A stretch of DNA of 64,000 nt, from positions 206,639-270,638 of the forward strand of contig NZ_BLAE01000003.1 in NCBI RefSeq assembly GCF_009687865.1, written 5' to 3'. Numbering within the stretch: position 1 is the first letter of the stretch; every line of letters starts with the position of its first letter. A program made the position numbers and the translations under genes. A model generated the notes under the pieces. It searched no databases. It was given only the letters and a program-made list of their open reading frames with translations, and had not been told where the DNA came from. Below, piece after piece: positions 1 through 64,000 of this stretch. Source of the DNA: Acrocarpospora macrocephala (GTDB lineage Bacteria > Actinomycetota > Actinomycetes > Streptosporangiales > Streptosporangiaceae).

Positions 1-186
1 GCTCGCACCTCCCGCCAGAGGGGGGCGCGAGCCGCGCCGCCTCCATTGACTTTCGCCGGTCCCGTCGGCAACCACGTGCGCGGCCGAACCCCGAGAACCG
101 TCCCGTCTCGGGCTGAGCCGGCCAGCGGGTCGCGCCCGCAACCTCGCCGCTCTTGCACATCTGGAATGTTACAAGCGCGACCTGCA

Positions 187-200
187 TCTGACATGTTAGA
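187..200. promoter_or_regulatory. Palindromic operator candidate upstream of the catabolic operon
   Basis: TCTGACATGTTAGA is a near-perfect 14-bp palindrome centred on ACATGT, 235 bp upstream of the first gene of the operon. Its size fits a dimeric HTH regulator. No regulator gene lies inside the window on this side, so the cognate protein may be encoded to the left of base 1. Function is inferred only from symmetry and position. Confidence 0.35.
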
Positions 201-293
201 TCGGTAAAGCGCTCGGCTTGCAGGCGCTTCGTGACATCGTGTCTCGCGCGATAGCTCTAGGACAACGCGGCAGGGCCGGGGTCTTGACAACTA

Positions 294-375
294 GTATGGT
301 AGATGGAAATCTGACGACACCATACAGGCCACATGGTGCTGGTAACTCCCAAACTGACATACCAGTTTCTACCAG
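294..375 (+). promoter_or_regulatory. Cluster of TGGTA/TACCA half-sites before the catabolic operon
   Basis: This segment carries GTATGGT (294-300) facing ACCATAC (319-325), then CTGGTA (339-344) facing TACCAG (360-365), and a second TACCAG at 370-375, exactly 10 bp later. A TTGACA hexamer lies just upstream at 284-289. Repeated inverted TGGTA half-sites spaced near helical turns are what an operator array of a GntR- or TetR-type repressor looks like. No protein can be assigned. Confidence 0.4.
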
Positions 376-435
376 CGTGCCCCCCGTACCTAGCTCATGT
401 CTCGCCCGATGTACCGGGCGTTGGAAAGGGTCACC

Positions 436-1479
436 ATGCGCACCAGGATCCCCCTCACCTCAGCCGCCACCGCCCTGACCCTCACACTCGCCGCCTGCGG
501 TAATTCCACAGCGGCCGACAACAGCGCCGACCCGGAGAGTGGGACGCTGTCGATCGGATTCATCTCCCAGGCTCCCCGCAACGACAGCGGATTCACCCAG
601 TACGGCCTGGCCGGAGTGAACGCGGCCATCGCCGCGCAGAAGAACCTGAAGCTCTCCTCCATCGTCGACAACGTCTCCAACTCCCAAGAGCAGATCAAGG
701 GCTTGCAGACGCTGGCCGCCAGCAACGCGATCGTCGTGGCCGACGGGGCGTCGCTCAACAAGGCTGTGCAGGTCGTCGCGCCGAAATACCCGAAAGTCAG
801 GTTCATCCTGGTCGCGGCGCACACCGAGTCGTTCGCCGACAACGTGACCTCGGTCGACGCCGCCGTCGGCTACGACGCCATCGTCGTCGGCGCCGTCGCG
901 TCGGCACTGTCGAGGTCGAAGAAGCTCGGGATGATCGCGGGACTGCAGGTTCCGGCCTCCGCCAGCTGGTACTACGGCATGGTTCAAGGCGCCGGGCTCG
1001 ACACGTCGGGCGCCAAGGTGACGCAGACCTACACGGGCGACTACAACGATGTCGGCAAGGCGAAGCAGGCCGCCGAAGCGATGATCGCGACCGGCGTCGA
1101 CTCGATTCTGTCCGACCTGGACAGCGGCTCCCAGGGCGTCTACCAGGCGTCCGACGCCGCGACCTCGGCCGTGGACGTCTACCAGGTCTTCGGCCTGGAC
1201 TGTAAGGCGGGCAAGAACATCGTCGGCTCCGGCGTGGTCAGCTGGTCGGCGATCCTGCAGGACGCGGTGACCGACGCGGCGGCCGGAAAACTTCCCGCCG
1301 GGGCGATCAGCTATGGCCTGGCCAAGGGCGCGGTCAAGTTCGAGTTCTGCCCGGGCAAGGCGACGCCCGCGGCGGAGGAGCTCGCCGACAGGGTGACCAA
1401 GCAGCTGATCAGCAACGAGATCACCCCGGCGGCCAACGTCCTGCTGCCGAAACCGTCCTACGCCTACGCGCAACGCTAG
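436..1479 (+). CDS. BMP-family lipoprotein, ABC importer substrate-binding subunit
   Basis: This 347-residue extracytoplasmic solute receptor starts at the ATG at 436, which has GGAAAGGG six bases upstream; an ATG at 397 has no such site. The first 20 residues form a lipoprotein signal (MRTRIPLTSAATALTLTLAAC) ending in a lipobox with Cys, so the mature protein should be lipid-anchored outside the membrane. The body matches the basic membrane protein (PnrA-like, periplasmic-binding type I) family, with IGFISQAPRNDSGF near the N-terminus. Family members bind nucleosides or purine-like compounds, but the ligand here is unknown. It heads an operon with the ATPase and two permeases that follow, then catabolic enzymes, so the imported compound is probably their substrate. 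Confidence 0.85.
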   Translation: MRTRIPLTSAATALTLTLAACGNSTAADNSADPESGTLSIGFISQAPRNDSGFTQYGLAGVNAAIAAQKNLKLSSIVDNVSNSQEQIKGLQTLAASNAIVVADGASLNKAVQVVAPKYPKVRFILVAAHTESFADNVTSVDAAVGYDAIVVGAVASALSRSKKLGMIAGLQVPASASWYYGMVQGAGLDTSGAKVTQTYTGDYNDVGKAKQAAEAMIATGVDSILSDLDSGSQGVYQASDAATSAVDVYQVFGLDCKAGKNIVGSGVVSWSAILQDAVTDAAAGKLPAGAISYGLAKGAVKFEFCPGKATPAAEELADRVTKQLISNEITPAANVLLPKPSYAYAQR

Positions 1480-1489
1480 GCCGCTCGCG

Positions 1490-3034
1490 ATGGCCAACCG
1501 AGCTCAAACCCCGGCTCTTCGCCTCAGCGGTGTCACCAAACGCTTCGGCGCCTTCACCGCGAACGAGCGCGTCGACCTCGACATCAACCGCGGCGAGATC
1601 CATGCGCTGCTCGGCGAGAACGGCGCCGGGAAAACGACCCTGATGCGCATCGTCACCGGCCTGTACCAGCCCGACGAGGGCGAGGTGCGAATGGACGGAG
1701 AAACGATCCGGTTCAGGAAGCCCGAGCACGCCCTGCGCGCCGGAATCGGCATGGTGCACCAGCACTTCACCCTCGTGCCCACGCTCACCGAGCTGCAGAA
1801 CCTGGCGATGCGCCCGGCGCGCATCCCGTGGAGCAACGCGACGGCGGACGTACGCCGGCGCTCGGAAGAGATCGCGGCCACGACGGGCCTGCGGATCAAC
1901 CCCGACCGCATGGTGGCCGACGCGTCCATCGGAGAGCGTCAGCGTCTGGAGATCGTCAAGCTGCTCTGCCGGGGCGCCCGGATCCTGATCTTCGACGAGC
2001 CGAGCGCCGCGTTGAGCCCCGGCGAATGGGACGAGCTGGCCGCGCTCATGCGACGGCTGGCCGCGGAGGGGCACGCCATCGTGCTCATCTCCCACAAACT
2101 CACGGAAGTGTTCGCCGTCGCCGACCGCTACACCGTCCTTCGGGCCGGAGCCGTCGTCGGCACCGGGCTCGTCACGGAGGTCACCCCGGACGAGCTCGTG
2201 ACGATGATGGTGGGCGGCCCGGTCATGGAGCGGCCGGCGAGGGCGCACGTCAACCCGGGCCGGCCCGTGCTCACCGTGCGCGGGCTGGGAGTGGCGCGTG
2301 ACCCACTCGACCCGAAGAGCCCGCCGGCCCTGAGCGGGATCGACCTTCAGGTCCGCGCCGGAGAGATCCTCGGCATCGCGGGCGTGGCGGGCAGCGGTCA
2401 GAACGAATTGGTCGAGGCGGTGATGGGAATCCGGCCGGCGCTCCGCGGCCGGATCGAGCTCGACGGCAAACCGTTCGAGGATCGTACGCCGAGGCGGTTC
2501 TACCAGTCCGGCGGCGCCCTCATTCCCGAAGACCGGCACCATGTCGCGATCGTCTCCGGCATGACCCTCTGGGAGAACATCACGATGCGAGCCCTGCGGC
2601 GGCCGCCACTGAGCCGCCGGGGCATCCTGAACCCCTCCGCCGCACGCGGCGAGGCGCGGCGGCTGATGGCCGAGTTCGACATCCGGGCCGACACGGAGAA
2701 GATCCCGATCGGCCGCCTGTCCGGTGGGAACCAGCAGAAGGCCGTGCTGGCGCGAGAGTTCTCCGGCCACCCGGCGCTGCTCATCGCCGTGCAGCCGGTG
2801 CGCGGCCTCGACGTCCGTGCCACCGACTTCGTCTACCGGCAGCTCAGCGAGCACCGGGCCCGGGGCGGAGCGATCCTGCTCATCTCCATGGATCTCGACG
2901 AGATCCTCGCCCTGTCCGACCGGATCGCCGTCCTGGCCCACGGGCGGATCCAGGGCGTGGTGGAGGCCGAGGACGCGACAAGAACACGTATCGGCGCCCT
3001 CATGACCTCCGCGGAGGAGGCCCCATGCTCATGA
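1490..3034 (+). CDS. Double-cassette ABC importer ATPase (nucleoside/sugar type)
   Basis: This 514-residue cytoplasmic ATPase has two tandem nucleotide-binding domains, as in the RbsA/MglA/NupO group. The first has Walker A GENGAGKT at about residues 40-48, a SIGERQRLEI signature and Walker B LIFDEPSAALSP. The second has the degenerate P-loop GVAGSGQNE and the signature LSGGNQQKAVLAREF, followed by VQPVRGLDV in the Walker B/D-loop position. That asymmetry is normal for the family, where the second site is largely inactive. The gene starts 10 bp after the receptor gene and its end overlaps the first permease. It should energise import through the two permeases that follow. Confidence 0.9.
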   Translation: MANRAQTPALRLSGVTKRFGAFTANERVDLDINRGEIHALLGENGAGKTTLMRIVTGLYQPDEGEVRMDGETIRFRKPEHALRAGIGMVHQHFTLVPTLTELQNLAMRPARIPWSNATADVRRRSEEIAATTGLRINPDRMVADASIGERQRLEIVKLLCRGARILIFDEPSAALSPGEWDELAALMRRLAAEGHAIVLISHKLTEVFAVADRYTVLRAGAVVGTGLVTEVTPDELVTMMVGGPVMERPARAHVNPGRPVLTVRGLGVARDPLDPKSPPALSGIDLQVRAGEILGIAGVAGSGQNELVEAVMGIRPALRGRIELDGKPFEDRTPRRFYQSGGALIPEDRHHVAIVSGMTLWENITMRALRRPPLSRRGILNPSAARGEARRLMAEFDIRADTEKIPIGRLSGGNQQKAVLAREFSGHPALLIAVQPVRGLDVRATDFVYRQLSEHRARGGAILLISMDLDEILALSDRIAVLAHGRIQGVVEAEDATRTRIGALMTSAEEAPCS

Positions 3035-4125
3035 GACAGCACCTGCCGCGCGTGCTGGTCACGGTGGGAGTGATCGTCATCGCGGCGCTGATCGCCTCGT
3101 TGATCCTGCTCGCGAGCGGAGTCGCGCCGGTGGACGCCCTCTCCGCCTTCTGGGAGGGCACGTTCGGCAACGGGACGAACGCCGGGACGACCCTCACCCA
3201 GGCCGTACCGTTGCTGCTGGTCGCGCTGGGCTGGATCGTGGCCACCCGCGCCGGGCGCCTGCACGTCGGCTACCCGGGGCAGGTGATCGCCGGCGGCGCG
3301 ACGGCGACGGCGATCGGCCTGAACTGCGGTGGCCTGCCCGGAGCCCTGGCCGTTCTGGTGACCGCTCTCGCCGGAATCGCCGGCGGCGCGCTGTGGGCCG
3401 GGCTGACGGCCTGGCTGTGGGCGTCGCGGGGAGTGCTGGAGATCATTTCCTCGCTGCTGCTCAACCTCGTCGCCATCCAGGTGGCCGCCTGGCTCGTCCG
3501 CGGCCCCCTGCAGGGCACAGCGAGCCAGGAGCCCCAGACGGCGAACTTCCCGCCGTCCACGATCTGGCCCAGCGTTCCCGCCATCCCAGGTCAGACCCTG
3601 TCCTTTGACGTCGTGCTGCTGCCGATCTGCGCCGTCATCGTGGTGCTGCTGCTGTCGCGGACCGTCTTCGGGTTCGGGCTGCGGGCGTCCGGCGGCAACG
3701 GAGAGGCGGCTCGCTGGTTGGGCATCGACCCCAAACGCGGCGGAGTGGTGGCCATCCTCATCTCCGGAGGCTTCGCCGGCCTGGCCGGAGCGGCCCTGCT
3801 CTTCGCCGGGACCGCTCCCTGGATGAGCGACGGCTTCGAGGCCGGGGTCGGCTTCAACGGAATCGCCGTCGCGCTGCTGGCGGGGAACTCGCCGGTCTTC
3901 GCGATCCTCACGGCCGTCGTCTTCTCGGCGTTGAACGTCGGAGGAACGGCGTTGCAGGCCACCCTGGACGTCCCGTCGTCATTGGCCGAAGTGTTGCAGG
4001 GCGCGGTGATCGTGCTCGTGCTGCTGGCCGCCGTTCTGGCCAGACGACGCAGGGAACAGGCGCCGGCGCCCCAACCGGCCGCCGCTGCGAAGAGCCTTGC
4101 GCTCGTGGGCACCGAGGAGGTGTGA
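3025..4125 (+). CDS. ABC importer permease, first subunit
   Basis: This 366-residue polytopic inner-membrane protein belongs to the BPD_transp_2 family used by BMP/nucleoside and branched-chain-type importers. It has about eight to ten hydrophobic segments, for example residues 10-30 and the GALAVLVTALAGIAGGALWAGL stretch, and a charged C-terminal tail with RRRREQ. GGAGGAGG lies 4 nt before ATG 3025 and 10 nt before ATG 3031; the latter would give an ATGA overlap with the ATPase stop, so either start is possible. It pairs with the next gene to form a heterodimeric channel. Confidence 0.88.
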   Translation: MLMRQHLPRVLVTVGVIVIAALIASLILLASGVAPVDALSAFWEGTFGNGTNAGTTLTQAVPLLLVALGWIVATRAGRLHVGYPGQVIAGGATATAIGLNCGGLPGALAVLVTALAGIAGGALWAGLTAWLWASRGVLEIISSLLLNLVAIQVAAWLVRGPLQGTASQEPQTANFPPSTIWPSVPAIPGQTLSFDVVLLPICAVIVVLLLSRTVFGFGLRASGGNGEAARWLGIDPKRGGVVAILISGGFAGLAGAALLFAGTAPWMSDGFEAGVGFNGIAVALLAGNSPVFAILTAVVFSALNVGGTALQATLDVPSSLAEVLQGAVIVLVLLAAVLARRRREQAPAPQPAAAAKSLALVGTEEV

Positions 4126-4126
4126 C

Positions 4127-5227
4127 ATGGGGATCTTCGATGTCGCGTTTCTCGTCTCGGCGGTCACGATCGCCGCGCCGATCCTGCTCGCCGCCACCGG
4201 GGAGCTCGTCTCCGAACGCGCCGGCGTGCTGAACGTGGGGCTGGAAGGCGTCATGCTGACCGGCGCGTTCGGGGGTTACCTCGTGATGTGGGAGACCGGT
4301 TCGCTCGTCCTCGGGTTCGTCGGAGGCATGATCGCCGGCCTGCTGTTCGCCGCCGTCATGGCCCTGCTCTCGATCGAGGCGAAGGTCGACCAGATCGTGT
4401 CGGGCATCGCGCTGACCCTGCTCGGCTACGGCCTCACCGCGTTCCTCAACGAACGGTTCCTTGTCCCGGCGCGGACCTTCGATCCGCTGCCCCGGCTCGA
4501 GATCCCCGTGTTGAGTGACATTCCGGTGATCGGCCCGGCCATGTTCGACCAGGACGCGTTCATCTATGCCACGGCGATCCTGATCATCCTGGTCGCGTTC
4601 GCTCTCGGCCGTACCACCTGGGGCATCAACCTCAAGGCGGTGGGCGAAAGCCCGGTTTCGGCCGACGCGGCCGGAGTCGGCATCCGCGCTATGCGATGGG
4701 CCGCCGTGCTCTTCTCCGGCCTCTGCGCCGGGGCGGCCGGCGCCTATCTGTCCATCGGCGACGTCGGGGTGTTCCGCGAGGGCATGTCCGGCGGCCGGGG
4801 CTACCTCGCCATCGCCGCGGTGCTGTTCGGCGGCTGGCGGCTGGCGGGGCTGGGGATCGCGGCGACGATCTTCGCGGTCGCCGACGCCACCCAGCTCAGG
4901 CTGCAGGCCATCGGTGTCATCCCCCGTGAGGTGTGGGTGGCCGTGATGATCCTCGTCGTGCTCGTGATGGTGCTCGGCCGGATGCGGCGCGGCGCGGGCG
5001 CCGCGCGTCTCGCCTCCGGGCGGCTCACCGGCATCGAGGTCGCGGGGCTCGCGTCAGTCGCCATCCTCCTCGCCCTCGTCATCGTTCCCCCGTCCATCAC
5101 GTTGCCGGTGCCCCTGTGGCTCGCGATGCCCTACCTCCTGGCGCTGGTCGCTCTCGGCACCGAGGGGAAGCGGCGGCACAAGGCCCCCACGGCACTGGCG
5201 GTTCCATATCTGCGAAGTGAGGTCTAG
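4127..5227 (+). CDS. ABC importer permease, second subunit
   Basis: This 366-residue membrane protein is the second permease of the importer, also of the BPD_transp_2 family. It has the characteristic SERAGVLNVGLEGVM motif near residue 27-40, typical of the second permease in nucleoside-type systems. The start at 4127 follows GAGGAGG by seven bases and lies directly after the preceding stop; an ATG at 4097 would run deep into that gene. Downstream, the amidohydrolase begins 5 bp after its stop, so transport and catabolism are expressed together. Confidence 0.88.
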   Translation: MGIFDVAFLVSAVTIAAPILLAATGELVSERAGVLNVGLEGVMLTGAFGGYLVMWETGSLVLGFVGGMIAGLLFAAVMALLSIEAKVDQIVSGIALTLLGYGLTAFLNERFLVPARTFDPLPRLEIPVLSDIPVIGPAMFDQDAFIYATAILIILVAFALGRTTWGINLKAVGESPVSADAAGVGIRAMRWAAVLFSGLCAGAAGAYLSIGDVGVFREGMSGGRGYLAIAAVLFGGWRLAGLGIAATIFAVADATQLRLQAIGVIPREVWVAVMILVVLVMVLGRMRRGAGAARLASGRLTGIEVAGLASVAILLALVIVPPSITLPVPLWLAMPYLLALVALGTEGKRRHKAPTALAVPYLRSEV

Positions 5228-5232
5228 CGGCC

Positions 5233-6132
5233 ATGATCACCGATGTACACACGCACTTCTGGATCCCGGACCATCAGCGATCACCGTGGACCGACGGCCT
5301 CGGTCGCGTCTCCACCCGCCTGGCCGCGGACTCCATTGACCGTGTGACCGTCGAGTCGTACTGGCGGCAGGTTGCCCCCGCCGAGCGGACCATCGTGTTC
5401 GGACTGCAGGCGCAGGCGTCGGGAATCATGGTTCCGAACGACGCCGTGGCCGCTTTCGTGCGCGAAGTCGGCGGCCAGACCGTGGGATTCATGTCGGTGG
5501 ACCCCACGCGACACGACGCGGTGGACGAGATCGAGCGGTGTCACGCAGACCTGGGATTGTGCGGCATCAAACTCGGCCCGATCTATCAGGGCACTTCGCC
5601 GCTGAACCCGCTGACCATGCGGGTCTTCTCGGCCGCCGAGCGGCTCGGCCTGCCCGTGATGATCCACCAGGGGGCGATCTTCGCCAACGCCGGCCGGCTC
5701 GTCGACGCCAACCCGTTGCTGTTGGACGACGTCGCGATCGCGTTCCCCGAACTGCGCATGGTCATCGCCCACATGGGTCACCCGTGGGTGCACGAGACGG
5801 CGATCGTCATGCGGCGCAACCCCAATGTGTACGCCGACACCTCCGCGATCGCGAACCGGCCGACGGTCCTGGCCACCGCGCTGTCTGCGGCCAAGGAGTA
5901 CGGCGTGCTCAAGAAGGTCCTCTTCGGCAGCGACTCGCCGATGGTCTCAGCCGAGAGCGCTGCCGCCGCGCTGACGCGCATCGTCTCTCGCATGCAGCAC
6001 ATCGCCCACACGCCCATCACCGAGGAGGAGCTGCACGCGATCATGCACCGCCCCTCCTTCGAACTGCTCGGGATTCCCGACCCCGCCGAACCCGAGCTCG
6101 TCCCTTCCGCCCGCAGAGGAACACAACCATGA
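5233..6132 (+). CDS. Amidohydrolase_2 family metal-dependent hydrolase or decarboxylase
   Basis: This 299-residue TIM-barrel enzyme has candidate metal ligands His6 and His8 in DVHTHF, His145 in MIHQG, His180/His183 in IAHMGHPW and Asp234 in FGSDSP. This is the ligand set of the ACMSD-related amidohydrolase family, which includes 2-amino-3-carboxymuconate semialdehyde decarboxylase, isoorotate/gamma-resorcylate decarboxylases and lactone hydrolases. The exact reaction cannot be read from sequence. With a flavin monooxygenase, a carboxymuconolactone-decarboxylase-like protein and aldehyde dehydrogenases nearby, a decarboxylation or ring-fragment hydrolysis step is likely. Its TGA overlaps the next ATG (ATGA). 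Confidence 0.85.
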   Translation: MITDVHTHFWIPDHQRSPWTDGLGRVSTRLAADSIDRVTVESYWRQVAPAERTIVFGLQAQASGIMVPNDAVAAFVREVGGQTVGFMSVDPTRHDAVDEIERCHADLGLCGIKLGPIYQGTSPLNPLTMRVFSAAERLGLPVMIHQGAIFANAGRLVDANPLLLDDVAIAFPELRMVIAHMGHPWVHETAIVMRRNPNVYADTSAIANRPTVLATALSAAKEYGVLKKVLFGSDSPMVSAESAAAALTRIVSRMQHIAHTPITEEELHAIMHRPSFELLGIPDPAEPELVPSARRGTQP

Positions 6133-6875
6133 CCGTGAATCCGTCCGTCTTTCTCGATGCCGAGCAGGTGCTGGCAGGACCGCTTCCCGAAGAGGCGTCG
6201 ATGGAGCCGATCATCGACGGAGTGCCCTTCGCGTACGAGAAGACGCTTTTCGACGGCCCTGACGGCTTCTTCGCGGTCTGGGCCTGCGACGCGGGGGTGT
6301 TTCCCCGGGTCAAGGACAAGCGCGGATCGTTCATGTACATCATCTCCGGCGAGGCCACGATCACCGACCAGGACGGCACGTCGCACGAGCTGACCGCGGG
6401 CAGCGTGCTGGTGCTGCCGTTCGGCTGGGTGGGCACGTGGCACATCCGGGAGACGATCCGCAAGGTCTATCTCCACACCAGCCCGGCTCCTCCGCTGCCG
6501 GAGGACGTCGTCCCGTCCGCGTTCATGCCCGCCGCTCAGGTGCTCGACGGGCCGCTGCCGGACGAGGTGCCGATGCAGCCGGTGACCACCGGCGCGCGCA
6601 CGGCGAAGGAGGCCGTGATCTTCGACGGACCGGACGGCTGCTGCTCCGTCTGGGAGTGCGAGCCCGGCGTGTATCCGCGGGTCAAGGACAAGCGCGGATC
6701 GTTCATGTACGTCATCTCCGGCGAGGCCACGATCACCGACCAGGACGGCACGTCGCACGAGCTGACCGCGGGCAGCGTACTCGCGCTTCCCCACGGCTGG
6801 GCGGGCACCTGGGACATCCGCCGCACCATTCGCAAGGTTTACGTCCACAGCACACCCCGACAGGACACCGCATGA
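6129..6875 (+). CDS. Double-cupin protein with internally duplicated halves
   Basis: This 248-residue protein starts at 6129, overlapping the amidohydrolase stop by 4 nt. It consists of two copies of a small cupin_3-like domain of about 124 residues, both containing KDKRGSFMY and ISGEATITDQDGTSHEL followed by LTAGSVL. The domain resembles the single (S)-ureidoglycine-type cupins that often accompany catabolic operons. Canonical HxH metal ligands are not obvious. At DNA level a 101-bp block (6306-6406 and 6678-6778) is identical except for one base, while flanking cupin sequence has diverged. Function is unknown; a role as isomerase or metal-binding accessory enzyme of the pathway is inferred from context. 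Confidence 0.8.
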   Translation: MTVNPSVFLDAEQVLAGPLPEEASMEPIIDGVPFAYEKTLFDGPDGFFAVWACDAGVFPRVKDKRGSFMYIISGEATITDQDGTSHELTAGSVLVLPFGWVGTWHIRETIRKVYLHTSPAPPLPEDVVPSAFMPAAQVLDGPLPDEVPMQPVTTGARTAKEAVIFDGPDGCCSVWECEPGVYPRVKDKRGSFMYVISGEATITDQDGTSHELTAGSVLALPHGWAGTWDIRRTIRKVYVHSTPRQDTA

Positions 6876-7399
6876 TCAACGACGATCCCTACGCCGCAGT
6901 CACTCCCGCACCGGCGCTCGACGTGCGCAGCGATGACCTTCGCCACGGAGCGGAGATGCCGCTGATCTTCCGCGATCCGCAGATCGGCGGCGCCAACACC
7001 TCACCCCACCTGACCTGGAGCGGGTTCCCGGCGGAGACGAAGAGCTTCGCGGTCAACTGCTACGACCCTGACGCGCCGACCGGAGTCGGTTTCATGCACT
7101 GGGCGGTGGCCAACATCCCCGCCGAGGTGACGTCGTTGCCGACCGGAGCGGGGGCCCTCGGCGGGTCGCTGCCCGCCGGATCGCTGACGCTTCCGAACGA
7201 TCTACGAATGCGCCAGTACATTGGGCCCAACCCGCCGCCCGGGTCCGGCCGTCACCGCTACGTCTTCATCGTCCACGCGGTCGACGTACCCCATCTGGAC
7301 ATCGACGCCGACCTGACTCCTGTCGTGCTCGGCTTCAACCTGCACTTTCATACTCTGGCTCGCGGCAGCCTGACCGTCTGGGCAGAAGCAGTCGACTGA
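6872..7399 (+). CDS. YbhB/YbcL-type PEBP-like protein
   Basis: This 175-residue cytoplasmic protein belongs to the phosphatidylethanolamine-binding protein (Raf kinase inhibitor-like, YbhB/YbcL) family. The family hallmarks are present: NTSPHLTWSGFP near residue 44-55, CYDPDAPTGVGFMHW with the DPDAP anion-site motif near residue 69-82, and GSGRHRYVFIVHAVDV near residue 125-140. The ATG overlaps the cupin stop (ATGA). The molecular role of bacterial members is poorly defined; some occur with catabolic or secondary-metabolism operons. Nothing in the sequence indicates a catalytic residue set. Confidence 0.85.
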   Translation: MINDDPYAAVTPAPALDVRSDDLRHGAEMPLIFRDPQIGGANTSPHLTWSGFPAETKSFAVNCYDPDAPTGVGFMHWAVANIPAEVTSLPTGAGALGGSLPAGSLTLPNDLRMRQYIGPNPPPGSGRHRYVFIVHAVDVPHLDIDADLTPVVLGFNLHFHTLARGSLTVWAEAVD

Positions 7400-7425
7400 A
7401 CGTCTCAGCCCCGGGAGGCACTGAC

Positions 7426-8586
7426 ATGACAACACCACGGAAGCCGACCCGTCACGCCGAGGTCGCCGGGGCCGGTTTCGCCGGCCTGACCGTGAGCATC
7501 GCGCTGGCGCGGCGAGGCTGGAGCGTTCGCCTGCACGAGCAGAACGACGAGGTTCGCGACTTCGGAGCCGGCATCCTGCTGTGGCGCAACGCGATGCTCG
7601 CCCTCGAGGTCATCGGCGTCGCCGAGGCCATCCGCGACAACGGCGTGCGGCCGCATTACTACGAGACGAACCTGGACGGCGTCTCGGTCTCGGCCGAGCT
7701 GCCCGGCTACCCGTACTGGGCGATCACCCGGCCGAAGCTGCACGCCCTGCTGGCCGACGCCGCCCGGGCCGCGGGCGTCGAAATCGTCACCGGATCGCGG
7801 GCCGTCGGCGCCGACCCGGCCGGCGTGCTGATCATGGAGGACGGCGGCAGGCTGGAAGCGGATCTCGTGATCGGCGCCGACGGCGCCGGGTCAGCGGTCC
7901 GCAACTCTCTCGGCGGCCTGGCTCAGGAGCGCAAGAAGTACTCCGACGGCGTGTGCCGGGTGCTGATACCGCGCCCGGAGGAGTTCCGCGGCGAGCAGTG
8001 GGACCGCGTGGTCGACTTCTGGACACTGGGGCCGGACGCGATGCGCATCCTGTTCATCTCCACCGGGCCGGAGACGATCTACCTCGGGATGATGGCGGAG
8101 ACGAGCAACGAGCGCGCCTCGCGGATCCCGATCGACGTCGAGGTGTGGTCGGAGCGCTTTCCGCAGCTGGCGCCGATCGTCGAGCTCGCCGGCAAGGCCG
8201 AGGGCGGGCGGCACGACAGCTACCAGACCACCCGCGTCACCCCGTGGTCGAGCGGGCGCGCGGTGCTCGTGGGCGACTCGGCGCACTCCATGTGCCCCGC
8301 CCTGGGCCAGGGAGCCAGCGTGGGGATCGTCAACGCCGTCGACCTGGCCCACGCCCTCGATCAGTACGACGACATCGGCCAGGCCCTCGCCGAGTGGGAG
8401 CGGCGCGAACGCCCGATGACCGACGGCGCGCAGTCGCGCAGCGGCTACATGGCCGAGACCCGCACGCTGGCCAGGGGGAACGGCTTCACTCCGGAGCTGC
8501 TGGAGACGGCGAATTTCGTCTCGGCCGCCGTCTCGCCGGAGCTGGAGGCGCTCTACCCGGTGCCCGAGGCGAACCGGTCATGGTGA
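7426..8586 (+). CDS. FAD-dependent monooxygenase (salicylate hydroxylase-like)
   Basis: This 386-residue group A flavoprotein hydroxylase carries the dinucleotide-binding GAGFAGLTVSIALARRGW near residues 16-33, the DG motif VIGADGAGSAVRNSL near residue 149-163, and the second FAD motif GDSAHSMCPALGQGASVG near residue 283-300. Enzymes of this family use NAD(P)H and oxygen to hydroxylate aromatic or heteroaromatic rings. This is the strongest hint that the operon degrades a ring compound. The start at 7426 follows a GGGAGG site. The last codons overlap the next gene, whose ATG is at 8580. Confidence 0.9.
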   Translation: MTTPRKPTRHAEVAGAGFAGLTVSIALARRGWSVRLHEQNDEVRDFGAGILLWRNAMLALEVIGVAEAIRDNGVRPHYYETNLDGVSVSAELPGYPYWAITRPKLHALLADAARAAGVEIVTGSRAVGADPAGVLIMEDGGRLEADLVIGADGAGSAVRNSLGGLAQERKKYSDGVCRVLIPRPEEFRGEQWDRVVDFWTLGPDAMRILFISTGPETIYLGMMAETSNERASRIPIDVEVWSERFPQLAPIVELAGKAEGGRHDSYQTTRVTPWSSGRAVLVGDSAHSMCPALGQGASVGIVNAVDLAHALDQYDDIGQALAEWERRERPMTDGAQSRSGYMAETRTLARGNGFTPELLETANFVSAAVSPELEALYPVPEANRSW

Positions 8587-9491
8587 CCTGCCCGCCCGTC
8601 GTCCTCGGCGATGTCGAGATCACCCGCGTCCAGGAGTACGCGGGTCCCAGCCCGGCCACGCCGTCGTTCCTCTTCCCCGACAGCGACCCCGGCTACTGGG
8701 ACGGCAACGCGAGCTGGCTCGACCCCGGCTTCTACGACGCGGCGAGCGGCACCCTGCGTTCGGTGCTGCACACCTGGCTCATCCGCAGCCAGGGGACGGT
8801 GATCCTCGTCGACACCGGTGCCGGCAACGGCAAGGAACGTCCGTACGCGCCTGTGTACGCGCATCACAACACCGCGTATCTGGAGAATCTCCGAGCGGCC
8901 GGAGTGACGCCGGAGGACGTCGACATCGTGATCAACACGCATCTGCACGTCGATCATGTCGGCTGGAACACCCGGCTGGCCGGGCGCGACTGGGTGCCCA
9001 CGTTCCCCAACGCCCGATACCTGATACCTGAGCCGGATTTCCTCTACTGGGATCCCATTCGTATGCCCCGGCCGCCCGGCGACGGCAACCAGAACGTCTT
9101 CGAGGACAGCGTCCTGCCGGTGCGCCGGGCCGGACTGATCGACCTGTGGAACGGCGAGCACCGCATCAACTCGGAACTCGTCCTGCAGGAGGCTCCGGGT
9201 CACACGCCGGGCTCCGCCGTCCTGCGGCTGGACTCGAAAGGGGCGGGCGCGCTCTTCGTGGGCGACATTCTCCACTCACCGGTGCAGATCATCTCTCCCG
9301 ACGTCAACAGCTGCTTCTGCGAGGACCCGGCCATGGCGCGAGCCACCCGCCGTCGGCTGCTCGCCGAGGCGGCGGACCGAGACCTGCTCGTCTTCCCCGG
9401 GCACTTCGGCGGCGGCTCGGCCTGCCGGGTGGATCACAGCGGTACCGACGCCTTTGTCATCCGCGACTGGGCCGACTTCGCCCGAATCTGA
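8580..9491 (+). CDS. Metallo-beta-lactamase-fold hydrolase
   Basis: This 303-residue enzyme has the complete dinuclear-metal motif HLHVDH (His121, His123, Asp125, His126), a third-site histidine in PGHTPGSA (His208), an aspartate in FVGDILHS (Asp229) and a late FPGHFGG histidine. The spacing and W-N after the motif resemble AHL-lactonase/pyridoxolactonase-like members, so a lactone or ester hydrolase role in the pathway is reasonable but unproven. The ATG at 8580 overlaps the end of the monooxygenase gene by 7 nt, so translation is probably coupled. Confidence 0.87.
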   Translation: MVTCPPVVLGDVEITRVQEYAGPSPATPSFLFPDSDPGYWDGNASWLDPGFYDAASGTLRSVLHTWLIRSQGTVILVDTGAGNGKERPYAPVYAHHNTAYLENLRAAGVTPEDVDIVINTHLHVDHVGWNTRLAGRDWVPTFPNARYLIPEPDFLYWDPIRMPRPPGDGNQNVFEDSVLPVRRAGLIDLWNGEHRINSELVLQEAPGHTPGSAVLRLDSKGAGALFVGDILHSPVQIISPDVNSCFCEDPAMARATRRRLLAEAADRDLLVFPGHFGGGSACRVDHSGTDAFVIRDWADFARI

Positions 9492-9517
9492 TCGTCAACT
9501 CTCCACCAGGAGCAACC

Positions 9518-9901
9518 ATGAACAAGGACCTCTACGACGCCGGGCTCGCCGTACGACGCCAGGTGCTCGGCGACGCCCACGTCGACGCCTCCCTCGCGGC
9601 GGCGACCGACTTCACCCGCGACATCCAGGAATACGTCACCCAGTACTGCTGGGGCGACCTGTGGAACCGGCCGGGACTCAGCCGGCAGGAACGCAGCCTC
9701 ATCAACCTGGCCATGATCACCGCGCTCAACCGCTCCCACGAGTTCAAGGCGCACGTGCGCGGCGCCCTCAACAACGGCGTGTCACGCGAGAAGATCAAGG
9801 AGGTGCTGATGCAGAGCGCCTTCTACTGCGGCGGACCGGCGGCGCTGGAGGCTTTCCGCCTGGCCGCGGAGGTCTTCGAGGCGATGGACGACGAGCGGTG
9901 A
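9518..9901 (+). CDS. Carboxymuconolactone decarboxylase family protein
   Basis: This 127-residue all-helical protein has the PcaC-like core: LSRQERSLINLAMITALNRSHEFKAHVRGALNNGV, then EIKEVLMQSAFYCGGPAALEAF-like helix near the C-terminus. True PcaC removes CO2 from gamma-carboxymuconolactone; many small members have other roles. It does not carry the CxxC of AhpD-type peroxidases. AGGAG lies 8 nt before ATG 9518. Its stop overlaps the next gene's GTG (GTGA). It is a candidate ring-fission product decarboxylase of this operon. Confidence 0.85.
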   Translation: MNKDLYDAGLAVRRQVLGDAHVDASLAAATDFTRDIQEYVTQYCWGDLWNRPGLSRQERSLINLAMITALNRSHEFKAHVRGALNNGVSREKIKEVLMQSAFYCGGPAALEAFRLAAEVFEAMDDER

Positions 9902-10785
9902 GCATTGACCGCGTTGGCTTCATCGGCCTCGGGAACATGGGAGCGCCGATGGCGGGGCACCTCGCTGACGGCGGCTACCGGCTGACGGTTATGGACGCGG
10001 CATCCGCCGCGGTGGACGCCTTCGTCGCCGGAAATCCGGTGGCGGAGGCGGCGGCCGGGCCCGAGGCGTTCGCGGTGGTTCAAGCCCTGATCCTCATGCT
10101 GCCGAACTCGGCGACCGTGGAGGAAGTGCTCGAGCGAGACGGGGTGGCCGACGCCCTCCCGCCCGGGTGTCTCGTCATCGACATGAGCTCCTCCGAACCG
10201 CTGCGTACCCGAGCACTCGCCGCACGCCTGCACGCCAGAGGTCTCTCCATGCTGGACGCGCCGGTGTCCGGCGGTGTCCGAGGCGCCAAGGCGGGGACGC
10301 TCTCCGCCCTCGTTGGCGGGCCCCAGGACGAATTGGCGCGGGCGACCCCGTTGCTGCGGGCCATGGCCCGCACCATCGTCCCCGTCGGCGAGATCGGATC
10401 GGGTCACGCGGCGAAGGCGCTGAACAACCTGGTCTCGGCGGCCACCATCTCGATCACCGTCGAGGCGCTGGCCCTGGGCGAGTCCTTCGGCATCTCGCCG
10501 GAAACGATGACGCACGTACTCAACAGCTCGTCGGGCCGGAGCAACACCAGCGAGAACAAGGTGTCCCAGTTCATGACGAGCGGCAGCTTCGACTCCGGTT
10601 TCTCGCTGCGGCTGATGTCCAAGGACGTGGACATCGCGGTCGATCTGGCGCGGGCGCTGAGCCGGCCCGCCGAGATCGCCGACGGGGTGGCACGCCAGTG
10701 GCGGCGCATCGCGGGCACCGCGCCACCGCAGACCGACCACACCGAGATGTACACGCTGCTGAGCGAGGCGGGGTCCACACGATGA
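9898..10785 (+). CDS. NAD(P)-dependent beta-hydroxyacid dehydrogenase
   Basis: This 295-residue 3-hydroxyisobutyrate/6-phosphogluconate dehydrogenase-type enzyme starts with GTG at 9898, overlapping the previous stop by 4 nt. It has the Rossmann motif GFIGLGNMGAPMAGHL at residues 6-21, the substrate loop DAPVSGGVRGAKAGTLSALVGG near residue 120-141 and the catalytic lysine in GHAAKALNNLVSA near residue 170. It oxidises a small beta-hydroxyacid or reduces tartronate-semialdehyde-like compounds. In this operon it probably processes an aliphatic fragment after ring cleavage, upstream of the aldehyde dehydrogenase. Confidence 0.88.
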   Translation: MSIDRVGFIGLGNMGAPMAGHLADGGYRLTVMDAASAAVDAFVAGNPVAEAAAGPEAFAVVQALILMLPNSATVEEVLERDGVADALPPGCLVIDMSSSEPLRTRALAARLHARGLSMLDAPVSGGVRGAKAGTLSALVGGPQDELARATPLLRAMARTIVPVGEIGSGHAAKALNNLVSAATISITVEALALGESFGISPETMTHVLNSSSGRSNTSENKVSQFMTSGSFDSGFSLRLMSKDVDIAVDLARALSRPAEIADGVARQWRRIAGTAPPQTDHTEMYTLLSEAGSTR

Positions 10786-12212
10786 GCGCACCGCTGCTGC
10801 ACTGGATCGACGGCAAGGCGGTGCCGTCCGCCGGTGGCGCCACGCGTGCCGGCACCAACCCGTCGACCGGCGGCCCGGGAGCCGAGGTGAGCCTGGGCAC
10901 CGCCGCCGACGTGGACCTCGCCGTACGAGCCGCGCACGGTGCCGCCAAAGGCTGGCGGCACACGAACTCGCTCGACCGCGGCCGCGTCCTCGCGGCCATC
11001 AGCCGCCGGCTGCTGGCCGACCTCGACGAACTCGCCGCGATGGAGAGCGCCGACACCGGCAAGCCCCTCGCCCTGTCGACGGCCGAGATCCGCGGCGCCG
11101 CCGAGTATTTCGAGTTCTACGCCGCCCTGGTCAACCTGCCGGTCGGTGAGGTCCTCGACATCCAGCCGAACCTGCACGTGTACACGCTGCGGGAACCGCT
11201 AGGCGTGGTGGGCGTGATCACCCCCTGGAACCTGCCGCTCAACCAGGCGGCCCGCGCCTGCGCACCCGCGCTGGCCGCCGGCAACACCATCGTGGCCAAA
11301 CCCGCGGAGTCGACCTCACGCACCACCGTCGCCCTGGCGCGGATCGGCAGTGAAGAGGGGCTGCCGCCGGGAGTGTTCAACGTGGTGCTCGGCCAGGGCA
11401 GCGAGGTGGGCACCGCGATCGTGCGGCACCCGCTGGTGCGCAAGGTCGCGTTCACGGGTTCGGTGCCGGTCGGGCAGGAGATCGGCCGTATCGCCGCCGA
11501 TCGCATTCTCCCGCTGACCCTGGAACTCGGCGGCAAGTCGGCGAACATCGTCTTCGCCGACGCCGACCTGGAGTTCGCCGCGTCCGAGGCGGTACGGGCG
11601 TTCACCACCAACGCCGGTCAAGTCTGCTCCTCGGGCACACGCCTGCTCGTCCAGCGCGAGATCCAGGAGCGGTTCACCGCGGCCGTGGTGGCCGCTACCA
11701 GGAAGCTGCGCCCAGGCCACGAGGTGGGCCCAATGATCACCCGCGGACAGTGGGAGACCGTGCAGAGGTACTTCCGGATCGCGGCCGAGGAGGGCGCCGT
11801 CGCGGAGGTCGGCGGCGGGGTGCCCCTCGACTCCGAGCTCGCCGCAGGGTTCTACGTCGAGCCCACCGTCTACTCCGGCGTGACCAACGACATGCGCATC
11901 GCCCGCGAGGAGATCTTCGGCCCGGTCGTCGTCATCATCCCGTTCGAGACGGAGGACGAGGCGGTCGCCCTGGCCAACGATTCGGACTTCGGTCTCGTGG
12001 GCGGCGTGTTCACCTCGGACATGTCCCGGGCCATCCGGGTGGCGGAGTCGATCGAAGCCGGACAGGTGTACATCAACTCGTGGTCGACCCAGTCGGTGCA
12101 GATGCCTTTCGGCGGCCACAAGCACAGCGGCTACGGGCGTGAGAAGGGCATCGAAGCCCTCAACCACTACTCCCACATCAAGAGCATCAGCATGCGCCTG
12201 ACGGGCCGATAG
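10782..12212 (+). CDS. NAD(P)-dependent aldehyde dehydrogenase
   Basis: This 476-residue ALDH superfamily enzyme is full length. The oxyanion asparagine is in TPWNLP (Asn150), the general base Glu248 in LELGGKSAN, the nucleophile Cys282 in NAGQVCSSGTR, and the C-terminal motif FGGHKHSGYGREKG is intact. It oxidises an aldehyde to an acid with NAD(P). The ATG at 10782 overlaps the preceding TGA (ATGA). It is the last complete enzyme of the operon; a second ALDH gene follows 44 bp later but is broken. Confidence 0.92.
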   Translation: MSAPLLHWIDGKAVPSAGGATRAGTNPSTGGPGAEVSLGTAADVDLAVRAAHGAAKGWRHTNSLDRGRVLAAISRRLLADLDELAAMESADTGKPLALSTAEIRGAAEYFEFYAALVNLPVGEVLDIQPNLHVYTLREPLGVVGVITPWNLPLNQAARACAPALAAGNTIVAKPAESTSRTTVALARIGSEEGLPPGVFNVVLGQGSEVGTAIVRHPLVRKVAFTGSVPVGQEIGRIAADRILPLTLELGGKSANIVFADADLEFAASEAVRAFTTNAGQVCSSGTRLLVQREIQERFTAAVVAATRKLRPGHEVGPMITRGQWETVQRYFRIAAEEGAVAEVGGGVPLDSELAAGFYVEPTVYSGVTNDMRIAREEIFGPVVVIIPFETEDEAVALANDSDFGLVGGVFTSDMSRAIRVAESIEAGQVYINSWSTQSVQMPFGGHKHSGYGREKGIEALNHYSHIKSISMRLTGR

Positions 12213-12256
12213 GCCCGCGGTCCCCCCATCCGGCGCTCCATGAGGAAGGCACAGAC

Positions 12257-12979
12257 ATGACCGACGGGCAGTTCGCCCCCACCGTTCACGACGACATCGA
12301 GCTGGCGCGGAAGATGCTCATCGGCGGCGAATGGGTCGGCGCGATCAGTGGCAAGACATTCCCGGTGTACGACCCGGCCGACGGGCGGGTGATCGTCGAG
12401 GTGCCGGCCGGTGACGCGGCGGACGTCGATCGCGCGGTGGCGGCGGCACGCGCCGCGTTCGCGCCGGGCGGGCCGTGGCGCTCGATGACACCGCAGGCAC
12501 GAGGGAAGCTGATCTGGAAGCTGGCCGACCTCGTTGAGCAGAACGCCGAACGGCTGTCGATGCTCGACTCGATCGACAGCGGCAAGCCGATCAACGAGAT
12601 GAGATTCTTCGACGTCCCGTTCTCGGTCGACGTCCTGCGCTACTACGCCGGCTGGCCAACGAAGATCACGGGTGACACCATCCCCATCTCCTACCCGGCC
12701 GCTTCCGGTGGCCGCTTCCACGCGTACACGCTCAAAGAACCTGTCGGTGTCGTCGGCGCGATCGTGCCCTGGAACCTGCCCTTGCTCATGGCGATCAAGA
12801 AGCTGGCGCCGGCCCTGGCGACCGGCTGCACCGTCGTCATCAAGCCCGCCAAGCAGACGCCGATCTCCATCGCGCTGCTGGCCTGGCGATGCGAGGGGTC
12901 GTTCACATTGAACATCGCCGTTATAGGCTCGAACATCACGGGCCTGAAGCGGACGAGGATCCGGCCGCCTACCGCATAG
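12257..12979 (+). pseudogene. 5' fragment of a second aldehyde dehydrogenase
   Basis: The open frame is 240 codons, but only about the first 210 are aldehyde dehydrogenase: LIGGEWV near residue 21, VVGAIVPWNLPL near residue 165-178, and IKPAKQTPISIALLA near residue 195-209. Homologues run on for another 280 residues with the catalytic Glu and Cys. Here the similarity stops at about base 12,885 and the frame continues into unrelated sequence to a stop at 12,979. Both catalytic residues are missing, so the product cannot be active. The break coincides with the start of a mobile-element scar region. It has a good ribosome site (GAGGAAG) and may still be translated. Confidence 0.85.
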
Positions 12980-13883
12980 GTGACCGAATTATTCCCATCG
13001 ATATCCCAGAACACGGTGAGCACTCGTCGAGAATTCTGACTCAGCGCGATTATCTGGGCGGTCAAGGAGAATCCGGATGCCGTTAGTTCGAGGATCTCCG
13101 TCCAGCCGTTACGGGAGGCGCGACGATCGCGGCATGCCCTTCCTCATCGTCATCCGTTGGGACCGCCCGAAGCGGGGATACTAAGGTCGTCACGTCTATG
13201 TCATCGCACCAGGTAAGACAGAATGGCCAGGGAAGGTCAGTGGCGAAGTCCACGGAAACTCTCGTTCTCGTCCGACAAGTTTAGAGGAGCCTGCGTGGGA
13301 GCCGGACTGCGGCTCCCACGCAGGCGTTTGCATTAGGCAGGCCCTCGCCTTGTGCACGCTCAGTCGAGGGGAGGTGTCGCAGCCGACCACCGGCGGTTCG
13401 TCGCCGTGTAATTCCATTGTGTCATCGGCGAGGTAGCTAGATATCTCAACATGGGGACGAATCTTGCAGTAATCCCTTTTTGTGGAGTCTACCTCGGCGG
13501 AATGGAGCACAAACAGCGCGGTAGGATTACTCGTCCAGGAGGAGAGGGGTGTCTGTACGGCTGGTATCTGTCTTTGCCGTGCAGCCCGCCCCCTCCCATT
13601 TGACGAACGTTCGCAGCCTGACATGCGCGGGAGCATTGACACTCGTCAGTCCGGTGATCTTTGTTTGGACTTCGATTGGCCGAGGCTTGACCGGTGCAGT
13701 GACCGTTCGGAAAGATCGAGGCCCCTCGAGGCCGCTTTCCAGTGTGTTCTCGTGGTCGTCGGGTGAATCTAACTTGGTACGGGAGGCCCTTAGCGATCAT
13801 GGTGATGCCCATACCGCGCCCATGAGCAACCACCGAGCAACCACTTGTGATTTCACCTCGGCGCGGAGGCCCCAAACCGGGAG
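12886..13883. other. Gene-poor junction region after the broken ALDH
   Basis: About 1 kb has no convincing gene on either strand. Open frames here lack family motifs and plausible ribosome sites. On the minus strand, codons from 13,065 down to about 12,886 (starting TAQIIALSQNSRR) look somewhat protein-like and could be the 5' end of a gene cut at the same junction, but this is weak. A strong hairpin lies at 13,289-13,325 and two copies of GAGCAACC spaced 11 bp lie at 13,824-13,842. Confidence 0.5.
13289..13325. terminator. Strong 16-bp hairpin, likely terminator
   Basis: A perfect 16-bp inverted repeat (arms 13,289-13,304 and 13,310-13,325, starting GCCTGCGTGGGAGCCG) encloses a 5-nt loop and is followed by GTTTG. 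No gene ends immediately next to it on the plus strand, so it is probably an orphan terminator left after the rearrangement. Confidence 0.6.
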
Positions 13884-13952
13884 GAATCGCCGGTCAAATG
13901 GGGTCAAAGGTGGTGGGGTGCCAGGGATTCGAACCCTGAACCTACGGATTAA
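13884..13952 (-). repeat. tRNA-Lys 3'-half remnant, attachment-site copy 1
   Basis: Read on the minus strand, this is TTAATCC from the anticodon loop/stem, the whole T-arm with CAGGGTTCGAATCCCTG, the acceptor 3' strand and CCA, then a conserved stretch ending GACC. There is no D-arm or 5' acceptor strand, so it is not a functional tRNA. It matches copy 2 at 15,423-15,491 in 67 of 69 positions and in the same orientation. This is the expected footprint of an element that integrated at the 3' end of a tRNA-Lys gene. Confidence 0.75.
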
Positions 13953-13974
13953 GCGCGCCCTTGACCCTGAATTT

Positions 13975-14405
13975 CTACGCCGAACGTTCCTCCCACGGAT
14001 TCTCCATGCGGGCACCTGTTCGGGCCAGATGTTTGGTGTTGCGGGTGGCCAGCGTCCAGTTGTTGGCCACGGCGGTCGCGCCGATCAGGGCGTCGGGCGG
14101 GTCGATGCTTGTCCCGGCGCTCTTGAGCGTCTTATGGATGGCCAGGTACGCCCCTGCCTCCCGCTCGCCGATCAGGGCGATCCGGCCCTGATAGTCGATC
14201 CGGATCTGGGCCAGCGCCTGGCCGTACCGCGCCTTGCGCTGAGGATCAGCGACGGCTGCGACACCTGCTTCGATCTCGGCGACGGTGAGGACGCTCAGGT
14301 AAAGATTCGGCGTGGGGATCGCTCCGAACAGGCGATGACGTTCGGATCAGGTTTCGGCCTGGTCGTGAGCTCGGCTACCACGTTGGTGTCGAGGAGGTAG
14401 ATCAC
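13975..14405 (-). pseudogene. PIN-domain (VapC-type) toxin with a 1-base frameshift
   Basis: Read on the minus strand from GTG 14,405, the frame gives IYLLDTNVVAEL, the PIN motif with the first acidic residue, and then stops early. Skipping to the next frame at about 14,329 gives a perfect continuation: IPTPNLYLSVLTVAEIEAG, then IDPPDALIGATAVANNWTL, TRNTKHL and NPWEE up to a TAG at 13,975. The total length is 431 nt, one short of 144 codons. Restoring one G in TG(G)TTC gives a complete 143-residue FitB/VapC-like RNase, so this is a 1-base deletion (or a sequencing error). The GTG overlaps the antitoxin stop by 4 nt. Confidence 0.85.
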
Positions 14406-14674
14406 TCGCTCTCCGGTCGCTCATCGTAGGAGCGGCCCCCGAAATCCAGGTCCTCGAACGGAGCCGAGAGGAGGAACTCCTCGAAGCCGTCGTTGGCGAG
14501 CGTGGCCCAGCGGGTGAGCATCGATTCCAGCTCGGAAATGTCGGTCTCGGCGAGTTCGGCGTCGAAGTGGACGAGCTGGTCGCCGGGCAAGGACGCGCGG
14601 ATCTCTCGGATCGTCCGCAACGGGTGCGCGTCATCCGAACGAACAGGAGGCGACATGCCGTACGTTGCGCTCAT
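14402..14674 (-). CDS. Antitoxin partner of the PIN toxin
   Basis: This 90-residue acidic protein is encoded just upstream of, and overlapping (GTGA), the PIN toxin gene. The ATG at 14,674 is preceded by AGGAAGGAG; a GTG at 14,680 sits too close to that site. The sequence has a short basic/proline N-terminus, a helix RTIREIRASLPGDQ and an acidic C-terminal half with WATLANDGFEEFL. It resembles small actinobacterial proteins (DUF6247-like) that accompany PIN toxins; the family name is from memory. With the toxin frameshifted, this antitoxin may be an orphan. Confidence 0.7.
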   Translation of the reverse strand: MSATYGMSPPVRSDDAHPLRTIREIRASLPGDQLVHFDAELAETDISELESMLTRWATLANDGFEEFLLSAPFEDLDFGGRSYDERPESE

Positions 14675-14848
14675 CGTCACTCCTTCCTCTCACCTGGAGT
14701 TTACGCGTCCATGTTCGTGTGAGGCTTCGAGAACACGAATCATCTCCGGCGTCGAATCCCTTTGGTGTGGATCGGGTGCCCAGGGCGTTGAGCGGCTGGT
14801 CCGGGGGCGTCTGGGGTCATCTTTTGTGATCTTGTCCACAGTGTACGC

Positions 14849-15416
14849 CGTCGCCTCAAGCAGTACATCCTGGCCGTCATCGAGCACGTAAGCAGACGCG
14901 TCCGCGTACTCGGCACCACCGCGCACCCGACCGCGTGCTGGGTCGTACAAGTCGTCAAGAACCTGATGATGGATCTGGAGGACGCCGGCTGCCGGGTCCG
15001 CTGTCTGATCCGCGAGCGGGATGGGAAGTTCCCGGCGCTCATGGACGAGATCCTCGCCGAGGTCGGCATCCAGGACCGTGCTCACCCGAATCCGGATGCC
15101 ACGAATGAACGCGATCATGGAACGGTGGGTTCAGTCCTGCCGTCGCGAGCTTCTCGACCGCTGCCTGCTCTGGAACGAACGCCACCTGCGGCAAGCCCTC
15201 CGCGAGTACGAACAGTTTTACAACCGGCGCCGAGCCCATCAAACACTGGCCGAGGCCGCCCTGCTGCGCACAGTCCCGGATCCGATCACTGATCCAGAGC
15301 GCATCGCCGACTTGAACATACGCCGGCGAGCCCGGCTCGGCGGAGTCCTCCACGAATACTCACATACCGTTCGAACTGCATGGATGGCATTTTCGGCAGG
15401 CGCAGAGTACCTATAG
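14849..15416 (+). pseudogene. Transposase remnant, rve/integrase-core C-terminal half
   Basis: From 14,849 the frame reads RRLKQYILAVIEHVSRRV, then MMDLEDAGCRVRCLIRERDGKFPAL, which is the DDE integrase core around the second Asp. Near 15,076 the reading shifts by one base and continues as RMPRMNAIMERWVQSCRRELLDR and HLRQALREYEQFYNRRRAHQ, the region with the catalytic Glu, and ends at TAG 15,416. The N-terminal helix-turn-helix half is missing. It is related to the family of the fragment at 21,554. The ancestral stop appears mutated, so the frame reads about 15 codons beyond the homologous LHEY ending. Confidence 0.8.
15343..15407 (+). repeat. IS right-end segment, copy A
   Basis: GGAGTCCTCCACGA..TAC followed by GAACTGCATGGATG and TTTCGGCAGGC is shared with 22,349-22,412. 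It covers the last transposase codons (GVLHEY) and a short downstream stretch. This suggests both loci once carried the same or sister insertion sequences. Confidence 0.6.
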
Positions 15417-15422
15417 TGGGAC

Positions 15423-15491
15423 GAATCGCAGGTCAAATGGGGTCAAAGGTGGTGGGGCGCCAGGGATTCGAACCCTGAACCTACGGATTAA
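15423..15491 (-). repeat. tRNA-Lys 3'-half remnant, attachment-site copy 2
   Basis: This matches copy 1 (13,884-13,952) at 67/69 positions. On the minus strand it begins CTTTTAATCCGTAGG, so the TTT anticodon of tRNA-Lys is still visible, but the 5' side of the anticodon stem does not pair. The tRNA sequence therefore starts inside the anticodon loop, a classic tyrosine-integrase crossover site. A pair of TGAGCAACC repeats 11 bp apart follows at 15,612-15,631, like those beside copy 1. Confidence 0.75.
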
Positions 15492-15771
15492 AAGTACAAT
15501 TTTTTGTGCCGCGCTATATCGCGGTCTATCCATTTCTATCATTCCGTCTGAATTTGCTGCTGTCGAAATGCCCGATGATGGTGCACGACGTTGTCCCGTA
15601 TCGCATGCCCATGAGCAACCGCTGAGCAACCATCAGCCACCCACGCCCGGCTTTACTGAAACGGGATTGTACACCTGTCGGTAAGGCGTGACTTACGATA
15701 TCCATGAGAATCTGATCGGCTAACCGGCATATCCTAGACGTCCGAAGGGTCCGACGGCGCTCGCGCGTTGA

Positions 15772-16905
15772 TCAAATCAGCCGGTGGGTGGCATCGTCGG
15801 CTTCAGCCCTGAGCCAGTCAAGGAATGCTTCGATCTCATCTTCCAACTCCTGCTTGTCGTTGTCTGGATCGTCATCGTCAACGAGATCGTCGAGGCTGTA
15901 TTCGCGGTAGATCAAGCAGCACGCGCGTATTCCTGTGAGCAGGTCTTCGAGAAGGTTTGCCGCCGGGCGTGTCGGATCGAGCGTGGTGATTCGCAGGCCG
16001 AGGGAGTCAGGGCTCAGACGGGGGTCGCGATCCTTCCAGGTTTCGATCAGTTCCTCGGTGGCCGTGATGCGCTGCTTCAAAGTTGCGAGGCTGCTGGTCT
16101 CGCCTTCGGCGACGCGGAGAGCTTCGCGGATGAGCGTCATCGCGGCTTGGCGCGGTGGGGCGCCTAGTTCCATTAGCTTCAAGATCTGTGAAAGAGTCCC
16201 CTGTGGCAGGGCCTCGATGTCGTCGGCCTTGGCCACAATTTGTGTCGGGGCGAGCCCAGTGTGTTCGCTTGTGATGTCGGCGGCCGCCTGCAGCCAATGC
16301 GCGGCGGCGATGGCCGCCGCAGCGGGATCCAACTCGGTGAACAGACGGTCGGAGCCGAAGGGATTCTTGCGGAGAAGGACGTTGGCCTGGGCCACCTGGA
16401 CGGGGGAGGCATCTTCTCGGCTCAGTATCACGGCCTGACGCGCCCGGCCTGACAGGTCCCCCAGTTCGGCTCGCTCGGCAGCGGCAAGTTCTGCGGTCAC
16501 GTCCGTGACGACCTCGGCGGTGAGCTTGTCGTCGTTGATGGTGTGCAGTGCCCGGCCAACTCGGTGGGCGCACTCTTCCACGTGGATGTAGGACTGGATG
16601 ATCGAGTTTTGGGTGGACAGATTCGGGCTGCTCAAAGCCGGAAGGACCGTTGCGAAGGCATCGCGCTCGCCTTGCCGGCGCCAGCCCTCGGAGTTGACGT
16701 CGAGAGTGTCGGCTGCGCTGGCGGGGTGGGTGTAACAGCGCCAGCAGGCAAGCGAAAGTTCAGACAACGCCTTCGCCAGGCGCAGAGCATGGTCCGCTGG
16801 GATGTCGGTAGATAGCTGCGCGACCGTGATGGCCGTGTCCCCGATGCCGGCGCTCCAGGTGGCGATGAGTGCGTTGCGGGATTGATCGATGGCGTACCGG
16901 GTCAT
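15772..16905 (-). CDS. Hypothetical protein, helical, acidic C-terminus
   Basis: This 377-residue protein is not recognised. It is predicted soluble, with no signal or membrane segment. It is rich in Ala/Leu/Glu helices and has an acidic stretch DDLVDDDDPDNDKQELEDEIEAF near residue 338-360. A central part (ATEELIETWKDRDPRLSPDS) resembles nothing I can name. The ATG at 16,905 has GGGGG about 8 nt upstream. Codon usage is less GC-biased than the operons to the left, and it lies directly beside the attachment-site scar, so it may be cargo of a past integrative element. That link is inference. Confidence 0.6.
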   Translation of the reverse strand: MTRYAIDQSRNALIATWSAGIGDTAITVAQLSTDIPADHALRLAKALSELSLACWRCYTHPASAADTLDVNSEGWRRQGERDAFATVLPALSSPNLSTQNSIIQSYIHVEECAHRVGRALHTINDDKLTAEVVTDVTAELAAAERAELGDLSGRARQAVILSREDASPVQVAQANVLLRKNPFGSDRLFTELDPAAAAIAAAHWLQAAADITSEHTGLAPTQIVAKADDIEALPQGTLSQILKLMELGAPPRQAAMTLIREALRVAEGETSSLATLKQRITATEELIETWKDRDPRLSPDSLGLRITTLDPTRPAANLLEDLLTGIRACCLIYREYSLDDLVDDDDPDNDKQELEDEIEAFLDWLRAEADDATHRLI

Positions 16906-17286
16906 CCTGGCATGCCCCCTTGAGTTTGGATTGCGGCGTGGGTTGGTTCCGCTTAGCGGGCCTCATTACCGACAGTGAGGCATCCTACACAGGCCCGGTC
17001 ATTTAATGAGGGCCGGATCTGGCCGGGATCATTGAGGACGTCGCTCGTCTCAGCGCTCGGGGAAGGTACCGACTTGCGCCCGAGCGGGTGTCCACGACCT
17101 GGGCCGACTTCCTGCGCTCTTAGGCGGACGCGCTTGGTAGCCCCCACAGCGGCAACGTCCAGCACGAACGCCTCAGCAAGAGGTTTCCCGACAAAGGCGG
17201 AACCTCAACCGGAAGGCCCACCGGAAACCCCTTGCATCCAGATCGCGACCGAAGCCGACCCAGTCCGAGCAGTTCGCCGGGCGGGA
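16906..17286. other. Intergenic stretch, 381 bp
   Basis: I see no supportable gene here. Open frames on both strands lack ribosome sites and family motifs. The region presumably holds the promoter of the minus-strand gene starting at 16,905 and the end of the operon at 17,287. Confidence 0.5.
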
Positions 17287-18450
17287 TCATTCCCCCACGA
17301 GCCCGGCGTCGTTGAACCGTTTGACCAGACTGGGCTTACCCTGGTGGCGTTCCCGCAGGCGAGTGAACTGCCCGGTGAACTGGCTCATCCGGTCATCGCG
17401 GTAGGCCAGTTCGCGCAGGTCACGCAGCATCTCGACCGCTTGGTCGTATTCGCGGGGCTTCTTGGTGTCGATGAACGCCTCCACCCGCGCCCACGCCCGC
17501 TCGCCCTCCCCGGCGAGTTCAGCGAGGTGGCGTTCGCGGGCCTGCTTGCGTTGCTGTTCCCGCCGCTCGAGTTCGGCCTCCCGCAGCGCGGCTTCGTCCC
17601 GCTGGCGGGCCTGCCGTACCTGGTCGGTCGCGTCCAGCAACTGCCCGACCGTACGCCGCGGGCCGTCGGCGGTCGCGGCCGGGCCGGCGAACTCCCGTCG
17701 CAGCTCCAGTTCCACCCGTGCGGCATCCCCGGTGGCCACCCGCATCAGCAGGGCGTCCTTGCGGGCCTCCGTCAGCCCTTTCACCCACGCGGTCAGCGCG
17801 GCTCGATCATCTCCTGCGGCGTGCGCCGCCGGGCTGGCCTGCGCCGCGACCGCCAGCAGGTCATTATCCAGGCGCAGAAAATCGGCCAGAGCCCGCTGAG
17901 CGGCGGTCAACGCACCGAGTCCGGCCGGGACCGGCGGCTCAAGCACGTCTTCCTCGTCGTAGTCGAAAGCGTCCTCGTCACGTTCCCAGCCCCCGTAGGC
18001 CGACAACCAGGCCAGATACAGCGGGCGCAGGTCACCGCCGGCCAGTTCGGCCCTTACCCTGACCAGTGAGGACAGCATGTGGTCGAGGTCGAGATCCCAG
18101 GTCTCCTCTTCCTCCTGGAAGGTCAGGTCCACGATCACGTGTTCGCCGGAGGTCCACGCGCACACCTGCTCGCCCACGGCGTACTGCTCGGTGGTGGCCA
18201 GGTCGAGCAGCGAAGCCGGGAGGCGGAGCACGAGACGGCGGGTGCCCCAGTTGGCGTAGTAGAGATGGGCGTCGTAGTAGCGTTCCATCAGCTCGTTCGG
18301 ATCGCCCTTGAAATCGCCCCAGTGGTAGTCGTTGGTGAAGCTGGTGGCGGTGATCTGCGCCCTGGTCGACAACGCCCGCACCTCGGCCTGCTGCCGGTCG
18401 GTCAACGATCGGTCCAGCGCGAGGAACTCGTAGTACTGGTACTCGCTCAC
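17287..18450 (-). CDS. Conserved actinobacterial hypothetical protein, coiled-coil C-half
   Basis: This 387-residue soluble protein begins SEYQYYEFLALDRSLTDRQ and continues with TSFTNDYHWGDFKGD, a signature I recognise from a conserved but unnamed family in actinobacteria and other bacteria. The C-terminal third (about residues 255-310) is a long charged helix rich in Arg/Glu (AALREAELERREQQRKQ), probably coiled coil. The function is unknown. It is co-transcribed with the small gene at 18,455-18,769, ending 4 bp before this start, and this pairing is itself typical of the family. Confidence 0.75.
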   Translation of the reverse strand: MSEYQYYEFLALDRSLTDRQQAEVRALSTRAQITATSFTNDYHWGDFKGDPNELMERYYDAHLYYANWGTRRLVLRLPASLLDLATTEQYAVGEQVCAWTSGEHVIVDLTFQEEEETWDLDLDHMLSSLVRVRAELAGGDLRPLYLAWLSAYGGWERDEDAFDYDEEDVLEPPVPAGLGALTAAQRALADFLRLDNDLLAVAAQASPAAHAAGDDRAALTAWVKGLTEARKDALLMRVATGDAARVELELRREFAGPAATADGPRRTVGQLLDATDQVRQARQRDEAALREAELERREQQRKQARERHLAELAGEGERAWARVEAFIDTKKPREYDQAVEMLRDLRELAYRDDRMSQFTGQFTRLRERHQGKPSLVKRFNDAGLVGE

Positions 18451-18454
18451 GCGC

Positions 18455-18769
18455 TCACCCGCCCCAGCGCCGGTAGGCGGCGATCCACTCGGCTCCGGCC
18501 GGGGGCGGCTCAGGCAGCGGCAGGTCCAGGATGCCGATCAGCTGCCGGTGTTTCCCACCGCGGCAGATGGCCGCGATACCGGTTCCTGGGGAGTCGGTGA
18601 CGCCGGTCACCCTCACGCGGACGCCCAGCACGGTCGTCTCGAACGGCACCTGGAGGTTGTCCTGGAGCACGGCGGCGAACGCTGCCCGCTGCTCGTCCTC
18701 GTCGTAGGCGTCGAGGGTCGCCTCGGCGATCAGCTCATCCAGGCGGTCATCGGGGATGTCGGGGGCCAC
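18455..18769 (-). CDS. Small conserved protein, partner of the 387-residue protein
   Basis: This 104-residue acidic protein starts DIPDDRLDELIAEATLDAYDEDEQRAAF, then LQVPFETTVLGVRVRV, and ends with ILDLPLPEPPPAGAEWIAAYRRW. Such proteins are often labelled calcium-binding in annotation, from the EF-hand-like acidic N-terminus, without experimental support that I know of. The gene sits 4 bp upstream of the 387-residue partner gene and is almost certainly in the same transcript. Confidence 0.75.
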   Translation of the reverse strand: MAPDIPDDRLDELIAEATLDAYDEDEQRAAFAAVLQDNLQVPFETTVLGVRVRVTGVTDSPGTGIAAICRGGKHRQLIGILDLPLPEPPPAGAEWIAAYRRWGG

Positions 18770-18819
18770 GGGCGACCACGATAGCGAGCAGACCGCCTCG
18801 TCATGGCCGACTTGTCCCG

Positions 18820-19761
18820 CTACAAATGTGCTGCCCCATACGCCTCCCAGATTTCGGGGCGAAGACGTCCCTTGTCGGGCACGTCCAGGCCGCGCTCACG
18901 CGCCCAGGCGCGGACCTCGGCGGTCGACGGCTCCGGTCGTACGTCAACCGGTGAGGGCTGGGGCGGAGAGTGGTCGGCGGCGGCGTACGTGGCGGCCAGG
19001 AACCGGTAGGTCCACTCCTCGGCCAGTTGCCGGGTCTCGCCGAACACGATCGGCACGTTCGGGAAGGCCACCTGCAACTCGGCGATCCCGTCGGCGACTA
19101 CGGCGGGCCGGACGTGCTCCAGCTTGAACAGCTGGCTGTAGCGATCCTCGACGATGACCGCGGCATGCGCGAGCGCCGCGAGTTCGGTCAACTGGTACTT
19201 CAATCTGGTGCCCAGCAGGCTGGAGACCAGATCGGCCAGGCTCTTGCGCTCGACGGCCGCGTGCAACATACCGCCGATCTCGATGCCATAGTCGCCGCAG
19301 GCCAGGCGCTTCTTGGTCAGCTCGGCCTGCTGGCGAGCGAAGCGATAGGCATACCGCTCACCGCTGTCGATGACAATGGGCAGCGCGGCGATCCCGGCGG
19401 CCCGCGCGGTCGGGGTGACCACGTTCGGGCGGGCCTGCTTGCGGACCCGGGCGGTCTGCCAGAAGATCGCGTCCCGGCCGCGAGCCTTGGTGAAGACGAT
19501 CTGCGACCGGTTCTCCCTGGCCCGGTCGAGAACCAGGTCGATGGCCGCACCCCGCCGTACACACGATCTCACCGAAACCCGCTCGACCACCTCCGGATCG
19601 TCGGGCCACTCCCCGTGGCCTGCGGGGTAGCAGTAGATCGCCTTCTCGCGCGGCCAGGTTCCGCCCGTGCGCAACACGAGGCCGTCCCCGAGCGGCAGCC
19701 GGATCAAGTACGGCAGGCGCGAGTCGGGGTCGGGGTTGGCGACGATGAGCAGCTCACGCAC
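18820..19761 (-). CDS. ERCC4-type nuclease fused to an Lsr2 DNA-binding domain
   Basis: This 313-residue protein has a central ERCC4/XPF nuclease domain (about residues 125-255). PIVIDSGERYAY carries the first acidic residue, GDYGIE follows, and AAVERKSLADLVSSL is the V/ERK active-site motif. The C-terminal 35 residues (STAEVRAWARERGLDVPDKGRLRPEIWEAY) match the Lsr2 C-terminal domain, which inserts RGR into AT-rich minor groove; here the tripeptide is KGR. The N-terminal 120 residues are not assigned. Expected activity is structure-specific DNA cleavage targeted to AT-rich (often foreign) DNA. It is the most upstream of three minus-strand genes and could be co-transcribed with the pair downstream. 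Confidence 0.85.
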   Translation of the reverse strand: MRELLIVANPDPDSRLPYLIRLPLGDGLVLRTGGTWPREKAIYCYPAGHGEWPDDPEVVERVSVRSCVRRGAAIDLVLDRARENRSQIVFTKARGRDAIFWQTARVRKQARPNVVTPTARAAGIAALPIVIDSGERYAYRFARQQAELTKKRLACGDYGIEIGGMLHAAVERKSLADLVSSLLGTRLKYQLTELAALAHAAVIVEDRYSQLFKLEHVRPAVVADGIAELQVAFPNVPIVFGETRQLAEEWTYRFLAATYAAADHSPPQPSPVDVRPEPSTAEVRAWARERGLDVPDKGRLRPEIWEAYGAAHL

Positions 19762-19887
19762 CGCATCAGTATGGCCGAGGTCAGAACCGTCGGCAGGCCC
19801 GGCTTGCGTATTACCCGGTCGACTTCACCCAGTCTGGAAGCCTCGCCTGGACCCTCCTCACAACCTGAGCCCGCAGGGCCCATCAAA

Positions 19888-20955
19888 ATGGGGCACCCTT
19901 GTACGGTGGGAAAGGGGAGCAGTCTGGCCCGGCGGGTGGCCCAAGTGGCGGAGAACGCGCTGGTCCAGCGTAAGCACGTGACGGTGGTCGACGTGATCTG
20001 CGGCCTGCGGTGGTCGTACCAACGGGACATCGACACCTGGCGGCAGGGCCGCGCCGACAGCCTGGAGCGGGTGACCGCGGTCGACGCGGCGAAGATGGCG
20101 GACGCGGTGGCCCTCCTGCGCGAGTGGGCGACGGCGCGCGGGCTGACCGCGACCGAGACCGCTCAGGTGTCGGGGAGCCGGGACCGGCGGCCGCTCCGGT
20201 TCACCGCGGACGGCGACGAAGAGATGGAACGGCAGTTCAAGATCGAGTGGTATTCCCCCGAGCTGAGCGAGGCACGCCGCCGGCAGCTCACCGAGCGCCG
20301 GAACAAGGCGCCGGATCTGGTCGTCATCGCGGGCTCGGCTCCGTGGTCCTGCGGAGGCTGCGGAGCTACCGGGCCGCACCACATCATGGAAGACGACCGC
20401 CCACACTGCCTGTCCTGCGCGGACCTGGACCACCTGGTCTTCCTGCCGGCCGGAGACGCGGCACTGAGCCGCCGAGCCAAGAAGGAGAGCGTGCTCTCCG
20501 CGGTGGTCGTCGAGTTCAACCGCCGCAGGAAGCGCTACGAGCGGCGGGGCATCCTCGTCGAGGACGAGGCCCTGGCCCGTGCCGAGGAGCAGTGCCTGGC
20601 CGACGAGGAGGTACGGCTCCGCCGGCGCGAGCGCGACAGGGTGCGGCGGGAGGCGGGCGACGTCGAGTTCCAGGCGGCGTTGGCCGCGGAGATCCGCCGA
20701 CTGTTCCCCCGCTGCCCGGACGAGCGGGCTCAGGCGATCGCCGTCCACGCCGGGCTGCGCGGCAGCGGCCGGGTGGGCCGCACCGCGGCGGCCCGCGTGC
20801 TGGACGAGCAGGCCGTCACGCTGGCCGTCGTCGCGTCCGTACGGCACCTGGACACGGACTACGACCACCTCCTCATGGCGGGCGTGCCCCGGAGGGAGGC
20901 ACGGGACCGCATCCGCGACCGCATCGACCAGGTGCTCACCACCTGGAGCGCCTGA
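19888..20955 (+). CDS. DUF2293 domain-containing protein with zinc-ribbon motif
   Basis: This 355-residue protein matches the actinobacterial DUF2293 group: LARRVAQVAENALVQRKHVTVVDVICGL near the N-terminus, RDRRPLRFTADGDEE, then a CGGCG...CLSC zinc ribbon near residue 155-180. A long basic helical segment (RRKRYERRGILVEDEALARAEE) follows, and a C-terminal DUF2293 domain with the FPRCPDERAQAIAVHAG motif. The start is uncertain: ATG 19,888 or GTG 19,906, neither with a strong ribosome site; homologues begin near the LARR motif. It is divergent from the ERCC4 nuclease gene with 126 bp between. The molecular role is unknown. Confidence 0.8.
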   Translation: MGHPCTVGKGSSLARRVAQVAENALVQRKHVTVVDVICGLRWSYQRDIDTWRQGRADSLERVTAVDAAKMADAVALLREWATARGLTATETAQVSGSRDRRPLRFTADGDEEMERQFKIEWYSPELSEARRRQLTERRNKAPDLVVIAGSAPWSCGGCGATGPHHIMEDDRPHCLSCADLDHLVFLPAGDAALSRRAKKESVLSAVVVEFNRRRKRYERRGILVEDEALARAEEQCLADEEVRLRRRERDRVRREAGDVEFQAALAAEIRRLFPRCPDERAQAIAVHAGLRGSGRVGRTAAARVLDEQAVTLAVVASVRHLDTDYDHLLMAGVPRREARDRIRDRIDQVLTTWSA

Positions 20956-21041
20956 TCTCACGAGTCGGCCGGGCCGCGCGTGTCATAGCCCGGTGGCGCG
21001 GTGGTCCTACATCCAGTGGATCGCGATCCGCTCCGGAGACC

Positions 21042-21439
21042 TTGTTCTGCTCCGAGGAGTTCTGGGCGTGGCTGTCTCGGGTCGAGACAGATGCCTGCGG
21101 GGGCGACCAGCATGCCCGGCTGGTGCTGGGCCGTGTGGTGGCGGCGCTGGACTTGCTGCGTCGGCTTCCCGAAGCCCCGAGCGGGAAAGCGAGATGGCCA
21201 TGCTCAAGTGGGTGCGGCAGTCGCGGCGTTATTCGTTGTGGCGGGTTAGTCATGTCTATCACCCGGATGTGGCGGTGCGACTGATCTGCTGGTTCCCTCC
21301 CAAGGCCGACACGGTGGTGGTCGCGCTCTTCGCCGGAGACAAGGCGAAGATCGGCGATATCTGGTACTCCTCGGTCGCCGCGCGAGCGGACGCCTTGATT
21401 GATCAATGGATGCGGGAGATGTCGTATGACAACCAGTGA
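21042..21439 (+). pseudogene. Frameshifted RelE-like toxin gene, partner truncated by an IS
   Basis: From about 21,042 one frame reads FCSEEFWAWLSRVETDACGG and HARLVLGRVVAALDLLRRLP. At about 21,178 the continuation lies in another frame as ESEMAMLKWVRQSRRYSLWRV and HVYHPDVAVRLICWFPP, ending NQ-stop at 21,439. Together they make one RelE/HigB-like toxin of about 130 residues with a one-base shift; the downstream part alone (ATG 21,194) is open for 81 codons. A second ORF starts at 21,426 (TTSEPTGP...), overlapping the toxin by 14 nt as expected for the antitoxin, but runs into insertion-sequence DNA after roughly ten codons. Confidence 0.6.
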
Positions 21440-21553
21440 ACCAACCGGGCCGGTGTTCTCGCGCGGGAACGACCTGTACTGCTGCATAACTCGTTGCGAG
21501 GTGCTTGATCTGCGGTTTTGCCCAGCGAAGGCGGTAGGGCAAGATCGGGGCTT

Positions 21554-22295
21554 GTGTCGGTTCGTCTGCTGTATCTGATCTTGATGCGGGTGTTTGGCTG
21601 GCTGGTGTTGCTGGGACGTGGTCAGGCGTCCAAAGATGTCGAGATCATGGTGCTCCGGCATGAGGTGGCGGTGTTGAAGCGTCAGGTCGTCCGGCCGAAG
21701 CCGGACTGGGCCGATCGAGCGGTCCTGGCGGCCTTGGCCCGCTTCCTATCGACGGTGCTGCGAGCTCATCGCCTGGTCACCCCAGGCACTTTGTTGGCCT
21801 GGCATCGTCGTTTGATCAAACGCTCGTGGACCTATCCCCACCGCCCTGGCCGTCCTGGAACAAGCAAAGAGGTCCGGGATCTCGTCGTCCGTCTGGCCCG
21901 CGAGAATCCGAGGTGGGGGTATCGGCGGGTCCATGGTGAGTTGGTTCGGCTCGGCTTGCAGGTTAGTGAAGCGACGGTGAGACGGATCCTGCGCTCGCGC
22001 CGATCCGGTCCGGCTCCCCGAAGCTTCGACACCTCCTGGCGGACGTTCCTGCGTCTACCGGCGAAAGGGTTGTTGGCCTGCGATTTCTTCCGCATCGACA
22101 CGGTCTTCTTGAAGCGTCTGTACGTGTTGTTCGTGATGGAGGGTGGAGACACGGCGCGTGCACGTCCTGGGTGTGACCGCGCATCCAACAGGCGCCTGGA
22201 CGGCCCAGCAGGCCCGTAATCTGCTCATGGATCTTGGGCAGAGGGCCAGCTCGTTGCTCAGCGGAGCGATCAACGAGTATCACCGAGCCGCGTAA
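21554..22295 (+). pseudogene. Transposase remnant (integrase-core type), frameshift plus internal deletion
   Basis: From GTG 21,554 the N-terminal half is well preserved: [20 protein letters not shown], then [20 protein letters not shown] and [19 protein letters not shown], the first catalytic Asp region. Near 22,140 a one-base shift is needed to continue as [16 protein letters not shown] and [13 protein letters not shown]. The sequence then jumps to [11 protein letters not shown]-stop, the C-terminal tail of the family, so roughly 100 residues including the last catalytic acid are deleted. The product cannot transpose. Confidence 0.85.
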
Positions 22296-22809
22296 CTGAC
22301 CCGATGAAACGCCAGCTCAGACCCCGTGTTCGAGTTTTGAAGCGGTACAGGAGTCCTCCACGAGTACCTGCATGCTGCTTGAACTGCATGGATGATGATT
22401 TCGGCAGGCACAAGATCTGTCGCGTATCCGCGTCTCTCCGGAATTGCTTCCGCGTGTCTTCGCTGTCTTGCAGGGGCTTGCTCGTCATGTCGGGCGGCGG
22501 GGGTATCGGCTTGGGACGTCGACGAAGAATCCCAAGGTCGCCTTCTACATCCTGATAGGCATCCGGCAGTGGGGGTCGAACTCGCCGAGGAGAGGGAGTT
22601 GATAGATCCGCCACCACCGCGTCCGCTGTTTCGACCGCATAGCGGGCTGCCTCGGCGGAAGCTTCGTCCGGCTGTAAATTACATGCTCCACCACGAGAAA
22701 CAGCATGATGGGCCGGATTCTGGTGACCGAGCGGTCAATGCCGTCTTTGCCTCGGTCCGTTTGAAAATTATCCTCAGTCGATCAAATGATCCGTCCATGT
22801 AGGAGAAGC
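22296..22809. other. Non-coding stretch with an IS-end remnant
   Basis: At 22,349-22,412 there is a second copy of the IS right-end segment seen at 15,343-15,407, here ending GVLHEYLHAA-stop, directly behind the end of the transposase pseudogene. The rest, to the ribosome site at 22,801, holds no convincing gene. Confidence 0.6.
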
Positions 22810-23115
22810 ATGCAAAAAGTTACTTGGCTCCGCCGGTTCGGCCTCGTCTCAGCGGTAGTGGCGGTCGGCCTGGCGACCACGCCCGTGGCCGCACACGCCG
22901 ACGGCTATGACACTCCCCGCAGCGCCACCGCCGTGGGGGCGGGCAACACCTACGCGGCCGGGTTTGCGGCGGCCGAACAGCGGGCCCGGGCGGCCGTCCT
23001 CGCGGTCGGCCACGACTGCACCCCTGGGACCTATTCCACCCTATCGACCTATGTCTCCCCGGGCGGCGGCACGTGGGTCTTCCAGTCCACTCACCACGCG
23101 ATGTGCGTCGACTGA
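22810..23115 (+). CDS. Small secreted protein of unknown function
   Basis: This 101-residue protein has a clear Sec signal peptide: RRFGLVSAVVAVGLATTPVAAHA, with cleavage likely after AHA near residue 31. The mature part of about 70 residues has two cysteines (HDCTPG and the near-terminal MCVD) that could form a disulfide, and a beta-rich GGGTWVFQSTHH segment. AGGAG lies 4 nt before ATG 22,810. A strong hairpin follows the stop. I cannot assign a family. It lies between two transposase remnants and stands alone as a transcription unit. Confidence 0.7.
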   Translation: MQKVTWLRRFGLVSAVVAVGLATTPVAAHADGYDTPRSATAVGAGNTYAAGFAAAEQRARAAVLAVGHDCTPGTYSTLSTYVSPGGGTWVFQSTHHAMCVD

Positions 23116-23121
23116 TCAAGC

Positions 23122-23178
23122 TCGGCCTCTGCCGGGCAGCGGGGCAGGGTAGCCCCGCTGTCCGCAGCGGAGGCCGAT
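23122..23178 (+). terminator. Long hairpin after the secreted protein gene
   Basis: CGGCCTCTGC...GGCAGCGGGGC pairs with GCCCCGCTG...GCAGCGGAGGCCG around the loop AGGGTA, giving a long GC-rich stem directly after the stop at 23,115. There is no U-tract, which is common in actinobacterial terminators. Confidence 0.6.
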
Positions 23179-23325
23179 CCGTAGCAGTGCCCGCCCGTCT
23201 TTGAACGTATCCCTCCGGTGTGAGCAAAGCTGACCTGGTCGTCTCAGGTCAGGGTGCTCGGTGCCGAGCGGTGTGGGCGATGTGCCGTGCGGGGGGTTGG
23301 GTCGGAACGGACGCGGTTTGAAGCC

Positions 23326-24141
23326 ATGCCATCTCAAGATCGCAGACGGGCGTCATCGCTGTCCGCCCTGGCCGAGCTGGCCGCCCCCAATGTCAAGGCA
23401 TGCAAGGCCGAATTGGTCACTGCCCTGACCGGCGCATTCGGTGACGTGCACGCGACCGAGATCGCCATCTTGCTGGAGTTGATCGACACTCTGCAGGCCA
23501 AGGTCGTCGATCTGGACGAGCGGATCACCGTTATGGTCGCGGCGTTGCCCGGCGCGGCCCCGGTCTGCACGACCTGCGGCCTGGTCGGCGGCTGGCACGC
23601 GCCCGGCTGCATCCACCTGACGCTGCCCGTGCTCGGCCTGGCGCAGCGGCTGGATGAGATCACCGGCGTCGGGCTGGTCTGCGCGCACGTCATCATCGCC
23701 GAACTCGGCACCGACGTGATCGCCCAGTTTCCCACTCCCGCGCACGCCGCCGCCTGGGCCAAGCTGACCCCGATTACCAACCAGTCCGGGACCATCACCC
23801 GGCCCGGAAAAGCCGGCAAGGGCAACCGGTGGCTACGCGCCGCGCTCGGCGCCGCCGCCATGTTCTGCGCCAAAACCAAGGACAGCTTCCTCGGGGAACG
23901 CTACCGGCGGATCCGCCGACGGGGCGGCAAAAGCAAAGCCATGGTCGCGGTCGCTCGCAGCATCCTGGAGATCGCCTACCTGCTCATCGCCGACCCCGCC
24001 ATACGCTTCCGCGACATGGGCGCGGACTACTACGACACCCTCAGCCCCGAACGTCAGACCCGTAACAAGATCCCCGACCTGGAACGGCTCAACCCTGGCA
24101 TGAAGGTCGCCCTCGTGCCTATCGACCACGCCGCAGTCTGA
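23326..24141 (+). pseudogene. IS110-family transposase, 3' fragment
   Basis: The frame encodes the C-terminal two thirds of an IS110/IS116/IS902-type transposase: LDEITGVGLVCAHVIIAELG, then AAWAKLTPITNQSG, KGNRWLRAALGAAA and the final ADYYDTLSPERQ stretch. The N-terminal RuvC-like DEDD catalytic domain is missing; the frame opens within the linker helix region and the sequence upstream of 23,326 is not transposase. The serine of the C-terminal domain (TNQSG) is present. Without the DEDD half it is inactive. Confidence 0.8.
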
Positions 24142-24219
24142 TCAGGCTTCGCGCCCCGGCTGTTCACCCGACACTGGGTGAGTGGCCCCACTACTTCACG
24201 TATCGCCACAGCTCAACCC

Positions 24220-26013
24220 TTACCTCGGGCCGGACCGGGTGTCGGGATACTGACGTGCGCCTACCTGACGGTCGCTATTTCCGATCAGACGGCGGCTGAA
24301 GTTTCGGCTCAAAGGATCATCTTCGAATCGTCCGGTGCCCTCGGTCAGGACGTTCTCGGCAGGACCGTGGGCATCGGCGCGAATGACGTACCGATGGGGA
24401 GCCATGGCGACCCGGACGCCGGGTAGCGCGTCCATGCAGGCGGCGTGCACCTTTTGCAGGTCGGTCGAATCCGGATCGATCAGGGTTGCGACCAGTTCGT
24501 CGTCGTGCACGGCCACCTCGGCTTCCCTGGCTCCTGTCGCGTTCCTGACCAGTTCGGCGACGCTCGGCAGATGGGCCCAGCCCGCTTCCGTCAGGTGCCA
24601 GTCGCCGTCCCTGCGGGCCGGGGCGAGGACGGTGTGCTCGCCGATCTCGGTGGTGCCGATCTCGGTCGTGGTGGCGGCGCAGAGCAGGCGTTCCACGCCG
24701 CGCAGCCAGTTCAGGGCCTCATCCGGGGGCAGGATCGCCGCGTCCAGGAGGAGGGTCAGCCGCAGCATGTTCCCGGCGTCGTCGGCGAAGACGAAGTAGG
24801 TGCTGGTGCTGCTGTCCACGCCGTCGAGCCATCGCCAGATCGTGCGATCCAGCGCGTCCTGCCCGATCTTCCCGGGAGTGGCGGGCCGCGCGGGTCCCAG
24901 CTGCCGGTAGTTGAGCCAGCAGGACAGGTCGAAGGAAATGCCGCGCTCGTGCTCGATCTCGTGCCGCAGCTTGGCCAGCTCGCCGGGCGGGTGCGGCCCG
25001 AACCGCGCCGCTCGGGTGAGCGCGACTCCCGATCGCGCGATCAGATCAGATATCGAAATATCCGATAAATCGATGCATACCGGGACGTCCTGGGTGTGCA
25101 TGCCGACCGCGAAACGTGTTCTCGGGGCGATCCTGTTGCCCACGGTCAGCTGCAGGAAGGAGCGGCCCAGGCCGCTGACGTGCCCGGCGATCGCGCTGAC
25201 CCCCGCGTACAGCACGGTCGCCGGGCTGACCTGGTGGCGCGCCGCCAACGCCGACACCGCCATCGCCAGCGCGGGGGAGTCGAACTGGAGATACCGGTAG
25301 CGCGGCGACTCGACGGCGGCGGCCGGGCGCGGCAGCATCGTCTGCGGCATCACCCGCAACGTCTCCGCGTGCCAGGCCACCGCCCGCTCGCCGTGCCGCC
25401 GCCCCGCGTCCGACTTCTCCCATTCGGCCTCGTCCAGCGGCCGGTGCGCGCGCTCTGGCACCCGTACGGGCGCGGGCGGCCGCGCCAGCAGGTCGCGCAG
25501 ATGATGGCGCACCCAGTGCCCGCCCGTCTGATCCAGCACCAGATGCGAGGCCACCACCACCAGCTGTCTGGGCACCCCCGCCGACGTCACCAGCGCGAAC
25601 CGGATCGGCCACTCCTCGCTCACGTCGAACGCCACCGACCACATGGCCGCCGCCGCGCCGTCCGCCACGGTCGCCGCCGCCTCGGCCTCGATGACCGGCA
25701 CGACCAGCTCACCCTCGCGGAGCACCCGCTGCCCGGGCCCGTACGGCGGCGGCACGTAGACCGTTCTCAGCGCGTCGAAGCTCTCCACCAGCTCGCGCAG
25801 CGCCGCGAGCACGTCCTGCTCGCTCACGCCACGCCGCAGCGCCCAGGTGAAGCGGAGATTGACGCTGCTGGTGTCGGGACTGAGCTGCTCCATCAGCGCG
25901 AACATGTGCTGCTGCGCCCAGGTCAGCGGCCCCTCTGCCTCCTCGGCTTTCGCCTGAAACGGGACCACACGGGCCGGAAACCCGGCCAGTTCCGCCGGGA
26001 TCTTGCTGTGCAC
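24220..26013 (-). CDS. Stand-alone condensation-domain protein
   Basis: This 597-residue protein of the NRPS condensation/CoA-dependent acyltransferase superfamily starts at GTG 26,013, which has AAGGAG 8 nt upstream; 23 further codons are open upstream but without a ribosome site. GPLTWAQQHMF near residue 28 is the C1 motif, and ASHLVLDQTGG near residue 160 is the core HxxxD motif in the form SHLVLDQTGG, with the second His and the Asp present. A chloramphenicol-acetyltransferase-like C-terminal half follows. There is no adenylation or carrier domain and no NRPS module nearby. It could form amide or ester bonds in trans, or be a relic of a lost cluster. Confidence 0.75.
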   Translation of the reverse strand: MHSKIPAELAGFPARVVPFQAKAEEAEGPLTWAQQHMFALMEQLSPDTSSVNLRFTWALRRGVSEQDVLAALRELVESFDALRTVYVPPPYGPGQRVLREGELVVPVIEAEAAATVADGAAAAMWSVAFDVSEEWPIRFALVTSAGVPRQLVVVASHLVLDQTGGHWVRHHLRDLLARPPAPVRVPERAHRPLDEAEWEKSDAGRRHGERAVAWHAETLRVMPQTMLPRPAAAVESPRYRYLQFDSPALAMAVSALAARHQVSPATVLYAGVSAIAGHVSGLGRSFLQLTVGNRIAPRTRFAVGMHTQDVPVCIDLSDISISDLIARSGVALTRAARFGPHPPGELAKLRHEIEHERGISFDLSCWLNYRQLGPARPATPGKIGQDALDRTIWRWLDGVDSSTSTYFVFADDAGNMLRLTLLLDAAILPPDEALNWLRGVERLLCAATTTEIGTTEIGEHTVLAPARRDGDWHLTEAGWAHLPSVAELVRNATGAREAEVAVHDDELVATLIDPDSTDLQKVHAACMDALPGVRVAMAPHRYVIRADAHGPAENVLTEGTGRFEDDPLSRNFSRRLIGNSDRQVGARQYPDTRSGPR

Positions 26014-26244
26014 CGGGCCGCTCCTTCGTAGCAGCGCCTGCCTGCCTCCGCCGACCAGGGGCAGGTAGACGCTGCCGAGCACCGGAGGAGGCGAGCCTCA
26101 CCGAAAACTTTCGTAAAGTCCACTGCCTCCGGGGCGGTTTTCTCGTGCCATTTGCTCTTTGTGAGACTAGTCAGGCGTACGAATACAGGCAAGAACGGTG
26201 CCGATAGATCTCCGATTGTGACCGAAATATTTCGGAGAACGAGA

Positions 26245-26276
26245 ACGGCCGCGCCGTCCGGAGACGACGCGGCCGT
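26245..26276 (-). terminator. Hairpin after the GH9 cellulase gene
   Basis: ACGGCCGCG (26,245-26,253) pairs perfectly with CGCGGCCGT (26,268-26,276) just 12 bp beyond the cellulase stop on the minus strand. It is a likely transcription terminator. Confidence 0.65.
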
Positions 26277-26287
26277 GGTTTAACCCG

Positions 26288-29200
26288 CTAGGCGCAGGCC
26301 TTCCCGTTCAGCGTGAACAGGCCTGGCGTGGGGTTCGCCCCGCCCGCGCTGTCTCCGAGGAAGCCGAACGTGACCGTGCTCCCCGGCATGATCTTCTTGT
26401 TGTGGCTGAGGTTGGTCGCGGCCACCGACGCCCCCGTCTGGGTGATGGAGGTCAGCCAGTGATCGGTCACCTTCTGGTCGCCGATCCAGGCCCAGCGCAG
26501 CGTCCAGCCGTCGATCGGCGTCGTCCCGGTGTTGGTGATCGTGGCCTGGGAGGTGAAGCCACCGGCCCACTGCCCGTGCCGGACATAGTCCACCTTGCAC
26601 GCCCCGGCCGCCGGGGCCTGCCCGTCACCCTGGTCGGCCAGCGCGGACGCGATCCAGCTCAGCGCCGAGTTCCAGTTGACCGCCACCTCGTTGGTCGCGT
26701 ACGACTCGATGTTGTCGACGTAGCAGAACTGCGGCTTGCACCCGGCCAGCAGGCCAGAGGCGTACGGATCGTCAAGCCCCGCGTTCGCGCCACCGGCGAT
26801 CGACCCCGCCGGGGGATTGGGCAGGCTCGCGTCGAGCTGGTGGCCGAAGATCCGGCTGTGCTGGTTCTGCGGGTTCTTCTCCCCCCAGCCGGTGACGTAG
26901 GAGTGGTTGAGCGCGTTCCTGCCGAAGATGTAGTCCATCCCCTGCAGCGCCCCGGTCTGGTACTTGCGGTCCCTGGTCAGGTCGTACGCGGTGGCCAGCA
27001 CGATCACGTTGTTGATGATGTTGCTGTTGGAGCCCCAGAAGTAGTTGTTCGCGCCGCCGGGCAGCGGCAGCCCGTACGCCTGGGTGGCCAGCGTGGCCAG
27101 ATACGCGTCCGCGGCCGTCACCACCGACTGGCGGAGCTGCTGGCGCTCGGCGGCGGGCAGCTCGTTCGGGATGGTGGCCAGATCCATCCGGCCCAGCGCC
27201 GCGGTGGCCGGCCAGCCGAAGCCGGTCGAGGTGAACACGTTGCCGGTGTGATGCGGCGAGGCGCGCAACTCGGTCAGGTAGGGCGCCTCCCCGGTGGTCA
27301 GGTAGAGCTCGGCCGCCGCCCAGTAGAACTCGTCGCTCACGTCGCCGTCGCTGTAGGAGCCGCCGCCGTTGCCGTCGTTCGGGTCGGCGAACCTGGCCGG
27401 GTTGGCCTTGGCGGCCGTCCAAGCGCGCTTCGCCGAGGTCAGGCATTTCGCCGCGAACGCGGCGTCGTACCGGGCGAACAGCCGGGCGCACTGGGCGGCG
27501 GTGGCGGCCAGGTTGAGCGTGGCGGCGGTGGACGGCGGGTGCAGCTCGCGGAGCTGCGGGTCGTCCTCGGGCTGCAGTGGCAGGCCGGTCCAGTTCTGGT
27601 CGTGCATCTTGTGGTGGGCCATGCCCGCCAGCGGCTTCCCGACCGGCACCTGCATCCGCATCAGGAACTCCAGCTCCCAGCGGGCTTCGTCCAGCACGTC
27701 CGGCACGCCGTTGCCGCGCTCGGGCACCCGCAGCGTGCTGTCGCCCAGCTCCGCGCCGCCGAAGCCGGTGATCGCGGTCTTGGTCCGCTCGAAGGTGTTC
27801 AGCAGCTGGTAGGCCGCGATGCCGCCGTTGACGACGTACTTGCCGTGGTCGCCCGCGTCGTACCAGCCGCCGCGCACGTCCAGGCGGTAGTCGCAGACGC
27901 CCGGCTGGCACGGCACGTCGGTGTCGCCCTGGTTGGGGGCGACGCCCAGGTGCCCGGCCGGGCGCGCGTACTGCGCGCCGAACAGGGCGCCGTCGATGGC
28001 GATGCCGCTGCGCTGCAGGGCGAAGAACTGCAGCGAGTCCGAGCGCAGCTGGTCGTAGACGTCGGCGGAGATGTCGAACGGGTAGCTGGTCTGGTCGTCG
28101 GCGACGAGCGTCAGGCCGGTCCCCGTCCCGGTGTAGGAGCTGAAGTCGATCGTGTGCACGTTCTGCCCCGACGCCTGGTCGACGCCGCGCGGCGTGCTGT
28201 TCCCGCTGGCCAGCACGGTGCCGCCGCCGTTCTTGAGCTGCCACGGCAGCGCCGCGGTCGCCTCGGTCACGACGGTCGCGTTCTTCGGCCCGTGCGGCAG
28301 GTAGCCGACCTGGTTCACCCTGACCCGCGGGCCGGTGTCCGGCACGTACGGCGGCTCCTCCTCGCCCCCGCGCAGCGACACGTCGTCCACGCACAGGCGG
28401 TACTCGGCCGTGTTGGCGCCCACATGGAACACCACCTGGGCCCGCTCGCTGTCCGCGGTCGCGGTGAAGGTGTATTCGAAGGTCTGCGTGGCCGCGGTCA
28501 GCGGCACCGTACGCCCGAAGAACGAAGTGAACGGCGCGTCGCCCAGTTGCACGTTGGCGTTGACCGACGAGCCGGGCGAGGCCGACGCTTCGAACGAGAA
28601 GGTGTAGGTGGCGCCGTTCACCAGGGGCACGTCGTTCTGCCCGATGCCGGCGTCCCACGGGTTGGCCAGACCGGCCGGAACCGTGGTGCACAGCCGCCCG
28701 TCCGCCGTGCTGGTGGCGTTGGTGCCGTAGGTGAACCAGCCGCCGAGGCCGTCGGCGAAGTCGCCGTTCTCCAGCTGCTCGGGCCCGCCCGCCGGAGGCT
28801 CGGCGTCGGTGTCGCTGGTCAGCGAGACGTCGTCCAGGCAGAACGTGAACGCCGCGGCGCCGCCGCCCAGCTGGAAGGTGAAGGTCCCGTTGGCCGAGTC
28901 CAGGTTGCCATCGAACTCGTAGGTGAAGGTCTGCGGCGTGGTGGTGAGGGCCACCTCGCGGGAGATCGCGGTGGTGAACGGCGCCTCGTTCAGCTGCACG
29001 TTCGCCCGGACCGTCACGGCCGCGCTGGCGGAGGCCGTGAAGGTCAGCGTGTACGGGTCGCCCTCGGCCAGCGTGATGTCGTTGTGGCCGAGACTGGCGT
29101 CCCAGGGGTTCGCGGTGCCCGCGGGCACCTGTGCGCACAGCTCGCCGTCCACGGCCGAGATCGGGGTGTTCCCGGTGGACCACCACGGGGTGGTGGCGCT

Positions 29201-29335
29201 GTCGAACGTGCCGTTGTCGATGTGCTCGATGATCTCGGCGTGCGCCGAGGAGGCCGTCAGGCCGGTGAGGGTGAGTACGGCGGCCGCACAGCCCGCGACG
29301 AACGCGTGCAGGCGCCGGCCAGGCGATCGGGTCAC
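26288..29335 (-). CDS. Secreted multidomain GH9 cellulase
   Basis: This 1015-residue exported endo/exoglucanase has a signal peptide (about residues 1-33, ending SSAHA), two family 4/9 carbohydrate-binding modules (about 35-175 and 185-325), and a CelD-type Ig-like domain starting [16 protein letters not shown] near 335. The GH9 catalytic domain spans about 430-895, with [13 protein letters not shown] for the catalytic Asp near 488, [16 protein letters not shown], and [11 protein letters not shown] for the acid Glu near 881. A C-terminal CBM2 ([11 protein letters not shown] to the end) follows. This CBM4-CBM4-Ig-GH9-CBM2 layout is that of Thermobifida Cel9B-like enzymes. A CelR-type operator lies 33 bp upstream. 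The start is GTG with AAGGA 7 nt before it. Confidence 0.93.
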
Positions 29336-29367
29336 GACGGTCCTTCCAGGAGCGCGTGGGAGGAATG

Positions 29368-29381
29368 TGGGAGCGCTCCCG
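29368..29381 (-). promoter_or_regulatory. CelR/CebR-type cellulose operator
   Basis: TGGGAGCGCTCCCG is a 13-of-14 match to the known actinobacterial cellulose operon operator TGGGAGCGCTCCCA bound by CelR/CebR LacI-type repressors. It sits 33-46 bp upstream of the cellulase start, so the gene is probably derepressed by cellobiose. Confidence 0.85.
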
Positions 29382-29549
29382 CGCAGGCTAGGGGAACTCG
29401 TGACCGTCGAGAAGACGTGCGGTGGGGTGCTGCTCGCCGGGGGGTCGATCCGCAGGTCGCAGGGGTGGAGAACGGTTGTCGCGCGATCTTCGATGAACCT
29501 TTCACCGCGGCATGGCGGACATGCCGCGGCGTCGGGTGTCGTGGGCGGA

Positions 29550-30266
29550 TCAGGCGCCGGAGAGCTTGCGCCAGGTGGCGTAGCGGTTGGTCGGCGGCAG
29601 CCAGACGGTGATGAGGGCGGTCAGCCCGGCCAGCCCGACGGCCAGGGCGAGGATCATGTTGAGCGAGCTGAGGTTGTCGGCCAGGGCCATCAACGCGGTG
29701 AAGAGCGCGCCCAGGCTGAAGATCGTCAGCACCACGCGGGCCCAGGTCTTGGCGGACCGCAGCGCCATCAGCAGCAGGCCGACGACCAGGCCGTTGATGA
29801 TGAAGGTCACGGCGCGGCCGGTCACGATGGAGGTGTCGACCTCCCGCATCGCCGCCTCCACCAGCTCCTCGCTGAAGCCGAGCGACTTCACCTGGTCGAT
29901 GAGCAGGTCCTCGCCGGAGATCAGGTAGATGACGCCGTTCACCACGTTGGCCACCGCGATGACGAGGGCGCTGATCAGGGTGATCGTGAGGGTGACCGGG
30001 GTCTTCAGCGGGCCCTGGGGCGCCCCCGGGTGTCCGGCGTTCTGCGGGTAGCCCTGCTGCGGGGGGTAGCCGGGCTGCTGGACGTGGTAGTGGCCCTGCT
30101 GGCCCGGATACTGGGGCTGCTGGCCTTGGTACTGCGGCTGCTGTCCCTGCTGTCCGGGGTACTGGGGCTGCTGCGGCTGCTGCGGGTCGTACCGTGTGGT
30201 GGCCTGCTCGGCCGGGTACTGAGGCTGCTGAGGGTATTGGGGGTTTTGTGGATACTGCGGGTTCAC
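29550..30266 (-). CDS. Membrane protein with Pro/Gln/Tyr repeat N-terminus
   Basis: This 238-residue protein starts at GTG 30,266, preceded by AAAGGGA; an ATG at 30,281 lacks a site. Residues 1-80 are low-complexity repeats of the [13 protein letters not shown] type, with no charged residues for long stretches. The C-terminal part has four hydrophobic segments ([23 protein letters not shown] and three more), so it is anchored in the membrane with a probably cytosolic disordered tail. Such tails in actinobacteria often serve protein-protein contacts. The soluble loop has [17 protein letters not shown]. Function is unknown. Confidence 0.75.
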
Positions 30267-30586
30267 GGATTTCCCTTTCATAGCACGAAATATCGGCATA
30301 CGTGCGGCAATGCCAGCCGATCAACGGGGGCAGCCTGAACACGCACCAGGTGATCGATCAATTCCCCGGCCGTCGATCGGAGGGAAGATCAACGAGGCGC
30401 CGGAGGGCGCGCGGCGGGTAACGCTAATACCTTGGCGTCGCCCCGCGGTGAGATCCAAGGTCCACAATGAACCGGAAAAATCTCCTTAGTGGACCTGTTC
30501 ACCGAGCCGAATCAGTGCATTAAAGACGAGATATCCGACAAAAGCCGACGAAACTGGTCAGCAAGCGTTAGCCGGTTAAGAGCGGG
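30267..30586. other. Intergenic stretch, 320 bp
   Basis: No gene is visible. It holds the promoter region of the repeat-tailed membrane protein (minus strand). A 7-bp inverted repeat, GGTCCAC (30,459-30,465) and GTGGACC (30,489-30,495), may be an operator or weak hairpin. Confidence 0.45.
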
Positions 30587-31252
30587 CTACGTCGCGATTC
30601 CCATGATCTGCTTGACCGTGCCGGGATCCCGCAGCGTGCGCAGCATGTAATGGGCCACATCGGCGCGCGGCACCAGCCAGCCACCCCGGATGTTCTGCCC
30701 GTGCGCCGTGCGGTACACCCCGGTGAGCGGCTTGTTTGTCAGCCGCGGCGGGCGCACGATCGTCCAGTCCAGGCCGCTGTCCCGCAGCACGTCCTCCAGT
30801 ACGGCCAGGTCCTCGTACACCGGGCGGAAGGCCGCCTTCGCGAACGGCGCGAACAGGTGCCGCATGAAGAACCCGTCCCCGGGATCGAAGCGCGGCGGCC
30901 GGGGGTTCGCCGGGGTCGGGAACGTCCCCATGGGCGCGGCGCTGACCACCACGATCCGCCGCACTCCGGTGTCGTGCATGGCCGCCGCGATCGCCCGCGT
31001 GCCGGCCCCGGCCACGCCCGCCTCGGCCCTGGCCCGCGGGCCGAGACCGGACAGCACCGCGTCGGCCCCGGCCACCGCGTCCCGCAGCGCGGCGGGATCG
31101 GGCGCCGACAGATCCGCCGTGACCACCCGCGCCACACCGCTCAGACCCCGCGGATTGCGCGCGACCGCCGTGACGTCATGCCCTTCCGCCAGGGCTTGTT
31201 CGACCAGCTGGCGGCCGATCCCGCCGGTGGCCGCGAAGATCGTGAGTTGCAT
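30587..31252 (-). CDS. NAD(P)H-binding atypical SDR (NmrA-like)
   Basis: This 221-residue Rossmann protein starts at ATG 31,252 with GGAGGT upstream at ideal spacing. FAATGGIGRQLVEQAL at the N-terminus is the atypical SDR glycine motif TGxxGxx. VVVSAAPMG, then FDPGDGFFMR and WTIVRPPRLTNK are typical of SDR_a5/BVR-B-like NAD(P)-binding proteins. It may act as a flavin or quinone reductase or as a redox sensor. It is divergent from a MarR regulator with 65 bp between, so the regulator very likely controls it. Confidence 0.85.
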   Translation of the reverse strand: MQLTIFAATGGIGRQLVEQALAEGHDVTAVARNPRGLSGVARVVTADLSAPDPAALRDAVAGADAVLSGLGPRARAEAGVAGAGTRAIAAAMHDTGVRRIVVVSAAPMGTFPTPANPRPPRFDPGDGFFMRHLFAPFAKAAFRPVYEDLAVLEDVLRDSGLDWTIVRPPRLTNKPLTGVYRTAHGQNIRGGWLVPRADVAHYMLRTLRDPGTVKQIMGIAT

Positions 31253-31288
31253 GGCTCGTACCTCCGAGTGGCGATACCCTTTTCTCTG

Positions 31289-31299
31289 TATGTCATACG
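31289..31299. promoter_or_regulatory. Palindrome between the SDR and MarR genes
   Basis: GTATGTCATAC is a perfect 11-bp palindrome in the 65-bp divergent promoter; a second short AT-rich repeat ATATCATAT lies at 31,311. This is the natural place for a MarR-dimer operator controlling both genes. Confidence 0.5.
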
Positions 31300-31317
31300 A
31301 CACGAGGATCATATCAT

Positions 31318-31812
31318 ATGGATTCCGTATCATCTGAGTTCGCGGCTCGCCACCGGCGGCGGCTGACTGTGGAGATCAAGGAGTCGCTGCGCGAGCTCAG
31401 CAACCAGCTGTCGCTGCTCAACCACCACGTGGGCATGCACGCCGGGCTCAAGGACGTGGATCTGGACTGCCTGGACCTGATCTCCCGGCACGGCCCGCTC
31501 AGCCCGAGCGCCCTGGCCAGAAGGGCCGGGCTGCACCCGGCCACGGTGACCGGCATCATCGACCGGCTCCAGCGCGGCGGCTGGGTGATCCGCGAGCGCA
31601 CCCCCGACGCGTCCGACCGGCGCGCGGTGGCCGTCCGGGCCCTGCGCGACCGCGGCGCCGAGCTGTACCACCTGTACCAGGGCATGAACGCCGCGATGGA
31701 CGAGATCTGCACCGGCTACGACGACAAGGAGCTGGAACTCCTCGCCGGATTCCTGCGCCGCACCACCGTCGCCGGCCGCGAAGCCACCGACGCCCTCGCC
31801 GACGAGGACTGA
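31318..31812 (+). CDS. MarR-family transcriptional regulator
   Basis: This 164-residue winged-helix regulator has an N-terminal dimerisation helix, DLDCLDLISRHGPLSPSALARRAGLHPATVTGIIDRL (the wHTH recognition region) and the wing RTPDASDRRAVAVRAL with the conserved D-R signature. MarR proteins usually repress themselves and a divergent gene until a phenolic or oxidant ligand binds; here the target would be the NmrA-like SDR gene. ATG 31,318 follows GAGG at 31,303. A strong hairpin terminates the gene. Confidence 0.9.
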   Translation: MDSVSSEFAARHRRRLTVEIKESLRELSNQLSLLNHHVGMHAGLKDVDLDCLDLISRHGPLSPSALARRAGLHPATVTGIIDRLQRGGWVIRERTPDASDRRAVAVRALRDRGAELYHLYQGMNAAMDEICTGYDDKELELLAGFLRRTTVAGREATDALADED

Positions 31813-31819
31813 AAAGGGG

Positions 31820-31852
31820 GGTGCCGGTCACCGTTATCGGGCGACCGGCACC
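31820..31852. terminator. Bidirectional terminator between convergent genes
   Basis: GGTGCCGGTC (31,820-31,829) pairs perfectly with GACCGGCACC (31,843-31,852), followed by TTT, just after the MarR gene and before the end of the minus-strand ABC operon. Confidence 0.75.
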
Positions 31853-31880
31853 TTTGCTTCGTGACGACTGGCGTCGGCTC

Positions 31881-32938
<1,058 letters not shown>

Positions 32939-32942
<4 letters not shown>

Positions 32943-33778
32943 GATTTCTTCCTTCCGGCCCGGGACAGCGTGAGCAGCAGCAGCCAGGCGAGCAACAGGC
33001 TGAGAATGGACAGCGCCACCGACAGCTGCCCGTCGCTGCCGGAGATCGTCACGATCCAGACCGGGAACGTCTGGTAGCCGAGCAGGGCGGCGATGGTGTA
33101 TTCGCCGAGCACCAGCGCCAGCGTGAGGAACGCGGCCCCGGCGAGCGCGGAACGCAGGTTGGGCATGATCACCCGCAGCATCACCTGCGGCCAGGACGCG
33201 CCCAGGTTCCTGGCCGCCTCGACCAGGGTGACCACGTCGATCGCCCGCAGGCCCGCGTCCAGCGACCGGTAGGCGAACGGCAGGGCCAGCACCACGTACG
33301 CCAGGACCAGCACGAACGGGAAGTTCTCATCCTGCAGCGAGATGAGCGTCTGCCAGAACGGCGTGGCCGCCAGCGCGTCCGCGCCCTCCCGCAGCGAGGT
33401 GCTGATGCCGACCACGTAGGTGATGGGCGGCACGACCAGCGGCAGCGTGGTGATCGTCTCCAGCACCGGCCGCAGCCCCGGCGCGCCGAGCCGCACCGCC
33501 AGCATGGCCGGCAGGATGAGCAGCAGCACGATGACGATGGTGGCCGCCGCCAGCGCCAGCGACAGCAGGAAGCTCGAGACGAAACCGGGCGCCGACAGGA
33601 TCCGGCCGTAGGCGCCGAGCGAGAAGCCCTGCGCCTCGTTGTAGACGGTGAACGTCGCCGCGATCAGCATCGGCACCAGGAAGTACACGGCGGCGATCAG
33701 CAGGACCACCCGCCGGCCCCAGCCGCCGCCCGCGACCGCCGCCACCGGGGCCGTTGCGACGGGTGTCACCGCAGCCAT
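32939..33778 (-). CDS. ABC importer permease, PotC-like
   Basis: This 279-residue polytopic protein of the BPD_transp_1 family starts at ATG 33,778, with AAGGAG 6 nt upstream. It has six hydrophobic segments, and the cytoplasmic EAA-type loop EAARNLGASWPQVMLRVIMPNL near residue 180-201 contacts the ATPase. It overlaps the preceding permease gene by 13 nt and the ATPase gene by 4 nt, so the operon is translationally coupled. Confidence 0.88.
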
Positions 33779-34623
33779 CGTGAGCTCCTTCGTTGCAGCG
33801 GCAGGTAGACGGCCATCACCAGCAGGGCGATGACGATCATGTCCAGGCTCAGCGCCAGCGCCACGTTCTCGAAGCCGACCAGCACGTTGCCGGTCAGCGC
33901 GTCCGCGATCTGCAGCGTCACCAGCGGCACCGACGCGCCCACCATGGCGGCGGCCGTCGCGTAGGCGGCGAACGCGCCGCCGAACAGCAGGACCACCCCG
34001 CCGAGCAGCGCGGGAGCCAGCACCGGAATGCCGACGAGCCGCCAGAACTGCCAGGTCGTCGCGCCGTTGTTGAGCGCCGCCTCCCGCCACTGCGGGCGCA
34101 GCCCCTCCAGCGCCGGGGCGATCACCAGCACCATCAGCGGGATTGAGAAGTAGAGGTAGACCAGGGCCAGGCCCCAGAAGTTGTAGAGCAGCCCCGAGCC
34201 GAGCCCGAGGCCGGTGGTGACCACGCCGGAGTTGCCGAGCGTGGCGATCCAGATGAACGCCAGCGGCACCCCGCCGAAGTTGGCCAGCACCCCGGACACG
34301 CTCAGCACCGCCTCACGCAGCGCCGAACTCTTCGAGGTCAGTACGGCGTGCGCCACGAACGTCCCGGTCAACGCCCCCACCACGGCCACCACCGCGGACA
34401 GCTCCACACTGCTCAGCAGCGTGCCCAGGTACGGCTCGCGCAGGCTGCGGGTCACGTTCGCGAAACCGAACGAGGACGGCTCGCCGGGCGCGCCCTTCTC
34501 GGTGAACGCGCCGACGGCGAGCATCACCGCCGGGATCCCGAACGCGACGGCCACCACCAGGAGAAGGGGCGCGGCTGGCGCCCACCCCTTCCCCCAGGTG
34601 CGGCGTGCCCTGACCTCGGTCAT
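33766..34623 (-). CDS. ABC importer permease, PotB-like
   Basis: This 285-residue BPD_transp_1 permease has an N-terminal membrane anchor (PAAPLLLVVAVAFGIPAVML), five further hydrophobic segments and the EAA-type loop EAALNNGATTWQFWRLVGIPVL near residue 180. It is the first permease after the receptor gene, with which it overlaps by 4 nt (34,620-34,623). It forms the channel with the next permease. Confidence 0.88.
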   Translation of the reverse strand: MTEVRARRTWGKGWAPAAPLLLVVAVAFGIPAVMLAVGAFTEKGAPGEPSSFGFANVTRSLREPYLGTLLSSVELSAVVAVVGALTGTFVAHAVLTSKSSALREAVLSVSGVLANFGGVPLAFIWIATLGNSGVVTTGLGLGSGLLYNFWGLALVYLYFSIPLMVLVIAPALEGLRPQWREAALNNGATTWQFWRLVGIPVLAPALLGGVVLLFGGAFAAYATAAAMVGASVPLVTLQIADALTGNVLVGFENVALALSLDMIVIALLVMAVYLPLQRRSSRWLR

Positions 34624-35786
34624 CCGGCGACCGCGGCGCCCCAGCCGGCCGCCAGGTCGGCCTGGGCCTTGGTGGCCTGCGCGTCGGTCGGGAACGTGGG
34701 CGTGCCCTCGACCGCCGGCAGCGCGGCGGACGCGGCCTGGTCCACGGTTCCGTCAGCGATCATCGCGGGCAGCAGCACCGGGCGGGCGAAGCCCTTCAGG
34801 AACAGGTTCTGGCCCTCGGGGCTGTAGAGGAACTCCTGCCAGAGGCGGGCCGCCGCCGGGTGCGGGGCGTCCTTGTTGATCGCCTGCGCGTACAGCTGGA
34901 AGTACTTGCCGTCGGTGGGGATGACGGTCTTCCAGTCCAGGCCCTTGGGGGTCATCAGCGGCGCGTAGGCGGCGTTGTTGTAGTCCCAGTCGATGCTGAT
35001 CTGGGTCTCGCCCTTCTCGATCGTGGCCGGGGTGGTCTCGACCGGGTTGAAGTTCCCGGCGTCCTTCAGCTTCTTGAAGAACTCGATGCCCGGCTTGATG
35101 TCGTCGAACGAGCCGCCGTTGGCCAGCGCCGCCGCGTACACGCCGGCGAACGCAGAACCCGCCTTGGTCGGGTTGCCGTTCATCGCGACCTTGCCCTTGT
35201 ACTCGGGCTTGAGCAGGTCGGCGAAGGTGGTCGGGCAGGGGTCGACCTTCTTGGCGTCACAGCCGATCGACACGTAGCCGCCGTAGTCGTTGAACCAGAG
35301 CCCGCTCGGCTCCTTCTGCCCGTCCGGGATCTTGTCCCAGGTCTGCACCTTGTACGGCGCGAACAGCCCTTCGGCGGCCCCGCTCACCGCGAACGCTTGG
35401 CCGACGTCGAGCACGTCCGGGGCGCGGTCCTGGCCCTTGCGGGTCTTCACCGCGTTGATCTCGTCGGCCGAGGAGGCGTCCGGGGTCTCCTCCTCGATCG
35501 TGATCTTGGGGTACTTGGCCTTGAACGCGGCGAGGATCTCGCCGTAGTTGGCCCAGCTGGGCGGCAGCGCGATGACGTGGAGCTTGCCCTCCGCGTTGGC
35601 GGCCTCGACCAGCTTGTCCAGACCGCCGAAGTCGGCGGCCGAGGTGGCGGTCCTGGCGTCCACCCCGCCCCCGCTCGGCGCGGCGGAACCGGACGCCCCC
35701 GTGGTGCCGGGCGCCGCGCCACAGGCGACGGCGCCGAAAATAAGAACGGCCGAAAGGCCGGCGAGTGGCAGTCGTGCAGAGGTCAC
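34620..35786 (-). CDS. Extracellular solute-binding lipoprotein of the ABC importer
   Basis: This 388-residue receptor starts at GTG 35,786 with GGAG 8 nt upstream; a longer frame to 35,903 lacks a site. A lipoprotein signal (SARLPLAGLSAVLIFGAVAC) puts the lipidated Cys near residue 22, followed by a Gly/Ala/Ser linker. The body is a family 1 (PotD/FbpA-like) binding fold: SWANYGEILAAFKAKYPKI and SIDWDYNNAAYAPLM. Ligand-specific residues cannot be assigned by eye. It is the first gene of the importer operon. Confidence 0.87.
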   Translation of the reverse strand: MTSARLPLAGLSAVLIFGAVACGAAPGTTGASGSAAPSGGGVDARTATSAADFGGLDKLVEAANAEGKLHVIALPPSWANYGEILAAFKAKYPKITIEEETPDASSADEINAVKTRKGQDRAPDVLDVGQAFAVSGAAEGLFAPYKVQTWDKIPDGQKEPSGLWFNDYGGYVSIGCDAKKVDPCPTTFADLLKPEYKGKVAMNGNPTKAGSAFAGVYAAALANGGSFDDIKPGIEFFKKLKDAGNFNPVETTPATIEKGETQISIDWDYNNAAYAPLMTPKGLDWKTVIPTDGKYFQLYAQAINKDAPHPAAARLWQEFLYSPEGQNLFLKGFARPVLLPAMIADGTVDQAASAALPAVEGTPTFPTDAQATKAQADLAAGWGAAVAG

Positions 35787-36048
35787 AGCAGATCTCCAGG
35801 TGAAACGATGTAGTACTTCTCCGAACAAACTAGGGATGGTGTCTCTGCGGTCAGTGACGCGCGCGTGAACAGGGGCGTACCATCTGGAAACCGCTGACTT
35901 CATAGGGCGGTCCTTCGGCTTGGGTCCCGATCATGACTTGGTGTGCTTTTATTGCTCGATACCACTTGATATTGGTCAATATCGGCCAAGAAGGTCTCCA
36001 TTCGGTGCCGAACTTGCTGCGTACCGAGCACAAGGCGCGGACGTGGGG

Positions 36049-39000
36049 TCAGAATTCGGAGGCGGCGTCCAATAGCCATGCGGCCAGATAGCGCGCGAAC
36101 GACGCCCTGACAAGGACCAGAAAGCCATCACTTTCAGCGATCAGGATGATCTGCGCACGCGCCAGCAGCGTCTGCGCGCACCGCCCAACCGGGAAAACCT
36201 CCGGATGCAGATCAAGCCCACACCCATGCGCCAGCAACTCCCGCGCCCGCCCCCCACTCACCCTGATCGCGGTCCGCTGCGCCGACACATCCACCCCCCG
36301 CACCTCCGAGGGCCCAACCACCAGCCACTCATCCGGCCCAAGCCAGACCGTGACCGTCTCACCATCCGTCACGGCGGCATTGGCCGGCGTGAGCGGTTCA
36401 CCACTCCTGACATTGACCTGCTCAAGGAAGGGCACCTCCCGCACGCTCACCCCATCGAACTCGGCGAAGAACCCATCCAAAGGGCTCCTGCGCTCAGGCG
36501 CTGGGGGATGAGGGGGAGTGGTTGCGGGTTCGGCCTGCATGGCGGCGCTGCGCTCGGGAGCGGCTCCGGGTTCCGTCTGCGTGGCGGCGCTGCGCTCAAA
36601 TGCTGGGAGATGAGCGCGGGCGCCTCCGGGTTCGGTCTGTGTGGCGGCGCTGCGCTCAAATGCTGGGAGATGAGCGGGAGCGGCTCCGGGTTCGGTCTGC
36701 GTTGCAGGGCTCGGCTCGGGCGCTGGAGGATGCGTCTCTGGGCCTTGAAATCCGGACAGGCTGCCGCTGTCACTCTTGGCGCCGGTGCGGCGAGAACCGT
36801 CACCTGCGTAAACGGCGTCGGATAACGGCGAGTAACCCGGTGAACCGCTCGTTCTGTCGGACGTTCTTGGCGGGGAGTCGCCCGCGCCCGTTTCATCGAC
36901 GGTGTCGGTGTCGTGGCGGGCTTCTTCGTCGGGGTTGCCGTCGCGGCGGGTGCCTTCGGGGTCGTACAGGACGGGGGTGGTTACGTTGGCTTTGGTGCCG
37001 TTGAGGGTGGTGAGAGTGGGGTGGGAGCCGGTTACGAGGGCTAGGGCGAAGGTGCGGTTGAGGGTGGCGCTGGTGTAGCTGGAGGTGATGTGGCCGACCA
37101 TTTTGTTGTCGGCGAGGAGGGCTGCGCCTTCGGGGAGGTGGGTGGTGGGGTTTAGGGGGAGGAGGGCGACGAGGTGGCGGCGGTCGGGGCGGGAGGTGTC
37201 CTGGCGGGTGAAGGAGCGTTTGCCGAGGAAGTCGGGCTTCTTTTTGGAGATGATCCAGGTCATGCCGAGGTCCTGGGGGGTGGTGGTGCCGTCGGTGTCC
37301 TGGCCGATGATGGGGTAGCCCTTTTCGGCGCGGAGGACGTGCATGGTTTCGGTGCCGTAGGGGGTGATATTTCGGGACATGAGGGCTTCCCAGAGGGCGA
37401 GGCCGTACCAGGCGGAGACGTTGATCTCGTAGGCGAGTTCGCCGGAGAAGCTGATGCGGCAGACGCGGGCGGGGATGCCGGCCACCTCGGTATCGCGCCA
37501 GGTCATGAACGGGAAGCTCGTCTTGTCGACGGCGAGGGCGGGGGCCAGGTCGCGGAGGACCGCTCGTGAGCCGGGGCCGACGAGGGCCACGGTGGCCCAT
37601 TGTTCGGTGACGGAGGTGCAGGTGACCCGCAGGTCGGGCCATTCGGTCTGCAGCCACTCCTCCATCCAGTCGAGTACGGCGGCCGCGTTGCCGGTCGTGG
37701 TGGTGATCAGGAAGTGGTCGTCGGCCAGGCGGATCGCGGTGCCGTCGTCGAAGACCATGCCGTCGGGGCGGCACATCATGCCGTATCTGATCGAACCGAC
37801 GGCGAGCGAGCTGATCAGATTCGTGTACAGGCGATCGAGGAACTCGGCGGCGTCGGGGCCGATCACGTCGATCTTCCCGAGCGTGGAGGCGTCCATCGCG
37901 GCGACGTTTTCGCGGGCGGCGCGGCATTCGCGGAGTACCGCCGTTTCCATGTCCTCGCCGTTCTGGGGGTAGTACCAGGGGCGCTTCCATTGCCCGACGT
38001 TCTCGAACAGGGCTCCGTGGTCGGCGTGCCATTGGTGGAGCGCGGTGATCCGTACCGGATCGTGGAGATCGCCACGATCGCGCCCGGCGAGCGTCGCGAA
38101 CGACACCGGCAGGTACGGCGCCCGGAATGTCGTGCTACCCACCTCGCCCGGAGTGACCCCGATCGCGTGCGCGACCAGCGCCGCCGTCAGTGCTCCGGAG
38201 GTCTTCCCCTGGTCGTGTGCGGTCCCCGCGGTCGTGTACCGCTTCACATGCTCGACCGACGTGAGCCCCGCACCCGTGGCCCGCCATATGTCGGCAACGG
38301 TTACATCCCGCTGAAGGTCCACGAAATGCCGCGAGTAATCATCAGCCGGGACGAACCACAGGACCTCGCCGCCGTGATCGATGTCTCCTCGCGCGGCGCC
38401 CACCACCTCGACAGCCTGCGGAGACCCATCCGGGACCAGCGCGCCCAGGGACTCGTCGTATCGCAGCGTCCCGCCCGACTGGCTGAACAGGTGAACAACA
38501 GGGTTCCAACCCCCAGACACCAGCAAGAGATCGGCCGAAAGCTCCTGACTGCTGAAATCGACGCCCGAAGCCTCCCGAGGACTGACAACCACGGAAGCGA
38601 GCTCATCGCATCCCCGCGCCTCAGTCACGAAATATCCGGCAAGCACCTCAATACCGGCCGCCTGCGCCCGACTCACCCACTCCTCACCAGGAACCCGCCG
38701 AGAATCCACGATCGCCGCGACCGCAACCCCCGCCCCCGCCAACTCCAACGCGGCGGCATAAGCACTGTCATTGGTCGTGAACACCACCGCCCGCCGCCCA
38801 GGCAACACCCCAAACCGGACCAGATACTCCCTAGCCGCCCCCGCCAGCATCACCCCCGGCAAATCATTCCCCGCGAAAGCGATCGGCCGCTCCAGCGCCC
38901 CAGTAGCGAGAACCACCCGCTTAGCCCGAATCCGCCACACTCTCTCCCGAGCCACCCCCGGCGACGCACCAAACCCAAGATGCCCAGTCCTACGCTCAAC

Positions 39001-39798
39001 TGCCACCAGATAGTTGTCGTCGTAATACCCCACCACGGTCGTCCGCCCAAGCACCCGAATCCCCGCCCCAACCAGCCCACCGACCTCCGGCGGTTCTGTC
39101 GGCCCACTGACCTCCGTTGGTTCTGCCAGCGCACCGAGCTTCCGCGGTTCTGCCAGCCCACTGAGGTTCGTTGGTTCTGTCGGCGCACCGAGCTTCCGTG
39201 GTTCTGCTGGAGCGCTCAACGGAATGCCGCTGACGTTCTTGGCGCCGGTGCGGCGAGAACTGTCACCTGCGTAAACGGCGCCGGATAACGGCGAGTAACC
39301 TGGCGAACCGCTCATTCTGGTAGGTGCTCTCAGGCCCTCGGCTGTAACCGGCTTTGAGTCGGCGATGATCACCCGGGCTCCGGAACGTTCGGCCTCCAGC
39401 GCGGCTGCCACTCCCGCACGACCAGCCCCGATCACCAGCACATCGCAATGCGCGTAAACAGCGTCATACCGTGCCGGATCTGGCTGATCGGCGAGTCGTC
39501 CCCGCCCGGCTAGGCTGCGCGCCACCAATCCGTCATAGAGGTCTACCGTTGTCGCCAAGACCATCGGCTCGGGAAATGGTGCCTCAATCTGCACCACCGC
39601 ATTTGGCTCTTCGACGCCAGCGGAGAAAATTCCCCGAGGCCGCCCTAGGACCGGGCTCGTCCCGACTCGCCGAACACCATTGGCCAGCAGCGCGGACGCG
39701 AGCGTGTCTCCGGGATGTCCGCTGTACTCCTGGCCATCGAAAACGAACCGGAGCACCCGCGTCCGGTCGATGGTCCCCAGTTCGGGATGCCTGTTCAC
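36049..39798 (-). CDS. soxA-soxG: Sarcosine oxidase alpha subunit fused to gamma subunit, with repeat insertions
   Basis: This 1249-residue protein starts at GTG 39,798, overlapping the soxD stop (GTGA). SoxA features are an N-terminal 2Fe-2S-like fold with FVFDGQEYSGHPGDTLASALL, a dinucleotide site CDVLVIGAGRAGVAAALEAE, a second binding region VVLATGALERPIAF, and a C-terminal GcvT/tetrahydrofolate domain ending near VLYDPEGTRRDG (about residue 990). SoxG follows after a 130-residue linker, from SPLDGFFAEFDGVSVREVPFLEQ to the end. SoxG is normally a separate gene. The FAD domain also contains an inserted stretch of Pro/Glu repeats. Two copies of a 95-bp element occur, one in that insert and one in the linker. 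The heterotetramer converts sarcosine to glycine and passes C1 to folate. Confidence 0.9.
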   Translation of the reverse strand: MNRHPELGTIDRTRVLRFVFDGQEYSGHPGDTLASALLANGVRRVGTSPVLGRPRGIFSAGVEEPNAVVQIEAPFPEPMVLATTVDLYDGLVARSLAGRGRLADQPDPARYDAVYAHCDVLVIGAGRAGVAAALEAERSGARVIIADSKPVTAEGLRAPTRMSGSPGYSPLSGAVYAGDSSRRTGAKNVSGIPLSAPAEPRKLGAPTEPTNLSGLAEPRKLGALAEPTEVSGPTEPPEVGGLVGAGIRVLGRTTVVGYYDDNYLVAVERRTGHLGFGASPGVARERVWRIRAKRVVLATGALERPIAFAGNDLPGVMLAGAAREYLVRFGVLPGRRAVVFTTNDSAYAAALELAGAGVAVAAIVDSRRVPGEEWVSRAQAAGIEVLAGYFVTEARGCDELASVVVSPREASGVDFSSQELSADLLLVSGGWNPVVHLFSQSGGTLRYDESLGALVPDGSPQAVEVVGAARGDIDHGGEVLWFVPADDYSRHFVDLQRDVTVADIWRATGAGLTSVEHVKRYTTAGTAHDQGKTSGALTAALVAHAIGVTPGEVGSTTFRAPYLPVSFATLAGRDRGDLHDPVRITALHQWHADHGALFENVGQWKRPWYYPQNGEDMETAVLRECRAARENVAAMDASTLGKIDVIGPDAAEFLDRLYTNLISSLAVGSIRYGMMCRPDGMVFDDGTAIRLADDHFLITTTTGNAAAVLDWMEEWLQTEWPDLRVTCTSVTEQWATVALVGPGSRAVLRDLAPALAVDKTSFPFMTWRDTEVAGIPARVCRISFSGELAYEINVSAWYGLALWEALMSRNITPYGTETMHVLRAEKGYPIIGQDTDGTTTPQDLGMTWIISKKKPDFLGKRSFTRQDTSRPDRRHLVALLPLNPTTHLPEGAALLADNKMVGHITSSYTSATLNRTFALALVTGSHPTLTTLNGTKANVTTPVLYDPEGTRRDGNPDEEARHDTDTVDETGAGDSPPRTSDRTSGSPGYSPLSDAVYAGDGSRRTGAKSDSGSLSGFQGPETHPPAPEPSPATQTEPGAAPAHLPAFERSAATQTEPGGARAHLPAFERSAATQTEPGAAPERSAAMQAEPATTPPHPPAPERRSPLDGFFAEFDGVSVREVPFLEQVNVRSGEPLTPANAAVTDGETVTVWLGPDEWLVVGPSEVRGVDVSAQRTAIRVSGGRARELLAHGCGLDLHPEVFPVGRCAQTLLARAQIILIAESDGFLVLVRASFARYLAAWLLDAASEF
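36514..36725 (-). repeat. 60-bp tandem repeats in the SoxA-SoxG linker
   Basis: The linker encodes repeated 20-residue units of the form AHLPAFERSAATQTEPGAAP, two nearly exact plus degenerate flanking units. DNA units of 60 bp contain GGCGGCGCTGCGCTC and GCTGGGAGATGAGCG. The product is Pro/Glu/Ala-rich and probably disordered. Confidence 0.75.
36762..36856 (-). repeat. 95-bp element, copy in the SoxA-SoxG linker
   Basis: It matches 39,225-39,319 at 87 of 95 positions. Both are read in the same frame: SGSPGYSPLSDAVYAGDGSR here, SGSPGYSPLSGAVYAGDSSR there. It contains GGCGCCG facing an imperfect CGGCGTC, so it may fold. Confidence 0.85.
39225..39319 (-). repeat. 95-bp element, copy inside the SoxA FAD domain
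   Basis: This is the second copy of the element, about 2.46 kb away in the same gene and orientation. GGCGCCG (39,241) and CGGCGCC (near 39,277) form a perfect inverted repeat in this copy. It is followed toward the C-terminal side by 51-54-bp repeats encoding AEPRKLGA..TEPT..SG units (39,080-39,215). Confidence 0.85.
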
Positions 39799-40073
39799 CC
39801 GATCACCGGCCGGGGCTCTCCAGGCAGATAAACAGCCTGAATCCGATTGGTCCGGGTGTCCCGCACCACGTTGAACCACCGGCGGCAGCCTGCCGAATGG
39901 CTCCACCGCTCCGCGAACGATCCTTCCGGATTCTCCCGGAAGAACAAATACCGTCCCCATTCCTCATCCGACAACGCGGCTGGATCCTCCGGATAAGCCA
40001 CATGAGCCTGCCCGCCATAGTGAAATTCAACTTCATCGCGCTGCCCACACCAGGGGCAAGAGATAAGGAGCAC
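39795..40073 (-). CDS. soxD: Sarcosine oxidase delta subunit
   Basis: This 92-residue small subunit starts at GTG 40,073 with GGAGGG 5 nt upstream. The zinc ligands of SoxD are present: CPWCG (Cys6, Cys9) and HSAGC (His and Cys near residues 59-63). HYGGQAHVAYP and LFFRENPEGSFAERW are family signatures. It sits between soxB and soxA, as in the usual soxBDAG order, and overlaps soxA by 4 nt. A longer upstream open frame through the tandem repeat at 40,101-40,245 is not needed to explain it. Confidence 0.92.
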   Translation of the reverse strand: MLLISCPWCGQRDEVEFHYGGQAHVAYPEDPAALSDEEWGRYLFFRENPEGSFAERWSHSAGCRRWFNVVRDTRTNRIQAVYLPGEPRPVIG

Positions 40074-40100
40074 GGGGGCCCTCCACAGCATGACATACAG

Positions 40101-40245
40101 GGAAATTCGGGGACGATGGGACGGGGCCCTATAGGGAAATTCGGTGGGGACGGGATGGGTGTATGGCGAAATTCGGTGGGGACGGGATGGGCTTATGGAG
40201 AAAGTCGGTAGATGGTGGAATGGGCATGTGGGGAAAGTCAGTGGG
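40101..40245. repeat. About four 33-bp tandem repeats between soxB and soxD
   Basis: Units begin GGAAATTCGG or GAAAGTCGG and contain GGGGACGGGATGGG followed by TATGG, repeating every 32-34 bp. The first two full units are nearly identical and the outer ones degenerate. The array fills the whole soxB-soxD gap, which in most sox operons is only a few bases. Confidence 0.8.
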
Positions 40246-41437
40246 CGACGGCGGCGGCGCCGTGTTCGTCTACCAGGGCGCCGGTGGTGAAGCGGTTGAG
40301 GGTGAAGGGGGCCGCCAGGGGGTGGGGGGTGTTGTGGGCGATGGTGTGGGCGTAGCACCAGCCGATGCCGGGGGTGGCTTTGAAGCCGCCGGTGCCCCAG
40401 CCGCAGTTGAGGTAGAGATTTTCGACGGGGGTGAGGCCGATGATGGGGGAGGCGTCGGGGGAGACGTCCACGATGCCGCCCCAGGTTCGCAGGACGTGGG
40501 CGCGGGCGAAGATGGGAAAGAGTTCGAGGGCGGCGGCCATCTGGCGTTCGATGATGTGGAAGGCGCCGCGGCGGCGGTAGGAGTTGGCGGCGTCAATTCC
40601 CGCGCCCATGACCAGCTCGCCTTTGTGGGCTTGGCTCACATAAACGTGCACCGCGTTGGACATGACAACGGTGGGATGAACGGGTTCGAGGAGCTCGGAA
40701 ACGAGCGCTTGGAGCGGATGGGTTTGCAGGGGGAGATCTATTCCAGCGGTTTTGGCGACAACCGAAGTGTGGCCCGCAGCGGATAGCGCGATTTTATTGG
40801 CGGTTATCCGGCCGCGGGTGGTCGTTACAGCGGTGGCGCGACCGTCGGTTACTTCTATGCCGGTTACTTCGCAGTGTTCGATCAGATCGACGCCCAGGTC
40901 GGAGGCGGCTTTCGCCAGCGCCCAGGCGACGTTGTCGTGTTTGGCTATACCGGCCCGCGGCTGGTAGGTCGCGCCGAGCACGGGATAGCGGACGTCAGGG
41001 CTCACATCGACGATCGGGCAGATCTCTTTGACCTGCTCTGGGTCCAGCCATTCGGCGTCCACCCCGTTGACACGATTGGCCTCGACCCGGCGGACTCCAT
41101 CGCGGACATCCTGCAGGCTATGTGCCAGATTGAGCACACCACGCTGGCTGAACAGCAACGGATACCCGAGATCCTCCTCCAGCCCCTCCCACAGCTTGAG
41201 CGCGTGCTCGTAGATCCCCGCGCTCTCATCCCACAGATAATTGGACCGAATTATCGTGGTGTTCCTGGCCATATTCCCCCCGGCCAGCCACCCTCGCTCC
41301 AGCACCGCCACATCCCCGATGCCATGATTTTTCGCCAGATAGTAGGCCGTAGCCAGCCCATGCCCACCCGCACCCACGATGACCACGTCGTAGGCCTTCC
41401 GCGGCTCCGCCGACCGCCACAAACGATCCGGATGCAT
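40238..41437 (-). CDS. soxB: Sarcosine oxidase beta subunit
   Basis: This 399-residue flavoprotein subunit starts at ATG 41,437 with AGAGGGAG upstream. [21 protein letters not shown] near residue 15 binds [18 protein letters not shown] near residue 55 and the C-terminal [16 protein letters not shown] are SoxB signatures. The length fits the family (about 405). It carries the sarcosine-oxidising active site with covalent FMN at the alpha/beta interface, as known for this family. It begins 10 bp after the dimethylglycine oxidase stop, so sequential demethylation enzymes are co-transcribed. Confidence 0.93.
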
Positions 41438-41447
41438 CGTTCTCCCT

Positions 41448-43826
41448 CTAACCGCGCAGGCGTTCCATAGCCGGATCGAACAAAGGCTCCGCCGCGACAA
41501 CCGCGTCCACCAGCCGATCGAAGTAACCGATCCGCACACCCGTCCCCGGCACGGAAAGCTCAGCGGGAAGCCACGCATACGCGATACCCCGCCCGATCGT
41601 GTAGCCATAAGCCGCGCTGGTGACATACCCCACCGCATGCCCATCGTGATAGACGGGCTCCTTCCCCATGACCACGTCGTCCAGCACCAGACACGTGAGC
41701 TTCCGCCGCACCGACTCCTTACGCTCCAGCACCGCGTCCCGCCCGATGAAGTCGCCTTTCCCCAGCTTGACCGCGAACCCCAGCCCCGCCTCGTACGGAT
41801 CGTGCTCGAAGGTCATATCCACCCCGAACGACCGATACCCCTTCTCCAGCCGCAAGCTCGCGAACGCCCCCCGCCCCGCCGCGATCGCGCCTTCCCGCAT
41901 AAGCGTGTCCCAGAGCTTGAGCCCCATGTCAGCCGTGGTGTAGATCTCCCACCCCAGCTCCCCGACATACGACAACCGCAGCATCGTCACCGGAACATGC
42001 CCGACATATCCCCGAGCCCCCCGGAAATACCGAAGCGCCGTCAGATCGACACCCGTCAGCGGCTGCACCAGCTCCCGCGCCCGCGGCCCCCACACCCCCA
42101 GACAGCACGTGCCCGCCGTGATATCCCGCACGAACACATCACCCGGACGATGCCGCTCGAACCAGTCCAGATCCAGCTCCCCGTTCGCACCGACCTGGTA
42201 GTGATCCACACCCAGCCGCGCCACAGTGACATCACTGCGAATCCCGCCATCCACATCGAGCAGCAGGCAATACGTCACCGACCCGATGGATTTATCCACA
42301 TCCCCGGTCGTCAGCCGCTGCAGGAACGCCGTCGCGCCAGGCCCGCTCACTTCCAGCCGTTTCAGCGCGGTCATGTCGTAAAGGGCCACACCCTCCCGGG
42401 TCGCCTTGGCCTCCGCCCCCACGATCGGCGACCAGTACCGGGCAGCCCAGTCGTTCGGCACATACGAAGGAGCGGGCAATCCCTCGTTGACGCCGTACCA
42501 ATGCGGGCGTTCCCACCCGGACGCCTCCAGGAAGAACGCGCCGAGCTCGCGTTGCCGTACCTGGAAAGGACTGGTGCGAAGCGGACGCGGGTCCTCCATC
42601 GGCTGGAGCGGATGGATGATGTCGTAGACCTCGACGTAGTTCTGGCAACCGCGGGCCAGGACGTACTCCGGGGCGAGTTGGTGTCGTTCGAAGCGGTTGA
42701 CGTCGCATTCGTGCAGATCGATGGTGGAACGTCCGTCGACGAGCCACTCCGCCATCGCCCGCCCGACTCCCGCCGAGTGCGTCACCCACACCGCTTCGGC
42801 CACCCAGAATCCGCGTACGTCCCGGGATTCGCCCATCAGTGGCATGTTGTCGGTCGTGAAGGAGAAGAGCCCGTTGACGCCTTCCTCCACCTTCGCGTTA
42901 CGGGTGGCGGGCAGCAGCGCCTGCGTCTCGGTCCAGGCGTCCGCGAAGTCGTCCGGCGTGAAGGCCATCAGCGACGGCATCACCTCGGCCGCGTCCACAG
43001 AAAGGATGTCATCGGCGGAAACAGGCATCGGCCGATGCCCGTAATATCCGACCCCAAGAGTCCCGTTCCGATCCCGGTAATAAAGATCGGCATCCTGATG
43101 CCGCAGGATCGGCAGGCTCGCCACCACATCCCCGGCCAGCTCCGGCAACCGCCCGGTCCACGCCAGCTGATGCGCCAGCGGCGTCAACGGCAGCTCCATC
43201 CCCACCATCCGCGCCACCCGGGGCCCCCAGATTCCCGCACAACACACCACGACATCCGCCGATATTTCCCCTTTATCGGTGACGACTCCGGTCACCCGGC
43301 CGTCCACGGCGACGACGTCGAGCACCTCATGCCGCGCCAGCACCCGCACCCCCCGCTCCTGCGCACGCGCCAGCTGCGCCGCCACAGCGGGCACGGCCAG
43401 CGCCAGCCCGTCACTCGCGAGGAACAACCCCCCAAGAACCCGCCCCGCATCCAGCAACGGATGCCGGGCCACACACTCCTCCGGACTCAGCAGCTCAGCC
43501 TCGAGCCCCCACGAGGTCGCCCACCCGTACCGCCGATGCAACTCCCGCAGCCGCTCCGGCGTGGTGGCCACCTCCAGCCCCCCGACCTGCAGGAAAGCCC
43601 CCAACCCCACGAACTTCTCGACCGTGTAGCGGGCCATCTCCGCCATCGCCTTCGACCCGTTGGTCTGAAAGACCAGCCCCGGGGCATGCGACGACGACCC
43701 ACCCGTAGCCGGCACATCCCCTTGATCGACCACGGTCACATCGGTCCACCCGCGCGCGGACAGCTCGTCGGCGAGCGCCGCGCCCACCACTCCCGCGCCG
43801 ATGACGACAACGCTCGGGCCCGCCAT
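41448..43826 (-). CDS. Dimethylglycine oxidase-like FAD/GcvT protein
   Basis: This 792-residue two-domain enzyme starts at ATG 43,826 with GGAGGT upstream. The N-terminal DAO-type half has [17 protein letters not shown] and [15 protein letters not shown]; the His (residue 47) corresponds to the residue that binds FAD covalently in Arthrobacter dimethylglycine oxidase. The C-terminal GcvT half (from about 420) has the folate-domain pattern with [13 protein letters not shown] near the end. The expected reaction is dimethylglycine to sarcosine with transfer of the C1 unit to tetrahydrofolate. An operator-like palindrome lies 14 bp upstream. Confidence 0.88.
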
Positions 43827-43839
43827 AGCCACCTCCGCT

Positions 43840-43856
43840 GTTGCAATATGCGCAAC
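43840..43856 (-). promoter_or_regulatory. Operator candidate before the dimethylglycine oxidase gene
   Basis: On the minus strand this reads GTTGCGCATATTGCAAC, an imperfect 17-bp palindrome starting 14 bp upstream of the ATG. It resembles GTTGCGCATAGCGCATG upstream of the Rieske gene (63,340-63,356) and AT-rich-centred IclR operators. Confidence 0.6.
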
Positions 43857-43877
43857 TAACCGCGTTTGCCGCAACAA

Positions 43878-43919
43878 GCGTCCCGTGCTGCTCACGGGGT
43901 GTCAAGCAGCACGGGACGC
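43878..43919 (-). terminator. 15-bp hairpin after the betaine importer operon
   Basis: GCGTCCCGTGCTGCT (43,878-43,892) pairs perfectly with AGCAGCACGGGACGC (43,905-43,919). It lies 8 bp beyond the receptor gene stop and separates the betA/importer transcript from the demethylation operon, which needs its own promoter. Confidence 0.8.
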
Positions 43920-43927
43920 CTGGAAAC

Positions 43928-44902
43928 TCAGCTCGCCGGCAGCCAGGTCTTGATCTTGGCCTCGTTGTCGGCGGCCCACTTCGCGGCGGCCTCCGCCGGG
44001 GTCATCTTGTCCTCAGAGATGTACTTCGCCACCAGATTCTGGTCGTCGTTCGTCCAGCTGAAGTTCTTGATCAGCGTGTACGCCGGACTCCCGGAATCCG
44101 CGAACTTCTTGCTCACGACCTTGTCCAACTCGTACAGCGGATAGTCACACGCCACCTTCGCGGCATCCGCGTCACACCCCGCCGTATAGGCCGGAAGGTT
44201 GATCTTCACCAGTTTCAGCTCGGACAGGAACCACTGCGGTTCGTAGAAGTAGCCGATGATGGGCTTCTGCTCCTTCTCCGACTGCCGGAACGCGGTGATC
44301 AGCGCCGCCTCGCTCCCGGCGTAGACCACCTTGTAGTCGAGCTTGAGGTTCTTCACCAGGGCCTCGTCGTTCGTCACGAACGAGGGGTCGCCGTCCAGCA
44401 GCTGCCCCTTGTCGCCCGACTCGGAGGTCTTGAAGAGCTCGGCGTACTTGTTCAGGTTCTGCCAGTCGGTGATGTCTGGATATTTCGCGGCCATCCATGG
44501 GGCGACATACCAGCCGATCACACCCTTATTCCCGGTCAGTCCGGCTTCGAGCGCGGTCTTCTGCTCCTGGATGTATTTCTGCTTCAGGTCGTCGTGGCCC
44601 CAGTTCTCCACGACCGCGTCGACTTCGCCGGTCCCGAAGCCCTGCCAGGCGACCTCCTCCTTCAGATCCTTCTTGACGACCGTGCAGCCCAGGTTCTTCT
44701 CGGCCACATGCGCGATGACGGCCGCGTTCGCCTCGTACCCGACCCAGGGATTGATCGCCAGGTTGAGGGTCCCGCAGGCCGCGGCCGACCCGGCGGCCCC
44801 GGTGCCGGGCGCGGCGCTGGGCGCCTCGCCGACCTTGGCCCCGCCGCATCCGGCCAGCACCAGCACGGCCCCGGCCACCACGCCTATTCGTCGAATTGCC
44901 AT
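43928..44902 (-). CDS. Glycine betaine/choline-binding lipoprotein
   Basis: This 324-residue OpuAC/ProX-type receptor starts at ATG 44,902 with an ideal AAGGAGG 5 nt upstream. The lipoprotein signal ends LVLAGCGG, with Cys near residue 19. NLAINPWVGYEANAAVIAHVAE is the typical OpuAC opening, and EVDAVVENWGHDD follows; the conserved Trp residues form the quaternary-ammonium cage in this family. It is the last gene of the betA-ATPase-permease-receptor operon. Confidence 0.92.
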   Translation of the reverse strand: MAIRRIGVVAGAVLVLAGCGGAKVGEAPSAAPGTGAAGSAAACGTLNLAINPWVGYEANAAVIAHVAEKNLGCTVVKKDLKEEVAWQGFGTGEVDAVVENWGHDDLKQKYIQEQKTALEAGLTGNKGVIGWYVAPWMAAKYPDITDWQNLNKYAELFKTSESGDKGQLLDGDPSFVTNDEALVKNLKLDYKVVYAGSEAALITAFRQSEKEQKPIIGYFYEPQWFLSELKLVKINLPAYTAGCDADAAKVACDYPLYELDKVVSKKFADSGSPAYTLIKNFSWTNDDQNLVAKYISEDKMTPAEAAAKWAADNEAKIKTWLPAS

Positions 44903-44915
44903 CAGTCCTCCTTGA

Positions 44916-46880
44916 TCACCCCGAGTCGGTTCGTTCTGGCCTGGGCCGCACGCGCGCACGGTCCAAGACGATCCCCAGCACGACGATGGCCAGCCCCGCC
45001 GCCAGGCCCTTGCCGCGCAGTTGGTGCTGGGAGAACCCGGCGACCACGTCGTAGCCGAGCGCCCCCGCGCCGACCAGTCCGCCGACCACCACCATCGACA
45101 GCACGTAGATCAGCCCCTGGTTGGCGGCCAGCGCGACCGCGCCGCGGGCCATCGGGAGTTGCACCTTGGTGATGAGCTGCCAGGAGCTCGATCCGGCCGA
45201 GCGGGCCGCCTCGACCGTGGCCGGGGGCACGCCCCTGATGCCTTCGGCGACCAGCTTGATCGCGACGGGGGCCGCGAAGACGACGGCCGCGATGATCGCG
45301 GTGAACCGAGTCGGCCCGAATAGGCCGAGGATCGGGACGAGATACACGAAGGCGGGCATGGTCTGCCCGGCGTCCAAAACCGGCCGCAGCACCGCGTCGG
45401 CGCGGTCGCTCCTGCCGATCCACACGCCGGTGGCCACGCCGAGCGCCATCACCAGAATCGTCGCGACCAGCGTGGCGGCCAGGGTGACCATGCTGTCCTG
45501 CCAGAGCCCGAGCCCGATCAGCGCCGCCAGACCGGCCGCCGCGATGATCGCCGCCCGGGTCCCGCCCACGAGCGCGGCCATGCCCACCCCGACCGCGAAC
45601 ACCAGCCACCAGGGCGAACCGGCCAGCAACGACTCGAACGGGTTGAGCAGGCCGTAGGTGATCACGTTCTTGAGCGCGTCGGTGAATCCGGACAGGCTGT
45701 CCTGAACCCAGACACTGGCCGCGTCCGCCGCCCGCCGGACATAGGACCCGATGTTCGCTCCGGCCGGGAATTCCGCCGCCCACACATAGGTATAGGACAG
45801 GTAGCCCAGCACGGCCGCGATCCCCAGCGCGACCGCCACCTCCACCCGCCGGAAAAATACCGATCTCAGGCGTCCGGTACGGCGCTGCGTCTCCACCCGA
45901 TGGCTCGCCGCCGTGGTCGCCCGATCGAGCACCACCGCCATGATCACAATCGCCAGACCGGCGTTGAAGGCCGCGCCGATATCCAGCGTCTGGAGCGCTT
46001 TCAGCACGGTCTTGCCCAGCCCCGGCGCGTCGATCAAGGCCGCGATCGTGGCCATCGACAGCGCCGCCATGATCGTCTGGTTGACGCCGACGACGATGGT
46101 GCGCCTGGCCAGCGGGAGCCGTACATGCCGGAGCGACTGCGCCGACGTGGCGCCCAGCGACGAGCTGGCCTCCAGCGTCACCGGGGACACCTCGCGGATG
46201 GCGTGCGCGGTGATCCGGATCGCCGGGGGAATCGCGTAGATCATCGTGGCGATGGTCGCGCTGGCCGGGCCGATCAGGAAGAACAGCGTCAACGGCGCCA
46301 GATACACGAACGTCGGCATCGTCTGCATGAAATCCAGCACCGGCGTGACGAACCGGTTAAAACGCCCGCTCAGCCCCGCCCACACGCCCAGCGGAATCCC
46401 CACCGCCAGCGAGTACGCCACCGCGGTCAGCGTCAGCGCGAGCGTGTCCATGCTCTCCGCCCAGAGCCCCAGCAGCCCGAACGACACGAACCCGGCCACG
46501 GTCAGCAACGCCACCCGGATATTTCCGAATATGTACGTCACGGCGGCCGCGAGCGCCACCACGCCCAGCCAGCCGAGCACCGGCACCGGACGCCCGAACG
46601 ACGGCTGGCTGATCAGCGCCTGCACGAATTTAACGGACTCATCCAGGATGAGCCGGATGTAGTTGACGAAGTACAAGAAGAACGGATTGCTGTTGCGGTT
46701 GTCGTCGACCGTGTCCCACGCCTCGTTGACGCCCTCGTGCAGCGGCGTCAGCTCGGCCCCGCCCAGCGCCAGCGTGTCCCGGCCGGCCAGCAACGCGTGC
46801 CCGAGCACCCACGCCGCCACGATCGCCCCGGCCAGGTAACGGCGGGCGGGCAACCGCGCGGGCACGCTGAGCGTGATCAT
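44916..46880 (-). CDS. Betaine importer permease with two fused channel domains
   Basis: This 654-residue membrane protein contains two BPD_transp_1 permease domains in tandem. The first, around residues 130-330, has [18 protein letters not shown] and the EAA-type loop [24 protein letters not shown]. The second, around 430-640, has [18 protein letters not shown] and [23 protein letters not shown]. Each half is a complete ProW-like unit, so a single chain could replace the usual homodimer. The ATG overlaps the ATPase stop (ATGA). Confidence 0.9.
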
Positions 46881-47887
46881 CTTGCGATCATTTCGAGGAT
46901 CTCGGCGCTGGTGACGACGCCGAGCAGCTCACCCTCGCGGACCACCCGCACCGGGCGATCGGCGGACAGAACCGTGTGGACCGCCTCGCGAATCACCAGA
47001 TCGGGCGCCAGTTCGGGCCCGTCCAGCGGCTCGTCCGGCAGCGCCTCCCGCATGATCCACCGCAGGGTCAGCACATGCGACCGGGGCACATCGCTCACGA
47101 AATCCCGCACGTAGTCGTCGGCGGGCGCGCCCACCACCTCGTCCGGGGTGCCCATCTGCACCAGCGCGCCATCCCGCATGATCAGAATACGATCGCCCAG
47201 TTTGAGCGCCTCGCTGAGATCGTGCGTGATGAACACCATCGTCTTGCCCACCTCGTGGTGCAGCCGGATGATCTCGTTCTGCATCTCGCGCCGGATCAGC
47301 GGATCCAGCGCCGAGAACGGCTCGTCGAACAGCAGCAGATCGGGATCCACGGCGAGCGCCCGCGCCAGCCCCACCCGCTGCTGCATGCCCCCCGAGAGCT
47401 GGTCCGGATAGGAGTTCTCGAACCCGGTCAACCCCACCAGTTCCAGCACCTCGCGGGCCCGCTTGTAGCGTTCTGGCCGCGCGCTGCCGCGGATCTCCAG
47501 CCCGTACGCGACGTTGTCCAGCACGCACCGATGCGGCAGCAGCCCGAAATGCTGGAACACCATCGCCAGCCGATGCCGCCGCAGCTCCCGCAGCCGCCTC
47601 TCGTCGGCCTGCCTGATGTCCGCCCCATCGAAGAGGATCTCGCCGGCGGTCGGCTCGACCAGCCGCGTCAGGCATCTGACCAGCGTCGACTTGCCCGACC
47701 CCGACAATCCCATCACGACGAAGACCTCGCCGGGCCGTACCGTGAAAGAGACATCCCGGACGGCGGCCACGCACCCCGTCCGCTCTTTCAACTCCTGCCG
47801 CGACAGCGTGCTGCCGACGGCGCGCTCCGGCTTGGGCCCGAAAACCTTCCACAGGCCGCGTACGTCGAGGACGGGCTGATCTTTCAT
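46877..47887 (-). CDS. Betaine importer ATPase (ProV/OpuAA-like)
   Basis: This 336-residue ATPase starts at ATG 47,887, just after the betA stop; a GTG two codons upstream is also open. It has Walker [15 protein letters not shown] near residue 60, Q-loop [11 protein letters not shown], signature [15 protein letters not shown], Walker [15 protein letters not shown] and switch FITHDLSEA. Residues 275-336 form only one CBS-like unit ([11 protein letters not shown]...LLGVVTS), whereas ProV and OpuAA usually carry two that sense ionic strength. This may mean nutritional rather than osmotic regulation. Confidence 0.9.
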
Positions 47888-47893
47888 GGGCAC

Positions 47894-49519
47894 CTAGGGT
47901 TTGCGGTAGAAGGGGGTGTGCTGCGGGGGTAACGGGGTGTTGCCGAGAATGAGATCGGCCGCCTTCTCGGCCAGCATCATGACCGGGGCGTAGATGTTGC
48001 CGTTCGTGACGTACGGCATCGCGCTCGCATCCACCACACGAATCCCATCCAGACCGTGCACCCGCATCGTGTCCGGGTCAAGCACCGACATGTCATCCAG
48101 ACCCATGCGATTCGTGCACGACGGGTGCAGCGCGGTCTCCCCGTCCCTGGCCACCCAGTCGAGAATCTCCTCCTCGCTCTGAACGCCCGGCCCTGGGGAG
48201 ATCTCTCCGGTGCTGTACGCCTTGAGCGCCGGTTGCTCGAGAATCGACCGGGCGACCCGCACGGCTTCCACCCATTCGCGGCGATCCTGCGCGGTCGACA
48301 GGTAGTTGAACCGCAACGCGGGATGTTTCCCAGGATCGCTGGAGGTGATTTTCACCGACCCGCGCGCGTCGGAGTACATCGGCCCGACATGCACCTGATA
48401 CCCGTGCCCACCCGCCGGAGCGGAACCGTCATACCGCACGGCGAGCGGAAGGAAGTGGAACATCAGGTTGGGATAGGGCACGTCCTCGTTACTGCGGACG
48501 AACCCGCCCGCCTCAAAATGATTGGTCGCGCCGGGCCCGCTCCGGAGGAACAGCCATTGCGCGCCGATCCACGGACGATGCCGATATTTCAGGTACGGCT
48601 GCATCGACACGGGCTGTCCGCACCCGTGCTGGATGTACACCTCCAGGTGGTCCTGCAGGTTCTCGCCCACACCGGGCAGATGATGGACCGGCGTCACGCC
48701 CACGGCGCGCAGTTCCTCCGCGTTTCCCACCCCGGAGAGCTGCAGCAACTGCGGCGAGTTGATCGCGCCGCCGGACAGGATGATCTCCTTGCCGTGGATC
48801 CGCTGACCATCGCATTCCACGCCGACCGCGCGGGTCCCCTCGAACAGCACCTTCGTGACGAACGCCCGCGTCCTGACCGTCAGGTTCTTCCGCTTCCGCG
48901 CCGGATCGAGATACGCCCGCCGCGCCGACCACCGGCGACCCTTCCGGATGTTCCGGTCAAACGACGCGAACCCCTCCTGCCGGAACCCGTTCACGTCATC
49001 GGTCAGCGGATACCCGGCCTCCTGCACCGCCTCGAAGAACGCCGGGAACAACGGACTCGACGCGGCCCCGCGCTCCAGCACCAGCGGCCCTTCATGCCCC
49101 CGGAACTCGGTCCCCGGATCCCCCAGACAGTTCTCCATCTTCCGGAAATATGGCAAACAATGCGCGTAATCCCAGCTCGACATCCCCGGATCGGCGCCCC
49201 ACCGTTCGTAGTCGAGCGGGTTCCCGCGCTGGAAGATCATCCCATTGATGCTGCTCGACCCGCCGAGCACCTTCCCGCGCGCGTGGTAGATCCGCCGGTC
49301 CCGCATGTACGGCTCCGGCTCGGACTCGTACTTCCAGTCGTAGAACCGGCTCCCGATCGGGAACGTCAGCGCGGCGGGCATGTGGATAAACACGTCCCAC
49401 GGGTAGTCCGGCCGCCCGGCCTCCAGCACGAGCACGCGCGTCCCCGGATCGGCCGACAGCCGATTCGCCAGCGCGCACCCAGCCGAGCCGCCGCCAACGA
49501 TGATGAAGTCATATGTCAT
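47894..49519 (-). CDS. betA: Choline dehydrogenase (GMC oxidoreductase)
   Basis: This 541-residue GMC flavoprotein has [19 protein letters not shown] at the N-terminus, [19 protein letters not shown] (GMC signature 1), [15 protein letters not shown] (signature 2) and a C-terminal active-site part with [10 protein letters not shown] (catalytic His) and [13 protein letters not shown]. Sequence and length fit BetA, which oxidises choline to betaine aldehyde and, in some bacteria, on to glycine betaine. Since no intact BetB is nearby, it may do both steps. It leads the importer operon and is divergent from the IclR gene. Confidence 0.92.
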
Positions 49520-49545
49520 GACCCCTCCGCTTTTGGCCGAATCGT

Positions 49546-49558
49546 AGCGTCATACGCA
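49546..49558. promoter_or_regulatory. Operator candidate in the betA-iclR intergenic region
   Basis: AGCGTCATACGCA (minus strand TGCGTATGACGCT) is an imperfect palindrome in the 100-bp divergent promoter, sharing TGCG.AT..CGC with the motifs upstream of the dimethylglycine oxidase and Rieske genes. It is the natural site for the IclR regulator. Confidence 0.45.
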
Positions 49559-49619
49559 CCACGTTTCACTACTAGCAACAGAGATTTAATCGTTCTTGCC
49601 GGGCGGCTACAGTTGCGCC

Positions 49620-50411
49620 ATGGGCAACGAGAGCGGGGGCGTCCAGTCCGTGGACCGCGCCATCTCCGTGATGGAGATCCTGGCCCGCAAGGGCGAAGCG
49701 GGCGTCAGCGAGATCGCCGCCGAAATCGAGGTCCACAAGTCCACCGCTTTCCGCCTGCTCGGCGCCCTTGAAGCCCGCGGCCTGGTAGAACAGGCCGAGG
49801 ATCGCGGCAAGTACCGCCTCGGCTTCGGCCTCATCCGCCTCGCCGCCGGCGTCGACACCCAGCTCGACATCACCCAGCGCGCCCGCCCCACCTGCCAGCG
49901 TCTGGCCGAAGAACTCGGCGAAACCGTCAACATCGCCGTCCTCCGCTCGCTCTACGCCGTCAACCTCGACCAGGTCCGCGGCCCCTCCGCCGTCACCGCC
50001 CACAACTGGGTCGGCCAGCTCACCCCCCTCCACGCCACCTCCAGCGGCAAGATCCTCCTCGCCCACGCCGCCCCCACCCTCCTCGAGCAAATCACCCTGG
50101 AACGCTTCACGTCCCGCACCATCACCTCACTCCCCGACCTCGAAAAAGAACTCACCACCGCCCGCACCCGCGGCTACGCCATCACCCTCGAAGAACTGGA
50201 AGAGGGCCTCAACGCCATCGCCGCCCCCATCCGCTCCTTCCACGGCGAGGTGGTAGCCGCCATCAGCGTCTCCGGCCCCGCCTACCGCCTAACCGAACAA
50301 CGCGTCCACGACTCAGCCCCCACCCTCCTCACCGCCGCCTCCGAAATAAGCACCCGCCTCGGCAACACCCACGACCGCCCCTCCGGCCCGTCGAACTCAT
50401 CAACTCCCTAG
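49620..50411 (+). CDS. IclR-family transcriptional regulator
   Basis: This 263-residue regulator has an N-terminal winged helix (VQSVDRAISVMEIL, then SEIAAEIEVHKSTAFRLLGALEARGLVEQ) and a C-terminal IclR effector domain (residues about 80-250) with LHATSSGKILLAH and EELEEGLNAIAAPI. The position divergent to betA and near all betaine-catabolic genes makes it the likely pathway regulator, sensing choline, betaine or dimethylglycine; this is inference. ATG 49,620 lacks a strong ribosome site; an earlier GTG/ATG is possible. Confidence 0.9.
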   Translation: MGNESGGVQSVDRAISVMEILARKGEAGVSEIAAEIEVHKSTAFRLLGALEARGLVEQAEDRGKYRLGFGLIRLAAGVDTQLDITQRARPTCQRLAEELGETVNIAVLRSLYAVNLDQVRGPSAVTAHNWVGQLTPLHATSSGKILLAHAAPTLLEQITLERFTSRTITSLPDLEKELTTARTRGYAITLEELEEGLNAIAAPIRSFHGEVVAAISVSGPAYRLTEQRVHDSAPTLLTAASEISTRLGNTHDRPSGPSNSSTP

Positions 50412-50430
50412 TCCGAACCGGCCGGTCAGC

Positions 50431-50448
50431 CACCCCGATACCGGGGTG
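50431..50448 (+). terminator. Short hairpin after the IclR gene
   Basis: CACCCCG (50,431) pairs with CGGGGTG (50,442) around ATAC, 19 bp beyond the iclR stop. It is a compact GC hairpin without a U-tract. Confidence 0.5.
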
Positions 50449-50641
50449 ACGGAACGGCTTGACTGGCGATTCGCGTTCGTGGCGATAATGCCTAGCCCGT
50501 ATTCCGCGCTTGCCGCGGGTCCTGTTGGGAGCATGGGCTTGGGGGCTTTAAGGCAGGTTGACGAATAACGCGCAGAACATCGGCCTAGCTGGGCGTGACC
50601 CAGATCCGGGCAGAGGGTCCAAAGCGGCGTGGAGGTACAGC

Positions 50642-51109
50642 TTGCGTGTCGTGCGGAGTTGCGTGATCGGCCTGCTGGCAGCCATCGTAGCTGCGTGCTC
50701 GTCCGGCCCGTCTCTGGAGGAAGCCGGCTCCATACTCGTCCGGGACGGCAATGCCGTCATGGCTTGGGACAACTGGGTGGACGAGAGCATCACCAACGTG
50801 GGCAGCCGCGACGTCTACTGCAGTGACGATAGTGGGTTCAAGCGCGTTTTCACCGCCACTGGTGAATTGCCGACTCTTAACCCCGACCCGGACAACAAGC
50901 TCGACGGAGCGGCGAGGCAGATCGGAGCCAGATTCGCCGAACGAGGTTACTTGCCAGATATCAGCAGCCTTGACCAATCAGACCTCACTGACGTGCGCAC
51001 CATCGTCTGGCTCAAAGAGTCGGCCGGGCTACGGTTCTTCTTCACCCTGACGCTGCCATCGGACACGAGGATCTCCGCGCACATCAAAGGCGAGACCAGC
51101 TGCGGGTAG
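50642..51109 (+). CDS. Putative lipoprotein of unknown function
   Basis: This 155-residue protein starts at TTG 50,642, chosen because GGAGGT lies exactly 5 nt upstream; a longer frame from 50,558 has no site. The first 19 residues (RVVRSCVIGLLAAIVAAC) form a lipoprotein signal with lipobox AAC. The mature part has two further cysteines (DVYCSDD and the terminal TSCG) and no motif I recognise. It is probably anchored outside the membrane. It is a single gene, convergent with the WXG-like pair. Confidence 0.7.
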   Translation: MRVVRSCVIGLLAAIVAACSSGPSLEEAGSILVRDGNAVMAWDNWVDESITNVGSRDVYCSDDSGFKRVFTATGELPTLNPDPDNKLDGAARQIGARFAERGYLPDISSLDQSDLTDVRTIVWLKESAGLRFFFTLTLPSDTRISAHIKGETSCG

Positions 51110-51147
51110 TCTGCCGGTCGAGCCCGATGCAGAGCGCAGGGTTATCG

Positions 51148-53109
51148 CTAATTTTCGTAGTCTTTCGCCGTCACCGCAGAGAGGCTACTGGTGGCTCCGT
51201 CGGTTCCCTCTTCGATCTTCTTGTCAAAGGTTGAGCCGTCACCTGCCTTGTCCGTGGAGTCCGACCACGCCTCGAACATCTCGAATTCTTTGCTGTCCCT
51301 GAGAAGGTAGTCCAGCGGAAGTGGCTTGCCGTCCTTCATCAGGGTGGTCGGCCACGGTGGATCGGCGGGGTAGCCTCCCTCCCACAACCTGGTGGCGATC
51401 TCGTAGCGCTGCGCCAGCATCCATTGGTCGCGCTCGCTGTCAAGCTTGCCTACTCGGGTGTTCGCCTGGTCTCCTTCCTCCCAGGAGTCCAGGTTCTTGC
51501 CCGTGGCGAACATGCCCGCCTGCCAGCCGAACCACCGCGCCGTTTTCTCGGGATCGGGACCGGGTAGCACGTTCAGCATGACGGAAGCGGGATCGGCGAT
51601 GATGCCGCGCATCCTCTCGTCGAACGCGTCCATGTCCCCGCGAACCTTCAGCGCTGCGGCGTACTCCACGCCCATCAGGTCGCCGATCGCGCTTGCCATT
51701 ACTTTGAAGTAGCCGGGATCCTTGGGCGGATCGCCCTGTATGGCTTCGCCATCGAGCCGGGCGGCTTCAACCAGGAGGTTACGGCGTAGCTCGCCCATGG
51801 CCTGGTCGAACCTGTCCGTGCTCCGCTCATCGGCGACGAAGGTCTTCAGAAAGCCATAGGTATCTCGCGGACTCAAATAGAAGCCCGGCGTCAGCCCTGG
51901 AATCGTCGAAAAGTGGGGCGGCGCGGTCATGCTGGAGGTGCGGGAGGCGCCGTCGTCGATGATCGCGCTGGCGAGTAGTTCGTGCTGGTAGGAGGCGGCG
52001 AGTTCGGCCATCGAGTCCTGGGCGGTGTGCGGGATGTCCTGGCCGAAGGATGCGACCGTGACGATCGTGTCGAAGGCGAAGCTTGCCGCGTCGGCGCTGT
52101 GTGCGCCCGGCTGCTCGTGGATGCCCGATCCTGTCGCCAATGCCCGGCCAAGCGCGTCCGCGATGTCATCGTCACCCTGCTGGGCGTACTTGAACAGCAG
52201 ATTCATCCGCTCGGGGCGTGTCAGCTCCACCTCGGGGCGGCCCATTTCTGCGAACACCGAACGGACCGCCACCGGATCGTCGGCGATCACCCGCAACGCC
52301 AGCGCGACCGAGTCACGCGGCAAGCCGTACGCGCGGGCCTCCGGCACCTCCACACCGCGCCAGTTCCGCGCAGGACGCGCCGCGAACTCGTCCAGCACCA
52401 GCCGCGCTGCCCCTGCCAGCACCTCCGGCGGCGCGTCCGACCCCCGCAGTAACGCCAGCCGCTGCCAGGCCACCGCCGGACTCGCCGGAGCCGTCAACTC
52501 CCGCTCGTACTCGGCCATCCGGGCGGGCGGCTGGGTGGCCCGCAACGCCGCGCCGAAAACCGCCGAGAACGCCGCCAGATCCTCCCGTGCCGTCGAACTG
52601 CCGGTCTCCACCAGCAGGTGCGGCAACGCCTGCCGCAGCTGCGCGGGAAGCGCCGCCACGAACGCGGCCGACGCATCCGCGTCACCGGCCAATTCCGTGA
52701 GCTCACCGACGTGCTGATGCACCAACTCACCCTTGAGCGCCGCGCTGAAATCACTGTTGCCGAGAATGCCGGTGCCGAACATGCTCGCCAGGTTCCGGCC
52801 TTTGGCGTACGCCTCGGCCAGCGACATCCGCACCTCGGGAATCTGGACGAACCCGGCCCCGCCCAACCGGTTGGCAGCCATCGCCAGGTCGTAGCGGCGG
52901 CGCATCACCGGCAACTGGTCCTGCGCCCACGCGCTGATCTGCTCCAACTCGGTCAGCGCCGAGGTGTCCACCCCCAGCCGCGCGAACTCGCCCCGGAAAC
53001 GCTGCACGAACGCGCGCAACGCACTCGCGTCCGCGTCCATCGACTGGATCATCGCCAGCAGCCGATCCGGATCGACCCCCCGGAACTCGGGGCTGAAGGG
53101 AGGCATCAC
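51148..53109 (-). CDS. Large hypothetical protein paired with a WXG-like small protein
   Basis: This 653-residue soluble protein lacks a signal peptide. It begins PPFSPEFRGVDPDRLLAMI, then a helical N-terminal region (residues 20-90) resembling WXG/ESX-substrate helices. The middle and C-terminal parts have no motif I can name; TPGFYLSPRDTYGFLKTF near residue 400 and GWQAGMFATGKNLDSWEEGD near residue 545 are notable. Such large proteins following a short WXG-like gene are common in Streptosporangiales and may be secreted toxins or structural partners. The ATG overlaps the small gene's stop (ATGA). Function is unknown. Confidence 0.7.
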   Translation of the reverse strand: MMPPFSPEFRGVDPDRLLAMIQSMDADASALRAFVQRFRGEFARLGVDTSALTELEQISAWAQDQLPVMRRRYDLAMAANRLGGAGFVQIPEVRMSLAEAYAKGRNLASMFGTGILGNSDFSAALKGELVHQHVGELTELAGDADASAAFVAALPAQLRQALPHLLVETGSSTAREDLAAFSAVFGAALRATQPPARMAEYERELTAPASPAVAWQRLALLRGSDAPPEVLAGAARLVLDEFAARPARNWRGVEVPEARAYGLPRDSVALALRVIADDPVAVRSVFAEMGRPEVELTRPERMNLLFKYAQQGDDDIADALGRALATGSGIHEQPGAHSADAASFAFDTIVTVASFGQDIPHTAQDSMAELAASYQHELLASAIIDDGASRTSSMTAPPHFSTIPGLTPGFYLSPRDTYGFLKTFVADERSTDRFDQAMGELRRNLLVEAARLDGEAIQGDPPKDPGYFKVMASAIGDLMGVEYAAALKVRGDMDAFDERMRGIIADPASVMLNVLPGPDPEKTARWFGWQAGMFATGKNLDSWEEGDQANTRVGKLDSERDQWMLAQRYEIATRLWEGGYPADPPWPTTLMKDGKPLPLDYLLRDSKEFEMFEAWSDSTDKAGDGSTFDKKIEEGTDGATSSLSAVTAKDYEN

Positions 53110-53408
53110 AACCGTCCGGTCATCTGCCGCCGATACCCATCCGCCCGCGACTCCGCCACCCTGACGGGCTGCCCGGCCAGCGCCTCATCGATCGCCGTCG
53201 CCAGCCGATCCGACGCCCGCCGCGCCTGGGTCCGCCTCCGGCCGAGGTCATCGCGCCACAGCCGCGCCTCCGGACCCAGCCACGCCAGTCCGCCGCCCAT
53301 GTCCTGATCGGCCCTCGCCAGCGCCCGCTCGGCCACGTCCATTTCAGCGAGAACCCGGCGCCGCAACTCCAGCAACGCCGCATGCATCGGATTCGCCACC
53401 TCAGCCAT
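53106..53408 (-). CDS. WXG100-like small helical protein
   Basis: This 100-residue, almost entirely helical protein has GGGLAWLGPEARLWRDDL in the middle, reminiscent of the W-x-G turn of ESX-type proteins, flanked by two long amphipathic helices. It precedes and overlaps the 653-residue gene by 4 nt. A chaperone or secretion-partner role is inferred from size and arrangement only. No ESX ATPase or membrane components are in the window. Confidence 0.6.
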   Translation of the reverse strand: MAEVANPMHAALLELRRRVLAEMDVAERALARADQDMGGGLAWLGPEARLWRDDLGRRRTQARRASDRLATAIDEALAGQPVRVAESRADGYRRQMTGRL

Positions 53409-53575
53409 CCCGGGCCCTCACTCCCGTGTGAATACTCCCTTCCACTCCGTGATTCTTCCTCACCTACGGTCTGGGCGCCCGGCACACTACACAGGACTTC
53501 CCCCGCAGCGATATCACCGAAGTCAGTCGGTGGGATGGGCTCCGAGCGTGTGGAGCGCGCGATCACCCGTTCGGC

Positions 53576-53833
53576 ATGTTCCTGGTTCATGTCGCGGTGG
53601 CGGCGCTGACCGGCTGGTGGCTGTATCGGGGTGAGCGCGCGGTCTGGCTGATGTTGCGCCTGGGGGCGCGGGCGTCCCTTTCCGTGCTGCGCTGGGTCTT
53701 CGCGGTGTTCCACCCGCAGCTCCCGCCCGTACGACGGCAGGTTCCGGCGGCCGAGCCCGAAGTCTTCGCCGACCGTGAGATCGCGAACGCGGTCAGCCGT
53801 CGTGGCCCTCCCGTGGCGGTTCTCGCCAGCTGA
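53576..53833 (+). pseudogene. Truncated paralogue of the membrane protein at 54,412
   Basis: The 85 codons correspond to the C-terminal half of the 183-residue membrane protein downstream. Shared features are a membrane helix with a following GERAVW/GEAALW motif, then a Pro-rich tail, EIANAVSRRGPP here versus APLRHALSRRGPP there. The N-terminal membrane segments are missing and the upstream DNA does not encode them, so this is a decayed duplicate. Confidence 0.65.
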
Positions 53834-54035
53834 ACCCGGTCGACCCTTTGGTGATCAGGCGCTCCCTGCTGGGTGGCGTTTGGGCCGAGAATTCTCCGTT
53901 CCGCCCTGTCGCGGCATGTGACCAGTCGCTGGTTCATCTCCTCACCGGCTGACCTTCAGGCAGCACCGGTTCTTTCCGGGCGGGTCCCTCCGTCCGGCTG
54001 TCGTCGTACGCCTTTTCGCGACCCGGAGTACGCCC

Positions 54036-54401
54036 ATGCCCCCAAGCGCCTTACGCCTGTCCCAGGTGATCTGCAGGTACGGAAAGCAGCTCGCGGTGGA
54101 CCGCGTTGACCTCGACCTCGCCCCCGGCGAGCACCTGGCCGTCACCGGCACCAACGGCTCGGGCAAGAGCACCCTGCTGCGCGCCGTCCTGGGACTTCAC
54201 CGCGCGGCGGGCGGGGTGATCGAGGTCGCCGGTCGGCACGCGCGCAGCTCCGCCGAGTGGGCGCGGCGCCGCTCGGAGGTGGCCTGGGTGCCGCAGCGAC
54301 AGGCGGTGGGCCGCGGTTCCCGCTGCTGGCTGACGAGCCGACGGCGGCGCTCGTTTGACGTCCTGTGGCGGGTTCAAGGGCGCCCGGTACGCGTGGAATG
54401 A
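54036..54401 (+). pseudogene. 5' fragment of a metal-type ABC ATPase
   Basis: The frame opens like a ZnuC/MntA-type ATPase: SALRLSQVICRYGKQLAVD, Walker A VTGTNGSGKSTLLRAVLGL near residue 37, and Q-loop VAWVPQRQAVG near residue 84-94. It then loses similarity at about base 54,320. The signature, Walker B and switch motifs (about 130 residues) are absent. It was probably part of a zinc/manganese importer whose other genes are gone. Confidence 0.8.
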
Positions 54402-54411
54402 TTGCCGCATC

Positions 54412-54963
54412 ATGTCCGCGACCATGCCCCTCCGCCTTGCCCGCGCCGCGGTTTTCGCCGTCGTCTGCGCGGGTCTTAGCGCACTGGCGCATGTCTTCGG
54501 CGGAGGTTCGGTACCGGTGCCGGGCCTGATCGGCGGGTTCGGGCTGGCGTTCGCCGCCGCGCTCCCGCTGTCCGGGCGGGAACGGTCGTTCGGCGTGATC
54601 CTGGGGCTGCTCGCCGGGCTGCAGGCCGGGCTGCATCTGCTGTTCTCGCTGGCGCACACGATGTCGGCGGCCGAACCGTTCGGGCATGTTCACTCCGGGC
54701 TGGTGCCCGGACTCGGGATGCTCGTGCTGCACGGCTGGGCGGTCGGCCTGATCGCGATGTGGCTGGCCCGCGGCGAAGCCGCCCTGTGGGGACTGCTCCG
54801 CCGCCTGGTCGTACGGCTCTGCCTGATCCTCGCCGTCCACCCCGACCCCGCCTGGACGTATCGGGTCAGGCCCTGGCGCGCCGAGCCGGCGATCACGCGG
54901 TCGGCGCCGCTCCGGCACGCGCTGAGCAGGCGTGGCCCGCCGGAGGTTGTCAGCGCCGCCTGA
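54412..54963 (+). CDS. Membrane protein upstream of the copper chaperone gene
   Basis: This 183-residue protein starts at ATG 54,412 (or 54,421). It has four or five hydrophobic segments, a central LLFSLAHTMSAAEPFGHVHSG with several His/Met residues that could bind copper, and a charged tail ending ALSRRGPPEVVSAA. It resembles unnamed actinobacterial membrane proteins found beside PCu(A)C-domain genes. A role in copper acquisition or assembly is inferred from that context. A half-length paralogue lies at 53,576. Confidence 0.72.
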   Translation: MSATMPLRLARAAVFAVVCAGLSALAHVFGGGSVPVPGLIGGFGLAFAAALPLSGRERSFGVILGLLAGLQAGLHLLFSLAHTMSAAEPFGHVHSGLVPGLGMLVLHGWAVGLIAMWLARGEAALWGLLRRLVVRLCLILAVHPDPAWTYRVRPWRAEPAITRSAPLRHALSRRGPPEVVSAA

Positions 54964-55045
54964 TCCAGGTGGCGCCACTCGTTTCATCGACCCCCGAGGT
55001 CGATCTCCTGTGACAACCTCCCAGCTCGTCATGAAAGGCATGACC

Positions 55046-55579
55046 ATGTCTGTTCGCCGTATGGCAGCCCTGTGCCTGATCGCGATCACGCTCAGCGGCT
55101 GCGGCTCGGAACCGACCGCCGCCGTCCCCGCTCCCGCCAGCCCGGCCGCCGTGATCACCCCGGCGCCCGCGCCCACCCTGACGATCGTCGACCCCTGGGT
55201 GAAGACCACCAAGGAGGGCATGACCGCCGCGTTCGGCACCCTCGTCAACGACACCGACGCCGACGTGGTCGTCGTCTCCGGCGCCTCACCCCTGTCCCCG
55301 AAGATCGAACTGCACGAGGTCGTCGACGACGACGGCAAGATGATCATGAGGCCCAAGGAGGGCGGGTTCACCATCCCCGCCCGCGGCAGCCACCAGCTCC
55401 AGCCCGGCGGCGATCACATCATGCTCATGGGCGTCACCGAAGAAGTGAAGCCGGGCGCCCAGATCGAGTTCACGCTCACGCTCAAGGACGGCGGGACGGT
55501 CACGTTCACGGCAGTCGGCAAGGACTTCGCCGGTGGCAAGGAGGACTATCAGCCCGGCATGGACATGGGCGAGAGCTGA
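55046..55579 (+). CDS. PCu(A)C copper chaperone lipoprotein
   Basis: This 177-residue protein starts at ATG 55,046, 8 nt after AAAGG; two upstream ATGs at 55,031 and 55,040 are less well placed. The lipoprotein signal ends ITLSGC (Cys19). The PCu(A)C ligand pattern is complete: His90 in ELHEVV, Met101 after KMI, then His124 and Met126 in GGDHIMLMG. The family carries Cu(I) outside the membrane to cytochrome oxidase CuA or other copper enzymes. It overlaps the Dyp peroxidase gene (ATGA) and follows a His/Met-rich membrane protein gene. Confidence 0.9.
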   Translation: MSVRRMAALCLIAITLSGCGSEPTAAVPAPASPAAVITPAPAPTLTIVDPWVKTTKEGMTAAFGTLVNDTDADVVVVSGASPLSPKIELHEVVDDDGKMIMRPKEGGFTIPARGSHQLQPGGDHIMLMGVTEEVKPGAQIEFTLTLKDGGTVTFTAVGKDFAGGKEDYQPGMDMGES

Positions 55580-56715
55580 TGACCCCGCCGCTCACCCGGC
55601 GAGGCCTGCTCGCGGGAGGCGCCGCCACCATGGTCGGCGCCCTCGCGGCGCGACCCACCGGACAAGCGCCTCCCGCCCCGGCCGCCGAGCCGTTCGACGG
55701 CGTGCACCAGGCGGGAATCGCGACGCCTCCGCAGGCGCACGCCGTCTTCGCCGGGTTCGACCTGCGGGCCGGGACCGGCCGGGAGGCGATCGGCCGGTTG
55801 CTGCGCCTGCTCACCGACGACGCCCGCCGGCTGACCGCCGGCCGGCCCGCGCTGGCCGACACCGAACCCGAACTGGCCACCGTGCCGGCCCGGCTGACCG
55901 TCACCTTCGGATTCGGCCCCGGCCTGTTCGCGGCCGCCGATCTGGAGTCGCCGGTACGGCCCCTGCCGCCGTTCAAGACCGATCATCTGCGGAAGCAGTG
56001 GAGCGGAGCCGACCTCCTGGTCCATATCGGCTCCGACGACACCCTCACCCTGGCCCACGCGCTGCGAATGATCGTCAAGGACGCGCGGGCGTTCGCCCGG
56101 GTGCGCTGGACCCAGCGCGGCTTCCGGCGTACGGCATCCTCCGGCGAGACCCAGCGCAACCTGATGGGCCAGCTCGACGGGACCGTCAACCCCACCGACC
56201 TGGACCGGGCGGTGTGGATCTCCGACGGGCCGCAATGGCTGCGCGGCGGGACCACGCTGGTGCTCCGGCGGATCCGGATGAAACTCGAGGAGTGGGACGC
56301 CACCGACCGGGTCGGGCGGGAGTTCACCATCGGCCGCCGCCTGGACAACGGCGCTCCACTCACCGGCCGGTACGAACGCGACGAACCGGACTTCGACCAG
56401 GTCACCCGGGTCGGGTTTCCGGTGATCTCGGAGTTCGCGCATATCCGGCGGGCGCGTGTGGAGGATCCTGGGCTGCGGATCCTGCGTCGGCCGTACAACT
56501 ATGACGAAGGGCTCAGCCCGGACGGGCGCTCCGATTCCGGGCTGCTGTTCGCGTCCTATCAGGCGGACATCGAGCGCCAGTTCATCCCCATCCAGCGTCG
56601 GCTGGCGGAGGGCGACCTGCTGAACGAGTGGGTCACCACGATCGGGTCGGCGGTCTTCGCCATCCCGCCCGGCTGCTCGCCGACCGGCTGGATCGGCGAG
56701 CGCCTGCTCGCCTGA
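55579..56715 (+). CDS. Tat-exported Dyp-type heme peroxidase
   Basis: This 378-residue enzyme has a twin-arginine signal (TRRGLLAGGAATMVGALAA) and a Dyp fold. GQLDGTVNP carries the GxxDG motif with the distal Asp near residue 200, HIRRARVED has the proximal heme His near residue 285, and the Arg after LRIL completes the distal site. The substrate range is typically dyes and lignin-related phenols. Co-expression with a copper chaperone parallels the Streptomyces DtpA system, where a Dyp peroxidase works with copper trafficking. A 20-bp perfect hairpin terminates the operon. Confidence 0.9.
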   Translation: MTPPLTRRGLLAGGAATMVGALAARPTGQAPPAPAAEPFDGVHQAGIATPPQAHAVFAGFDLRAGTGREAIGRLLRLLTDDARRLTAGRPALADTEPELATVPARLTVTFGFGPGLFAAADLESPVRPLPPFKTDHLRKQWSGADLLVHIGSDDTLTLAHALRMIVKDARAFARVRWTQRGFRRTASSGETQRNLMGQLDGTVNPTDLDRAVWISDGPQWLRGGTTLVLRRIRMKLEEWDATDRVGREFTIGRRLDNGAPLTGRYERDEPDFDQVTRVGFPVISEFAHIRRARVEDPGLRILRRPYNYDEGLSPDGRSDSGLLFASYQADIERQFIPIQRRLAEGDLLNEWVTTIGSAVFAIPPGCSPTGWIGERLLA

Positions 56716-56723
56716 CCTGATTT

Positions 56724-56787
56724 GCGGCTGACGCGCCGCCACCACCCTCCTGCCGCGCGGGCGGGTGGGTGGCGGCGCGTCAGCCGC
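56724..56787. terminator. Perfect 20-bp hairpin between convergent genes
   Basis: The arm at 56,724-56,743 (GCGGCTGACGCGCCGCCACC) is the exact reverse complement of 56,768-56,787. It lies after the Dyp gene and overlaps the last two or three codons of the convergent methyltransferase-like gene, serving both. Confidence 0.8.
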
Positions 56788-57292
56788 TCCATGGGCGCAG
56801 GCGGGGCAGCCAGCCGGGCACGGCCATCCGATATTCGTCATACGCGGTGCCGAACGTGCGGCGCAGGGCTGGTTCCTCGTGCATGCGGACGAAGAGAAAG
56901 AACGCAAGGAACACGGCGGCGGCGTACCAGAAAAGACCGAATTGGCTGAGGAGTAGCGCCTGGCCGATGATGGCCGAGAGGACGCCCACATACATCGGGT
57001 TGCGTACGTACCGGTAGAGTCCGCCGATCACCAGGTGCTCGGGAGGCGCGACGGGTGCCGGGGTCCCAGCTCCCTCGGCGACGAAGCGGACGAAAGCGTG
57101 GATCAACACGGCGACACCCGCCAGGACGAGCACCGCGCCGACGACGCGGAGCGGGATCTCCGCCCAGGTCAAGCCGTCGGGCAGATCCGACACCCGCCAC
57201 CGCGTGATCAGCCACGGCCCCAGACCCGCCACACTCCCTGGCGCTACGGCGAAGAAGATCGCACTGCCAATGGCCGCAGGCGTCCTGCGCAT
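56780..57292 (-). CDS. Isoprenylcysteine carboxyl methyltransferase-like membrane protein
   Basis: This 170-residue protein has four membrane segments and the ICMT/PEMT hallmarks: GGLYRYVRNPMYVGVL near residue 90-105 for the SAM-binding region and MHEEPALRRTFGTAYDEYRMAVPGWLPR at the C-terminus. Bacterial members methylate various lipids or small molecules and are often misnamed; the substrate is unknown. It is a single gene, ending inside a shared terminator hairpin. Confidence 0.85.
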   Translation of the reverse strand: MRRTPAAIGSAIFFAVAPGSVAGLGPWLITRWRVSDLPDGLTWAEIPLRVVGAVLVLAGVAVLIHAFVRFVAEGAGTPAPVAPPEHLVIGGLYRYVRNPMYVGVLSAIIGQALLLSQFGLFWYAAAVFLAFFLFVRMHEEPALRRTFGTAYDEYRMAVPGWLPRLRPWSG

Positions 57293-57528
57293 GCCATCAC
57301 ACCCCTTAAATCAAATTCATCAGAGGGTGAAATATCTTGCTCGGAGCGTACATCAGGATGATGTTCACGCGGCGAGCTGGGATTGGCAACCTTCGAAACA
57401 TGGCTGACCGCGACTAGTTCCAGGCCCTCGGCGGCGACAAGAACGCCGCACCGCGCTGGCCGCCGACACCGAAGCAGCCCCGCCAGGCTGAACGGCGGCT
57501 ACGCTTCACCGACTGAAGGGGGTTCGCC

Positions 57529-57936
57529 ATGGTGTGGGACATTCTCATCGGCGTCTTGATCGCCGTCGCGGCCACCTGGATCGTGCTGGTCATCGGCTTG
57601 GCCGTGGTCCGGCCGAAGGGCTCACTCCTGACCGAAGCGCTGCGCATCCTGCCCGACCTGCTCCGGCTCCTACGCCGCCTGGCCGCCGACCGCACCCTGC
57701 CCCGCGGCGTACGGATCCGGCTCGGCCTGCTCCTGGCCTACCTGGCGTTCCCGATCGACCTGATCCCCGACTTCATCCCGATCCTCGGCTACGCCGACGA
57801 CGCGATCATCGTCACCTTCGTTCTGCGCGGCGTGGTCCGCCGCGCCGGCCTGGAGGCCGTACGCCGGCACTGGCCCGGCAGCGATGACGGTTTCACCACT
57901 CTGTGCCGCCTCACCGGACTGACCGGCGATCACTAA
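57529..57936 (+). CDS. YkvA/DUF1232 family membrane protein
   Basis: This 135-residue protein has an N-terminal membrane helix (LIGVLIAVAATWIVLVIGLAVV) and a DUF1232 core, with LAYLAFPIDLIPDFIPILGYADDAIIV near residue 73-100, the invariant PIDLIPDxIP motif. The function of the family is undefined. A small hairpin (GGCCC...GGGCC followed by TTTCT, 57,938-57,963) lies after the stop. Confidence 0.85.
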   Translation: MVWDILIGVLIAVAATWIVLVIGLAVVRPKGSLLTEALRILPDLLRLLRRLAADRTLPRGVRIRLGLLLAYLAFPIDLIPDFIPILGYADDAIIVTFVLRGVVRRAGLEAVRRHWPGSDDGFTTLCRLTGLTGDH

Positions 57937-57977
57937 GTGGCCCGAAGCCGGCACGGGGCCTTTCTCCTGTGCGTGCG

Positions 57978-58796
57978 TTAATCCCCGGTCTGGTAGCCGC
58001 AGGCCTGGATGAGCGACTGTATCTGGGGTGGGTCGAGCAGTTGACGCAAAGACGTCGGCAAATCGTGCCATTCCCGGATGTCGCGGGGGAGGTGCGCGAA
58101 TTCTTCGCCGACGTACAGGCGGGTGGAGAGCACGTTCGGGTCGAAGGCTCCGGCGTCCAGGCCCGTGTGTCGCGCGATGGCCTCGCAGCTGCCGCCGGGA
58201 TCGGCGACGAAGTCCTCGTAGCGCAGGCGCAGCACCGGCGGCCCGGCCTCCGGCGCCGCCAGGAAGTCCTCCGCGACGCGCCGCCAGTTCACCACCGCGT
58301 CCTCGGTCAGTTGGCGGGTCCAGCGACCATTCGTCTTCCGCTCCCATTCATCCAGGCTCCGGAGCACGTCTCGGGGATCGCGGATGAGCAGGATGACGGC
58401 CAGGCCGGGATAGAGCACATGCAGGCGGCGGACGTCCGTCAACGTGTAGCGCACCTCCTTAAAGCCCCAGACAGGGCGGCCGAGGCGGACGGCGGGCTCG
58501 ATGTACAAGGTGTCGATGAAGCGGTGGAGAGAGTGCAGGATCAGGTCGCGGTCGGGCGTCAGGTTGGCCATCCAGCTTTGGTAGGAGTGCTGCGAGAACT
58601 CCGCGCGGGCGTCCCCGCCTAACTCGCGCGACCATGACATCAGGCCATCGGCGGCTTCGAGGATGCGGCCGAGCTGCCCCCCGTGCTCGCCCCAGATGAG
58701 AACGCCCGGATGAGAGGTCAGCAGACGCTGCAGGAGCGTGCTCCCGCAACGCTGACCGGCGGCAAGGATGAGCAGCGGCGTGTGTGGTGTGGTCAT
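57978..58796 (-). CDS. Sulfotransferase family protein
   Basis: This 272-residue enzyme has the PAPS-binding P-loop-like motif GQRCGSTLLQRLL at residues 14-26 and the 3'-phosphate motif LLIRDPRDVLRSL near residue 135-147. LRLRYEDFVADPGGSCEAIARHTGL is the typical C-terminal family stretch. It transfers sulfate from PAPS to an unknown acceptor (carbohydrate or natural product). A 43-bp piece of its coding sequence reappears upstream at 58,928-58,970. Confidence 0.87.
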   Translation of the reverse strand: MTTPHTPLLILAAGQRCGSTLLQRLLTSHPGVLIWGEHGGQLGRILEAADGLMSWSRELGGDARAEFSQHSYQSWMANLTPDRDLILHSLHRFIDTLYIEPAVRLGRPVWGFKEVRYTLTDVRRLHVLYPGLAVILLIRDPRDVLRSLDEWERKTNGRWTRQLTEDAVVNWRRVAEDFLAAPEAGPPVLRLRYEDFVADPGGSCEAIARHTGLDAGAFDPNVLSTRLYVGEEFAHLPRDIREWHDLPTSLRQLLDPPQIQSLIQACGYQTGD

Positions 58797-59172
58797 CTTC
58801 TATCTCTACATGCCGCGGGCGCGCAGCAACATCCTTCACAGGCGACCTGCCGCTGCGCGAGACGACCGACGGAGGCGATTTCGGTGGCGGAGAGGGGAGC
58901 GACCGCCCTGCGAGGGGACTGCGACAGGATCCGCGACGAAGTTCTCGTAGCGCAGGCGCAGCACCGGCGGCGCGGGTGGCTCGGCTGGGCTGGGCGGTTT
59001 GAGAGGGGACCCACCCCCCGCGGGGGACCCTGGCCGCAGCCGCAGGCAGGGCCAACGCGTCGTCCGCGCTTTTGGCCGGAATACCTTGCCGGGGAGCGAT
59101 GAGTTCGCGGGAGGGCCGGGATCTGTCTGGGTGAGAGGGGCCGCACCGGCGGTCCTGGAGCTGGAGGATGCA
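58797..59172. other. 376-bp gap with a sulfotransferase gene fragment
   Basis: There is no intact gene. At 58,928-58,970 a 43-bp block matches 58,199-58,241 in 41 positions, encoding VLRLRYEN/DFVADP on the minus strand. This looks like the last recognisable trace of a duplicated sulfotransferase gene. Confidence 0.6.
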
Positions 59173-59760
59173 ATGAACCCCGACCCGATCATCGGTCTGC
59201 TGGAACGCGACTTCGACACCACCACAGCGCTGCTGGCGTCAGTTCAGGCTGACGGCTGGGCCAAGGCAAGTCCCTGCGCCGGCTGGACGGTTCGCCAGGT
59301 GGGCAACCATCTGGTGGGCGGGCTCGCCCTGGTAGCGCGGATCGCGAGCGGCGGCTCGGCCACGCCCGAAGAGGCGGACCCCCAGCGGGCGGCCGACATC
59401 GACCACCTGGGCGCCGAACCCGCGAAGGCGTTCGCGGCGGTGGCCGAGCGCTGCCTGGCGGCCTTCGCCGCGCCCGGCGCGCTGGAGCGCGCGTTCCCGT
59501 TCCAGCCCGATCCCGTCCCCGGGGTGGTGCTGGTCAACGTCTGCCTGCTTGAGTCGCTCGTGCACGGCTGGGACATCGCGTACGGCACCGGGACGTCCGT
59601 CAAGCCCGAGGACACGGTGGTCGACGCGGTGGCCGCCTTCAGCTACCAGACCATCGGCGCGGAACGCCGTACAAACGGACAGTTCGGACCCGCGCTGCCC
59701 ACCGGACCGGCGGACCCGCCTTTCACCGCCTTGCTGGCCCACCTGGGACGACGCGCCTGA
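59173..59760 (+). CDS. TIGR03086-type maleylpyruvate isomerase-fold protein
   Basis: This 195-residue helical-bundle protein of the DinB/MDMPI superfamily starts at ATG 59,173. WAKASPCAGWTVRQVGNHLVGGLALV near residue 25-50 carries the first metal His, and LESLVHGWDIAYGTG near residue 130-145 the HGWD motif. The family likely binds a divalent metal and may act as a thiol-dependent (mycothiol) transferase, as known for relatives. A perfect 11-bp hairpin follows. Confidence 0.85.
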   Translation: MNPDPIIGLLERDFDTTTALLASVQADGWAKASPCAGWTVRQVGNHLVGGLALVARIASGGSATPEEADPQRAADIDHLGAEPAKAFAAVAERCLAAFAAPGALERAFPFQPDPVPGVVLVNVCLLESLVHGWDIAYGTGTSVKPEDTVVDAVAAFSYQTIGAERRTNGQFGPALPTGPADPPFTALLAHLGRRA

Positions 59761-59770
59761 CCCTCCTCGA

Positions 59771-59801
59771 TCAGGGCCGGATCCCACCGGTCCGGCCCTG
59801 A
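59771..59801. terminator. Bidirectional terminator between convergent genes
   Basis: TCAGGGCCGGA (59,771) pairs perfectly with TCCGGCCCTGA (59,791) around a 9-nt loop, between the TIGR03086 gene and the end of the sigma factor gene. Confidence 0.8.
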
Positions 59802-59805
59802 GCCG

Positions 59806-60792
59806 TCAGGAGCGACCTCGACCGTTGGCGTGAACCACGGGCAGGTCGAAGAACCGCAGCAGCGTCGGGTCGGGGAATCCCGTGATCGAATCGATCCCGT
59901 CCGCCGTGAACGTGAAGACCACCAGCCCGTACGCCGGACAGGGCCCGCCATCCTCGCCCGGCAGATAGGCCGCCAGCGCCAGGTGACCATTCGCCTGGGT
60001 GACCGTCACCGCTCCATCGGCCGGAATGGCGGCGAAGAACCCCGCGACCTGCTCCCGGCCCCGGATCACGGCATCCTCCGGCGGCATCCTCAAGACCGCG
60101 TCCTCATGCAACAGAGCCGCCAGCGCCGCGATGTCACAACGTTGCCACGCCTGAACGAACCGCCCGAGCACCTGCTCATCCCGCCGATCCAGCGACCGCG
60201 GCGTCCCGGTGATCGTGCCGAGCGTGCCGCGGGCCCGCTGCAGGGAGCTGTTGACGGCAGGCACACTACATCCCAGCAGGTCGGCGACCTCAGCCGCGCT
60301 CCAGCCCAGCACCTCCCGCAGGACCAAGGTGGCCCGCTGCGTCGCGGGAAGCCGTTGCAACGCCACGATGAACGCCAGAGCCACGCTCTCCCGCGTCTCG
60401 GCGACCATCGCCGGGTCACCCCCGGTCAACTCATCGAGCAGCCGATCCGGGTAGGGCTCCAGAAACCCGACCTCGCCCGCGACCACCGGCAGCCGCCCCT
60501 TGCGCTCGATGGCCTTCAGGCAGGTCGTCGTCGTGATCCGGATCAGCCAGTGCCGCAGCGGCGCACGCCCCTCGAAGGAATCCAGCGCCCGCCAGGCCCG
60601 CAGCAACACCTCCTGCAGCACCTCTTCGGCGTCGTGATAGGAGCCCAGCATGCGATAACAGTGCACGTGCAGCCCCCGCAGGTGCGGTGCCACCAGATTC
60701 CGGAACGCCTCACCATCACCACGCCGCGCGTCGGCGAGCAACGCCGCCTCAGCCTGCTCGGCGGCCACAACCCCATCCACGCCCCTCACCAT
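59806..60792 (-). CDS. ECF sigma factor with SnoaL-like C-terminal domain
   Basis: This 328-residue sigma-70 family factor has region 2 with HVHCYRMLGSYHDAEEVLQEVLLRAW near residue 42-67 and region 4 with LGWSAAEVADLLGCSVPAVNSSLQRAR near residue 165-191. A C-terminal extension of about 120 residues (WQRCDIAALAALLHEDAVLRMPPE onward) has an NTF2/SnoaL fold. It belongs to the ECF groups whose SnoaL domain replaces an anti-sigma factor and modulates activity (SigG/TIGR02960-like). ATG 60,792 is used; an upstream extension to 60,936 has no site. The target genes are unknown. Confidence 0.88.
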   Translation of the reverse strand: MVRGVDGVVAAEQAEAALLADARRGDGEAFRNLVAPHLRGLHVHCYRMLGSYHDAEEVLQEVLLRAWRALDSFEGRAPLRHWLIRITTTTCLKAIERKGRLPVVAGEVGFLEPYPDRLLDELTGGDPAMVAETRESVALAFIVALQRLPATQRATLVLREVLGWSAAEVADLLGCSVPAVNSSLQRARGTLGTITGTPRSLDRRDEQVLGRFVQAWQRCDIAALAALLHEDAVLRMPPEDAVIRGREQVAGFFAAIPADGAVTVTQANGHLALAAYLPGEDGGPCPAYGLVVFTFTADGIDSITGFPDPTLLRFFDLPVVHANGRGRS

Positions 60793-60878
60793 AGCCAAGC
60801 CCCACGACAGAACGACGCTCGCCGTGACAAGCCAGCAGGCTGGGCGTGGCCGGATGTTCGGAGCAGGGCGACGGCCCT

Positions 60879-61235
60879 CTATCCAGGCACGTGGTGAGCG
60901 TCCTTCACGCCGCCGAGTATGTGCTCCCGTCCCCATGCGCCGAGCGGCGCCAGCGCCCTGTTAAGCGAGACGCCAACCGAAGTCAGCGAATACTCGACCC
61001 GGGACGGCACCTCGTCGTACACCTCGCGGTGCACGATGCCGTCCACCTCCAGCTCCCGCAGATGGGAGGCGAGCACCTTCTCGGTCACCCCCGGCAACCG
61101 CCTGCGCAGCTCGCCGAAGCGGCACGTCCGTTCGCCGAGCTCCCAGAGGATCAGCACCTTCCACTTGCCGCCGATCACGTCCATCGCCGCGTCGATTCCG
61201 CAGACGTATGCCCCCGGTCTCCGCACGGTCGCCAT
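60879..61235 (-). CDS. HxlR-family transcriptional regulator
   Basis: This 118-residue winged-helix regulator has YVCGIDAAMDVIGGKWKVLILWEL at the N-terminus, including the conserved Cys12, then RFGELRRRLPGVTEKVLASHLRELEVDGIV and VEYSLTSVG in the wing. HxlR proteins often sense formaldehyde, quinones or thiol stress through cysteines. It is divergent from the imine-reductase-like gene (95 bp apart), which it presumably controls; AAGTGCGTACTT at 61,285-61,296 in the gap is an operator candidate. Confidence 0.88.
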   Translation of the reverse strand: MATVRRPGAYVCGIDAAMDVIGGKWKVLILWELGERTCRFGELRRRLPGVTEKVLASHLRELEVDGIVHREVYDEVPSRVEYSLTSVGVSLNRALAPLGAWGREHILGGVKDAHHVPG

Positions 61236-61330
61236 GGCCCATCCCCCTGCCTGCTCACTCACCCCGGAGTAACCACCCACTCCGAAGTGCGTACTTGATC
61301 ATTCCGGGGCCTGCGGCAAGTCTAATCGGC

Positions 61331-62230
61331 ATGAATGACAACACCTTTGAGAAGCTCACTCTCCTCGGGCTCGGCGCGATGGGGACCGCGCTCGCCCGTG
61401 CTTGGCTCGCTGCCGGGCATCCGCTGACCGTGTGGAACCGTACGTCCAGCCGGTCCGAGCCGCTCGCCGCCGAGGGCGCGACGGTCGCCAGGACAGCCGC
61501 CGAGGCGGTGGCCGCGAGCGATCTCGTGGTGGTCTGCCTGCTCGACGACGCATCGGTCGTCGCGGCCTTGGCCGACGCCGATCTTACGGACAAGGACCTG
61601 GTCAACCTCACCACCAGCACCCCCGCCCAGGCCCGAGCTCGCGCCGAGTGGGCCGAGAAACGCGGCGCCCGCTTCCTGGACGGAGGGATTATGGCGGTCC
61701 CGCCCATGATCGGCGCCCCCGAATCCGGCGGCTATGTCTTCTACAGCGGATCCCGCGCCCTCTTCGATGCCCACCGCAACGCGTTGGCCGTACCGGCCGG
61801 CACCAGGTACGTCGGCGAGGATCCCGGCTTCGCCGCCCTCCACGACGTGGCGCTGCTGAGCGCGATGACCGGAATGTTCGCCGGGGTCTCCCACGCCTTC
61901 GCACTGATTCGTAAGGAGGACATCACGCCGACGGACTTCGCCCCTTTGCTTGTCGATTGGCTCACCGCCATGGCCCCCTACGCGTACGGAATCGCCGACC
62001 ACCTGGAGAGCGGCGACTACACCAAGGGCGTGGTCTCCAACCTCGCCATGATGGCGGAGGGCAACGCGACGCTGCTGCGCACGGCCGAGGAGCAGGGGGT
62101 CAGCGCCGAGCTACTGACCCCGTTCACGGCCCTGATGGAGCGCCGCGTCGCCGACGGCCACGGCGACGAGGACACCACGGGGGTGATCGACCTGCTCACC
62201 ACAGAAATCACAGGCCGAGCTTCTCGATGA
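61331..62230 (+). CDS. NADPH-dependent imine reductase-like oxidoreductase
   Basis: This 299-residue protein has LLGLGAMGTALARAWLAAGH at the N-terminus and VWNRTSSRSEPL, whose R-T-S-R pattern fits NADPH binding. NLTTSTPAQAR, FLDGGIMAVPPMIG and YVFYSGSRALFD are the signatures that separate imine reductases from other beta-hydroxyacid dehydrogenases. The catalytic lysine of that superfamily is replaced in this family, and here the stretch reads LHDVALLSAM. It may reduce cyclic imines. It is divergent from HxlR, and its last 23 bp overlap the end of the convergent Rieske gene. Confidence 0.85.
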   Translation: MNDNTFEKLTLLGLGAMGTALARAWLAAGHPLTVWNRTSSRSEPLAAEGATVARTAAEAVAASDLVVVCLLDDASVVAALADADLTDKDLVNLTTSTPAQARARAEWAEKRGARFLDGGIMAVPPMIGAPESGGYVFYSGSRALFDAHRNALAVPAGTRYVGEDPGFAALHDVALLSAMTGMFAGVSHAFALIRKEDITPTDFAPLLVDWLTAMAPYAYGIADHLESGDYTKGVVSNLAMMAEGNATLLRTAEEQGVSAELLTPFTALMERRVADGHGDEDTTGVIDLLTTEITGRASR

Positions 62231-63308
62231 CCCAGTCGTGGAAGGCGCCGATGTGGTGCTCGCTGGGGACCAGGACGCCGCCTTTGGCGTACAGGCGGGA
62301 CGACATCCGGGGCTGGCAGCGTTCGCAGGCCTCGAAATCCTGTTCGTTGACCCGGTGGAAGAGTTCGACGGACTTGTCGAGGTTCTTGCCGCCGGTGACG
62401 ACGTCGGCGGTGTAGAGCCAGTCGCATTCCACGATGGTGCGGTCGGCGGCCAGCGGATACATGCGATGCAGGATGATGTGGTCGGGCACGAGGTTGATGA
62501 AGACCTGCGGCTTGATGGTGATCGCGAAGTAACGGCGGTCCTGGTCTTCGGCGAGGGACGGGATCCGGTCGAGACCGGGGGAGCCGTCCACGGTGAAACC
62601 CTCGATGTTCTCGCCGAAAAGCGCGCCATGGCCGACGTAATACTGCGCCGCGTAACCGTCCGCGAATTCGGGGAGCACTTCGACGAGTTCGGGGTGGATG
62701 GTCGCGCAGTGGTAGCACTCCATGAAGTTCTCGACGATCAGCTTCCAGTTGGCCTTCACGTCGTAGACGATTCTGCGGCCGAGTTCCAGCGCGTCGGGGG
62801 AGTAGTTGTCGATCAGCTCCAGGGCGCCGAGCCGCTCGGTGACCGCGCCGAGCACGGTGTCGTCGAACGAGGGCGGCTCGTCCGCCAGGCAGACCCAGAC
62901 GTACCCGAGCCATTCCCGCACATGCACCTTCGCCAGGCCATACTCGACCCGATCCAAGTCGGGCATGGCGGACATGTTCGGCGCCGCGATCAGCTTGCCC
63001 TCAAGATCGTAACTCCAGGCGTGGTACGCACACGAAAACGCCCTTTTAACCTCCCCGTACTCGTCAGCACACAACGTCGCCCCACGATGGCGGCACACGT
63101 TGTAAAAAGCGCGAACCCCACCCCGGCTCCGCGTGATCAGAATGCTCTCATTCCCCACCTGCACGGTCCGGAACGCCCCAGGCACCCCCACATCGGAGGA
63201 TCGCACGGCACAGAACCACATCGCCTCGAAGATCCCCCGCTGCTCCGCCGCGAAGATGTCCGGATCGGTGTAGTAGCGGCCGGGAAGTGTGGGAATCACG
63301 CTGCTCAC
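62208..63308 (-). CDS. Rieske oxygenase alpha subunit, glycine betaine demethylase-like
   Basis: This 366-residue ring-hydroxylating-type oxygenase has the 2Fe-2S ligands Cys72/His74 (VCRHRG) and Cys93/His96 (CAYHAW), with a mononuclear iron site at ENFMECYHCATIHPE (His200, His205) and a late Asp. Sequence features and length are those of the GbcA/stachydrine-type group that oxidatively demethylates quaternary amines. Together with betA, dimethylglycine oxidase and sarcosine oxidase in the same window, glycine betaine to dimethylglycine is the best prediction. Its reductase partner (GbcB) is not in the window. An operator motif lies 32 bp upstream. Confidence 0.85.
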   Translation of the reverse strand: MSSVIPTLPGRYYTDPDIFAAEQRGIFEAMWFCAVRSSDVGVPGAFRTVQVGNESILITRSRGGVRAFYNVCRHRGATLCADEYGEVKRAFSCAYHAWSYDLEGKLIAAPNMSAMPDLDRVEYGLAKVHVREWLGYVWVCLADEPPSFDDTVLGAVTERLGALELIDNYSPDALELGRRIVYDVKANWKLIVENFMECYHCATIHPELVEVLPEFADGYAAQYYVGHGALFGENIEGFTVDGSPGLDRIPSLAEDQDRRYFAITIKPQVFINLVPDHIILHRMYPLAADRTIVECDWLYTADVVTGGKNLDKSVELFHRVNEQDFEACERCQPRMSSRLYAKGGVLVPSEHHIGAFHDWVIEKLGL

Positions 63309-63320
63309 CGCTACACCCCT

Positions 63321-63356
63321 GTTTCGCGAAACGGAACATCATGCGCTATGCGCAAC
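63321..63356 (-). promoter_or_regulatory. Two palindromes upstream of the Rieske gene
   Basis: GTTTCGCGAAAC (63,321-63,332) is a perfect 12-bp palindrome, and 63,340-63,356 reads GTTGCGCATAGCGCATG on the minus strand. The latter shares GTTGCGCATA and GCA with the motif before the dimethylglycine oxidase gene. Confidence 0.6.
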
Positions 63357-63416
63357 AGCGTGAAGCCGCCCGAAACGGATGTCAAGGGGCATACGAGCAC
63401 TCCGTGACACCAGGGA

Positions 63417-63683
63417 TCAGCCGAACAACGAGTTCCCGTCGCCGCGCTTGATGCGCTTCTGCGTCAGCACGATCAGGTTGACCACGGCGATGACCGCGAT
63501 CGCCCACAGCGCCACGGCGGCCACGAACCAGCCCGCCAGCCACGACAGCACCCCGAGCGCGGCGCTCACCACCAGCCCGAAGACCGCCAGCGCGATCCGC
63601 AGGTTGAGCGGCGTCTCCGGCCGCTCCATGGTCGGCGAGACCTCCCACCAGAACCGGTCACGAATGCGATGCGGCCTGCTCAT
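63417..63683 (-). CDS. Small DUF6343-like membrane protein
   Basis: This 88-residue protein starts at ATG 63,683 with GGGGGT upstream; ATG 63,689 is an alternative. An N-terminal Arg-rich part ends in ERPETPLNLRIALAVFGLVV, the pattern of small actinobacterial membrane proteins labelled DUF6343 (from memory). Two membrane helices and a basic tail (TQKRIKRGDGNS) follow. Its start overlaps the end of the phosphatase gene by 26 nt. Function is unknown. Confidence 0.7.
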   Translation of the reverse strand: MSRPHRIRDRFWWEVSPTMERPETPLNLRIALAVFGLVVSAALGVLSWLAGWFVAAVALWAIAVIAVVNLIVLTQKRIKRGDGNSLFG

Positions 63684-64000
63684 ACCCATCACCCCCAGGT
63701 GAAACGTTGTACGCCAGCAGCCGGTACCCACCCTCCGTCCCCTGCCAGCTGGTGATCGACCCGTTGTCCGCGAGCCCCTCCGCCGCGATGGCCAGCACCT
63801 CCTCGTCGCTCAGCCCTTCCAGGATCTGCCGGAGGAACAGCACCACCGCGTCATGCGCCACGATCAGCACCCGCCGGTGACCATCGGCTTCGATCTCCGC
63901 GACCACCTCACGCAACCGCTCCGCCACATCCCGGAACGACTCCCCGTCCGGCGGCCGGTACCCCAGCGGATCCCGCTCCTCCGCCACGATCTCGGCCGGA
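63658..64000 (-). CDS. Histidine phosphatase superfamily protein, C-terminal part
   Basis: The gene runs off the right edge, so only the last 113 or so codons are seen. PAEIVAEERDP..YRPPDGESFRDVAERL is the second conserved region of phosphoglycerate mutase-like phosphatases, and LIVAHDAVVLFLRQILEG contains the second catalytic histidine. The N-terminal RHG motif must lie beyond base 64,000. The substrate is unknown. Confidence 0.82.
   Translation of the reverse strand, partial: PAEIVAEERDPLGYRPPDGESFRDVAERLREVVAEIEADGHRRVLIVAHDAVVLFLRQILEGLSDEEVLAIAAEGLADNGSITSWQGTEGGYRLLAYNVSPGGDGYEQAASHS

Follow-up and report, generated by a model that had tools for sequence, protein, structure and literature searches.

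The window analysed here, a stretch of 64,000 nt from Acrocarpospora macrocephala (GCF_009687865.1, NZ_BLAE01000003.1, positions 206,639-270,638 of the forward strand), contains a gene in which nearly the same sequence is read twice in the same frame. Is this a duplication within a single gene, or a small mobile element that enters proteins in-frame, as a sequence-only reading had proposed by analogy with the palindromic elements of Rickettsia (RPE)? Acrocarpospora is a genus of soil actinomycetes. The window was compared with the whole A. macrocephala genome (G000, 12.1 Mb) and with other Acrocarpospora genomes (G001-G004); gene positions come from a home-made codon-usage gene caller, not from annotation.

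Two copies in one sarcosine oxidase gene

The two repeats (36762-36856 and 39225-39319) are 92% identical over 95 nt, lie 2463 bp apart and share a frame of one minus-strand ORF (36049-39960, 1303 aa), just as first described. With up to three mismatches allowed, the window contains exactly two occurrences of a 26-nt core pattern; 100 shuffled versions gave 0.00 on average. The repeat is thus real, but 95 bp is only the core of a 126-bp element: each copy matches a 126-position model from 1 to 126. Over the full 126 nt the copies (C3:243382-243507 and C3:245845-245970 of G000) agree at 100 positions, because the ends diverge more than the core. The features are as follows:

36049..39960, minus strand: fused sarcosine oxidase alpha-gamma gene (soxA-soxG), 1303 aa; Pfam domains Fer2_4, Pyr_redox_2, SO_alpha_A3, GCV_T, GCV_T_C and SoxG
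36744..36869, minus strand: element copy 1, 126 bp including presumed 3-bp target duplications (CM match 1-126, E 2.2e-22), in the linker that joins the SoxA part to the SoxG part; translation reads RTSDRTSGSPGYSPLSDAVYAGDGSRRTGAKSDSGSLSGFQ
36850..36866, minus strand: copy 1, 5' terminal inverted repeat (model positions 4-20)
36747..36763, minus strand: copy 1, 3' terminal inverted repeat, decayed (model positions 107-123)
36488..36723, minus strand: coding tandem repeats with a unit of 60 bp (20 aa), on the 3' side of copy 1; the G001 orthologue is without them
39207..39332, minus strand: element copy 2, 126 bp (CM match 1-126, E 3.4e-24), in a loop within the FAD-binding portion of SoxA; translation reads RAPTRMSGSPGYSPLSGAVYAGDSSRRTGAKNVSGIPLSAP
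39313..39329, minus strand: copy 2, 5' terminal inverted repeat (model positions 4-20)
39210..39226, minus strand: copy 2, 3' terminal inverted repeat (model positions 107-123)
39072..39206, minus strand: coding tandem repeats with a unit of 27 bp (9 aa), immediately 3' of copy 2; the G001 orthologue is without them

The terminal-repeat coordinates were placed from the model coordinates, with the ends defined by empty sites and the consensus.

Neither element is present in three soxA-soxG orthologues (G001-G003; 93, 82 and 81% identical), and the window copies are therefore in-frame gains; no element was found at the soxA loci of G002-G004 either. In G001, where 91-95% of bases match G000 around both insertion sites, the sites measure 26 and 39 bp versus 278 and 429 bp in G000; the exact junctions are unreadable because site length varies among orthologues. 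The element was also considered as the cause of the soxA-soxG fusion, an idea rejected because the genes of G001-G003 are fused without it. The flanks of the two copies look unrelated, and the two insertions were probably independent of each other.

A dispersed family, its ends and a candidate parent

The further copies by which the sequence-only reading had proposed to tell a mobile element from a duplication do exist. The model finds 91 hits in G000, dispersed over many contigs and gathered in small clusters only, and 76, 36, at least 128 and 4 hits in four genomes of the same genus, the figure of 128 being a lower bound as 150 candidates were scored per genome. An exact core scan of 84,980 species returned 62 matching stretches, all 62 from Acrocarpospora. 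BLAST searches of 55 genomes from other genera, with no more than 14 candidates scored in each, gave no match in 50 and fragments only in the remaining five (24-60 nt, E 1.8e-4 to 9.6e-4), which were treated as chance. In the collections searched the family is confined to Acrocarpospora, and a search of open-licence papers found no report of such an element in this genus.

An alignment of 41 copies describes an element of about 120 bp, without a transposase gene, whose consensus termini form 17-bp inverted repeats (about GARCRCCTAACAGAATG; 16 of 17 bases complementary). The internal GGCGCC...GGCGCC arms noted earlier are present, but the larger palindrome is the terminal one. Sites without the element define its ends. 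The site of G000 C35:35254 is empty in G001 (GTGAA-TTAGGCGG) and in G002 (GTGAA-CTATGCC), and that of C25:106331, at the TAA stop codon of the upstream gene, is empty in G003 and G002. The junctions are clean at these two sites only, with 3-bp target duplications, TTA (one base altered on the left) and TAA, each with one or two later changes; the element alone is missing and the neighbouring gene is present in the congener. At a C12 site that is empty in G004, a GAA duplication is a tentative reading (15/21 bases match). Target duplications are indistinct at most copies: across 48 copies, the per-base agreement of left and right 3-mers is 0.42 in one expected register and 0.47 in the other, and although 0.47 is the table maximum, two unrelated registers give 0.42-0.43.

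Elements of the IS5 family make short target duplications, of 2-4 bp in several subgroups, and the 3-bp duplications at two sites fit derivation from this family. In G003, a degenerate 880-bp element (L234:3008-3887) has both ends like those of the repeat, and pieces of its ORF match DUF4096 (5.1e-20) and DDE_Tnp_1 (3.9e-5). No match to this putative IS5-type parent was found in G000 or G001, and no intact copy in the five genomes. Judged from sequence comparison, the repeat is very probably a transposase-less MITE family that has spread in Acrocarpospora, most likely moved by an IS5-family transposase acting in trans on the shared ends. The proposal of a small palindromic mobile element thus held up on dispersed copies, terminal inverted repeats and orthologous empty sites; that of a new class of selfish element did not, its anatomy being that of a bacterial MITE with terminal repeats, 3-bp duplications and a degenerate IS5-type element with similar ends.

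Reading frames, gene ends and rival explanations

Sense frame +2 of the consensus is stop-free from end to end and is open in 50 of 66 near-full-length copies; the other frames are open in only 4-11 of the 66 each. Among 188 distinct hits, a gene spans at least four copies in-frame; the gene caller overlooked one window copy, so that the true count may be higher. Apart from the two in soxA-soxG, in-frame insertions lie in an EamA transporter of A. pleiomorpha (missing in G000, G002, G003 and G004) and in a thioesterase-MFS protein. The latter insertion is shared by A. phusangensis (L071) and G002 (L284), while G004 (L285) lacks it; matches to this protein in G000 and G001 look like a second locus of G002 (77-78%) and were left out as orthologues. 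An apparent spanning ORF at L145 was judged spurious, as the upstream gene ends at the element. In-frame insertion into coding genes and absence from the same position in orthologues were both borne out at these loci, the latter also at the empty sites, and presence of the element is species-specific. The likeness to Rickettsia holds for the in-frame habit of a minority of copies but not for a mainly coding element. Since frame +2 is stop-free, an element that enters a flexible linker in this phase would leave the host protein readable, and the protein presumably tolerates the insert.

Many copies are found at the 3' end of a gene and point the same way as that gene. In G000, an upstream stop codon falls within the first 40 nt of 44/95 copies compared with 7/95 in the mirror position (binomial p 1.2e-7), and in a congener set, a non-random sample chosen by exact core, of 22/93 compared with 2/93 (p 3.6e-5). 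Surviving insertions at or near stop codons would cost the gene little. It is important to point out that the sense-orientation bias is an additional preference, not accounted for by a simple MITE alone. Tandem repeats (period at least 10, score at least 50, within 250 bp) occur on the 3' side of 42/168 copies and on the 5' side of 6/168. Both soxA copies carry them on the 3' side; at the EamA copy, TRF finds no tandem repeat of period 10 or more. Seeding of tandem repeats by the element was rejected, as element-free gene 3' regions carry them about as often (41/514 matched regions; 37/193 with at least 100 nt of intergenic sequence and 32/110 with at least 200 nt).

Three alternatives to the MITE reading need to be taken into account. 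A simple intragenic duplication, with one soxA copy derived from its partner and no mobility involved, would explain two copies in one gene at 92% identity over 95 bp, yet the dispersed hits refute it as the whole story, the flanks look unrelated and neither copy is in the closely matching G001 gene. Compared over the full length, moreover, both window copies resemble some other locus more (C12 at 0.825 for one, C21 at 0.849 for the other) than they resemble each other (0.794), so that identity does not support a sister relationship and the tree is uninformative on the point. We consider this explanation extremely improbable; one soxA element may nevertheless have been copied locally from its partner. 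An attC-like recombination site of an integron-like system, a hairpin placed after stop codons in fixed orientation, is scarcely more credible. The attC end consensus is RYYYAAC...GTTRRRY, and GCCTAAC and GTTAGGC do occur in the inverted ends, in fitting location and orientation. However, the copies are spread over many contigs in small clusters only, empty sites lose the element alone while the neighbouring gene is kept, and attC recombination is not expected to give 3-bp duplications.

A selected 3'-end element, that is, a transcription terminator or mRNA 3' stabiliser of REP-type habit whose coding copies are accidental, is unlikely, if less so than either of these. It would account for the stop-codon placement, and the consensus RNA folds strongly (-70.1 kcal/mol, z -6.9), with 77.0% of cells paired in register compared with 34-48% when slid. 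The two window copies, which the sequence-only reading had proposed to fold, reach z -0.8 and -2.0 only, and the four individual genomic copies that were folded range from -0.8 to -4.8. Copy by copy, pairing does not exceed what column make-up gives: column shuffles pair 76.8% of cells and 180/500 are as high; the covariation score is reached by 139/500 shuffles, and the number of cells changed on both sides by only 28/500. RNAalifold keeps 8 pairs, none with a compensatory change, and Rfam at gathering score gives 0 matches in 6 sources including the window. A conserved RNA structure was rejected, the named structure being no better than shuffles on most measures. A copy number of 4 to at least 128 between congeners also speaks against selection at gene ends, and a near-palindrome should function in either orientation.

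Relation to known small elements

Taken together, the repeat is a new MITE family with RPE-like habits and not a new class of element. More tentatively, and with slightly less than even confidence, we propose an independently evolved actinobacterial counterpart of RPE whose IS5-type parent and target site could be traced: a family that may target, or be strongly retained at, stop codons in the sense direction, supplying or abutting the stops of its neighbours, and that may lengthen protein linkers by means of its stop-free frame. The soxA-soxG orthologues, which carry or lack the insert at 93% protein identity, offer an assayable enzyme in which to test whether inserts of this kind are harmful, useful or of no consequence.

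Mycobacterial MIRU are small actinobacterial repeats at gene ends that overlap stop codons and follow the direction of the gene. By description their placement resembles that of the Acrocarpospora element, which differs in its terminal inverted repeats; MIRU are not known to have any. With bacterial MITEs of IS5-family type the element shares its short length, the lack of a transposase, a 3-bp target and terminal repeats that resemble those of an IS5-type fossil; according to the sections available of PMC2516522, ISLxx6 of the actinobacterium Leifsonia recognises three nucleotides, as is common in the IS1031 group. What sets it apart from such MITEs is its bias towards sense orientation at stop codons, together with an open frame and insertions that are read in-frame. 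ERIC and Correia/NEMIS are described in excerpts of PMC2229807 as MITE-like palindromes, some with open frames, with TA at the termini and a 107-bp Correia form that occurs fused to ORFs. The Acrocarpospora element is likewise a palindromic MITE-like element with an open frame, unlike these in its hosts and in the TA termini listed for them.

The closest likeness in habit is to RPE, and in the literature consulted it is chiefly for Rickettsia that small palindromic elements entering genes in-frame are discussed. RPE are described there as elements of 105-146 bp that have terminal inverted repeats and one frame free of stops and that occur in-frame in unrelated protein genes as well as between genes (PMC2229807, PMC10969869). 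Going by these descriptions, the Acrocarpospora element likewise has a length in this range, terminal repeats, an open frame, and in-frame and intergenic copies, in a host of a different phylum. Nearly half of the first-reported RPE lie within ORFs, according to part of PMC10969869, whereas in-frame Acrocarpospora copies are a small minority and many copies sit at gene 3' ends in one orientation. The RPE target duplication is given as unknown in PMC2229807; the Acrocarpospora element shows 3-bp target duplications at two sites and resembles a degenerate IS5-type element at both ends. An RPE-like in-frame habit is thus now found in a large, GC-rich actinomycete, together with empty sites, a 3-bp target and a candidate parent family.

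Anatomy and distribution of the element

The sequence-only reading had reported two similar 95-bp repeats in one gene, and these are borne out: 36762-36856 and 39225-39319 are alignable over 95 bp at 92% identity with a spacing of 2463 bp, and both lie within a single minus-strand ORF. Within the window the repeat core is found at two places; none of 100 shuffles contains it. Alignment of further copies extends the unit to about 126 bp with inverted ends, and both window copies match the full-length covariance model.

36744-36869, minus strand: element copy 1
39207-39332, minus strand: element copy 2
36049-39960, minus strand: host ORF, fused soxA-soxG (1303 aa)

The consensus has terminal inverted repeats of 17 bp (16/17 positions match), and its fold consists of a long terminal stem and a pair of inner hairpins. 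In 41 copies the structure pairs 77.0% of cells, versus 34-48% when slid by 1-3 columns; the palindrome is a genuine feature of the family. Shuffling partners among these copies gives 76.8% pairing, and the observed value is no higher; the palindrome is not visibly kept up in individual copies, as expected for decaying copies of a palindromic master. Sense frame +2 is the sole stop-free frame of the consensus; among 66 near-full-length copies, 50 have it uninterrupted.

A BLAST search with copy 1, in which 40 candidates were scored, finds at least 44 places in the A. macrocephala genome, where the covariance model gives 91 matches. The same model yields 76 matches in A. pleiomorpha, 36 in A. 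corrugata, at least 128 in A. phusangensis (a lower bound, as 150 candidates were scored per genome) and four in G004, another Acrocarpospora genome; all five genomes belong to the same genus. An exact scan for the core (24 specified bases, a pattern that diverged copies escape) across 84,980 species, one genome each and possibly omitting that of the window, gave 62 stretches, each assigned by name to Acrocarpospora (A. pleiomorpha, corrugata, phusangensis and catenulata). Elements also occur in clusters of two to three (L094:3793-4040; C79:41840-42186; C3:39114-39656), the first two of which abut head to tail.

Insertions into coding sequence

The host ORF carries Pfam domains of the sarcosine oxidase alpha and then gamma subunit. 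Its fused orthologues in A. pleiomorpha, A. corrugata and A. phusangensis share 93%, 82% and 81% protein identity, and neither element is present in them. In G004 soxA and soxG are separate genes (L264-L267 cover the orthologues), the alpha protein aligning at 78%. When the protein is aligned with the solved alpha subunit 1vrq_A, copy 2 occupies the gap that separates aligned residues 167 and 199, and copy 1 comes after the last residue, 964, at the alpha-gamma junction; lengths at both places already vary among orthologues. Coding tandem repeats of 27 and 60 bp, which A. pleiomorpha lacks, arrived together with the insertions or after them. Upstream of the fused gene, with respect to its minus-strand direction, 40096-40193 contains three 32-bp direct repeats of the TATAGGGAAATTCGGTGGGGACGGGATGGG type.

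Over its full length each window copy resembles a different locus more closely than it resembles the other soxA copy, which makes two separate insertions more likely than one insertion copied within the gene. The copies differ in 16 codons, only two of them synonymously, a pattern that gives no hint that the peptide is under selection.

An A. pleiomorpha gene with an EamA domain contains an element read, like both soxA copies, in sense frame +2; the gene is present without it in the other four genomes. A partial element is read antisense in the linker of a thioesterase-MFS protein of A. phusangensis and A. corrugata, and the G004 protein is without it. Together with soxA, this amounts to four sites in three genes.

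Empty sites, gene ends and mobilisation

Joined flanks of 18 A. macrocephala copies were used as queries against the four congeners. Seven of the sites were then aligned, two of them with clean junctions (C35:35254 and C25:106331); at the latter, the TAA of the empty site is the upstream gene's stop codon.

Comparison of A. macrocephala insertion sites with congeners (C, contig)
C35:35254: empty GTGAA-TTAGG in A. pleiomorpha; filled GTGAA-TTG-element-TTAGG
C25:106331: empty CCG-TAA-TCC in A. phusangensis; filled CCG-TAG-element-TCA-TCC
C44: absent in A. corrugata and A. phusangensis; gene end at same place; further deletions
C14:99850: absent in A. pleiomorpha and A. phusangensis; gene end at same place; further deletions
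C80: absent in A. phusangensis and G004, whose stop codon lies at the point where the A. macrocephala element starts; decayed copy in A. pleiomorpha
C21: present in A. pleiomorpha, absent in A. corrugata
C77:48125: partial element in A. pleiomorpha
C12 (examined separately): absent in G004

At C12 a GAA duplication is tentatively placed about five codons ahead of the native stop, with 15 of 21 bases matching. Across 48 copies with both ends, the per-base agreement of left and right 3-mers is 0.42 and 0.47 in the expected registers, a weak signal.

With genes placed by a codon-usage gene caller, the stop of a co-oriented upstream gene falls within the first 40 nt of the element in 44/95 A. macrocephala copies, versus 7/95 for the mirror case of a convergent gene ending within the last 40 nt (p = 1.2e-7). 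The congener set, which is not independent as some of its copies share ancestry with A. macrocephala copies, gives 22/93 versus 2/93 (p = 3.6e-5). Genes seldom start inside the two element ends (0 and 2 of 95; 0 and 0 of 93). Tolerance explains the preference for gene ends over gene bodies, but not the single orientation, which reflects either an asymmetric target that includes stop codons or counter-selection of one orientation.

Another dispersed repeat, roughly 80 bp long and bounded by sequences like GGGCCCGCAGAG...CTCTGCGGGCCC, was seen by eye beside elements in six examined stretches (L012, L015, L019, L021, L029 and L030). The sequence right of the copy at C25:147034 (query part 2335-2407) has many matches in all four congeners and may be a further family. 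In this genus, tandem repeats are also common 3' of genes that have no element there: of 193 such regions with 100 or more intergenic nt (window, L061-L122 and L123-L197), 37 contain them.

The five genomes hold 81 near-matches to the terminal repeat. Among the surroundings of the 20 examined, a single near-full-length copy was found, in A. phusangensis (L234:3008-3887; C20:18207-19086), with two MITE-like inverted ends about 880 bp apart and broken ORFs whose pieces match DUF4096 and DDE_Tnp_1. These pieces indicate an IS5-type transposase, and the whole is a degenerate IS5-type insertion sequence; since its ends resemble those of the MITE, the latter is probably IS5-mobilised. The remnant has no match in A. 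macrocephala or A. pleiomorpha, and no active parent was found in the five genomes.

Relation to Rickettsia palindromic elements

The likeness to Rickettsia palindromic elements (RPEs) raised by the sequence-only reading holds in part. The in-frame coding insertions work like RPEs, but the share of coding copies differs: four among 188 distinct hits (95 in A. macrocephala, 93 in congener stretches), a minimum, as the gene caller overlooked window copy 2. Because of this difference, and because the likeness drawn here is one of habit, the element is not filed as an RPE; it is a new Acrocarpospora MITE family, a minority of whose copies are inserted in frame in the manner of RPEs.
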